A stretch of 33,996 nt of DNA from Methyloceanibacter sp. (GTDB taxonomy: Bacteria; Pseudomonadota; Alphaproteobacteria; Rhizobiales; Methyloligellaceae): contig JASJEH010000042.1 in NCBI GenBank assembly GCA_030064755.1, positions 1-33,996 of the forward strand, read 5' to 3'. Both the position numbers and the translations under genes were made by a program. Positions 1 to 33,996 of this stretch are shown here, piece after piece; position 1 is the stretch's first letter, and every line of letters starts with the position of its first letter. The notes under the pieces are model-generated. The model saw only the letters and a program-made list of their open reading frames with translations, was not told the DNA's origin and searched no databases.

Positions 1-294
1 GCGGCAGTCGCGCAGGCCGATTGCCTGCCGCGTAGCGTGCACTCCATGACGGAAATGCGCCAAGCGCCCGAGCGCCAGGGATGGGTGTGCACAGGCATTG
101 TAAATCTCGATATCGAGTATACAGCCTGGTATCGCCGCTTCCTCGAACGCATGGACGATAACAGGGACGCACTCGCCGCCTTGCGCTCGCTCGATTTCTT
201 CGACGAGGTCCGCAAGAAGTACGCTGATATGCGTGATTGCTTAGAGCTTGGCGTGCTTGGGGGCGCTATGCATACGTATGCCCGTAAGCCCTGA
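1..294 (+). CDS. Probable SAM-dependent methyltransferase, C-terminal fragment
   Basis: The reading frame is already open at base 1 and runs to a TGA at 292-294, so this is the 3' end of a longer gene whose N-terminus lies outside the window. About 97 residues are visible. The end of the fragment (a WYRRFLERM segment, then a helix ending in GVLGGAMHTYARKP) resembles the C-terminal region of class I SAM-dependent methyltransferases, in which a final strand ends in a Y/F-A-R-K type motif. The SAM-binding motifs would be upstream and cannot be seen, so the family call rests on resemblance alone and no substrate can be proposed. Confidence 0.5.
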   Translation, partial: AAVAQADCLPRSVHSMTEMRQAPERQGWVCTGIVNLDIEYTAWYRRFLERMDDNRDALAALRSLDFFDEVRKKYADMRDCLELGVLGGAMHTYARKP

Positions 295-445
295 CCTGTG
301 GCATGGGGGTTACACGGAGCAGTAATCTTGTATGATTAGCCTTGGTTGTCTTGCGTCTCCGATTCGCGCCCGTGAAACGCCGCAATAGTGGCGCTTTTCC
401 GAGCAGAATTGATGGAAGCAAGAGAAATGGGGGAGATCTGCACTC

Positions 446-1453
446 GTGCGATTGATTCCTCTCCATCCGAGAGTTGTCAGTGTACTGGCTATTGTGGGCG
501 CTACCGCCATGGTGGTTTGCTCCTGCGCCTCCCACGCGCTTAGCGAAGAGCATTTCGGCGAGATTCCACCATGGCTGGAGAAGCATGTGGGAGAGGGCGA
601 CGGCCAAATCCCTAAGATCGTTCTGCAGCGCGCTCGCGCCTATTACATGCAGAAGGTCGTTGAGGGTGCAGCTAAGAACCCGTGCTACTTCGCAATGGAC
701 GCGACCCGGCCGAGCGTTGCGCGCAGTGGTGGTGTGGCGCGCCGGTTCTATATCATTTGTGAACACGATATGTCCTTCCGCGCCGTCTCGTCAGGATACG
801 GCAATGGACGCCGATTGCCCGGCGCAAACTTTGCGAATGGCAAGCGTTGCGCGAAGAACTTCGGCAATGCCGAGGGCTCCAAGCTAACGACCGGCGGCGG
901 CTATGTGACAGCCGAAACGCGCACCTCCTTTAAGGGCTACTACAGGACACGGGGTAAGTCGGTTCCACTCGTACGCGCGTTCGTGCAGTTCGAGGGCGAG
1001 GGCGACACGGCCAATGCGCGCGAACGCGCGATTGGTGGTCATTCGGCCGTGTTGCTGCGGGGGATGTGCTTGCGCAAACGGCCCAAGAGCCCGTATGCGA
1101 ACAAGAAGGGCTATGTTCCTTATGGCAGGCTGCTGGACTATAGCTCGGGCCGCAGCAATGGCTGTACCAGTTGGACCCCAGAAGCCTCGGAAGTTATCGT
1201 GGATATGATCAAGGATCGTCCGACGACGGTCTATATCTATCCGGAGTCTCGCGATATCGATGCGGTACGCGAGGCTGTGAAGGCGGGCAAGAGCCTGTCG
1301 AGTGCTGGGGTCTACTGGAGCGCGAGATGTTTGCGCGAAATCGGCTCACCAAAGTTCTGGACGAAAGAAAAGCTGGAGCCGATCATCGCCAAACATAGAA
1401 AGTCCCTTCCGAGCCGACCGCCGCGCCCCTTGCCGATCTGCAGATCGGGGTGA
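446..1453 (+). CDS. Secreted murein L,D-transpeptidase-like protein (YkuD_2 type)
   Basis: A 335-residue protein with a GTG start preceded by a GGGGGAG ribosome-binding site at about 429-435. The N-terminus (a hydrophobic stretch at residues 10-25, then an Ala/Cys/Ser-rich region) is a signal peptide, possibly lipoprotein-like, so the protein acts in the periplasm. The catalytic signature of the L,D-transpeptidase fold is visible: GGHS with His199, and GRSNGC with the putative nucleophile Cys240. This spacing and the GRSxGC form fit the 'murein L,D-transpeptidase catalytic domain' family (YkuD_2) better than classical YkuD. Family members are expected to form or exchange L,D cross-links in peptidoglycan; whether this one is active is unknown. 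The last 20 residues are rich in Pro and Arg. It stands alone, about 70 bp before nnrU. Confidence 0.75.
   Translation: MRLIPLHPRVVSVLAIVGATAMVVCSCASHALSEEHFGEIPPWLEKHVGEGDGQIPKIVLQRARAYYMQKVVEGAAKNPCYFAMDATRPSVARSGGVARRFYIICEHDMSFRAVSSGYGNGRRLPGANFANGKRCAKNFGNAEGSKLTTGGGYVTAETRTSFKGYYRTRGKSVPLVRAFVQFEGEGDTANARERAIGGHSAVLLRGMCLRKRPKSPYANKKGYVPYGRLLDYSSGRSNGCTSWTPEASEVIVDMIKDRPTTVYIYPESRDIDAVREAVKAGKSLSSAGVYWSARCLREIGSPKFWTKEKLEPIIAKHRKSLPSRPPRPLPICRSG
1433..1448. repeat. Perfect 16-bp palindrome at the 3' end of the L,D-transpeptidase gene
   Basis: CCGATCTGCAGATCGG is its own reverse complement and ends two bases before the stop codon of the upstream gene. It has no loop and no following T-run, so it is not a canonical terminator. 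It could be a protein-binding site or a chance palindrome within coding sequence. Confidence 0.5.
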
Positions 1454-1526
1454 TCCAGTCGCCACGCCGCATCGCGTCGTAGGTTTCCGCGTGATAGGGT
1501 CCCCGCGAGATTGAGGGAGGTAGGGT

Positions 1527-2099
1527 ATGGCGCTGCTTATCATCGGCATCGTTGTTTTTCTGGGCATCCATCTGCTGCCCACATTCCAGGGCGCACGCCA
1601 GGCACTGGTCGATAGGCTCGGTGAGAACGGCTACAAGGCGTTCTTCTCCATCGCGTCGATTCTGGGCTTTATTCTTCTTGTCTACGGATACGCGAACGCT
1701 CCGTATATTCCAGTTTGGACGCCTCCCGTTTGGACGCGGCACCTGGCCCTGCTGCTGATGGTGCCGGCCTTCATACTCTTCGTGGCGGCCTATGTGCCCG
1801 GGCGGATCAAGGCGGCCGTGAAGCATCCGATGCTGGCTGCAATAAAGACGTGGGCGTTTGCCCATCTAATATCCAATGGCGATCTGGCCGGAATCATCCT
1901 CTTTGGATCGTTCCTGGCTTATGCGGTTTATGATCGTATCGCGCTCAAACACCGCCAGCCCACTGAACTGATCGAGACACCAGGGCCCGGCAGCCCGCGC
2001 AACGATGTCATTGCAGTCATCCTGGGCATCGCGTTCTACGTGGTTTTCTTGATTTGGCTGCACCCGCTGCTCATCGGCAAGGCCGTGTTGCCGATGTAG
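1527..2099 (+). CDS. NnrU family integral membrane protein
   Basis: A 190-residue polytopic membrane protein starting with ATG after a clear GGGAGG site at about 1515-1520. Hydrophobic segments lie near residues 1-15, 35-57, 68-90, 112-134 and 163-188. The N-terminal GIHLLPTF(x)GAR region and the W-x-R-H-L segment before the third membrane span fit the NnrU family. NnrU was named from nitric-oxide reductase regulatory loci of denitrifiers, but most homologues, including this one, have no denitrification genes beside them; a related fold occurs in the isoprenoid enzyme Z-ISO. The biochemical role here is therefore undefined. It lies upstream of panB, separated by a tandem repeat. Confidence 0.8.
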   Translation: MALLIIGIVVFLGIHLLPTFQGARQALVDRLGENGYKAFFSIASILGFILLVYGYANAPYIPVWTPPVWTRHLALLLMVPAFILFVAAYVPGRIKAAVKHPMLAAIKTWAFAHLISNGDLAGIILFGSFLAYAVYDRIALKHRQPTELIETPGPGSPRNDVIAVILGIAFYVVFLIWLHPLLIGKAVLPM

Positions 2100-2107
2100 G
2101 GCTTTGT

Positions 2108-2200
2108 GCCAATGCTCGGCTCAAAGCCAATGCTCGGCTCAAAGCCAATGCTCGGCTCAAAGCCAATGCGCGGCTCTTAGCCAAGGGGTGACTCTTGGCC
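2108..2200 (+). repeat. 18-bp tandem repeat, about five units
   Basis: The unit GCCAATGCTCGGCTCAAA occurs three times without change (2108-2125, 2126-2143, 2144-2161), then as a variant with GCGCGGCTCTTA (2162-2179) and a more diverged copy (2180-2197) before fading out. It lies in the gap between nnrU and panB. The period is a multiple of three, so on the minus strand it reads as a spurious low-complexity ORF. Confidence 0.9.
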
Positions 2201-2287
2201 AAGAGGTAATGTTTTGCACTGCACAAAACTGAAAATTTCTGCCATAAGACACGCTGACGATTGCAATTCGCGAGGTTAAGAAGGCCC

Positions 2288-3148
2288 GTGTCACACCAGA
2301 GCACCATTAAGCGCATTACTGCGCCCGAAATCGCTGCGCGCAAGGGGTGCGAGCCCATCGTCGTGCTCACCTCCTATCACGCGCAAACGGCGGCCTTGGT
2401 GGATCCCCATGTGGACATTCTCATGGTGGGCGATTCCCTCGGCATGGTGATGCATGGTTTGGACACAACGGTTCCGGTGCCGCTCGATCTGATGATCGCT
2501 CATGCACAGGCTGTCGTGCGCGCATCGAGCCGGGCACTTGTTGTCGTGGATATGCCCTTTGGCTCCTACGAAGAGAGCCCAGCTTTGGCCTTCCGGAGCG
2601 CGGCGCGCATTATGAAGGAAACCGGTTGCGGTGCCGTCAAGCTCGAAGGCGGCGTACAGATGGCTGAAACCATCGCCTATTTAAGCGCAAGGGGTATTCC
2701 CGTCATGGGCCATATCGGCATGACGCCTCAATCCGTCAATCAGCTCGGCGGATTCGCGGCGCGAGGGCGCCGGCGTGCCGAATGGGCGAAATTTGAAGAG
2801 GATGCCAAGGCCGTCGCTGAGGCCGGAGCGTTCGCGATGGTCATAGAGGCCGTGGCTGAGGCGCTCGCTGCGCGTATCACGCGAGACGTGCCGATCCCGA
2901 CGATTGGAATTGGCGCCTCCGCCGAATGCGACGGGCAGGTTCTTGTGCTCGAGGACATGCTGGGGCTTGCACCTCGGGTGCCGAAATTCGTCAAAGAGTA
3001 CGCCCAACTCCGGAGCGCCGTTGAAGGTGCGGTCAAGGCCTATGCGCAGGATGTGCGCGCGCGCGCCTTTCCTGCTGAGGAGCATACCTACTCCACGCTG
3101 GAAGAGCTTCCGGAAGCACTGAAAAAACTTAATATATCAGTTAGTTAA
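2288..3148 (+). CDS. panB: 3-methyl-2-oxobutanoate hydroxymethyltransferase
   Basis: PanB adds a hydroxymethyl group from 5,10-methylene-tetrahydrofolate to alpha-ketoisovalerate, giving ketopantoate, the first committed step of pantothenate and CoA synthesis in the cytoplasm. Family hallmarks are present: [14 protein letters not shown] near the N-terminus, [12 protein letters not shown] (metal and substrate region), [27 protein letters not shown], a VIEAV strand carrying the catalytic glutamate, and IGIGAS. The GTG at 2288 is preferred because the protein then begins [13 protein letters not shown], as typical rhizobial PanB does; an in-frame TTG at 2261 would add nine residues. The protein is 286 residues, normal for the family. 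panC is not adjacent. Confidence 0.93.
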
Positions 3149-3331
3149 GGCTTCCCAGCGTCCTGCAAACGGTCACGGCGCGCCGGGCTGTCCCAGGCAT
3201 TCAGTCTTGCGCGAACAGGCGGCCTTCACTATACGGCGTGGGTTAAGCCTGGTGACCGATCCGCCTCCGCACCAGTTTCGCACACGCTTGCCCTAGCGCC
3301 GAACCAGAAAGCTGAAAGAGCCCTTAACCCC

Positions 3332-4075
3332 ATGACTGACAACAGTTTCATTCGCGAAGTCGACGAGGCGGTTCGCCAGGAGCGGTACAAGCGGCTTTGG
3401 GACAGGTTTGGGATCTATGTGATCGGCCTTGCCTTGGCGCTGGTCGTGGGCGCCGCAGCTTACAATATCTGGAAGTACCTCGCGGAGAGCGCGGCCGAGA
3501 CGGCGGGCGATGCCTTCACAGCGGCTATAGCGCTCAAGAATGCCAACGACCAAGAACAGGCGACGAAGGCCTTCGAGGAGTTGGTCAAGGATGGGCCGTC
3601 CGGTTACAGCATTCTATCGCGCTTTCAGCTTGCGTCGAGCCAAGCGAAGGCCGGTGACGTAGACAAAGCTATCGAAGCGTATGACGGGTTGGCCAAGGAT
3701 CGGCGCGTCGATCCAATCTTGAAGGGGCTTGCCACCCTGCAGGCAGCGGCGCTGCGCCTCGACAAGGCCGACTATTCGGAGATGCAGACGCGCCTTGATG
3801 CTCTAGCAAATGGCAACAGCGCCTGGCGGTTCTCCGCCAAGGAACTTTTGGGGCTGTCGGCCTATCAAAACAATGATCTTCGCGCCGCCGAGGACCAATT
3901 CAGTGCACTGCTGGTGGATGCCGGAACGCCACGCAACATGCGCGACCGCGCCAATGTCATCCTTGCCCTGATCATCAGTCAAACGGCGGCGGAAGGCGGG
4001 TCCAGCGCCGAGAGTCCCAAGACGGACGACACCAAGACCGACGACGTGAAAGCCAACGAGGCGACAACAAACTAG
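3332..4075 (+). CDS. Membrane-anchored tetratricopeptide protein (YfgM-like, TPR_21)
   Basis: A 247-residue protein with a short charged N-terminus (residues 1-25), one transmembrane helix at about 26-46, and a helical Ala-rich periplasmic domain of TPR type (about 50-215) ending in a hydrophilic tail rich in Asp, Thr and Lys. The layout matches the YfgM / TPR_21 family usually found upstream of der, whose E. coli member associates with the Sec translocon and periplasmic chaperones. An envelope-protein quality-control role is inferred from the family. In many proteobacteria bamB lies between this gene and der; here only 109 bp separate them and bamB is absent. Confidence 0.8.
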   Translation: MTDNSFIREVDEAVRQERYKRLWDRFGIYVIGLALALVVGAAAYNIWKYLAESAAETAGDAFTAAIALKNANDQEQATKAFEELVKDGPSGYSILSRFQLASSQAKAGDVDKAIEAYDGLAKDRRVDPILKGLATLQAAALRLDKADYSEMQTRLDALANGNSAWRFSAKELLGLSAYQNNDLRAAEDQFSALLVDAGTPRNMRDRANVILALIISQTAAEGGSSAESPKTDDTKTDDVKANEATTN

Positions 4076-4184
4076 CGTCCATTTCGGGCGCATCGGTCAT
4101 CGTTGTTCCGGCTCGCGTTACTTGCGCGAACTCCATCCTTTGTGCTCCTTCGTTTGAAACAACGGATTCAGCGACCGCTTAGCC

Positions 4185-5555
4185 ATGCCCTTCACAGTCG
4201 CCATTGTCGGACGCCCCAATGTCGGCAAGTCCACGCTGTTCAACCGGCTCGTGGGCAAGAAGCTGGCGCTGGTCGACGATCAGCCTGGTCTGACGCGCGA
4301 CCGACGTGAAGCTGATGTCGAAATCGAAGGCTGTCGGATCACCTTGATCGATACTGCGGGGCTGGAGACCGGTGATGAGGGCCTGGCTGCGCGCATGCGG
4401 CTTCAGACCGAGGCGGCTATCGAGCAGGCGGATCTTGTAGTCTTTGTGATTGATGCGCGCGCGGGCGTCACGCCCGCCGATGAGATCTTTGGCGATCTCG
4501 TGCGCAAACATGGAAAGTCCGTAGTCCTCGCGGCCAACAAATCAGAGGGGCGGGCCGCCGAGCCTGGCTTCTACGAGGCCTTCTCACTAGGACTTGGTGA
4601 ACCGCTGGCGATGTCGGCCGAACACGGTCTGGGGGTGGGTGATGTCACCGAGGCGATCGCTGATGATTACCGAAGCGCTCAGGGTGAAGCGGGAGACGAC
4701 GGCATAGCCGACGAGGGCGAGCCGGACGAGGCTGGAGTCTACCCTTTGCGGATCGCAATTGCTGGGCGGCCCAATGTCGGCAAGTCCACCCTCGTCAATT
4801 CGCTGCTGGGGGAAGACCGCATGATCACGGGCCCGGAGGCGGGGATAACGCGCGACGCCGTTGCCTCGGAAGTCGAATGGGGCGGGCGGCGCCTTCGTGT
4901 GTTCGACACGGCCGGTCTCCGGCGCAAGGCGCGGATCGAAGCGCGTGCTGAGGTGCTGTCGGTTGGCGATACGCTACGGGCGATAAAGTTCGCCGAGGTG
5001 GTCGTGCTGCTGCTCGATGCTCAGAAACCATTCGAGAAGCAGGATCTGCAGATTGCGGATTTGGTCGTGCGCGAGGGGCGGGCGCTTGTCATCGCCGTCA
5101 ACAAGTGGGATCTCGTCGAGGACAAGCGTGCGCGGCTCGCTGAGCTGCGTGAGATGTGCCAGCGTTTGCTGCCGCAAGTCAAAGGAGTGTCCTTGGTGAC
5201 GCTCTCAGCCCAGAGCGGCAAGGGAGTCGACAGGCTGATGGATGCCGTCCTCGCAGCTGAGGTCGTCTGGAACAAGCGCCTGCCCACGGCGGCACTCAAC
5301 GACTGGCTGGCGGCCATGGTCGATGCGCATACGCCGCCGGCTGTAGCGGGGCGCCGTCTAAAGATTCGCTATATGACTCAAGCCAATGCGCGGCCGCCGA
5401 CATTCGTAGCCTTCTGTTCCCAGCCCAAGGCCTTGCCGGAGTCCTATGTCCGCTACCTCGTTAACGGCTTGCGGGAGGCCTTCGATTTGCCGGGCGTGCC
5501 GATCCGGTTCAACTTGCGTAAGGGCAAGAACCCCTATGTGAAGGCCAAATCGTGA
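4185..5555 (+). CDS. der: Ribosome biogenesis GTPase Der (EngA)
   Basis: A 456-residue double-GTPase acting in maturation of the 50S ribosomal subunit. The Walker A motif GRPNVGKS occurs twice, at residues 8-15 and about 194-201, with DTAGLE and DTAGLR switch motifs, an NKSE-type G4 in the first domain and NKWD in the second. A C-terminal KH-like domain (about 370-456) contains the [10 protein letters not shown] segment and the conserved ending NPYVKAK. The two G domains are joined by an acidic linker ([17 protein letters not shown]). The ATG at 4185 begins [15 protein letters not shown], the usual form. The stop codon overlaps the start of holC by one base. Confidence 0.97.
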
Positions 5556-6013
5556 TGAGTGGCGAACCGGAAGTGTTCTTCTATCACCTGGAGAGCCGCA
5601 CACTGGAGCAGGTCTTACCGGCGCTGCTGGAGCGCTCCTTGGAGCGGGGGTGGCGGGCTGCCGTCCAGGCGACGAGCGGCGAACGGGTTGAGGCGCTCAA
5701 TACGCTGCTCTGGACGTACCGGGAAGATAGCTTCCTGCCCCATGGCGCTGACGCCGATGGTGCGCCATCAGAGCAGCCTGTCTATATCACCGACTCCGAT
5801 GGCAATCCCAACGGCGCGGCTGTCCGCTTTCTGGTTGATGGCGCCAGTTTAGAGGACTTAGGAGGCTACGCGCGCGTGGTCCACATCTTCGATGGGCGTG
5901 ACCCCGATGCCGTTGCGCGAGCCCGGGAGGCTTGGTCCGTAGCAAAGGATCGGGGCCTTGCCGTGAGCTATTGGCAGCAGGATGACCAGGGGCGTTGGCA
6001 GCAGAAGGCGTGA
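5555..6013 (+). CDS. holC: DNA polymerase III chi subunit
   Basis: Chi is a small clamp-loader-associated subunit that, in E. coli, links the replicase to single-strand DNA-binding protein via psi. The protein has about 152 residues with the family features: FYHLESRTLEQVLPALLERSLERGWRAAVQ at the N-terminus, the central LWTYREDSFLPHG motif, a QPVYITD strand, and a RVVHIFDGRDP segment followed by a helix. The stop of der and the ATG form TGATG, which suggests coupled translation; a GTG at 5552 is an alternative start one codon earlier. Alphaproteobacterial chi is usually annotated beside leucyl aminopeptidase, so its position behind der is a local arrangement. Confidence 0.88.
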   Translation: MSGEPEVFFYHLESRTLEQVLPALLERSLERGWRAAVQATSGERVEALNTLLWTYREDSFLPHGADADGAPSEQPVYITDSDGNPNGAAVRFLVDGASLEDLGGYARVVHIFDGRDPDAVARAREAWSVAKDRGLAVSYWQQDDQGRWQQKA

Positions 6014-6030
6014 TTTGGGCCAGGGACGCC

Positions 6031-6381
6031 TTAGATCTCGATTCCGGCGAGCCCGAGGATGTGCAGCATGGCGAAGTAGGCGCCGACGGTCAGGGCGATC
6101 GAGGCACCGAGGCTCACATAGAAACCCAGTCCGGCGCGCAGGAGAACTGGCAGGGTTAGGAACAAGACAAGCGAGGGCAGGACCAACCAAAAGATCCCAT
6201 TGGACAGTCGGACGATCTTCTCCGTGTCCCCCGTATCCACGTAGAGCCAAATCATGGCCAGGACCGAGGTGAGCGGCACAGAGGCGATCACTGCACCAAA
6301 AAGCGCACTCCTTTTAGCCGCTTCGGAGACTGCGACCACAAGAACGCTCGTCAGAAGAACCTTTATCGTGGCATAGAGCAT
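6031..6381 (-). CDS. DUF3147 family membrane protein
   Basis: A very hydrophobic 116-residue protein with four predicted membrane spans (about residues 2-20, 27-48, 62-82 and 87-110) and a short loop containing VDTGDTEKI between spans 2 and 3. The N-terminal KVLLTSVLVVAVSEAAKRS and the ASVPLTSVLAMIWLYVDT segment are characteristic of DUF3147. The function of the family is unknown. It is convergent with holC (17 bp apart) and divergent from ndk, with which it shares a 162-bp intergenic region. Confidence 0.75.
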   Translation of the reverse strand: MLYATIKVLLTSVLVVAVSEAAKRSALFGAVIASVPLTSVLAMIWLYVDTGDTEKIVRLSNGIFWLVLPSLVLFLTLPVLLRAGLGFYVSLGASIALTVGAYFAMLHILGLAGIEI

Positions 6382-6460
6382 CGCGTTGTCCTCGTTGCGT
6401 TATCTAGGCGACGCATCTGGGGCTTTCATATCACACACCCATTGATTCTGCGTTCGCGCC

Positions 6461-6489
6461 TTGTGGCTCTCGTCGCCGATGGCTATAAG
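6461..6489 (+). promoter_or_regulatory. Candidate sigma-70-type promoter for ndk
   Basis: TTGTGG at 6461-6466 and TATAAG at 6484-6489 are separated by 17 bp, which fits a vegetative promoter, and lie about 55 bp before the ndk start. This is a visual match and has not been scored. Confidence 0.45.
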
Positions 6490-6543
6490 CCCCGCCGAGA
6501 TCTGAGAATATTGAAGAATCAAAGACTAGAAGGACTTTAGGCA

Positions 6544-6966
6544 ATGGCCATCGAACGTACGCTCTCGATCATTAAGCCCGACGCGACGGAGCGCAACATT
6601 ACCGGGCTGATTGCGGCGCGTCTGGAAGGTGCAGGCCTCCGGATTGTCGCGCAGAAGCGTGTCTGGTGGAAAAAGAAACAAGCCGAAGAATTCTACGAGA
6701 TGCACAAGAAGCGTCCCTTCTTCGACGATCTGGTCCAGTTCATGATCTCCGGTCCCATCGTGGTTCAGGTGCTCGAGGGCGAAGACGCAATCAAGCGCAA
6801 CCGGTCGGTTATGGGTGCGACAAATCCAGTCGATGCCGATCCGGGGACGATACGGAAGGATTTCGCCGTGAATCTGGAGCGCAACTCAGTGCACGGCTCC
6901 GATAGCCCCGAGAGCGCGAAGCGCGAAATCGATCTTCTCTTCAAGAAAAGCGAGATTGTCGGCTAA
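6544..6966 (+). CDS. ndk: Nucleoside diphosphate kinase
   Basis: Ndk transfers the gamma phosphate of ATP to nucleoside diphosphates through a phosphohistidine, balancing the cytoplasmic NTP and dNTP pools. The 140-residue length is standard. Visible hallmarks are [11 protein letters not shown] at the N-terminus, the [17 protein letters not shown] helix region, [10 protein letters not shown], and the active-site loop NSVHGSDS with the catalytic histidine at residue 117. The ATG at 6544 follows an AGAAGGA-type site at about 6529-6535. It is monocistronic in this window and convergent with the P450 gene. Confidence 0.97.
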
Positions 6967-7073
6967 GTGCCGTTGGTCTCGGCGCACCAACTTAGTTAGA
7001 GATATCAGGTATACCGCAAGCGGTCCGCGCATACCAAAGCGACGCTGGTTGCCCGATCGGGAGCGCGGCCCGT

Positions 7074-8438
7074 CTAGCTCAGTTCACGAATGCGGAACGG
7101 TAGGCCGCCCTGAGGGCAGAGCGTTACGGTTGCACGGATCTTCGCAGGGGTGGGCCCAACATATTCGGGTGTGAACCGCCGCAGGAGCTGTACCAGCGCC
7201 AACGTGTTTTCGATCTGCGATAGAGCGCCGCCAATGCAGGCGCGTTTTCCCGCCGCGAACGGCAGATAGGAGTATTTCCGCCGCTTCTTGGCGCGCTCAG
7301 TCGCAAAGCGCTCCGGGTCGAACTTCTCCGGCTCTTCCCAGTATTTGGGGCTGTGGTGCGCGATGTAAGTCAGTACCGAGACCTTGTCGCCGGCGTGTAT
7401 CTTGTGACCAGCGATCTCATCGTCACCAGCAGCGACGCGGATCAAGCCCCAGATCGGCGGATAAAGGCGCATTGTCTCTTGGATGACCATGCGGGTGTAG
7501 CTTAGCTGCTGGACTTGGTTCCAGTCGGGATCGGCGTCGCCACAGACCCGGTGCGCCTCCTCGCGGACGCGCTCCATGGCTTCGGGGTGCTGCGACAGAA
7601 GATAAAGTGACCAGGCCAGCGTCAGCGCCGTCGTTTCAGTGCCCGCCCAAAGATATTGCTTCATCTCGTCGATGACCTGACGGTGGTCGAACTCCGGAAA
7701 ATCCGGATCGGCTTCGGCTTCCTGCATCGCCGTCAGCAGAGTCTTCTCGCGGTGATCGATAACATTCGCGCCAATCACCGTGTCGGGGACCGAATGCCAG
7801 ATTTCCATCGCCTTGGCGGGATCCTCGTCGGTGATCTCCTCAAGCTCGCCGCGGACATTCTTTAGGCGGACGGATTTGTGGTTCGTTACGTCCGTGTAGG
7901 TCTTAACTTGCTTGAAGACGAAATGCGGGTTGAAGGGCATCTCGCGGTCGAACAGCGCCCGGCACACCATGTCCGCAGCCATGGTCCAGGTCTCTTCCAC
8001 CATTTCGACCGTCTCGCCGGAGTCCGCGAGTTTCTGCCAACGATCCATCTTCGAGTCGATGGCCGACATCAGGTAGGGGAAGTACTCCTCGAACATTTTT
8101 GGATGAAAGGCAGCCTGCTGAGGTACACGAATCTTCTGCCATAGCGCACCGTCGATCGTGATCATGCTGCGGCCGAAGACGGGGCGGAGGCCGTCAAAAT
8201 ACTTGATGTAATTGTCGGCGTTCGTGACGAGAACACGCTCTGCATGCTCGGGTTCGCTAAGCAGCACGATGCGCTGGTTCTTGAGATTGACCGGCAGGAC
8301 GCCCTTGTATTTCTCGCACAGCGCCATGAGAACCTGCATCGGGTTCTCTTGGTTCAGGAGTGCCGACAGCTTGAACCAGATGCTGTCTTCTTCGCCAAGG
8401 CCGTGCGACGCAGAGTAGGCGACCGTCATGTCCGCCAT
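7074..8438 (-). CDS. Cytochrome P450
   Basis: A full-length 454-residue heme-thiolate monooxygenase without an N-terminal membrane anchor, so probably soluble. The diagnostic motifs are intact: the I-helix oxygen-activation motif AGTETT at 265-270, the K-helix ExxR (ETMR, 321-324), the FDPERF region, and the heme-binding loop FAAGKRACIGG with the cysteine ligand at residue 401. The overall pattern (SQHPEAMERVREEAHRVC, meander, PFAAGKRACIGG) resembles the CYP4/CYP102-like branch that often oxidises long-chain fatty or hydrophobic substrates, but the substrate cannot be read from sequence. No ferredoxin or reductase gene is adjacent, so its redox partner is elsewhere. A GAGGGA site precedes the ATG. 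Confidence 0.93.
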   Translation of the reverse strand: MADMTVAYSASHGLGEEDSIWFKLSALLNQENPMQVLMALCEKYKGVLPVNLKNQRIVLLSEPEHAERVLVTNADNYIKYFDGLRPVFGRSMITIDGALWQKIRVPQQAAFHPKMFEEYFPYLMSAIDSKMDRWQKLADSGETVEMVEETWTMAADMVCRALFDREMPFNPHFVFKQVKTYTDVTNHKSVRLKNVRGELEEITDEDPAKAMEIWHSVPDTVIGANVIDHREKTLLTAMQEAEADPDFPEFDHRQVIDEMKQYLWAGTETTALTLAWSLYLLSQHPEAMERVREEAHRVCGDADPDWNQVQQLSYTRMVIQETMRLYPPIWGLIRVAAGDDEIAGHKIHAGDKVSVLTYIAHHSPKYWEEPEKFDPERFATERAKKRRKYSYLPFAAGKRACIGGALSQIENTLALVQLLRRFTPEYVGPTPAKIRATVTLCPQGGLPFRIRELS

Positions 8439-8719
8439 TTACGCCATCCCTCTTATTGTTGGGCCGTATGTTACCATTGGGCCCCATGTGCCTAATAGGG
8501 CTTGAAGCCAACCCGCAAGATCAGCACCAGGTCTCGGGCAACGTTCGCTTTGCAGAACTTCTGCGCGCGGGATCGTTGTTGCGGAGATCGACTGAATAGA
8601 TGTTGTTCCTAGCATCCGCCCGTCAGCATTGTCTACGGGCCCTTGCGCCGCATAGACTTGCGATGCGTCAAGGTTTACAGGCCCCAGGGGCCCATTTTTC
8701 CTGAATTTCGAACGTTGGC
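8439..8719. other. 281-bp intergenic region between P450 and purN
   Basis: Both flanking genes run on the minus strand, so this stretch holds the P450 upstream region and the purN 3' region. No convincing gene, RNA or hairpin terminator was seen. The sequence TTGGGCC occurs twice within about 25 bp (near 8459 and 8477). Confidence 0.4.
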
Positions 8720-9385
8720 TCAAGACTTGTCCGGTAGCGGCGGCGAAAAAAGGGCACGCTCTCCCAGACCCCCTGGCATGCCCTCAACGCGCTCGCGATC
8801 CACAGTAACGAGGCCCGATGCCACGAGACGCAACGCGTGCGGGTAAAGGCGGTGTTCGGCGGTGAGCACCCGGGCCGCGAGGCTCTCTTCCGTATCGTCC
8901 GAAAGTACGGGAACGGCCGCTTGGGCTACAATTGGGCCGTCGTCCATCGCCGCCCGCACAAAGTGAACCGTGCATCCGGTGATTTGAGCGCCAGACTCAA
9001 GCACACGCGCATGGGTATCGAGACCTTTGAAGGCAGGGAGCAGTGAGGGATGAATGTTGAGATGGCGGTTCAGCCAGCGCGATACGAAGCCCTCGGTCAG
9101 AAGACGCATGAAGCCCGCATTGCAAAGGAGCTCGACTTTGGCCTCGCTCAGCGCATCGTGCAGCGCGTCCTCGAAGGCCTCTCGCGAGCCGAAGCTCTTG
9201 TGGTTTATCGTGCTGGCGGGAATGCCTGCTGCCTTGGCACGGGCGAGACCTTGTACATCCGGCACGTTTGAAATCACGAGCACGAGCTCGGCGGGATACT
9301 CGGGGGCTTCCGCGGCATCGATAAGCGCTTGCAGATTGCTGCCGCGGCCCGAAACCAGAACGCCGACGCGGCGCTTCGTAGTCAT
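8720..9385 (-). CDS. purN: Phosphoribosylglycinamide formyltransferase
   Basis: PurN formylates glycinamide ribonucleotide with 10-formyl-tetrahydrofolate, the third step of purine synthesis. The protein has 221 residues. It shows the N-terminal [16 protein letters not shown] phosphate-binding loop, the NAGFMRLL segment, the catalytic core [16 protein letters not shown] with the conserved Asn and His, and the DDGPIVAQ motif carrying the conserved Asp. The start ATG overlaps the purM stop as ATGA, so translation is probably coupled. This two-gene arrangement is standard in alphaproteobacteria. Confidence 0.96.
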
Positions 9386-10443
9386 GCCGAGAGTATCCCG
9401 CTATCCAGTACGACCGCTGTGCCTTCGCCCCGTTCGGTCAGGGTGCCGATGGCCCGCGCGTCCGCACCTAGGCTGGCGGAGACACGCTCCGCATCGTCGG
9501 CCGACACGGCGACGACCATGCCGACACCGCAGTTGAAGGTTCGAAACATCTCATGGGTATCGAGCCGTGCTTCGGTCTGCAGCCAGGAGAAGACGGCAGG
9601 CATATCGATGGCATCGATGTCGATCGTCGCCGAGAGAGTCTTCGGCAGTATCCGCGGCAGATTGTCGATCAGGCCGCCGCCGGTGATGTGACAAAGCGCC
9701 TTAACGGCACCTGGATTCTCGCGAATCGTATCAAGGACTTGGCGGACATAGATGCGGGTTGGGGCGAGGAGGCTTTTGCCGAGTTGGGCGCTTGGGTCGA
9801 ACGGCGCTGGGTCCTCCCAGCTAAGGCCGCTCTCCGCCACCACGCGGCGCACGAGCGAGAAGCCATTGGCATGGACGCCGGAGGAGGGCAGACCGACTAG
9901 GATGTCGCCAGCTACAAGGTCCGCTCTCGGTAGAATCGCATTCCGTTCCACGGCGCCCACCGCGAAGCCTGCAAGGTCATAGTCTCCATCACCGTACATG
10001 CCGGGCATCTCGGCGGTCTCTCCGCCGATCAGCGCGCAGCCTGCCTGTTGACATCCCTCAGCGATGCTGGCGACGACCTCGGCGGCGACGCCTACTTCCA
10101 ACTTGCCGGTCGCAAAGTAGTCGAGGAAGAACAGCGGCTCGGCGCCCTGCACAACGAGGTCGTTGACGCACATTGCCACCAGGTCGATGCCGATCCCGCC
10201 GTGCAGGCCCGTATCTATAGCAAGCTTCAGCTTGGTGCCGACGCCATCGGTCGCGGCCACCAGCACAGGGTCTTGGTAGCCGCAAGCCGCTATGTCGAAG
10301 AGCCCGCCAAAACCGCCGAGACCGCCGAGCACGCCGGCGCGCTTTGTCTTGTCAGCGAGCGGACCAATCGCGTCGACAAGAGCATTTCCGGCATCGATAT
10401 CGACCCCGGCCTGGCGATAGGTCAGCGGCTTGTCTTCTGGCAT
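9382..10443 (-). CDS. purM: Phosphoribosylformylglycinamidine cyclo-ligase
   Basis: PurM closes the imidazole ring, converting FGAM to aminoimidazole ribonucleotide with ATP. Conserved segments include [63 protein letters not shown], the [11 protein letters not shown] loop and [13 protein letters not shown]. The ATG at 10443 gives the usual length of 353 residues and has a GAAGAG site just upstream; an upstream ATG at 10521 would add 26 low-complexity residues not expected in the family and has no visible ribosome-binding site. It is first in the purM-purN operon, divergent from the DUF2066 gene. Confidence 0.96.
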
Positions 10444-10673
10444 GGACTCTTCGGTTTTGGACACGGCGGCCGGGCGGGGCGCGTCGGCGTTGAATGAGAC
10501 TTGAGAACTTGAGTTCGCCATCGAGCGGGGTGCAAGTTCCAGCGTTCTGCCGGTACACTCTTGGCAGGCCAGATGGCCGGAGGCAAGAGTCGGCGGCGGG
10601 GAAAAGTCTACGCGTTCATCCTCCTTCTATTGTGTAAGGGCAAGCAGTTCCGGCGCGAAACGCGGGGCGGTCG

Positions 10674-11846
10674 ATGACATGCAAGACGGCTAAAGGTTTC
10701 AGGCGGTTGGCGGCGAATTCTGCCAGATTGATTCGCCTTGCGCTGCTCGGCTCGCTCTTGCTCGCGGGGCCTAGTCCCGCCCTTGCCGCCAATCTCTTCA
10801 ATGTCGCTCAGGTCCACGTGGACGTCACGGCGAATGACGCTGTTGTGGCGCGGGAGAAGGGCATGGCGGAGGCAGAGACCAAGGCGTTCGGTACACTCCT
10901 CGCCCGGCTCGTACCCCTCAGCATGCAATCCACCCTGCCGGCGTTCTCCCATAGAGAGATCGAGGGGCTCGTGGCGGGGGTCGCCATCCATAGTGAGAAG
11001 ACATCGCATAGGCGCTATGTCGGCGTGCTTGATGTGCGCTTCTATCCCGGCGCGGTCCGGCAGTTTTTGAGCCGCCGCTCCATTCCCTATGTCGAGAGTC
11101 AGGCGTCGCCTATCTCGATCCTACCCGTCATGCTCGAGGTTGGTGGCATCGCCGAGGATGTGGGCGATAAGTGGCACGCAGCATGGGCGCGTTTGGACCT
11201 GAAGAACGGTGTTGCCCCCGCCACCCTTGTCGTACCGCGCGATGACATCGATGCGCCGACAGTCAGGTCTCTCATCGCAGGTGACACGGACGCCTATGCG
11301 TCCCTGCGCAGCGTCTACGGCTACGGCGGTCTCGTCGTTGCAGTGGGTGAAGTCGCCGATGGTCTATTCCAGATCCGGCTCGTGGGTGCGGATGCCGCCG
11401 GCGATGTGAATGTCACCGCAACAAGCTCTTTGGATCGCCGCGGTCCTCGAACCACTTGGGATAGAGCCGCGCAGATGGGGCTTCGCACCCTCGAACGGCG
11501 TTGGCAGCAACGTCTTGACCCCGGCTTCGATGAGACGGCACCGGCACCCTTCCGGCGCGGGTCTCTCTATCCAGGCGAGGTCGTCGCGCCCCAACAAGAC
11601 GCGCTGGGCCGGGTTAGTGCGCTTATTGAGTTCCCGAGCGTAAGGGATTGGCAGCAGATTCGTTTTGGGCTTCAGCGGGTCGAGGACTTGCGCGGCTTTG
11701 AGGTCGTCTCCAGGTCCGCGCGCGCGGCGGAGGTGGTCTTCGACTTCAACGGTTCCGCCGACCAATTGCAGGCCTTGCTCGCTCAAAACGGTATTGCGCT
11801 GTATCAGCGAGATGGTGCGCTTGTGATTCGAGCGTCTGTGCCGTGA
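10674..11846 (+). CDS. DUF2066 domain-containing exported protein
   Basis: A 390-residue protein with a signal peptide: basic start, hydrophobic core LALLGSLLLAGPSPALAA, predicted cleavage near residues 38-39. The remainder matches DUF2066: a domain starting FNVAQVHVDVTANDAVVAREKGMAEAE, a RRYVGVLDVRFYP strand, then ILPVMLEVGG and a C-terminal part in which repeated aromatic/acidic strands resemble a beta-rich periplasmic domain. The function of the family is unknown. The gene almost always heads a cluster with a CDP-alcohol phosphatidyltransferase and hdaA in alphaproteobacteria, as here, which hints at an envelope-related role. The upstream GGGGCGG may serve as ribosome-binding site. Confidence 0.85.
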   Translation: MTCKTAKGFRRLAANSARLIRLALLGSLLLAGPSPALAANLFNVAQVHVDVTANDAVVAREKGMAEAETKAFGTLLARLVPLSMQSTLPAFSHREIEGLVAGVAIHSEKTSHRRYVGVLDVRFYPGAVRQFLSRRSIPYVESQASPISILPVMLEVGGIAEDVGDKWHAAWARLDLKNGVAPATLVVPRDDIDAPTVRSLIAGDTDAYASLRSVYGYGGLVVAVGEVADGLFQIRLVGADAAGDVNVTATSSLDRRGPRTTWDRAAQMGLRTLERRWQQRLDPGFDETAPAPFRRGSLYPGEVVAPQQDALGRVSALIEFPSVRDWQQIRFGLQRVEDLRGFEVVSRSARAAEVVFDFNGSADQLQALLAQNGIALYQRDGALVIRASVP

Positions 11847-11968
11847 GATCTGGTCGCGAGCGGTACGTACAGGTGAGCCTGTAAAATCGGCTGCGGACTC
11901 TGCCCAGTCTGATAGTCTCCGGGCCAGAAGCAGCGACAAGAACACAAAGACGCTTGGGAGAAGCGCCG

Positions 11969-12619
11969 GTGAATATACCCAATACGCTCACATTTGCGCG
12001 GATCGTATCGGTCCCACTTTTGATCTGGTTGATCATCGACCAGGAATACTTCGGCGCGTTTGTGGTGTTCATGCTGGCGGGTATCTCCGACGCCGCCGAC
12101 GGTTATCTCGCCAAGCGCTACGGCTGGCGTACGGAACTCGGCGCCTATCTCGATCCAATCGCCGACAAAGCGTTGCTGGTCGCGATCTATGTGGTTTTAG
12201 GGCTTTCCGGCCATTTGCCTGTCTGGCTCGTGATTGTCGTGGTCAGCCGTGATGTCCTTATTGTCGGTGCGGTGGTTTTGGCCTGGATGATGTGGCGACC
12301 GGTCGAGGTCAAACCGCTCGCCGTCAGTAAGATCAACACATTCTCACAGATCGCGTTGGCCGGGCTGGTGCTCGCCCAGCTTGGATTGGGCCTCTGGGTC
12401 GGAGGTCTCGTCAGCGTACTGATCTGGATAACGGGCGGGCTCACTATTCTTTCAGCCATCGTCTACTTCACCGGATGGCTTCGGCACATGATGAGCTACG
12501 AGCCCGAGTTGCCTGAGTCCAGGCGCCATGCCCAAATGACCCCTGGGCGTTCCGAGGCGCCTGCGGTACAGGCTAAGAGCCGTAATGGCGCTTCCCGCCC
12601 CGAGGCGAGGACACCGTGA
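11969..12619 (+). CDS. CDP-alcohol phosphatidyltransferase (PgsA-like)
   Basis: A membrane enzyme of 216 residues that transfers a phosphatidyl group from CDP-diacylglycerol to an alcohol acceptor. The family signature D(x)2DG(x)2A(K)R(x)nG(x)3D(x)3D is complete at about residues 41-66 (DAADGYLAKR, then GAYLDPIAD), so catalysis and metal binding look intact. Several hydrophobic spans follow and the tail is hydrophilic. The GTG at 11969 is chosen because a GGGAGAAG site lies five bases upstream and the product begins MNIPNTLTFARI, typical for the family. Glycerol phosphate is the likeliest acceptor, giving phosphatidylglycerophosphate, but a second, housekeeping pgsA may exist elsewhere. Its stop overlaps the start of hdaA (GTGA). 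Confidence 0.85.
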   Translation: MNIPNTLTFARIVSVPLLIWLIIDQEYFGAFVVFMLAGISDAADGYLAKRYGWRTELGAYLDPIADKALLVAIYVVLGLSGHLPVWLVIVVVSRDVLIVGAVVLAWMMWRPVEVKPLAVSKINTFSQIALAGLVLAQLGLGLWVGGLVSVLIWITGGLTILSAIVYFTGWLRHMMSYEPELPESRRHAQMTPGRSEAPAVQAKSRNGASRPEARTP

Positions 12620-13293
12620 GCCCAGGGCAGCTTGCGTTCGATCTGCCGCACCGAGCGGCGTTGGGTGCGGAGGACTTTCTCGTCAGCGACTGCAATCTCG
12701 CGGCGGTACGAATGGTCGACGCATGGCCTGATTGGCAGCGGCCGGTGCAGGCGCTGGTCGGTCCGACAGCGAGCGGAAAGACCCATCTTGTCAGGGTTTG
12801 GCGGGAACGCTCCGGCGCGGAAGCCCTCGACCCGGCGACGTTGGATGTAGTATCGCTCGATGCGCACGTGCCTGGATCCTCGCTGGCAGTGGAGGATGCC
12901 GACCGGGCGGGGTTTGACGAGCAGTGGCTGTTCCATCTTCTGAATCTTGCAGTGGAGAAGCGCTTTTCGGTCCTGCTCACGGGCAGGACCAGCCCGACCC
13001 GCTGGCAGTTCACCTTGCCGGACCTGGTATCCCGTCTCAGCGCTGTGCCGGTCACGGAGATCGGCGCGCCGGACGAGGCCCTGCTGCGCACGGTCATGCT
13101 GAAACACTTTTCGGACCGTCAGCTGACGATCGAGCCAAAGATACTCGAATTCCTGGCGGTCAGGATTGACCGGTCGCTGGAGGCCGCGGCCGCGGCGGTC
13201 GACGCGGTGGACCGTGAGGCGTTGCGCTCGGGCCGGAAGATCAGCCGGCAACTGGTCGCGGAGGCGCTGGAACGTACTGCGACAACGGACTAG
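12616..13293 (+). CDS. hdaA: DnaA regulatory inactivator HdaA
   Basis: HdaA is a DnaA-related AAA+ protein that, with the loaded beta clamp, stimulates hydrolysis of DnaA-ATP after initiation and so prevents re-replication. The 225-residue protein carries an N-terminal clamp-binding-like motif GQLAFDLP (residues 4-11), a Walker A motif GPTASGKTHL (about 48-57), a degenerate Walker B region (AVEDAD), a sensor-like LLLTGRTSP segment and a C-terminal lid. It lacks a DnaA DNA-binding domain, as expected. The GTG start overlaps the preceding stop codon by four bases. The position after a CDP-alcohol phosphatidyltransferase and before ppk is the common alphaproteobacterial arrangement. Confidence 0.9.
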   Translation: MSPGQLAFDLPHRAALGAEDFLVSDCNLAAVRMVDAWPDWQRPVQALVGPTASGKTHLVRVWRERSGAEALDPATLDVVSLDAHVPGSSLAVEDADRAGFDEQWLFHLLNLAVEKRFSVLLTGRTSPTRWQFTLPDLVSRLSAVPVTEIGAPDEALLRTVMLKHFSDRQLTIEPKILEFLAVRIDRSLEAAAAAVDAVDREALRSGRKISRQLVAEALERTATTD

Positions 13294-13408
13294 GGCGCCC
13301 GGTTTGACGTTTACCGTTACGCTGGTGATACAGTTGCTGGCCTAACATGACTGCTCTAGCGTGGAGCGCTGGCGGGCAAGCAATGTCCGCAGTTTCAAGA
13401 GGATATCG

Positions 13409-15586
13409 ATGAACGTTTCGGAGGCGATAGAGCCGGAAGGCGCGGTTGCCCGAATCGCGGCCTATGGTCCAAGCCGCTACTTCAATCGCGAGCTGTCTTG
13501 GCTGAACTTCAATAAGCGCGTGATGGAGGAGGCAGAGAACGAACGCCATCCTTTGCTGGAGCGCCTTCGCTTTCTGTCGATTTCCGCCAACAATCTCGAT
13601 GAATTCTACATGGTTCGCGTCGCCGGGCTTCGCGCGCAAATGGTGGCTGGCATCGAAACGCCGAGCCAGGACGGACTAACGCCAGCCCAGCAGCTCGACC
13701 GGATCAATCGCTCCGTTGCCGATCTGACGGCCAGCCAACAAGAGAGCTGGGTGAGTCTCGAGGCGCTGCTCGGAGAGGCCGGCATTCACGTTCTGAGTTC
13801 CGACCAGCTCACGAGTTCAGAACGCAGCTGGCTCGAGGACCACTTCCTCAATCTGATCTTTCCGGTCCTGACCCCGATCGCTGTCGATCCGGCCCATCCT
13901 TTCCCCTTCATCCCGAATTTCGGATTCACCTTGGGACTGGAACTGGTGCGCGAGGGTTCCTTCCGCACGATGCACGCATTGCTGCCGATCCCTTCCCAGC
14001 TCGATCGGTTCATCCGCTTGCCGCAATCCGACGAGAGTGCGGGCATTCGCTTCGTCCGGCTAGAGACGGTCGTCGGCATCTTCGTGTCGCGACTTTTCCC
14101 CGGCTATCGCGTTCGCAGCCAAGGAGCATTCCGGGTCGTGCGCGACAGCGATATTGAAGTCCAGGAAGAGGCGGAAGACCTTGTGCGCGTCTTTGAGTCC
14201 GCGCTGAAGCGGCGGAAGCGGGGTTCGGTCATCCGGCTTGAGATGGAAGCGACTATGCCGTCAAGGCTGCAACGCTTCGTTATGCAGGAGCTGAAAGTCA
14301 CTGAACGCGAGAGCTTTGTGCAGAAGGGGTTGATTGGGCTCACCGACACGGACCAACTCATTGTCGCCGATCGACCCGACCTCAAATTCGCACCGTATGT
14401 CAGCCGGTTCCCCGAGCGTATTCGCGAGCACCATGGAGATTGCTTCGCGGCTATCGCCAAGAAGGACATCGTGGTTCATCACCCCTATGAGACTTTTGAC
14501 GTGGTCCTGCAGTTCCTGAAGCAGGCGGCGGCCGATCCGGATGTCGTGGCGATCAAGTGGACGCTCTACCGGACCAGCAAGACCTCGCCCATCATTGAGG
14601 CGCTAAAGGAAGCGGCCGAAGCGGGTAAGTCGGTGACGGCGGTCGTTGAGCTAAAGGCCCGCTTCGATGAAGAAGCCAACATCAAGTGGGCACGCGATTT
14701 GGAAAGTGCTGGCGTGCAGGTCGTCTATGGCTTCATCGAGCTGAAGACCCACGCCAAGCTCAGCCTGATCGTGCGCCGCGAGCGGGGTGAGCTGGCTACC
14801 TACTGCCATGTGGGTACCGGCAACTATCACCAGGTCACGGCGAAGATTTATACGGACCTGTCTTACTTCACAGCCGACCGCTCGATCGGCAACGATCTAT
14901 CCCGCATCTTCAACTATGTGACGGGCTATGCCGAGCCGGCGGAGCTTGAGTCCATGACGGTCTCTCCGGGCGGCATCCGCGCTCGCATTCTCGATCATGT
15001 CCGCGAGGAGATGTACCACGCCAAGGCAGGCCGGCCCGCGGCCATCTGGATGAAGATGAACTCTCTGGTCGATCCGGAGATTATCGATGCGCTCTACGAG
15101 GCGAGCCAAGCCGGCGTTGAGATCGATCTCGTTTGCCGGGGAATCTGCTGTCTGCGGCCTGGCGTACCGGGTCTTTCGGAGAACATCCAAGTGAAGAGTA
15201 TTGTTGGGCGCTTCCTGGAGCATTCCCGCATTTATTGCTTTGGCGCCGGACACGGACTGCCGCACCGAAAGGCGGCGGTTTACATCAGCTCTGCGGATAT
15301 GATGCCCCGCAACCTGAATCGGCGGGTCGAGGCTATGACGCCGATTAAGAACCCCACCGTTCACGAGCAGATCCTCGATCAGATCATGGTGGCCAATCTG
15401 AAGGACAATCTTCAGAGCTGGCGTGTTCTGCCCGACGGGAACTCCGTACGGATCAGTGTTGAGGAGGGCGAGGAGCCATTCTGCGCCCAGAACTATTTTA
15501 TGACCAACCCCAGCCTGTCGGGACGGGGCACTTCTCTCCCGGAAAACATGCCTCCACGCTTTACGCGGGTCGACGAGACCCTCTAG
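13409..15586 (+). CDS. ppk: Polyphosphate kinase 1
   Basis: PPK1 reversibly polymerises the gamma phosphate of ATP into inorganic polyphosphate. The 725-residue length is normal. The N-terminal domain begins [19 protein letters not shown] and continues with [18 protein letters not shown]; later come [16 protein letters not shown], the catalytic region with the phosphohistidine in [11 protein letters not shown], the HVGTGNYH motif, and the second catalytic region ending HSRIYCFG. The ATG at 13409 has an AAGAGGA site 5-6 bases upstream; an in-frame GTG at 13361 would add 16 residues without a ribosome-binding site. The gene is ten bases from ppx, so synthesis and breakdown of polyphosphate are probably co-transcribed. 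Confidence 0.97.
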
Positions 15587-15595
15587 TCTCTCACA

Positions 15596-17113
15596 ATGGC
15601 TGGGAGGAAGAAACGCGCGCCGGTCGCGGTGGTCGACATCGGCTCGAACTCGGTGCGGCTGATCGTCTACGACAGCGCCACTCACGCGCCTGCTCCACTA
15701 TTCAACGAGAAAATCTTGTGCGGTTTAGGCCGGACGATTGCGACCACCGGGAGCCTCGAGCCTGCCGGTGTGGCACGGGCGTTGCGGGCGCTTCGGCGAT
15801 TTCGAGCGCTGATTGCTCAGCTCAATGTGCATCGGACCGAGGTCATCGCCACGGCAGCCGCACGCGACGCTAACAACGGTCCGGATTTCATCGCCAAGGC
15901 CGAAGAGGTCTTGGGGACGCGGGTTACAGTCCTCTCGGGGACGATGGAGGCTGAACTTGCCGCGCTTGGCGTTGTCTCGGGAATCTATGCGGCCGACGGC
16001 TTTGTCGGCGATCTCGGGGGAGGTAGCCTGGAGCTTGTTGATGTCCGGGGTGGGCGGCTGTCCGATGCGCTGACTCTACCGCTTGGCGGGCTTCGGCTGA
16101 TTGATGTGTCTGGCGGCAACCTGAAAAAGGCACGCGAGGTTATCGACTCTGAGTTCTCCAAGGTCGATTGGCTCGAAAAGGGCCGTGGGCGCGACTTTTA
16201 TGCTATTGGCGGGACTTGGCGGGCAGTCGCGCGGCTGCATATGGCCCAGACGAATTATCCTTTGCGCGTCATGCACAACTACCGCATGGACGCTCAGGAC
16301 GCACTGAAGTTCGCCGGAGCGCTGTACGCCAAGCTCGATGAAGATATGCCTGGCCTCCGCGATGTCTCCAGCGCCCGGCGCGAGACGTTGCCCTACGGTG
16401 CACTGGTGCTCGAACGGCTCATAAAGCAGATGAAGCCCAGGTCCATCGTGACTTCGGTGTTTGGCATTCGCGAGGGGCTACTCTACAGCCTGCTTAGCGC
16501 CGAGGAGCGCGCCAAGGACCCGCTCATAGAGGCGTGCCACACGCTTGCTGTTCAGCGGGCCCGCTCGGTGGAGAACGCTAGCGAGCTGCTCGCTTGGACG
16601 GATGGCCTCTTCAGAGTGCCAGGGCCGGTCGAGACGCCAGAGCAGACACGGCTGCGTCATGCGGCGTGCCTGCTGTCTGATATCGGTTGGCGGGCCCACC
16701 CCGATTATCGCGGTGCCCAGAGCCTCAATCTCATCGCGAACGGGGACCTCGTCGGGGTTGACCATCCAGGCCGCGCGTTTTTGGCTCTGACCGCGTACTA
16801 CCGGAACGAAGGTGTTGTGAGCGACGAGCTGAGCCAGGGCCTTGTCGAGCTTGTCGATAAGGACGCTTTGAAGCGCGCGAAGATTCTTGGTGCGTCGTTT
16901 CGCGTGGCGCACATGGTGTCGGCGGCGATGCCGGGTGTCTTGCCGCACACGCCTCTCGACTATGAAGGCAACAGGCTGATCTGGACGTTACCCGAGCCAT
17001 ACGCCAATCTCGAAGGCGAGCGTGTTAGCCGCCGTTTCAAGACGTTGTGCAACCTGTTGGATTGCGAGCCAGAAATTCGGACGGGGGCGTCGTTTCAACT
17101 CGCTGCCGGTTGA
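15596..17113 (+). CDS. ppx: Exopolyphosphatase, Ppx/GppA family
   Basis: A 505-residue member of the ASKHA phosphotransferase superfamily that removes terminal phosphates from polyphosphate and, in some members, hydrolyses pppGpp. It shows VVDIGSNSVRLIVYD (first phosphate-binding motif, residues about 12-26), ATAAARDANN, the GDLGGGSLELVDV motif with the conserved glycines, and an HD-like C-terminal helical domain (about 310-480). It begins ten bases after the ppk stop and the two genes look like one transcription unit. A pppGpp phosphohydrolase activity cannot be excluded from sequence alone. Confidence 0.93.
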   Translation: MAGRKKRAPVAVVDIGSNSVRLIVYDSATHAPAPLFNEKILCGLGRTIATTGSLEPAGVARALRALRRFRALIAQLNVHRTEVIATAAARDANNGPDFIAKAEEVLGTRVTVLSGTMEAELAALGVVSGIYAADGFVGDLGGGSLELVDVRGGRLSDALTLPLGGLRLIDVSGGNLKKAREVIDSEFSKVDWLEKGRGRDFYAIGGTWRAVARLHMAQTNYPLRVMHNYRMDAQDALKFAGALYAKLDEDMPGLRDVSSARRETLPYGALVLERLIKQMKPRSIVTSVFGIREGLLYSLLSAEERAKDPLIEACHTLAVQRARSVENASELLAWTDGLFRVPGPVETPEQTRLRHAACLLSDIGWRAHPDYRGAQSLNLIANGDLVGVDHPGRAFLALTAYYRNEGVVSDELSQGLVELVDKDALKRAKILGASFRVAHMVSAAMPGVLPHTPLDYEGNRLIWTLPEPYANLEGERVSRRFKTLCNLLDCEPEIRTGASFQLAAG

Positions 17114-17139
17114 TTGGGCCTCGGGAGCGATGAGCCCAA
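17114..17139 (+). terminator. Weak hairpin after ppx
   Basis: TTGGGC (17114-17119) pairs with GCCCAA (17134-17139), extended inside by TC/GA across a one-base bulge, starting right after the ppx stop codon. There is no T-run, so intrinsic termination is uncertain. Confidence 0.3.
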
Positions 17140-17307
17140 ACTTGCCGAATGAAGCAGCAATCCCTAAATCACTGGAAGCGAAGGGATAAGCGGGTTTTAT
17201 GGGGGTGCCGCACTGCCTTCGGTCTCTTCTTTTCGACACCCTCACAAGTTTTGTCACCACACAGGCCTTAAAACGGGCATACAGCCGAGCTCACACGCAA
17301 AAAAACG

Positions 17308-18237
17308 ATGGCAGAGGATCTCTACTCCGTTCTAGGCGTCGCGAAGACCGCGAGCGCTGACGACATCACCAAGGCTTACCGCAAGCTCGCCAAGAAGCTG
17401 CACCCGGACCTCAATCCAGGCGACACGGTTGCCGAGGAGAAGTTCAAGGAAATCTCGCATGCGTATTCGATCCTCAATGACGAGGACAAGCGCGGGCAGT
17501 ACGACCGCGGCGAAATCGATGCGAGCGGGCAAGAGCGCCCGGAGGCCCGGTACTACCGTGAATATGCGGGCGGTCCAGGCGGCGCGCGCTACCACTCCTC
17601 GGCCGGTTACGAAGACATGGGTGATTTCAGCGACATCTTCGGCGATATGTTCGGCCGCAGCGCGGGTATGGGCGGTCGTGGTCCGCGCGGTGGCGCCCGG
17701 TTTTCCATGCCCGGTCAGGATGCGCAGTATCACCTCAACATCCCATTTCTCGATGCGGTCAATGGCACCAAGACGCGCATCACGCTCCCTGACGGGAGTA
17801 CGCTGGATGTCACCATCCCGCCGGGCGTCAACGAAGGCCAGGTGCTGCGTCTGAAGGGCAAAGGGCATCCAGGTCTTGGAGAGGGGCCGCCAGGAGACGC
17901 GCTGGTCGAGGTTGGAGTCATGCCCCACGACGTGTTCAAGCGCGAGGGCAACGACATCGTGGTGGAGCTGCCGATCAGTCTCGAAGAGGCCGTGCTAGGC
18001 GGCAAGGTTGAGATTCCGACGATCGGAGGCAAGGTCGCGATGGCTGTGCCGGCCGGCGCGAATTCCGGACAGACGCTTCGGTTGAAGGGGCGGGGCGTCA
18101 AAGGCAAGGGCGATCAGCTTGTGAGGCTCATCGTGGTCATGCCCGACAAGATCGACGATGATCTCAAGCAGTTTGTTGAGGAGTGGAAGAAGACCCACGC
18201 CTACGACCCGCGGCGGACAATGAAGGAGCAAGCATGA
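17308..18237 (+). CDS. cbpA: DnaJ-class co-chaperone CbpA-like
   Basis: A 309-residue type II J-protein. The J domain occupies residues 1-70 with the essential HPD motif (LHPDLNPG, near residue 32) and ends in YDRGEID. A Gly-rich linker with DFSDIFGDMFG follows (about 90-130), then two C-terminal substrate-binding beta domains (about 135-290) starting YHLNIPFLDAVNGTKTRI and containing IPPGVNEGQVLRLKGKG and VPAGANSGQTLRLKGRG. There is no zinc-finger region, which separates it from DnaJ. It would deliver clients to DnaK and stimulate its ATPase. No clear Shine-Dalgarno sequence precedes the ATG. Its stop overlaps the start of the adjacent cbpM gene (ATGA), which supports the CbpA assignment. 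Confidence 0.9.
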   Translation: MAEDLYSVLGVAKTASADDITKAYRKLAKKLHPDLNPGDTVAEEKFKEISHAYSILNDEDKRGQYDRGEIDASGQERPEARYYREYAGGPGGARYHSSAGYEDMGDFSDIFGDMFGRSAGMGGRGPRGGARFSMPGQDAQYHLNIPFLDAVNGTKTRITLPDGSTLDVTIPPGVNEGQVLRLKGKGHPGLGEGPPGDALVEVGVMPHDVFKREGNDIVVELPISLEEAVLGGKVEIPTIGGKVAMAVPAGANSGQTLRLKGRGVKGKGDQLVRLIVVMPDKIDDDLKQFVEEWKKTHAYDPRRTMKEQA

Positions 18238-18563
18238 TGCTCACCGAGGAGGACGTCGTCGCACGCGTGTCGCGTCTTACCGTGACGCGGTTGCGCGTGT
18301 TTGTCTCCCAAGGACTGATCAAGCCAGAAGACGGCGGGCATCCCGGCTACTCAGAAGCCGACCTCGCCCGCGCGGCGCTGATCTGCAATCTGCAGGACGA
18401 GATGGGCTTCAATGAGGACGACGTTCCGGTCCTCTTGAGCCTTATCGATCAGATCCATGGGTTGCGCGCGGAACTGCGCGGCATCGTCGAAGCCGTTGAG
18501 GCGCTCCCGCCGGATGTGCGGGCTACGGTGCGCTTACGCATCGAACAGCGGCGGCGGGGGTAG
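18234..18563 (+). CDS. cbpM: Chaperone modulator CbpM (MerR-like)
   Basis: A 109-residue protein beginning MMLTEEDVVARVSRLTVTRLRVFVSQGLIKPEDG, a winged-helix MerR-type domain, followed by a coiled helical part (about 60-105) ending in Arg-rich sequence. CbpM binds the J domain of CbpA and inhibits its co-chaperone and DNA-binding activities. The ATG overlaps the cbpA stop by four bases and has an AAGGAG site (18223-18228) five bases upstream, so the two proteins should be made together. The partner context makes CbpM far more likely than a stand-alone transcription factor. Confidence 0.85.
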   Translation: MMLTEEDVVARVSRLTVTRLRVFVSQGLIKPEDGGHPGYSEADLARAALICNLQDEMGFNEDDVPVLLSLIDQIHGLRAELRGIVEAVEALPPDVRATVRLRIEQRRRG

Positions 18564-18567
18564 CTCC

Positions 18568-18765
18568 ATGCGGTCCCCAGGGGTTGTCGTGTTCTACGTG
18601 CTGCTGGTGATTTTGCTCACCATGGCGAGCGTCCAGTATGGGCTCGGCCGTTTGCCGGGCGACATCGTCGTGGATCTCGGCAGCTTCTATTTCTATGTAC
18701 CGTTCACCACGGCGTTCATTGTTGCGCTGCTGCTAGGCGCCGTCTTCTGGTTCTTCCGCCGGTAA
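18568..18765 (+). CDS. DUF2905 family small membrane protein
   Basis: A 65-residue protein with two transmembrane helices (about residues 6-23 and 42-62) joined by the family motif GRLPGDIVVDLGSFYFYVPFTT, in which the conserved RLPGDI and F-Y-x-P residues identify DUF2905. The family has no known function. The ATG at 18568 lies four bases after the cbpM stop, so it is probably the third gene of the cbpA operon. Its last 33 bases overlap the 3' end of rnd on the opposite strand. Confidence 0.8.
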   Translation: MRSPGVVVFYVLLVILLTMASVQYGLGRLPGDIVVDLGSFYFYVPFTTAFIVALLLGAVFWFFRR

Positions 18766-19902
18766 CACGGTCACAGCGCCTTTGCGGATCGTCAGCGATA
18801 ACTCGCCACGCTTGAGCGCTAACGCGTCCTCGCCGAACAGCTTGCGGCGCCAGCCGCGCAATGCGGGCGTGTCTGCATCGTTCGAGCGGGCGATTTGTTC
18901 CAGTTCGTCAGACGTGGCGATAAGTTTCGGCGCCACGCCATGGCGTCCAGCCGTCGCCTTCAGCATCACGCGCAGTAGATCCATGACGGCCTGCGCTTCA
19001 GGCGGCATCGGTTCACCACGTTGAAGCGGGGGCACGGTTGACGGATCGCGCTCGAGCCCGCGCGCCACGGCTTCCAGGACGGCACGGCCGCGGGATGACC
19101 GCGCAAACCCATTGTGCAGCGAACGTAAGCCCCCAAGGTCTTCGACGGTGCGCGGCGCCTGGCCAGCGATGTCGTAGAGCGCTTCGTCCTTGAGAACGCG
19201 TGAGCGCGGAACATCTTGGCTCTGGGCCTCGCGTTCGCGCCAGGCCGCCAACTCCATCAGCACAGCTAGGGCCTTCTGCGTCTTGATCCGCATTTTGAGA
19301 CGCCGCCAGGCGTGCTCCGGATGAAGCTCGTAGGTGGCGGGATCGGTCAAAACGGCCATCTCTTCATTGAGCCAGCTGGCCCGCTCGGATTTGTCGAGCT
19401 GGGCCTTGAGCTTGGGAAAAAGGTCGCGCAGATGGGTCACGTCGCCCAAGGCATAGGCAAGTTGACGTTCGGAGAGCGGGCGGCGGCTCCAATCGGTGAA
19501 GCGGGAGCTCTTGTCGAGATTGCGGCCCAGCAGGCGCTTCACCAGCATGGCGTAGCTGACGGCCTCGCCGAAGCCGCAGACCATTGCCGCCACTTGCGTG
19601 TCGAAGATCGGGTGCGGCACGACGCCCGCCATATGATGAACGATTTCAATATCTTGGCGCGCTGAGTGAAAGACCTTAAGGACGTCCTCGTTGACCATTA
19701 GGTCGAAGAACGGGGTGAGTTCGATGTCTGGCGCCAGATTGTCGATCAGCACCTCGGTGTCGCCGCCTGCGATCTGAATGAGACAAAGGCGCGGCCAGAA
19801 CGTCTGCTCGCGCATGAACTCCGTATCGACGGTAACAAAGGGAGCCTTTGCGAGTTCGGCGCAAGCCGCCTCGAGGTCTTCTGTGGTTGTGATGAGATGC
19901 AT
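18733..19902 (-). CDS. rnd: Ribonuclease D
   Basis: RNase D is a DEDDy 3'-5' exoribonuclease that trims tRNA precursors and other structured RNAs. The exonuclease domain (residues 1-170) has all motifs: VDTEFMRE with Asp26 and Glu28 (Exo I), HSARQDIEI (Exo II) and YALGDVTHL with the Tyr and Asp of Exo III. It is followed by an HRDC domain (about 205-290) and a second C-terminal helical domain, giving the full 389-residue length. The gene is convergent with the cbpA-cbpM-DUF2905 operon, which it overlaps by 33 bp, and divergent from aspS, a common alphaproteobacterial neighbour. Confidence 0.95.
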   Translation of the reverse strand: MHLITTTEDLEAACAELAKAPFVTVDTEFMREQTFWPRLCLIQIAGGDTEVLIDNLAPDIELTPFFDLMVNEDVLKVFHSARQDIEIVHHMAGVVPHPIFDTQVAAMVCGFGEAVSYAMLVKRLLGRNLDKSSRFTDWSRRPLSERQLAYALGDVTHLRDLFPKLKAQLDKSERASWLNEEMAVLTDPATYELHPEHAWRRLKMRIKTQKALAVLMELAAWREREAQSQDVPRSRVLKDEALYDIAGQAPRTVEDLGGLRSLHNGFARSSRGRAVLEAVARGLERDPSTVPPLQRGEPMPPEAQAVMDLLRVMLKATAGRHGVAPKLIATSDELEQIARSNDADTPALRGWRRKLFGEDALALKRGELSLTIRKGAVTVLPAEEPEDGA

Positions 19903-20013
19903 GGATGGCCGATATAGCCCAAGGAACGGTGCCTGGCCAAGAGAACTAATTCTGGGACTCCGCGGACAGGGGGACCCAAGGGCTTAGAGGTTTGGGAAAG
20001 CAGCGCCTTCGCC

Positions 20014-20042
20014 TTGACAAGAGGAGGCATCCCGTGCGGTGT
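20014..20042 (+). promoter_or_regulatory. Possible promoter for aspS
   Basis: A perfect TTGACA at 20014-20019 lies about 90 bp upstream of the aspS ATG in the rnd/aspS divergent region. The sequence at -10 distance is a poor match to TATAAT, so only the -35 element is persuasive. Confidence 0.3.
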
Positions 20043-20107
20043 TCCGCTCGCTCCCGAAGCGGGAGTCTCCGCGGTACACTCGTTCCTCCGCCACAGATCA
20101 TAGAGCC

Positions 20108-21886
20108 ATGCACGCTTTTCGCACTCACACTTGCGGCGCGCTTCGCAGCGCCGATGTCGGTAACACTGTTCGCCTATCGGGATGGGTGCATCGCATCCGT
20201 GACCATGGTGGCTTGCTGTTCATTGATCTGCGGGATCATTACGGCATCACGCAGATCGTTGCCGACCCGGATTCTCCAGTCTTTGCGACCGTGGAGGGGC
20301 TGAAGCCGGAATGGGTGGTGCGTGTGGACGGGGCCGTTGTGGCGCGCTCCGACGACACGGTGAATCCGAACCTGCCAACAGGTGAGGTCGAAGTACGCGT
20401 TTCTGATCTTGAGGTCTTGTCGGAGTCGGCCGAGCTGCCGCTGCCGGTGTTCGGTGAACCCGATTACCCCGAGGAGACGCGGCTCCGCTACCGCTTCTTG
20501 GATCTGCGCCGCGAGACGCTGCATGCCAACGTCATGAAACGCGCCGAGATCATCTCCTCGATCCGCGAGCGCATGCGTGATGCCGGGTTCTTCGAGTTTC
20601 AGACGCCAATCCTGACTGCGTCATCGCCCGAAGGGGCACGCGACTATCTCGTTCCGTCCCGCGTTCATCCCGGCAAGTTCTACGCCTTGCCGCAGGCGCC
20701 GCAGCAGTTCAAACAGCTCATCATGATGGCGGGCTTCGACCGCTACTTTCAGATCGCGCCGTGCTTCCGCGACGAAGACGCGCGCGCGGACCGGTCGCCG
20801 GGCGAGTTCTACCAACTCGACCTAGAGATGAGCTTCGTCACCCAAGAGGACATCTTCGAGACGGTCGAGCCGATCATTCGCGGACTGTTCGAGCAATTCG
20901 GGGATGGGCAGCCGGTGACCCAGAAATTCCCGCGCATCCCCTACAAAGAGGCGATGCACAAATACGGCACGGACAAGCCGGATTTGCGTAACCCGATCGA
21001 GATGGAGGACGTGACCGACCACTTCCGGGGCTCGGGCTTCAAAGTCTTCGCCGGCATGATTGAAAAAGACGAGAATGCGCGCGTCTGGGCGATCCCAGGG
21101 AAGACGGGCGGTAGCCGCGCCGTTTGCGACCGGATGAATTCCTGGGCGCAAGGCGAAGGCCAGCCGGGTCTTGGCTACATCTTCTTCCGGGACGGCGAGG
21201 GGGCGGGCCCCGTCGCGAAGAATATCGGCCCCGAGCGCACCGCGGCGATCCGCGACCAGTTGGGCCTGGGCGATGGCGATGCCGTGTTCTTCGTTGCCGG
21301 CCTGCCCACGGACTTCGTCGATTTCGCCGCGCGGGCGCGCAGCAAGATCGGCGAGGAGCTGAAGCTCACCGCTTCGGGCCGCTTCGACTTTTGCTGGATC
21401 GTCGACTTCCCCATGTTTGAGTGGAACGAGGACGAGAAGAAGATCGACTTCTCTCACAATCCATTCTCCATGCCGCAAGGCGGGCTCGACGCGCTGGACA
21501 CGATGGAGCCGGAAGAGGTCCTGGCCTATCAGTACGACCTCGTGTGCAATGGTGTTGAGTTGTCGTCAGGCGCGATCCGGAACCACAAGCCGGAAATCAT
21601 GGAGAAGGCCTTCGCGATTGCTGGCTATCCCAAGGAAGAGCTGGAGGCCCGTTTTGGGGGCATGCTCCGCGCACTGCAGTATGGGGCACCGCCCCATGGC
21701 GGCATCGCGCCGGGTATCGACCGCATGGTCATGCTGCTCTGTGGCGAGGAGAATCTGCGCGAAGTGGTGATGTTCCCGATGAATCAGCAGGCGGAAGACC
21801 TGCTGATGGGCGCCCCGTCCGAGGTGTCGCCGGATCAGCTCAAAGAACTCAGCATTCGTATTTCCCTCCAAAAAGCAAAAGGCTAG
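20108..21886 (+). CDS. aspS: Aspartate--tRNA ligase (non-discriminating signature)
   Basis: A class II aminoacyl-tRNA synthetase of 592 residues. The N-terminal OB-fold anticodon-binding domain begins [10 protein letters not shown] and continues [11 protein letters not shown]; the catalytic core includes [13 protein letters not shown], the [21 protein letters not shown] region, [16 protein letters not shown] (motif 2 region), the bacterial GAD insertion, and the motif 3 region [13 protein letters not shown]. Position 33 is His, within RDHGG. From memory, bacterial enzymes that discriminate against tRNA-Asn have Leu here and those charging both tRNAs have His, so this enzyme probably also makes Asp-tRNA-Asn for GatCAB. 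The ATG at 20108 gives the standard length; an upstream in-frame start at 20039 would add 23 residues. Confidence 0.96.
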
Positions 21887-21926
21887 GGGAGGCCCGCAAT
21901 CGTCGGCTCGGCTCCGACTCCTCTAG
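21883..21926 (+). terminator. Candidate terminator after aspS
   Basis: CTAGGGGAG (21883-21891, including the stop codon) pairs with CTCCTCTAG (21918-21926) with one G-U pair, enclosing a second small stem GTCGG/CCGAC. Downstream is GCTTCGTCATTTTC with a short T-run. Confidence 0.45.
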
Positions 21927-21949
21927 GCTTCGTCATTTTCATGACAGCG

Positions 21950-21979
21950 CTGACAGTGTGCGCATTTCCCGGTTATCAT
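21950..21979 (+). promoter_or_regulatory. Candidate promoter for the ceramidase-family gene
   Basis: CTGACA (21950-21955) and TATCAT (21974-21979) are separated by 18 bp, each matching the sigma-70 consensus at five of six positions. The start codon is about 134 bp downstream, implying a long leader. Visual match only. Confidence 0.4.
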
Positions 21980-22112
21980 GATGCCGAGGGTGCTGCTGAA
22001 AACACATAAGATCGGAGCGCGTCTGCTTTCAGACGGGGTCTGTCGCCAGTGCCCTGCATGCCGTTAGGGAGGGCCTCTTTCCTAGAGTGACGGGATGAAA
22101 GGATAAGGGACC

Positions 22113-23204
22113 ATGACGTTAGGCGAGCGCGTCTTCATTTATTGCGAGCGGGGAACCAACGAGGCCCTTTGGGCCGAACCGATCAACGCTATTTCCAATG
22201 CCGGCTTCTTCGTAGCCGCGCTCATCTTCTGGCAGCTTGTCTTGTGGCGACCGCCGGAACAGCGCAGCGCCGATCACTATCTCTTCATCGCACTCGTTTT
22301 CGCGATCTGTTTCGGCAGCACCGCGTTTCACGTCTATGCGGACCAGGGCACGGCGCTTGCGGACGTCATCCCCATTGGCCTGTTCATGCTGGTTTATTTC
22401 GGCTTCGCCCTGAACCGGTTCTTGAACGTGCCGCCCGGATGGACGGTCTTTCTCGTTGCGATCTTTGCGGGGCTTATCGGCGCCGCCACGCAGATCCAAT
22501 GCTGGGAGGGTGGCGTCGGGTTCGCCGGTATGGCGCCGGACGACGCCAAGTCGTGCATGAACGGTAGTGTTGGTTATTTGCCGGCACTGGGTGTGCTCAT
22601 CGTCGTCAGCATGCTGGTCGCGGAGCGGCGCCATAAGGCCGCGCCCTATCTACTTGCGGCGACGCTCGTGTTTGCAGGCTCGATCCTGCTGCGGTCCCTG
22701 GACATGGCTTTGTGCGAGAGCGTGGTCGTCGAAGACCGGCATACCGGCACGCACTTCATTTGGCATCTGCTGAACGCGGTCGTGCTTTTCTTACTGATGC
22801 GCGCAAGCTTAGAGACCGAGACGAAGCCGGAGCCGGAGCCTGTCGAGGAGAAGCTGGAGGAGAAAACGCCCGCGGCAGCGGCGCAGCCGGAGGCGGCAGA
22901 CGAGCTCAAGGAAGAGCCAGAGGCCAAGGGAGAGTCTGGGGCGCAAAAAGAGCGTGGGACAACAAAGGCTTCCGAAGACGAACAGGCACCGGACGAGAAG
23001 GGGACATCGAGCGACGCCGCCGAGAAAGACCTTGCAAAGGACGAGGGCGACCCAAAGGACGAGAACAAGCCTTCGGGGGACAAGGAGCCCTCAGAGGACA
23101 ATGTCCCGGAGGATCGGCCGCCAGACGAAGAGTCTCCCAAAGATCAATCCTCTGAAGTCGACTCCTCCGAAGATGACTCAGCGGCCAAAAAGAAGCCCTC
23201 GTAA
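22113..23204 (+). CDS. Ceramidase-domain membrane protein with long acidic C-terminal tail
   Basis: A 363-residue protein. Residues 1-232 form a seven-span membrane domain of the alkaline ceramidase (CREST) type: the start YCERGTNEALWAEPINAISNAGFF matches the family entry motif, FGSTAFHVYAD gives Ser69, His73 and Asp77, and GTHFIWHLLNA gives His214 and His218. Together these are the expected Ser, Asp and three-His zinc site, so hydrolase activity on an amide-linked lipid is plausible. Residues 233-363 are a low-complexity tail made almost only of Glu, Asp, Lys, Pro, Ser and Ala, with no hydrophobic segment. Such a tail is not part of the family and should lie disordered on one face of the membrane. 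An AAGGATAAGGG site precedes the ATG. Neighbours do not suggest a pathway. Confidence 0.8.
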   Translation: MTLGERVFIYCERGTNEALWAEPINAISNAGFFVAALIFWQLVLWRPPEQRSADHYLFIALVFAICFGSTAFHVYADQGTALADVIPIGLFMLVYFGFALNRFLNVPPGWTVFLVAIFAGLIGAATQIQCWEGGVGFAGMAPDDAKSCMNGSVGYLPALGVLIVVSMLVAERRHKAAPYLLAATLVFAGSILLRSLDMALCESVVVEDRHTGTHFIWHLLNAVVLFLLMRASLETETKPEPEPVEEKLEEKTPAAAAQPEAADELKEEPEAKGESGAQKERGTTKASEDEQAPDEKGTSSDAAEKDLAKDEGDPKDENKPSGDKEPSEDNVPEDRPPDEESPKDQSSEVDSSEDDSAAKKKPS

Positions 23205-23224
23205 AAGGGGGCTTCTCAAGCCCC
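23191..23224 (+). terminator. Overlapping hairpins at the end of the ceramidase-family gene
   Basis: GGGGCTT (23208-23214) pairs with AAGCCCC (23218-23224) around a 3-base loop just after the stop codon. An alternative stem, AGAAGCCC (23191-23198) with GGGCTTCT (23209-23216), uses the same bases and spans the stop codon, so the two cannot form together. No strong T-run follows. Confidence 0.4.
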
Positions 23225-23344
23225 GCGTCCTTCGTGCCCTTAGACAAACCTGGCCACAACGGGTAGTAGGGGCTTTGCTCTAAAGGTCGGGTCGTCTTCG
23301 GGGCGAACCAGCCTTGGCGGCGGGATGCGTGTCCCGCGCGCCGC

Positions 23345-23433
23345 GCGGACGTGGTGGAATTGGTAGACACACAGGACTTAAAATCCTGAGGGGGGTAACC
23401 CCCGTGCGGGTTCGACCCCCGCCGTCCGCACCA
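23345..23433 (+). tRNA. tRNA-Leu (anticodon TAA)
   Basis: An 89-nt class II tRNA. The acceptor arms GCGGACG (23345-23351) and CGTCCGC (23423-23429) pair fully. The D-arm region TGGTGGAATTGGTAGACAC is typical of tRNA-Leu, the anticodon stem CAGGA/TCCTG encloses the loop CTTAAAA with anticodon TAA, a long variable arm GGGGG(TAA)CCCCC follows, and the T-arm GCGGG-TTCGACC-CCCGC is complete. The 3' CCA is encoded (23431-23433) after discriminator A. It reads UUA and UUG leucine codons. Confidence 0.97.
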
Positions 23434-23617
23434 GCAGCCAAGTAGCGTTCTCTCAGCCCACGACGCACGTCTTCTGCCCACAGCGGACAGGATCTAGGTC
23501 TGCCGCTTGGCCGGAGCCTGTTTACGATCTGTTCAGGCCAACCATACATAATGGTATGCTCCTGTCTGAAGTTGTCTAGGCTTCACCCGTCGGGGTGGCA
23601 CTTCCGCGGAGGAGCTC

Positions 23618-23752
23618 ATGAAGAGTTTTTCAGCGGTTTTGGTTGCGGCCGCAGTGATTATCGCGGTTCAGTCCTATGTTCACGATTGCCGCTGGCGCGG
23701 CCCAGACAGGTGGGAGCCATGGGTGTCCTGCCTGATGGGCTTCCGCCCCTAG
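23618..23752 (+). CDS. Small membrane or exported peptide, 44 residues
   Basis: An ORF too short for usual gene finders: ATG at 23618, TAG at 23750-23752. It is preceded by GGAGGAGCTC, a near-perfect ribosome-binding site ending next to the start codon. The product starts MKSFSAVLVAAAVIIAVQSY, a basic start followed by a hydrophobic helix of about 16 residues, then a short Trp/Arg-rich hydrophilic part with two cysteines (residues 24 and 38). It could be a single-span membrane peptide or a signal peptide with a tiny mature part. No family is recognised. It lies just behind tRNA-Leu in a gene-poor accessory segment. Confidence 0.5.
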   Translation: MKSFSAVLVAAAVIIAVQSYVHDCRWRGPDRWEPWVSCLMGFRP

Positions 23753-23791
23753 GCCAACGCGCGTTCCCCATTCTCTCGGACTACAGCCTGT

Positions 23792-24058
23792 TCAGTGCTT
23801 GGAACGCGGTTCCTGACTGTGTTTGGGGGGATGCGTTGGCCGGGCCTTTACGGAGACCTGCGTGGTCCACGGGAAGAACATGGGGCACGGCTTTGTGATG
23901 TCCGGCACGATCACATCAAGGCCCGGATGGCTCAGCTCCTCATTCATGAGCAGTAGAGAAAGCCACAGCGCGCAGCCGCTGTAGTGCACACAGGCCGAGC
24001 ATCGACTCGTGTCCCGGAACTGGTTCAATTGGGCAACTGTGTACTGGCCCATAGCCAT
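23792..24058 (-). CDS. Hypothetical small protein with Cys motif
   Basis: An 88-residue ORF from ATG at 24058 (or 24052). The middle reads RCSACVHYSGCALW (Cys20, Cys23, Cys29), then a hydrophobic helix and ITKPCPMFFPW with Cys58, a CxxC-x5-C...C spacing that could bind a metal or form disulfides. The final 20 residues are Pro/Lys/Ser-rich and look less protein-like, so the gene may be decayed or frameshifted at its 3' end. The ribosome-binding site is poor (GGATA). I do not recognise a family. The ordered Cys pattern is the main reason to list it. Confidence 0.35.
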   Translation of the reverse strand: MAMGQYTVAQLNQFRDTSRCSACVHYSGCALWLSLLLMNEELSHPGLDVIVPDITKPCPMFFPWTTQVSVKARPTHPPKHSQEPRSKH

Positions 24059-24347
24059 TTATCCAGTATGGCGGACGGCGCTCACCCATGGCAGACGGCC
24101 CACACGTGGCGGGTTCTCAAGCGCCGCGCTTAGTAAAAGCTGATTGAACCCCACCAGCGCAGCTATTTTGTGACGCGATAACGGCGACGCAATCGCGGCA
24201 GTGCGATAAGGGCCGAGATTAGCACGCCAGTGTGCTCGCCCTTTGCAGACTTCTTGAGCGAGCGTTCGTCTCAGTACGACTTCACAACACATACGATAGC
24301 CAACAGCAAATCGGCCACGCGCTCATAGTGGTGGAATGCGGCGGCCG
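24059..24347. other. Non-coding stretch, nothing recognised
   Basis: Short ORFs on both strands here have no ribosome-binding site, no recognisable domain and implausible composition. No RNA gene, terminator or insertion-sequence end was seen. The sequence may be decayed accessory DNA. Confidence 0.4.
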
Positions 24348-25160
24348 TTACCCCGAGATCGTGACCGTGGCATTCGGCGCCAGCCAATGGAGGCGTCCAT
24401 CAAGACTAAAACAGGCGGCTTGGGTATAGGCCAGCACATCGGACTTCCAGGGCTCGTGCAAGTCCTTAAATTCGATCTGGAGACAGAACGACAGATACTC
24501 GTCCCTCTCGGCCTCGTTGCCAGGGTCGAATAAGCCGGTCAGGTCGTGAGGCGTCGGGTCATAAGCCACAGAAGGCTCGATACCCTGTTGGCGAAGCCCA
24601 AAGACCAGCTCCGCGCTTGAGAAGCCATGGTTTGGACCGGGTGGACGATCCCGTTCAAAACGCGGATTGAACAAGTGATACATGGGGTGGTCGCCAAAGG
24701 GGCCCTGCAGAAAGGCGATGATTTTTCCTCCAGGCTTCAAGGCACCGCGAGCATGTCGAACGCACGCAACGGGATCCGGCATCCAGTAGAGTGAGTGGGA
24801 GAACAGCACCAAGTCGAAGTAGCCCGAGATCGCGTAATCGGGGTGGAAGTCCGCTTCATCGAGTTCAGCGTCGACGTTAAGGCTCGACAGGGTTTGCCGT
24901 AGCGCCGACGTGTGAGCGGGATTGGGCTCGATTGCAAAGTAACGGCCCGGCTGGCGGCGCGTTCGGGCGAGCCAATCACGGACCACCATGCCAGTACCGG
25001 CGCCGATATCCAGACACGTAAAGTCGGATGGGAGCGTTTCCGCCACGTCCACAAGGCGTTGAATCATCGCTGGATACTCGTGGGAGCGCGAAACAAAGAC
25101 CGCGAATGTCTCGGCGTAGCGCTGGGCGTTCAGCGAGGTCACGGGCGTGCTGGTTGTCAT
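24348..25160 (-). CDS. Class I SAM-dependent methyltransferase
   Basis: A 270-residue cytoplasmic methyltransferase. Motif I LDIGAGTGMVVRDWL (about residues 50-64) binds SAM; an acidic residue follows in YFAIEPNP, and LVLFSHSLYWMPDP and LKPGGKIIAFLQG are the post-I and motif III regions of the Rossmann fold. The YWMPDP and FGDHPMYHLF segments resemble small-molecule N-methyltransferases such as the histamine methyltransferase-like group, but the substrate is unknown. The ATG at 25160 is the first plausible start, beginning MTTSTPVTSLNAQRYAETF; longer frames to 25271 lack a motif-like N-terminus. It sits between tRNA-Leu and a degenerate copy of its 3' end, so it may have been acquired. Confidence 0.8.
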   Translation of the reverse strand: MTTSTPVTSLNAQRYAETFAVFVSRSHEYPAMIQRLVDVAETLPSDFTCLDIGAGTGMVVRDWLARTRRQPGRYFAIEPNPAHTSALRQTLSSLNVDAELDEADFHPDYAISGYFDLVLFSHSLYWMPDPVACVRHARGALKPGGKIIAFLQGPFGDHPMYHLFNPRFERDRPPGPNHGFSSAELVFGLRQQGIEPSVAYDPTPHDLTGLFDPGNEAERDEYLSFCLQIEFKDLHEPWKSDVLAYTQAACFSLDGRLHWLAPNATVTISG

Positions 25161-25286
25161 GTCGTAGACCGTTTTTGTGCGCTGCGAGTGCGCTTGGAGC
25201 TTCGCAGGTTGTTGAGTCGGGCAAGAGCGAACCACAAGGCTGCGCGACGTGCCAGTTCCGATTACCGCCATCTGGACCCACGTAGC

Positions 25287-25308
25287 TTCGACCCCGTCGT
25301 CCGCGCCA
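25287..25308 (+). repeat. Degenerate copy of the tRNA-Leu 3' end (possible attachment-site scar)
   Basis: This 22-nt stretch, in direct orientation, matches the T-loop-to-CCA part of tRNA-Leu at 23411-23433 with two substitutions and one missing base: TTCGACCCC, then GTCGTCCGC, then GCCA. The similarity starts exactly at the T-loop and nothing upstream resembles the rest of a tRNA, so it is not a tRNA gene. Integrases using the 3' half of a tRNA gene leave such direct repeats. No integrase gene lies between the two copies. Confidence 0.5.
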
Positions 25309-25383
25309 TAAATGACACTCGGCCCGCGCTGTTGGTCGTATCATCTGTTTCGGTTCAAACCACAAACTGGCGGGAGCGGAGTG

Positions 25384-26298
25384 ATGGTGGAGATCGAGTG
25401 TCTCTGGGAGTGCAACGATGGCTTGGGCGAGACGCCCATTTGGCTTGCGGAGCAGGAGTCCATCTATTGGGCGGACCATGTCGGCCCTGCGATCGATTTG
25501 GCCGGTCCGCGACGCCCCTCAATTCGCATGTTGAATACCGCCACCGGAAAACGCCAGACCTGGGACATGCCCGAACAGATCGGGTCTTTTGGCTTTCGCC
25601 CTGGTGGCGGGCTCATTTGCGGCGCTAACTCTGGCTTCTGCACGATTGAGCTCGGTACAGGCGCATTCGGCCGGATCGTCGACCCCGAACCGGACAAGCC
25701 GCACAACCGCCTCAATGATGGAAAGATCGACCGCCGTGGCCGCTTCTGGTGCAGCAGCATGAACACAATGCTCACTGACAAGTCGGCACGCCTATACTGC
25801 CTAGATCCCGATTTCACCTGCCGTTCCGTTGCCGAGGACTTCTCCTTCGTCGTCGGCAACGGCATTGCCTTCGATCCTGAGGATACGCGGATGTACTTCG
25901 GCGACACATTCGGTGGCACGATCTATGTTTTCGACTTCGATATCGATGAAGGGCTTATCTCAAATCGTCGGCCGTTCTTTTCGGTCGAAGACCGTAAGCC
26001 AGCAATTGTTGACGGTGCGACCGTCGATGCAGATGGTTACTACTGGTTCGCCTTGAACCTAGGCGGCAAGATTTTGCGCGTTGACCCAAATGGACGCCTC
26101 GACCGGGAGATTGATATGCCGGTTCGTAGCCCGACCTGTGTCCAATTCGGCGGCGACAATCTTGAGACGCTCTACGTCACATCGCAGCAGTCGTTTCTGA
26201 CTCCCGCGGAACTCGCCCATCACCCCAAACCGGGTAGCATGTTTGCCATACGCGGCCTAGGCGTGCGGGGGCTACCCGAGCCCAAGTTCGGTGTTTGA
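25384..26298 (+). CDS. SMP-30/gluconolactonase/LRE family protein
   Basis: A 304-residue six-bladed beta-propeller, a metal-dependent lactonase or sugar-acid-type hydrolase. The metal-binding residues of the family are all visible: Glu16 in GLGETPIW, Asn159 in VGNGIAFDP and Asp210 in IVDGATVD, with the substrate-side Asn111 in NRLNDGKID. There is no signal peptide. The ATG at 25384 is chosen because GGGAGCGGAG lies directly upstream and the product begins MVEIECLWECNDGLGETP, as usual for the family; an upstream in-frame ATG at 25312 would run close to the tRNA-like repeat. The physiological lactone is unknown; no sugar-catabolic genes are adjacent. Confidence 0.88.
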   Translation: MVEIECLWECNDGLGETPIWLAEQESIYWADHVGPAIDLAGPRRPSIRMLNTATGKRQTWDMPEQIGSFGFRPGGGLICGANSGFCTIELGTGAFGRIVDPEPDKPHNRLNDGKIDRRGRFWCSSMNTMLTDKSARLYCLDPDFTCRSVAEDFSFVVGNGIAFDPEDTRMYFGDTFGGTIYVFDFDIDEGLISNRRPFFSVEDRKPAIVDGATVDADGYYWFALNLGGKILRVDPNGRLDREIDMPVRSPTCVQFGGDNLETLYVTSQQSFLTPAELAHHPKPGSMFAIRGLGVRGLPEPKFGV

Positions 26299-26357
26299 TC
26301 TGTGCAGGTTCTGAATTTTACCTTGCCGTTTGCCCCGCGCGTGCATGCAAACACAAC

Positions 26358-26392
26358 AAGGGCACGGGGAACTTTCGTCAGCCCGTGCCCTT
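26358..26392. terminator. Bidirectional terminator between the SMP-30 gene and lanM
   Basis: AAGGGCACGGG (26358-26368) pairs perfectly over 11 bp with CCCGTGCCCTT (26382-26392) around a 13-base loop. It lies between two convergent genes. Read on the minus strand it is followed by GTTGTGTTTGC, a partly T-rich tail, so it serves lanM best. Confidence 0.7.
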
Positions 26393-26404
26393 GCCGCATT
26401 GGAT

Positions 26405-26809
26405 CTAGAGATAAATAAGCTTCAGCAATCGCTGACCGGCTGGAGAACTCAGCTCGCGAAGATCAATCGTCCCGTCCATGTCGGGATTGGCTGCTCTGAA
26501 CATCGCTTTGACGAGCGCTTTGTACTCTCTCCAGTTCAAAGTCCCGTCGTTATCCGGGTCGGCCGCCCTAAGGCCAGCCGCGCTGAGACGCCCTCTGAGC
26601 TCGGCGGCGTCCAGCGTCCGGTCGTTATCCGGATTAATCGCCTTGAAGACCCTTTTGGCGCCCCTAATCGCCTCTTTCATGTCGATGGTGCCGTCGTTGT
26701 CAGGATCAAGGACCCTCAGCGCCGTGGCCGTATCAACAGCGGAAACCGGCGCGCTGGAGCAGAAAATGACAGCGAGAGTAACGCCTAGAATCGTTGCGAA
26801 TCTGAGCAT
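26405..26809 (-). CDS. lanM: Lanmodulin homologue (lanthanide-binding EF-hand protein)
   Basis: A 134-residue exported protein: signal peptide residues 1-24 (ending PVSA), then four EF-hand loops at 35-46, 59-70, 84-95 and 108-119. Each loop has Pro at position 2 (DPDNDGTIDMKE, NPDNDRTLDAAE, DPDNDGTLNWRE, NPDMDGTIDLRE), and adjacent loops are spaced by only 24-25 residues. Pro2, the tight spacing, and the end ELSSPAGQRLLKLI are the hallmarks of lanmodulin of Methylorubrum extorquens, a periplasmic protein binding lanthanide ions with picomolar affinity, and the loop positions coincide with that protein as I recall it. Loop 2 has Asn1 and Arg6, loop 3 Asn9, so these sites may be weaker. A strong AGGAG site precedes the ATG. 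Expression in lanthanide-using methylotrophs is expected. Confidence 0.9.
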   Translation of the reverse strand: MLRFATILGVTLAVIFCSSAPVSAVDTATALRVLDPDNDGTIDMKEAIRGAKRVFKAINPDNDRTLDAAELRGRLSAAGLRAADPDNDGTLNWREYKALVKAMFRAANPDMDGTIDLRELSSPAGQRLLKLIYL

Positions 26810-27045
26810 GGTAGGACTCCTTTTCTGCGTATCGAGCTGAATCTACCGGGAATCTGCTCGAATGAGAATGGCGTAAGCTGGCCAACCCCCGATCGACGCT
26901 TCCTCACTTGGCATGAAGTGTGGCGGCATGGTCCAGGAATTAGAACGGTACAGCTAGATTTGGAGCCGCCGGTTGCTCGGCAGCCTATGACCTTTGGCAT
27001 GCGTCCATGTCTGGTTCCGTGCTTCGAACAGATCTTTGATCCGGC
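26810..27045. other. 236-bp intergenic region upstream of lanM
   Basis: This stretch contains the lanM leader with its AGGAG site just after 26810 and must hold the lanM promoter unless the upstream gene reads through. No clear -35/-10 pair, riboswitch or terminator could be recognised. Confidence 0.4.
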
Positions 27046-27366
27046 CTATGGGCAGTCCGTATCGCGCACGAACCGGGCCTTCACCCAGCCCTTGGTGATC
27101 GCGTCGCCGCTGAAGCGTGTCATGGGACACCACCGGCTGCCCCAGGGGCGGTCGAGCGGTACACATTTGCCTTCGAGACGCAGAATGCCCTGACCCTTGT
27201 TTGGGATTATGTCGACGATTGGCGCTTTTGACGAAGCGTCGGCGCGCATGTTCAAGACATCGTCGTCGGCGACATTGACAATGTAGAGACAGCCGGGGCC
27301 GGTGGTTGCAAAGGATGGCGATGCGGCGCCAAAGATGACGATGCAGGCGATCAAGGATCTGAACAT
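27046..27366 (-). CDS. Secreted SH3-like domain protein
   Basis: A 106-residue protein with a signal peptide (residues 1-20, ending SFA) and a bacterial SH3 (SH3_3-like) domain: YIVNVADDDVLNMRADASSKAPIVDIIPNKGQGI is the typical pair of strands with an LNMR motif and a P-N-G turn, and WGSRWCPMTR...GWVKARFV the closing strands. Four cysteines (Cys26 and three more) probably form disulfides in the periplasm. Such domains often bind peptidoglycan or protein partners; the function here is unknown. A GGAG site lies upstream of the ATG. It is one of three exported small proteins in a row with lanM. Confidence 0.7.
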   Translation of the reverse strand: MFRSLIACIVIFGAASPSFATTGPGCLYIVNVADDDVLNMRADASSKAPIVDIIPNKGQGILRLEGKCVPLDRPWGSRWCPMTRFSGDAITKGWVKARFVRDTDCP

Positions 27367-27422
27367 AATGTGGTGCTCCGGTGTTGGCGGGGAGTTGCGC
27401 CGTGTTATCGGGATAATGTGGA

Positions 27423-27459
27423 TTGGCCCCCTAAGACATTCGTCGTCTTAGAGGGCCAA
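27423..27459 (-). terminator. Hairpin after the GX3-repeat protein gene
   Basis: Arms 27423-27437 and 27445-27459 pair over 15 positions with one C-A mismatch around a 7-base loop. It starts 28 bases after the stop codon of the minus-strand gene at 27487. No T-run follows on that strand, so it may be a terminator or an mRNA-stabilising structure. Confidence 0.5.
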
Positions 27460-27486
27460 ACCAGCAGGTCGGATTGATCGTTGCGT

Positions 27487-27906
27487 TTAGGGGCAGTTCT
27501 GGCCCGTCTGCATGCACTGGCGCATCCGCTCACGCAAATCGCCTTTCCAGGCTTGGGCATCTTCTTTGCCCTGAGCGCTGCCCTCACGTTCGCCGTTTTT
27601 GTAGCCTTTGGGGTAGCCAACAGCGTAGCCTTTTGCGTAGGCATTGCTGCAGGCTTGGCTGCCCGTATCGAGGGTGCCGACGCCGGAGATGGTATCGTTG
27701 TAGGAGGCGCGATAGGCGCCCTTGAAGCCATCTGTGTAGCCATCGCGGAGACCTTCGGCCTTACCATTGTTGTAGCACTGCTGCACGTTGGTGGCATAGG
27801 CCGGGACTGGGTTCGCGATATTGGCGAACATGAAGCCGGCAAGGATCAGGAGAGCAAACTTCGAGAGAAAAGAAAACTTATTCGTGGTCTGAGCAATCTT
27901 GGTCAT
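27487..27906 (-). CDS. Secreted protein with GX3 repeats, function unknown
   Basis: A 139-residue protein. Residues 1-38 form a signal peptide with a long N-region (hydrophobic core FALLILAGFMFA, cleavage after AYA). The mature part has two runs of glycine every fourth residue: Gly48, 52, 56, 60, and Gly93, 97, 101, 105, 109, 113, with Tyr often following the glycine (GYAVGYPKGYKNG). Four cysteines (44, 86, 131, 138) bracket the runs and suggest disulfides. The GX3 pattern recalls the eukaryotic Yae1 deca-GX3 family and glycine-zipper helices, but no specific family is recognised. The ATG at 27906 has a GAAGGAA site; an earlier in-frame start at 27987 would add residues before the signal peptide. 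It lies two genes upstream of lanM on the same strand. Confidence 0.75.
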   Translation of the reverse strand: MTKIAQTTNKFSFLSKFALLILAGFMFANIANPVPAYATNVQQCYNNGKAEGLRDGYTDGFKGAYRASYNDTISGVGTLDTGSQACSNAYAKGYAVGYPKGYKNGEREGSAQGKEDAQAWKGDLRERMRQCMQTGQNCP

Positions 27907-27993
27907 GATGTGTTCCTTCGTGGGTTCAGGTTGTGTGCGCTGGCTTGATCGCCAGAACTGAGAAGGAACGTACTCAGGCCCGTGCATTCGTTG

Positions 27994-28022
27994 TATGGGG
28001 TGGATCCCCTATATGGATATAG
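27994..28022. promoter_or_regulatory. Two adjoining inverted repeats, operator-like
   Basis: TATGGGG-TGGAT-CCCCTATA (27994-28013) is an inverted repeat, and CTATATGGATATAG (28009-28022) is a second one sharing its edge. They lie about 90-115 bp upstream of the GX3-repeat gene on the minus strand. The symmetry suggests a regulator binding site; no regulator gene is nearby. Confidence 0.4.
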
Positions 28023-28066
28023 CGGGTCGTAGACTGCGGTTGGAGGCGCAGGGTCGGAGACGAGAG

Positions 28067-28396
28067 CTAGTGCGACGTCGTGCGCTCGGAGCGTTTGGAT
28101 AACGCGAGGCGTATTCTCTGCTTAGGAATGACTGAGGGCGGACTGCAACTGGTGGCCAAGCCGCAGTTGTGCGGATCTGTCTGTTTTAGAGCAACGGCAT
28201 CGCGCGGGGCGGGCGGTATTGCGTAACCAGCCACAAAGGTCACGAGCGACGTGATCGCGACTTGTGTGCCCTCGCCGATGCTCAAACCAGCGCCATCCTT
28301 CAGCGCCCATAACATCAGGGCCGAGAAAGTGGCACCGAGCGTCGCACCGATGACCTTCATGGTTGGCACTACCGTAGCGGTCCGCAGTGTTGCCAC
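28067..28396 (-). CDS. Holin-like small membrane protein
   Basis: A 109-residue ORF from GTG at 28396, with a GGGAG site eight bases upstream; an ATG at 28360 (MKVIGATLG) is an alternative start. Two hydrophobic helices (about residues 13-32 and 43-61, the second TQVAITSLVTFVAGYAIPP) are followed by a 48-residue basic, Ser/Pro-rich tail. The pattern ATLG...LWAL...VAGYAIPP resembles small phage holins of alphaproteobacteria, in which a segment before a second span ends in GY-x-P-P. No other phage gene is present, so it may be an isolated remnant or a domesticated membrane protein. The call rests on topology and resemblance only. Confidence 0.45.
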   Translation of the reverse strand: MATLRTATVVPTMKVIGATLGATFSALMLWALKDGAGLSIGEGTQVAITSLVTFVAGYAIPPAPRDAVALKQTDPHNCGLATSCSPPSVIPKQRIRLALSKRSERTTSH

Positions 28397-28684
28397 TGGT
28401 TTGCTCCCAACATCAGGACGATGAGCGATGCAGCTTATACGTGCTATATAGTATGTTCAATCGTATAGATTGCAACCTTTGGCTCGGTGCTGAGACCGCC
28501 TTCCTTCTCATTACCTATATATATCAGAGGGTTATTGTTTTCCAATTTGTTCGTCGGGAGATGTCCAAGCGCCATTCGGTCAATCACGTGCATCGCGGCG
28601 AGGCGACTCACAGACCGACTGTACACGAAGCCCGGGCAGTCCGGGGCTGACGATTGACGCGGTCGCGAAGACCTTGGTCAGGCT
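28397..28684. other. Gene-poor, locally AT-rich stretch
   Basis: Bases about 28430-28560 are clearly richer in A and T than the surrounding sequence (runs such as CTATATAGTATG and CCTATATATATCAG). No ORF here has a recognisable product or a good ribosome-binding site. The AT-rich part may hold a promoter for the minus-strand holin-like gene or be inserted foreign DNA. Confidence 0.45.
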
Positions 28685-29014
28685 CTAGGCCGCCGAGTCC
28701 TTAGCGCGCACCTTCTGAAGGGTGGTGAAGCCTTCGAACTCGGGATGCCCCTGATAGAGAGGCTTTCCTTCGCCCGCGCGCGCATGGGCTTTGCGGAAAG
28801 CCTCGGAGCGAGTCCAGCCCTCAAAAGCGTCTTGTGACTGCCAGATGCTGTGCGAAGCATAGAGAACGTGATCGTCCCGTTCCGGCCCCTTGAGGAGATG
28901 AAACTCAACAAAGCCAGGAACCTCTTCAAGATGGGTCTCGCGGGACAACCAAACTTGCTCGAAGTCGTCCTCAGCGCCTTTGAGTACTTTGAAACGGTTC
29001 ATGGCGATGAACAT
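28685..29014 (-). CDS. IsdG/HmoA-type heme-degrading monooxygenase
   Basis: A 109-residue dimeric alpha-beta-barrel (ABM) protein beginning MFIAMNRFKVLKGAEDDFE. The three residues essential in staphylococcal IsdG are present at matching positions: Asn6, Trp67 and His77 (in EGWTRSEAFRKAH). VPGFVEFHLLKGP and LYASHSIWQS are the family strands. Such enzymes open heme non-canonically to release iron, without a P450-type active site. The C-terminal KPLYQGHPEFEGF is typical of the rhizobial/HmuQ-like group. No heme transporter is adjacent, so the heme role rests on the triad; the broader 'antibiotic biosynthesis monooxygenase' annotation is the fallback. Confidence 0.8.
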   Translation of the reverse strand: MFIAMNRFKVLKGAEDDFEQVWLSRETHLEEVPGFVEFHLLKGPERDDHVLYASHSIWQSQDAFEGWTRSEAFRKAHARAGEGKPLYQGHPEFEGFTTLQKVRAKDSAA

Positions 29015-29076
29015 AGGGGAAGTCCTTTGGTCTTTGTTGCGGTCCGGCAGTCGTCAAATCGGGCGCATCGTTGGCG

Positions 29077-29475
29077 TTAGTTACCCTCAGATTGGACATT
29101 CTCCGATTGTTGGGTCTTCCGCGGTGCGTCGTAGACGGACCAATCCACATCTCGTCCCGTCGGCGGTAGGTTCTTGCGCTCGCTCTTGTCGAGCAAGAGA
29201 TGCGCCTTCGCGACCATGAGGGCCGTGACCGGCGCCGTCAGGAATAAGAATGTCGTGATCAGCAGCTCCTGGATGGAGAATTCATCGCCCTTCATCAGGA
29301 AGTAGAGCATGGAGGCAATCAGCATGGCGCCGATGCCAAGCGTTGTTGCCTTGGTGGGACCGTGCAGTCGCCGCATCAGGTCCGGCAGCTTTGCAAGACC
29401 CAGCGAGCCGACGAAGAGGAAAAAGGCTCCGAGGCAAATCAGGCTTGCAACCGCGATGTCGCCGAAATCGGGCAT
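29077..29475 (-). CDS. mrpG: Multisubunit cation/proton antiporter subunit G
   Basis: A 132-residue membrane protein of the MrpG/PhaG/MnhG type with three membrane spans and the family motif GLAKLPDLMRRLHGPTKATTLG after the first. It is part of the hetero-oligomeric Mrp complex in the inner membrane. About 30 hydrophilic C-terminal residues extend past the conserved region. It is the last gene of the operon, four bases after mrpF. Confidence 0.93.
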   Translation of the reverse strand: MPDFGDIAVASLICLGAFFLFVGSLGLAKLPDLMRRLHGPTKATTLGIGAMLIASMLYFLMKGDEFSIQELLITTFLFLTAPVTALMVAKAHLLLDKSERKNLPPTGRDVDWSVYDAPRKTQQSENVQSEGN

Positions 29476-29479
29476 AAGG

Positions 29480-29749
29480 TTACTCCATCACGTTGCCGCG
29501 CAAGATGTACTTGCAATACGCGACCGTCGTTAGGAAGCCGACCATAGCAAACAGCAGCGCGACCTCGAAATAGAGCTCTGTACCCCAATAGACTCCGGCT
29601 AGAACGACGAGTCCAATCGCGTTGATCGTTAGGGTGTCGAGGGCGAGAATCCGGGTGGGCATGTCAGGCCCAACAAGCGCTCGGTAAAGGCAAAGCAGCA
29701 TGGCCGCGCTGATGGCGACAAGAGCAATGGCACAGGCGGTTGCGATCAT
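29480..29749 (-). CDS. mrpF: Multisubunit cation/proton antiporter subunit F
   Basis: An 89-residue protein with three membrane spans. The segment RALVGPDMPTRILALDTLTINAIGL matches the MrpF signature (GP-x-x-x-DR-V-x-A-L-D), with Thr-Arg in place of the usual Asp-Arg. MrpF belongs to the small-subunit bundle that includes E and G. Its ATG overlaps the end of mrpE by four bases, consistent with coupled synthesis. Confidence 0.93.
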   Translation of the reverse strand: MIATACAIALVAISAAMLLCLYRALVGPDMPTRILALDTLTINAIGLVVLAGVYWGTELYFEVALLFAMVGFLTTVAYCKYILRGNVME

Positions 29750-30237
29750 CTTTCGAAGATCCTTTGCAGTCTAGTTTCGTAGCGCGCCTTGATGTCGGAG
29801 ACGGTCTTCTCTGGATCGTAGGTTTCAAGGCAATGAACAAGCAGGGCGCGCCCGTCTGCACTGAGGGTCGCGCTCACCGTGCCGGGCGTCATGGTGATCG
29901 TTCCGGCGAGCGCGGAGATGGCTTCGGGCGTTCTCAGGTCGAGCGGCACCGTAACGAACTGTGAGTGCAGATCGTCTCCACGCCGGAACAAGATCAGATA
30001 CGCGACTTGGAAATTGGCAACGACAATGTCCCAAAGAACGATAAGTGCATACTCGACAATGGTAAGTGGACTTTTGACGAGAGGGCGGTCGGGCCAAAAC
30101 GCGCTGGTGAGCTTGGGCACAACGACGCCAAGGAATAGGCCCAGCACCGCCGCTCCCCATGAGATGCCGTTCAGCAAAACCCAGACGACCACGATCAGCA
30201 GCGTCAGAAGGGGATGAGGGATCAAGGTTCCAAACAT
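29746..30237 (-). CDS. mrpE: Multisubunit cation/proton antiporter subunit E
   Basis: A 163-residue protein with two N-terminal membrane spans (about residues 8-37) and a cytoplasmic alpha/beta domain. VEYALIVLWDIVVANFQVAYLIL and the later ISALAGTITMTPGTVSATL match the MrpE family. The gene starts two bases from the mrpD stop and overlaps mrpF by four bases. Confidence 0.93.
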   Translation of the reverse strand: MFGTLIPHPLLTLLIVVVWVLLNGISWGAAVLGLFLGVVVPKLTSAFWPDRPLVKSPLTIVEYALIVLWDIVVANFQVAYLILFRRGDDLHSQFVTVPLDLRTPEAISALAGTITMTPGTVSATLSADGRALLVHCLETYDPEKTVSDIKARYETRLQRIFER

Positions 30238-30239
30238 GG

Positions 30240-31856
30240 TCAGTCTCCCCCGGCTTCTTGCGGCGGCACAGGCATAACGTCCGCGTCAGCCGCCGGTTCA
30301 GTAATCGGCCGCGCGGGTTCCGTGTTCTCCCTGCTGCCAAGCACCGCGCGGACATAGGCCTGCGTATCGAGCGCTTGTTCGGCGGTTGCATGAAGCGCCT
30401 TGACGGCGGGTCCGGCAAACACGGCGAGCATTAGGCTTGCACCAACAAGTAACCCGACCACGACCATAGGCATAATGGCTGCTGTTTCCCAGCCGGGACC
30501 CGTGGTCTGTCCTTCAGTCTTCCAGAAGATGGTGCTGCCAGCTCGGGCGAATGCGATCGTCATCATGAGAGACGTCACGAGGATCGTGGCCCAAATCAGC
30601 CACGCGCGCGGAACTCCATAGGTCGCGTCGAGAACCAGCAGCTTGCCGACGAAACCCGATAGTGGCGGCAGCCCCACGACAGCAATCGCCACGAGGAAGA
30701 ATAGCGTGCCGAGAATGGCTGCTTGGCTGATGGGATTCCCGGGGATCAAAGCATCGAGCTTGACGGTGCGCCGCGCGGCAATCAGGTCCACGATCAGGAA
30801 GAGCGCAGCACCCGCAATGGTGCTGTGGACGAGGTAGTAAAGCGCCGCCGTGAGCCCGTCGATGCTGAATTGCCCAATGGCGATCAGAAGAGTTCCCATA
30901 GATGCCACGATGCTAAACGCGGCGAAGTTCAGTAGCCTTCGGGTTCCGAGCAAGCCGGCGGTGCCGACGGCGAGCGTCACGAGTGCAGCCGGCACCACCC
31001 ATGGGGCGACCACCGAGCCCAGGGTTTCGGCTTCCGTACCATCGCCGAACACCGTCCCAAAGATGCGGACGATGGCGTAAGCACCGACCTTCGTCATGAT
31101 CGCAAAGAGAGCGGCGACGGGCGCGGATGCGGCGGCATAGGTCGCAGGGAGCCACCAATGCAAGGGCACAAAAGCAGCTTTGATCGCGAAGACCAGCAAA
31201 AGCAGAATCGCGCCGGTTTGCAGAAGTGCCTGGTCGTTCTCGGAGACCGCCCGCGCCTTGACGGCAAGGTCCGCAAAATTGAGCGTACCGGTGACGCCAT
31301 AGATCAAGCCCACGGCGACGAGGAACAGGGACGAGGCAATCAGATTGATCGCGACATATTGGAAGCCTGCGCGTAGTCGCTTCGCGCCGCCGCCATGGAG
31401 CATCAGCCCGTACGAAGCGATAAGCATCACTTCGAAGAAAACGAAAAGGTTGAACAAGTCGCCCGTGAGAAAGGCGCCGTTCAGGCCGAGCAGTTGAAAA
31501 TGAAACAGGGCGTGGAAGTGACGTCCGCGCCGGTCCCAGCCGGCGATCGCATAGAGCAGGACGGCGAGCGCAAGACCCGCCGTCAGCACGAGCATGGTCG
31601 TGGAGAGCCGGTCAATGACGAGCACGATGCCGAAAGGCGCCGGCCAAGCGCCCAAACGATAGGCCTGGGTCACGCCGTCGTTTACGGCATCGTAGAGGAA
31701 CAGCGCGACGCCCAGCAGCATCAAGGTCGAAACAACGGAGAGGAACCGCTGCACCTCGATATCGCTCCGCCGCATGAGTATCAGAATGGCGGCGGTGATC
31801 GCGGGCAGGATCGTGGGCGCAATGATCCAGCTGGTGGCGAACTCCGAAACCGTCAT
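30240..31856 (-). CDS. mrpD: Multisubunit cation/proton antiporter subunit D
   Basis: A 538-residue polytopic subunit related to NuoM/NuoN of complex I, carrying a proton path. The family region FEVMLIASYGLMLHGG holds the essential glutamate, KAAFVPLHWWLPATYAAASAPVAALFAIMTKVGAYAI holds the key lysines in the broken helix, and LPPLSGFVGKLLVL the later conserved lysine region. The C-terminus has an additional 45-residue hydrophilic tail rich in Pro, Ala and Glu. It overlaps mrpC by four bases. Confidence 0.95.
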   Translation of the reverse strand: MTVSEFATSWIIAPTILPAITAAILILMRRSDIEVQRFLSVVSTLMLLGVALFLYDAVNDGVTQAYRLGAWPAPFGIVLVIDRLSTTMLVLTAGLALAVLLYAIAGWDRRGRHFHALFHFQLLGLNGAFLTGDLFNLFVFFEVMLIASYGLMLHGGGAKRLRAGFQYVAINLIASSLFLVAVGLIYGVTGTLNFADLAVKARAVSENDQALLQTGAILLLLVFAIKAAFVPLHWWLPATYAAASAPVAALFAIMTKVGAYAIVRIFGTVFGDGTEAETLGSVVAPWVVPAALVTLAVGTAGLLGTRRLLNFAAFSIVASMGTLLIAIGQFSIDGLTAALYYLVHSTIAGAALFLIVDLIAARRTVKLDALIPGNPISQAAILGTLFFLVAIAVVGLPPLSGFVGKLLVLDATYGVPRAWLIWATILVTSLMMTIAFARAGSTIFWKTEGQTTGPGWETAAIMPMVVVGLLVGASLMLAVFAGPAVKALHATAEQALDTQAYVRAVLGSRENTEPARPITEPAADADVMPVPPQEAGGD

Positions 31857-32206
31857 GAGCCGGTCTCCGTCTCGTCTGGCAAGTCATCCTCCGGGAGATC
31901 CGCCCTGTCCGTTGCGGTCTCAAGAAAGCCGCGCAACGCAAGCACGACAATCAATGCCGTCATACCGAAAGAGATGACGATGGCCGTAAGCACGAGCGCC
32001 TGCGGCAGGGGATCGGTATAGGATTCGGCGCCACGGATGATTGGCGGCTCGTTGATGACGAGACGTCCGGACGTAAACAAAAAGATGTTGATGGCGTAAG
32101 AGAGCAATGTCAGCCCGACAACGATCGGAAACGTTCGCTGCTGCAAGATCAGGTAGACACCTGCCGCCGTCATCAAACCGATTGCGCTGGAGACGATAAG
32201 TTCCAC
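31853..32206 (-). CDS. mrpC: Multisubunit cation/proton antiporter subunit C
   Basis: A 117-residue protein with three membrane spans, homologous to NuoK. VGLTLLSYAINIFLFTSG and TDPLPQALVLTAIVISFGMTA are the conserved segments, the second matching the D-P-L-P-Q-A-L-V-L-T-A-I-V-I motif shared with complex I. An acidic tail ends the protein. One base separates it from mrpA and it overlaps mrpD by four. Confidence 0.95.
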   Translation of the reverse strand: MELIVSSAIGLMTAAGVYLILQQRTFPIVVGLTLLSYAINIFLFTSGRLVINEPPIIRGAESYTDPLPQALVLTAIVISFGMTALIVVLALRGFLETATDRADLPEDDLPDETETGS

Positions 32207-32207
32207 G

Positions 32208-33996
32208 TCAGCTCTCCTTCTTTTTTGAGCTGACGATTTGGCCGTCCTTCAGGGGCACGTCCATGGGGCCTTCAGGCACGGGCTCCGGCTCGGCGCGTGT
32301 CTCGACGCGCGATATCTGAGCCAGTGAGAGCATGACGACGCCGACCACAGCGAGGAACACGCCGAGATCGAAAGCCATCGCTGAGGCCACTTCAAACTCC
32401 CCGACCAGCGGAAGCTCAACATATGTGTAGGTGCTGGTGAGGAACGGCCAGCCGAACACCAACGACACGACACCGGTAAGGCCGGCGATCAGTACGCCCG
32501 CGCCGATGAGCACATGGCTATCTAGGCGCATGCGTTCCGCCGCCCACGTGTAGCCGCTGGCGATGTACTGCATGATGAGCGCAATCGCGACCACCAAGCC
32601 GGCGACGAAGCCGCCGCCGGGTTCGTTGTGGCCTCGCAAAAAGACGAAGGCGGCGACGACAAGCACGAGCGGAAAGAGGACGCGTGTGGCGACAACCAGC
32701 ATCATTGGGTGCGCATTCACGCTCTGCTCCCGGTCGCTCCGGATCGAGGCGAGCGTTCGCGCAGCCGCTCCTCTCAGGGCGTTGTCGAGCAGTGCGAATA
32801 TCGTGATGGCCGCGATGCCAAGAACGATGATCTCGCCATACGTATCGAAGCCACGGAAGTCGACGAGGATGACGTTGACGACGTTGGTTCCGCCGCCGCC
32901 AGGTTTGGACTCAGCGAGGTGGTAATCCGAGATGGACTGGAAGTCGCGGGTCATGATCGCGTAGGCAAGAGCCGCGACGCCGAATCCCACAGCCGCGGCA
33001 ACCAAGCCGCGGGCAAAGCGCCCGCCAGTGCTCGTTTCTTGGGGCGATGTTTGCGGGACTAGATTGAGCGCGAGCAGCAACAGGATCGTCGTGACGATGT
33101 CGACTGAGATCTGCGTCAGGGATAGGTCGGGTGCTGAGAACTGCAGGAAAAACAATGCGGCGATCAAGCCGACGCCACTGGTGAGGATCAATGACAGCAG
33201 CCTGTTCTGGTGCCAGAACAGCAAGGAGATGCACAAAGCGGCGAGCACAAGCCACGCTGCAGTTGCGGGGAAGCTGCCTGGAATGACCGGCCGCGTTCCT
33301 GATCCATATGGAGCATCGAAGAAAGCCGCCGCCCCGACTATAAGGATCGTCACCAGAATGATGCCGGCGTATCGCGAGAAAGAACCGTTATGCGTGGCGT
33401 CAATGAACCCGCGTGCCCCGCGTACAAGGCCGGAGATCGTCGCGTCAAAGACGCTCTTCGCGTCCATGCCGGCGAAGACAAGCCTCAGCTGATTGGCGGC
33501 GTTGTAGTTCCAGAACAGAAGTGCTCCGCCGACAAGTGCAATGACGCTCATGAGAAGAGCCGGCGTGAAGCCATGCCAGAGTGCGAGATAGTATTTGGGC
33601 AACGGTTCACCGACGACCGCAAGCGCTGTGCGCTCGACGATGGCGCCCGCCGTTTGTGAAGGGAAGATGCCAATCACGATGACAAGCACGGCCAGGATGG
33701 CCACAGGCAGCCACATGCCAAAGGGTGGGTCGTGGGGTTTCTTCGGATAGTCGTCGCGGACGGGGCCGAGGAACGTGCTGATCGCAAGGCGATAGGAATA
33801 GGCGGCCGAGATTAGCGAGGCGAGCGTTACCAAGAAGGGAATGACCCAGGGGTGTCCGCCAATCGCGGTGTGCGAGGCCTCTTCAAGCATCATCTCTTTG
33901 GAGAGGAACCCATTGAAGAATGGGATGCCGGCCATCGAGGCCGCGGCGACGAAGGTCAGCGTTGCCGTGATAGGCATCAGCGTCATCAGGCCACCA
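32208..33996 (-). CDS. mrpA: Multisubunit cation/proton antiporter fused subunits A and B (5' end beyond the window)
   Basis: About 595 C-terminal residues of a larger protein; the frame remains open at the right edge (GGL before the first visible Met), so the N-terminal NuoL-like half is missing. The visible part starts in the MrpA core (MAGIPFFNGFLSKEMMLEE), continues through further spans and the MbhD/DUF4040 region (FSAPDLSLTQISVDIVTTILLLLAL), and ends with a fused MrpB domain of about 165 residues (MLVVATRVLFPLVLV, then FLRGHNEPGGGFVAGLV). The A-B fusion is the usual form in alphaproteobacterial pha/mrp systems. The complex exchanges Na+ or K+ for protons; the sequence does not settle which. 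It should be first in the operon AB-C-D-E-F-G. Confidence 0.95.
   Translation of the reverse strand, partial: GGLMTLMPITATLTFVAAASMAGIPFFNGFLSKEMMLEEASHTAIGGHPWVIPFLVTLASLISAAYSYRLAISTFLGPVRDDYPKKPHDPPFGMWLPVAILAVLVIVIGIFPSQTAGAIVERTALAVVGEPLPKYYLALWHGFTPALLMSVIALVGGALLFWNYNAANQLRLVFAGMDAKSVFDATISGLVRGARGFIDATHNGSFSRYAGIILVTILIVGAAAFFDAPYGSGTRPVIPGSFPATAAWLVLAALCISLLFWHQNRLLSLILTSGVGLIAALFFLQFSAPDLSLTQISVDIVTTILLLLALNLVPQTSPQETSTGGRFARGLVAAAVGFGVAALAYAIMTRDFQSISDYHLAESKPGGGGTNVVNVILVDFRGFDTYGEIIVLGIAAITIFALLDNALRGAAARTLASIRSDREQSVNAHPMMLVVATRVLFPLVLVVAAFVFLRGHNEPGGGFVAGLVVAIALIMQYIASGYTWAAERMRLDSHVLIGAGVLIAGLTGVVSLVFGWPFLTSTYTYVELPLVGEFEVASAMAFDLGVFLAVVGVVMLSLAQISRVETRAEPEPVPEGPMDVPLKDGQIVSSKKKES

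Follow-up and report, generated by a model that had tools for sequence, protein, structure and literature searches.

A predicted lanmodulin from Methyloceanibacter with unusual residues in its metal-binding loops

Lanmodulins (LanMs) are recognised by three hallmarks described by Mattocks et al. 2023 (PMC10232371): four EF hands, a separation of 12–13 residues between them and a proline at loop position 2 (Pro2) in at least one of them. The same source puts the number of putative LanMs at 696, and PMC12482762 describes LanMs carried on plasmids as well as transfer from one class to another. Further marks of the family are a picomolar response to lanthanides against a millimolar one to calcium, a change from disorder to order and a periplasmic location. 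In Mex-LanM of Methylorubrum extorquens AM1 (6mi5, 8fns), EF4 begins with Asn1 and, according to PMC11561317, binds weakly, the N108D exchange lifting Gd stoichiometry from ~2.2 to 3.8. For Hans-LanM of Hansschlegelia quercus (8dq2, 8fnr), a table in PMC11845868 gives apparent Kd values of 68 pM for La and 91 pM for Nd, and the dimer network is described there as EF3 Glu9, EF3 Asp11 and Arg100; the Hans-LanM sequence has Asn1 together with a residue other than Gly at position 6 in EF1–3. Deletion of lanM in strains 22A and PA1 left growth on methanol unimpaired according to PMC9260416, and in strain 22A it led to La deposition and membrane defects.

The locus described here lies in a window of 33,996 nucleotides, the whole stretch of Methyloceanibacter sp. 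DNA that was analysed. An earlier note on this DNA had proposed a lanmodulin homologue at 26405–26809. These coordinates are right as counted on the plus strand, and the strand, which had been left unstated, is minus; the plus strand of the span contains a stop. The lanM coding sequence runs from ATG to TAG and specifies a protein of 134 residues (P0001). By eye, an RBS-like AAGGAG (26817–26822, minus) is present 7 nt upstream of the ATG, and a promoter scan around lanM returned no sigma-70-like sites. Directly 3′ of the stop codon, before a convergent SMP-30-like gene, lies a strong hairpin that may act as a terminator (26350–26400, minus). Its MFE of –40.6 kcal/mol over 101 nt comes without a shuffle control, and it is not among the three sites listed by a consensus terminator scan. 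We also considered a recent transfer of lanM, to which the composition test gives no pointer (GC3 of 0.674 against 0.675–0.781 in seven window genes).

P0001 opens with a signal-peptide-like start, as had been suggested, and by eye a Sec signal peptide can be predicted for residues 1–24 (26738–26809, minus) with an AxA-like end (VSA followed by VD). It carries no lipobox, because Cys17 comes after Phe. Four EF-hand loops follow, all encoded on the minus strand: EF1 DPDNDGTIDMKE (residues 35–46; 26672–26707), EF2 NPDNDRTLDAAE (residues 59–70; 26600–26635), EF3 DPDNDGTLNWRE (residues 84–95; 26525–26560) and EF4 NPDMDGTIDLRE (residues 108–119; 26453–26488). The number of loops, Pro2 in all four of them and loop starts 24, 25 and 24 residues apart agree with the earlier reading; the inter-loop gaps are accordingly 12/13/12 residues. 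The ligands D3, D5 and E12 are intact in every loop. A LanM-type C-terminal segment, SSPAGQRLLKLI (residues 121–132; 26414–26449, minus), is likewise present as first described, and SSPAGQRLLKLI-YL closes the protein.

P0001 thus shows all three hallmarks as given in PMC10232371 (four EF hands, gaps of 12/13/12 and Pro2 in four of four loops), and its four EF-hand motifs lie within fewer than 200 residues. Against the NCBIfam LanM equivalog model NF053806 it scores 156.4 bits (E = 3.8e-46) with a cut-off of 135, and phmmer relates it to Mex-LanM (6mi5) at E = 1.1e-34, values that exclude a chance resemblance. The top four solved structures by sequence are 6mi5, 8fns, 9pi2, an Ancylobacter protein titled lanthanum-bound, and 8dq2, which is Hans-LanM (E values from 1.1e-34 to 8.5e-18); the next match is a flagellar radial spoke protein (1.1e-6), and calmodulins score 1.2e-4 at best. 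In Pfam, P0001 matches above cut-off only generic EF-hand models, with EF-hand_1 in four stretches.

The predicted structure points the same way. An AlphaFold2 model built from a 30-row alignment, with metal absent, has a mean pLDDT of 89.7 and a pTM of 0.79, with low confidence for residues 1–20 and a helix at residues 123–132. Searching the PDB with Foldseek at E ≤ 0.001 retrieved four entries only, all titled lanmodulin (8fns, 8dq2, 6mi5 and 8fnr). The best match, 8fns (Nd-bound Mex-LanM), is 59% identical and superimposes with an rmsd of 0.5 Å over 102 columns, at a TM of 0.96 when normalised by target and 0.75 when normalised by query. For the calmodulins in the list of 50 fold matches, TM by query length is 0.17–0.30. 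A calmodulin-type protein, with about 25 residues between EF hands and a calmodulin fold, was rejected in view of the 12/13/12 gaps and these TM values. The profile and structure comparisons proposed in the earlier note therefore bear out its identification of a lanmodulin, and P0001 is no closer to calcium EF-hand proteins, the finding that had been named as speaking against it. As judged by sequence and predicted fold, the lanM gene product is a genuine lanmodulin; it adds one more protein to an established family and shows a few uncommon substitutions in its metal-binding loops.

Comparing P0001 with named lanmodulins shows where these changes lie. It shares with Mex-LanM four Pro2 loops, 12/13/12 gaps and a similar C-terminal motif, at 58% identity over the aligned part and with a predicted fold within 0.5 Å. 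Unlike Mex-LanM, it has Asn1 and Arg6 in EF2, where Asp/Glu1 and Gly6 are usual, and Asn9 in EF3, where Asp9 is replaced. Its EF4 has the same Asn1 as the EF4 of Mex-LanM that PMC11561317 describes as weak. The nearest LanMs among the matches listed belong to the same genus, M. marginalis R-67177 (62%) and M. superfactus R-67175 (53–54%). Both resemble P0001 in EF2 Asn1 and in a non-Gly residue 6 of EF2, and differ from it in EF2 Thr2 and Glu9 and in strongly acidic cores of –16 and –23, respectively. The M. superfactus LanM (L087, contig C29 of G012; 126.9–127.1 bits, just below the cut-off of 135) has an EF3 loop that is one residue short, which may disable the site. Hans-LanM is more distant (38% identity) and has the same fold (rmsd 1.6 Å to 8dq2) and EF2 Asn1. 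The positions of the Hans dimer network align with Asn92, Arg94 and Lys101 of P0001, and we therefore do not expect it to form a dimer of the Hans type.

We next set the loops of P0001 against those of 83 other LanMs, comprising three from loci L003, L006 and L007 and 80 taken from at least 172 relatives confirmed in a scan of species genomes. These 80 were found by an EF4 pattern, with three groups over-represented, and come mainly from Methylobacterium/Methylorubrum, Bradyrhizobium and Hyphomicrobium, with one in Ideonella. Arg at position 6 of EF2 occurs in none of the 83 (Gly in 78), and Asn at position 9 of EF3 is equally absent (Asp in 64, Thr in 17, Ser and Glu in one each). Asn1 is found in five of the 83 for EF2 and in ten for EF4. 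In the alignment, the rows with Asn1 in EF2 besides P0001 come from G008, G012, G018, G023 and G039 and from the solved Hans and Ancylobacter proteins, a set that comprises the family of P0001 plus the Hans-like type. The core of P0001 holds 17 basic and 17 acidic residues; its net charge of 0 is the joint highest of the 84 together with L106, the median of the other 83 being –7.

A tree was computed from 35 of the 83 LanMs, three solved LanMs, P0001 and ten EF-hand proteins without Pro2. The LanM rows separate from these ten at 100/100 on a branch of 1.89. Within the LanMs, P0001 stands beside the M. marginalis and M. superfactus proteins with weak support (86/22), and its placement near the Hans type, whose branch is long, is not strong either (83/77). 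The novelty of P0001 is modest and concerns loop residues, namely EF2 Asn1/Arg6 and EF3 Asn9. Since EF2 and EF3 depart from Mex-LanM at these positions, P0001 may bind with a different affinity or have a different number of tight sites. One could go further and see the LanMs of the Methyloceanibacter lineage as naturally standing between the Mex and Hans types; P0001, given these residues and its neutral core, would then differ in how many sites bind tightly or in its selectivity along the lanthanide series. This proposal is speculative and we think it rather unlikely.

The genome from which the window comes (3.0 Mb, 157 contigs, 90.59% complete) gives five matches to TIGR03075, a PQQ dehydrogenase model that covers calcium and lanthanide enzymes alike: four over the cut-off, on contigs C133, C153, C24 and C152, and a fragmentary one where C152 ends. 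Among solved structures, the C24 enzyme comes closest to 7o6z, XoxF1 of Methylacidimicrobium thermophilum AP8, and next to 6oc5 and 6dam, entries labelled lanthanide-dependent XoxF. The C152 enzyme is 71.5% identical to that of C24. The nearest solved relative of the C153 enzyme is 1flg, the calcium enzyme ExaA, and those of the C133 enzyme are 6zcv/6zcw. According to PMC11996626, 6ZCW is the lanthanide-dependent PedH, and an extra aspartate marks lanthanide dependence, MxaF being without it. This aspartate is seen in the motif WDYDG of C24 and C152 and in WDFDG of C133, and is lacking from WDYSG of C153. The genome thus encodes three dehydrogenases with the lanthanide aspartate, two XoxF-type and one PedH-like.

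For MxaF, the motif WDYAG is absent from the four full-length TIGR03075 matches, and the fragment ends before the motif; because of this fragment and the 90.59% completeness of the genome, absence of MxaF is not proven. The WDYAG enzymes of G005 and G012 are taken as MxaF, and M. caenitepidi Gela4 has mxaF and four xoxF genes (PMC6417678). The genome further contains three XoxJ-type matches, two fae genes and one pqqC. With two XoxF-type genes found by the genome search that it had called for, together with the PedH-like enzyme and the PQQ-linked and formaldehyde-handling genes, the earlier suggestion of a lanthanide-using methylotroph as host gains support.

On C24 (8925–15201, plus), xoxF is followed by an XoxJ-type gene and by genes matching TIGR03863 (PQQ ABC binding protein) and TIGR03866 (PQQ-linked beta-propeller). 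The XoxJ-type gene (10789–12924, plus) is a frame of 711 residues with an XoxJ-like region at 142–375 and, at about 453–703, sub-cut-off matches that are mostly ankyrin-type by their family names. With the start codon as read, it looks like an XoxJ/ankyrin-type fusion.

We surveyed LanM in 61 genomes, the host and 60 relatives. Five exceed the cut-off of the LanM model (the host G000, G008, G018, G023 and G030), and two more, G012 (~127 bits) and G039 (97.1 bits), fall below it and align along nearly the whole model; counting both, seven genomes bear LanM at 97 bits or more. A PQQ dehydrogenase over the TIGR03075 cut-off is found in all seven, compared with 18 of the 54 others (Fisher p = 0.0011, kinship ignored). 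Within the genus, LanM occurs in only three of 17 genomes (several of the 17 being less than 90% complete), which suggests that methylotrophy there can do without it. The earlier note had valued a LanM outside the best-studied Methylobacteria; in view of the 696 proteins reported in PMC10232371 and the at least 172 relatives in our scan, such proteins are common.

To look for a conserved neighbourhood, we compared the 17 window proteins, LanM included, with 86 loci that carry lanM, of which three are duplicates (83 distinct places). LanM alone recurred, barring one 63-residue match of a window protein labelled DnaJ-like by eye, in both copies of the M. marginalis contig. A link of lanM to the SMP-30-like gene or to the Mrp-type antiporter genes is therefore unsupported. 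In the flanks of the 86 loci, a TIGR03861-type permease is present in eight cases and a PQQ dehydrogenase in 18 cases, of which 16 are from Bradyrhizobium. In the host, ABC genes for a TIGR03864 ATPase and a TIGR03861 permease lie on C104. The lanM contig has neither a TIGR03075 match nor a TIGR03861 match over the cut-off, so that lanM shows no linkage to xoxF or the transporter genes of C104; in strain 22A it likewise lies apart from lanthanide-transport genes (PMC9260416). Elsewhere in the window, polyphosphate kinase and exopolyphosphatase genes adjoin (13361–17113, plus), an ordinary arrangement. Two short ORFs upstream of lanM (27046–27987, minus) have secreted-looking N-termini by eye, and their family matches are either none or far below cut-off.

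We propose that P0001 is exported to the periplasm, where it would probably be largely unfolded without metal. Trivalent lanthanides would fill its EF-hand loops, in preference to calcium, and P0001 would then fold into the compact LanM bundle. In this way it may buffer and carry lanthanides entering the periplasm of a cell whose methanol or alcohol oxidation could use the lanthanide-type XoxF and PedH-like PQQ dehydrogenases. That P0001 is a periplasmic lanmodulin which folds on lanthanide and buffers or carries it in a cell so equipped is, in our assessment, very probably correct. The case is weaker for a role in supplying XoxF with metal, because lanM deletions leave methanol growth unimpaired, and even in the model species such a role is not established. 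La deposition and membrane effects upon deletion, without a growth defect, favour buffering over obligatory delivery.

These same phenotypes of strain 22A (PMC9260416) could also fit a protein that descends from LanMs but has undergone drift in EF2 and EF3; it would hold fewer lanthanides tightly, or select among them differently, and would serve detoxification or buffering, not delivery to XoxF. The rarity of its residues argues in this direction (EF2 Arg6 and EF3 Asn9 in 0 of 83, EF2 Asn1 in five), as does the weak Asn1-bearing EF4 of Mex-LanM, in which N108D raises Gd stoichiometry (PMC11561317). However, every loop of P0001 retains D3, D5 and E12, and Hans-LanM, with Asn1 and non-Gly6 in EF1–3, still binds La and Nd at the picomolar values listed in PMC11845868. 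We consider a drifted protein somewhat unlikely, and retain a lanthanide-buffering lanmodulin as the preferred reading.

Loop spacing required a separate comparison, for which 20 weaker EF-hand matches to the LanM model were hand-picked and fetched. Eight of the 20 have gaps of exactly 12/13/12 and 11 have 12/20–24/12; L177 would be a ninth 12/13/12 case if its third loop, missed by the loop pattern, is counted. The host itself encodes a secreted-looking protein of this kind on contig C100 (~8956–9378, minus; loci L052 and L016), with four EF hands and 12/13/12 gaps and without Pro2, and 47.5 bits on the LanM model against the cut-off of 135. Close relatives (at least 64% identity) occur in five other genomes of the genus (G002, G003, G004, G006 and G014), and more distant ones (42–46%) in four further genomes. 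The C100 protein resembles P0001 in its signal-peptide-like start, four EF loops and gaps, but lacks Pro2 and falls on the opposite side of the tree at 100/100. None of the loops detected in the 20 matches and the C100 protein has Pro2. Of the features that the earlier note held to set LanM apart, a spacing of 12–13 residues is weak evidence alone, because non-LanM proteins have it too. That P0001 might be a compact calcium-binding periplasmic EF-hand protein merely resembling lanmodulin, as the secreted-looking 12/13/12 proteins in several genomes of the order, its own included, could suggest, is highly improbable given the absence of Pro2 from their detected loops, the 47.5 bits of the C100 protein against 156.4 for P0001, the tree split at 100/100 (branch 1.89) and fold matches at E ≤ 0.001 that are lanmodulins only.

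The open-access papers searched include none naming both 'lanmodulin' and 'Methyloceanibacter', most subscription papers being outside the search. P0001 adds a Methyloceanibacter lanmodulin, although such sequences may be among the 696 of PMC10232371. The loop positions at which this natural variant differs matter for metal binding in Mex-LanM. Of the three hallmarks given in PMC10232371, spacing alone cannot tell a LanM from another bacterial EF-hand protein, a point of consequence for LanM counts in genome surveys. P0001 and the Pro2-less C100 protein, encoded in one genome, offer a natural comparison for the role of Pro2.
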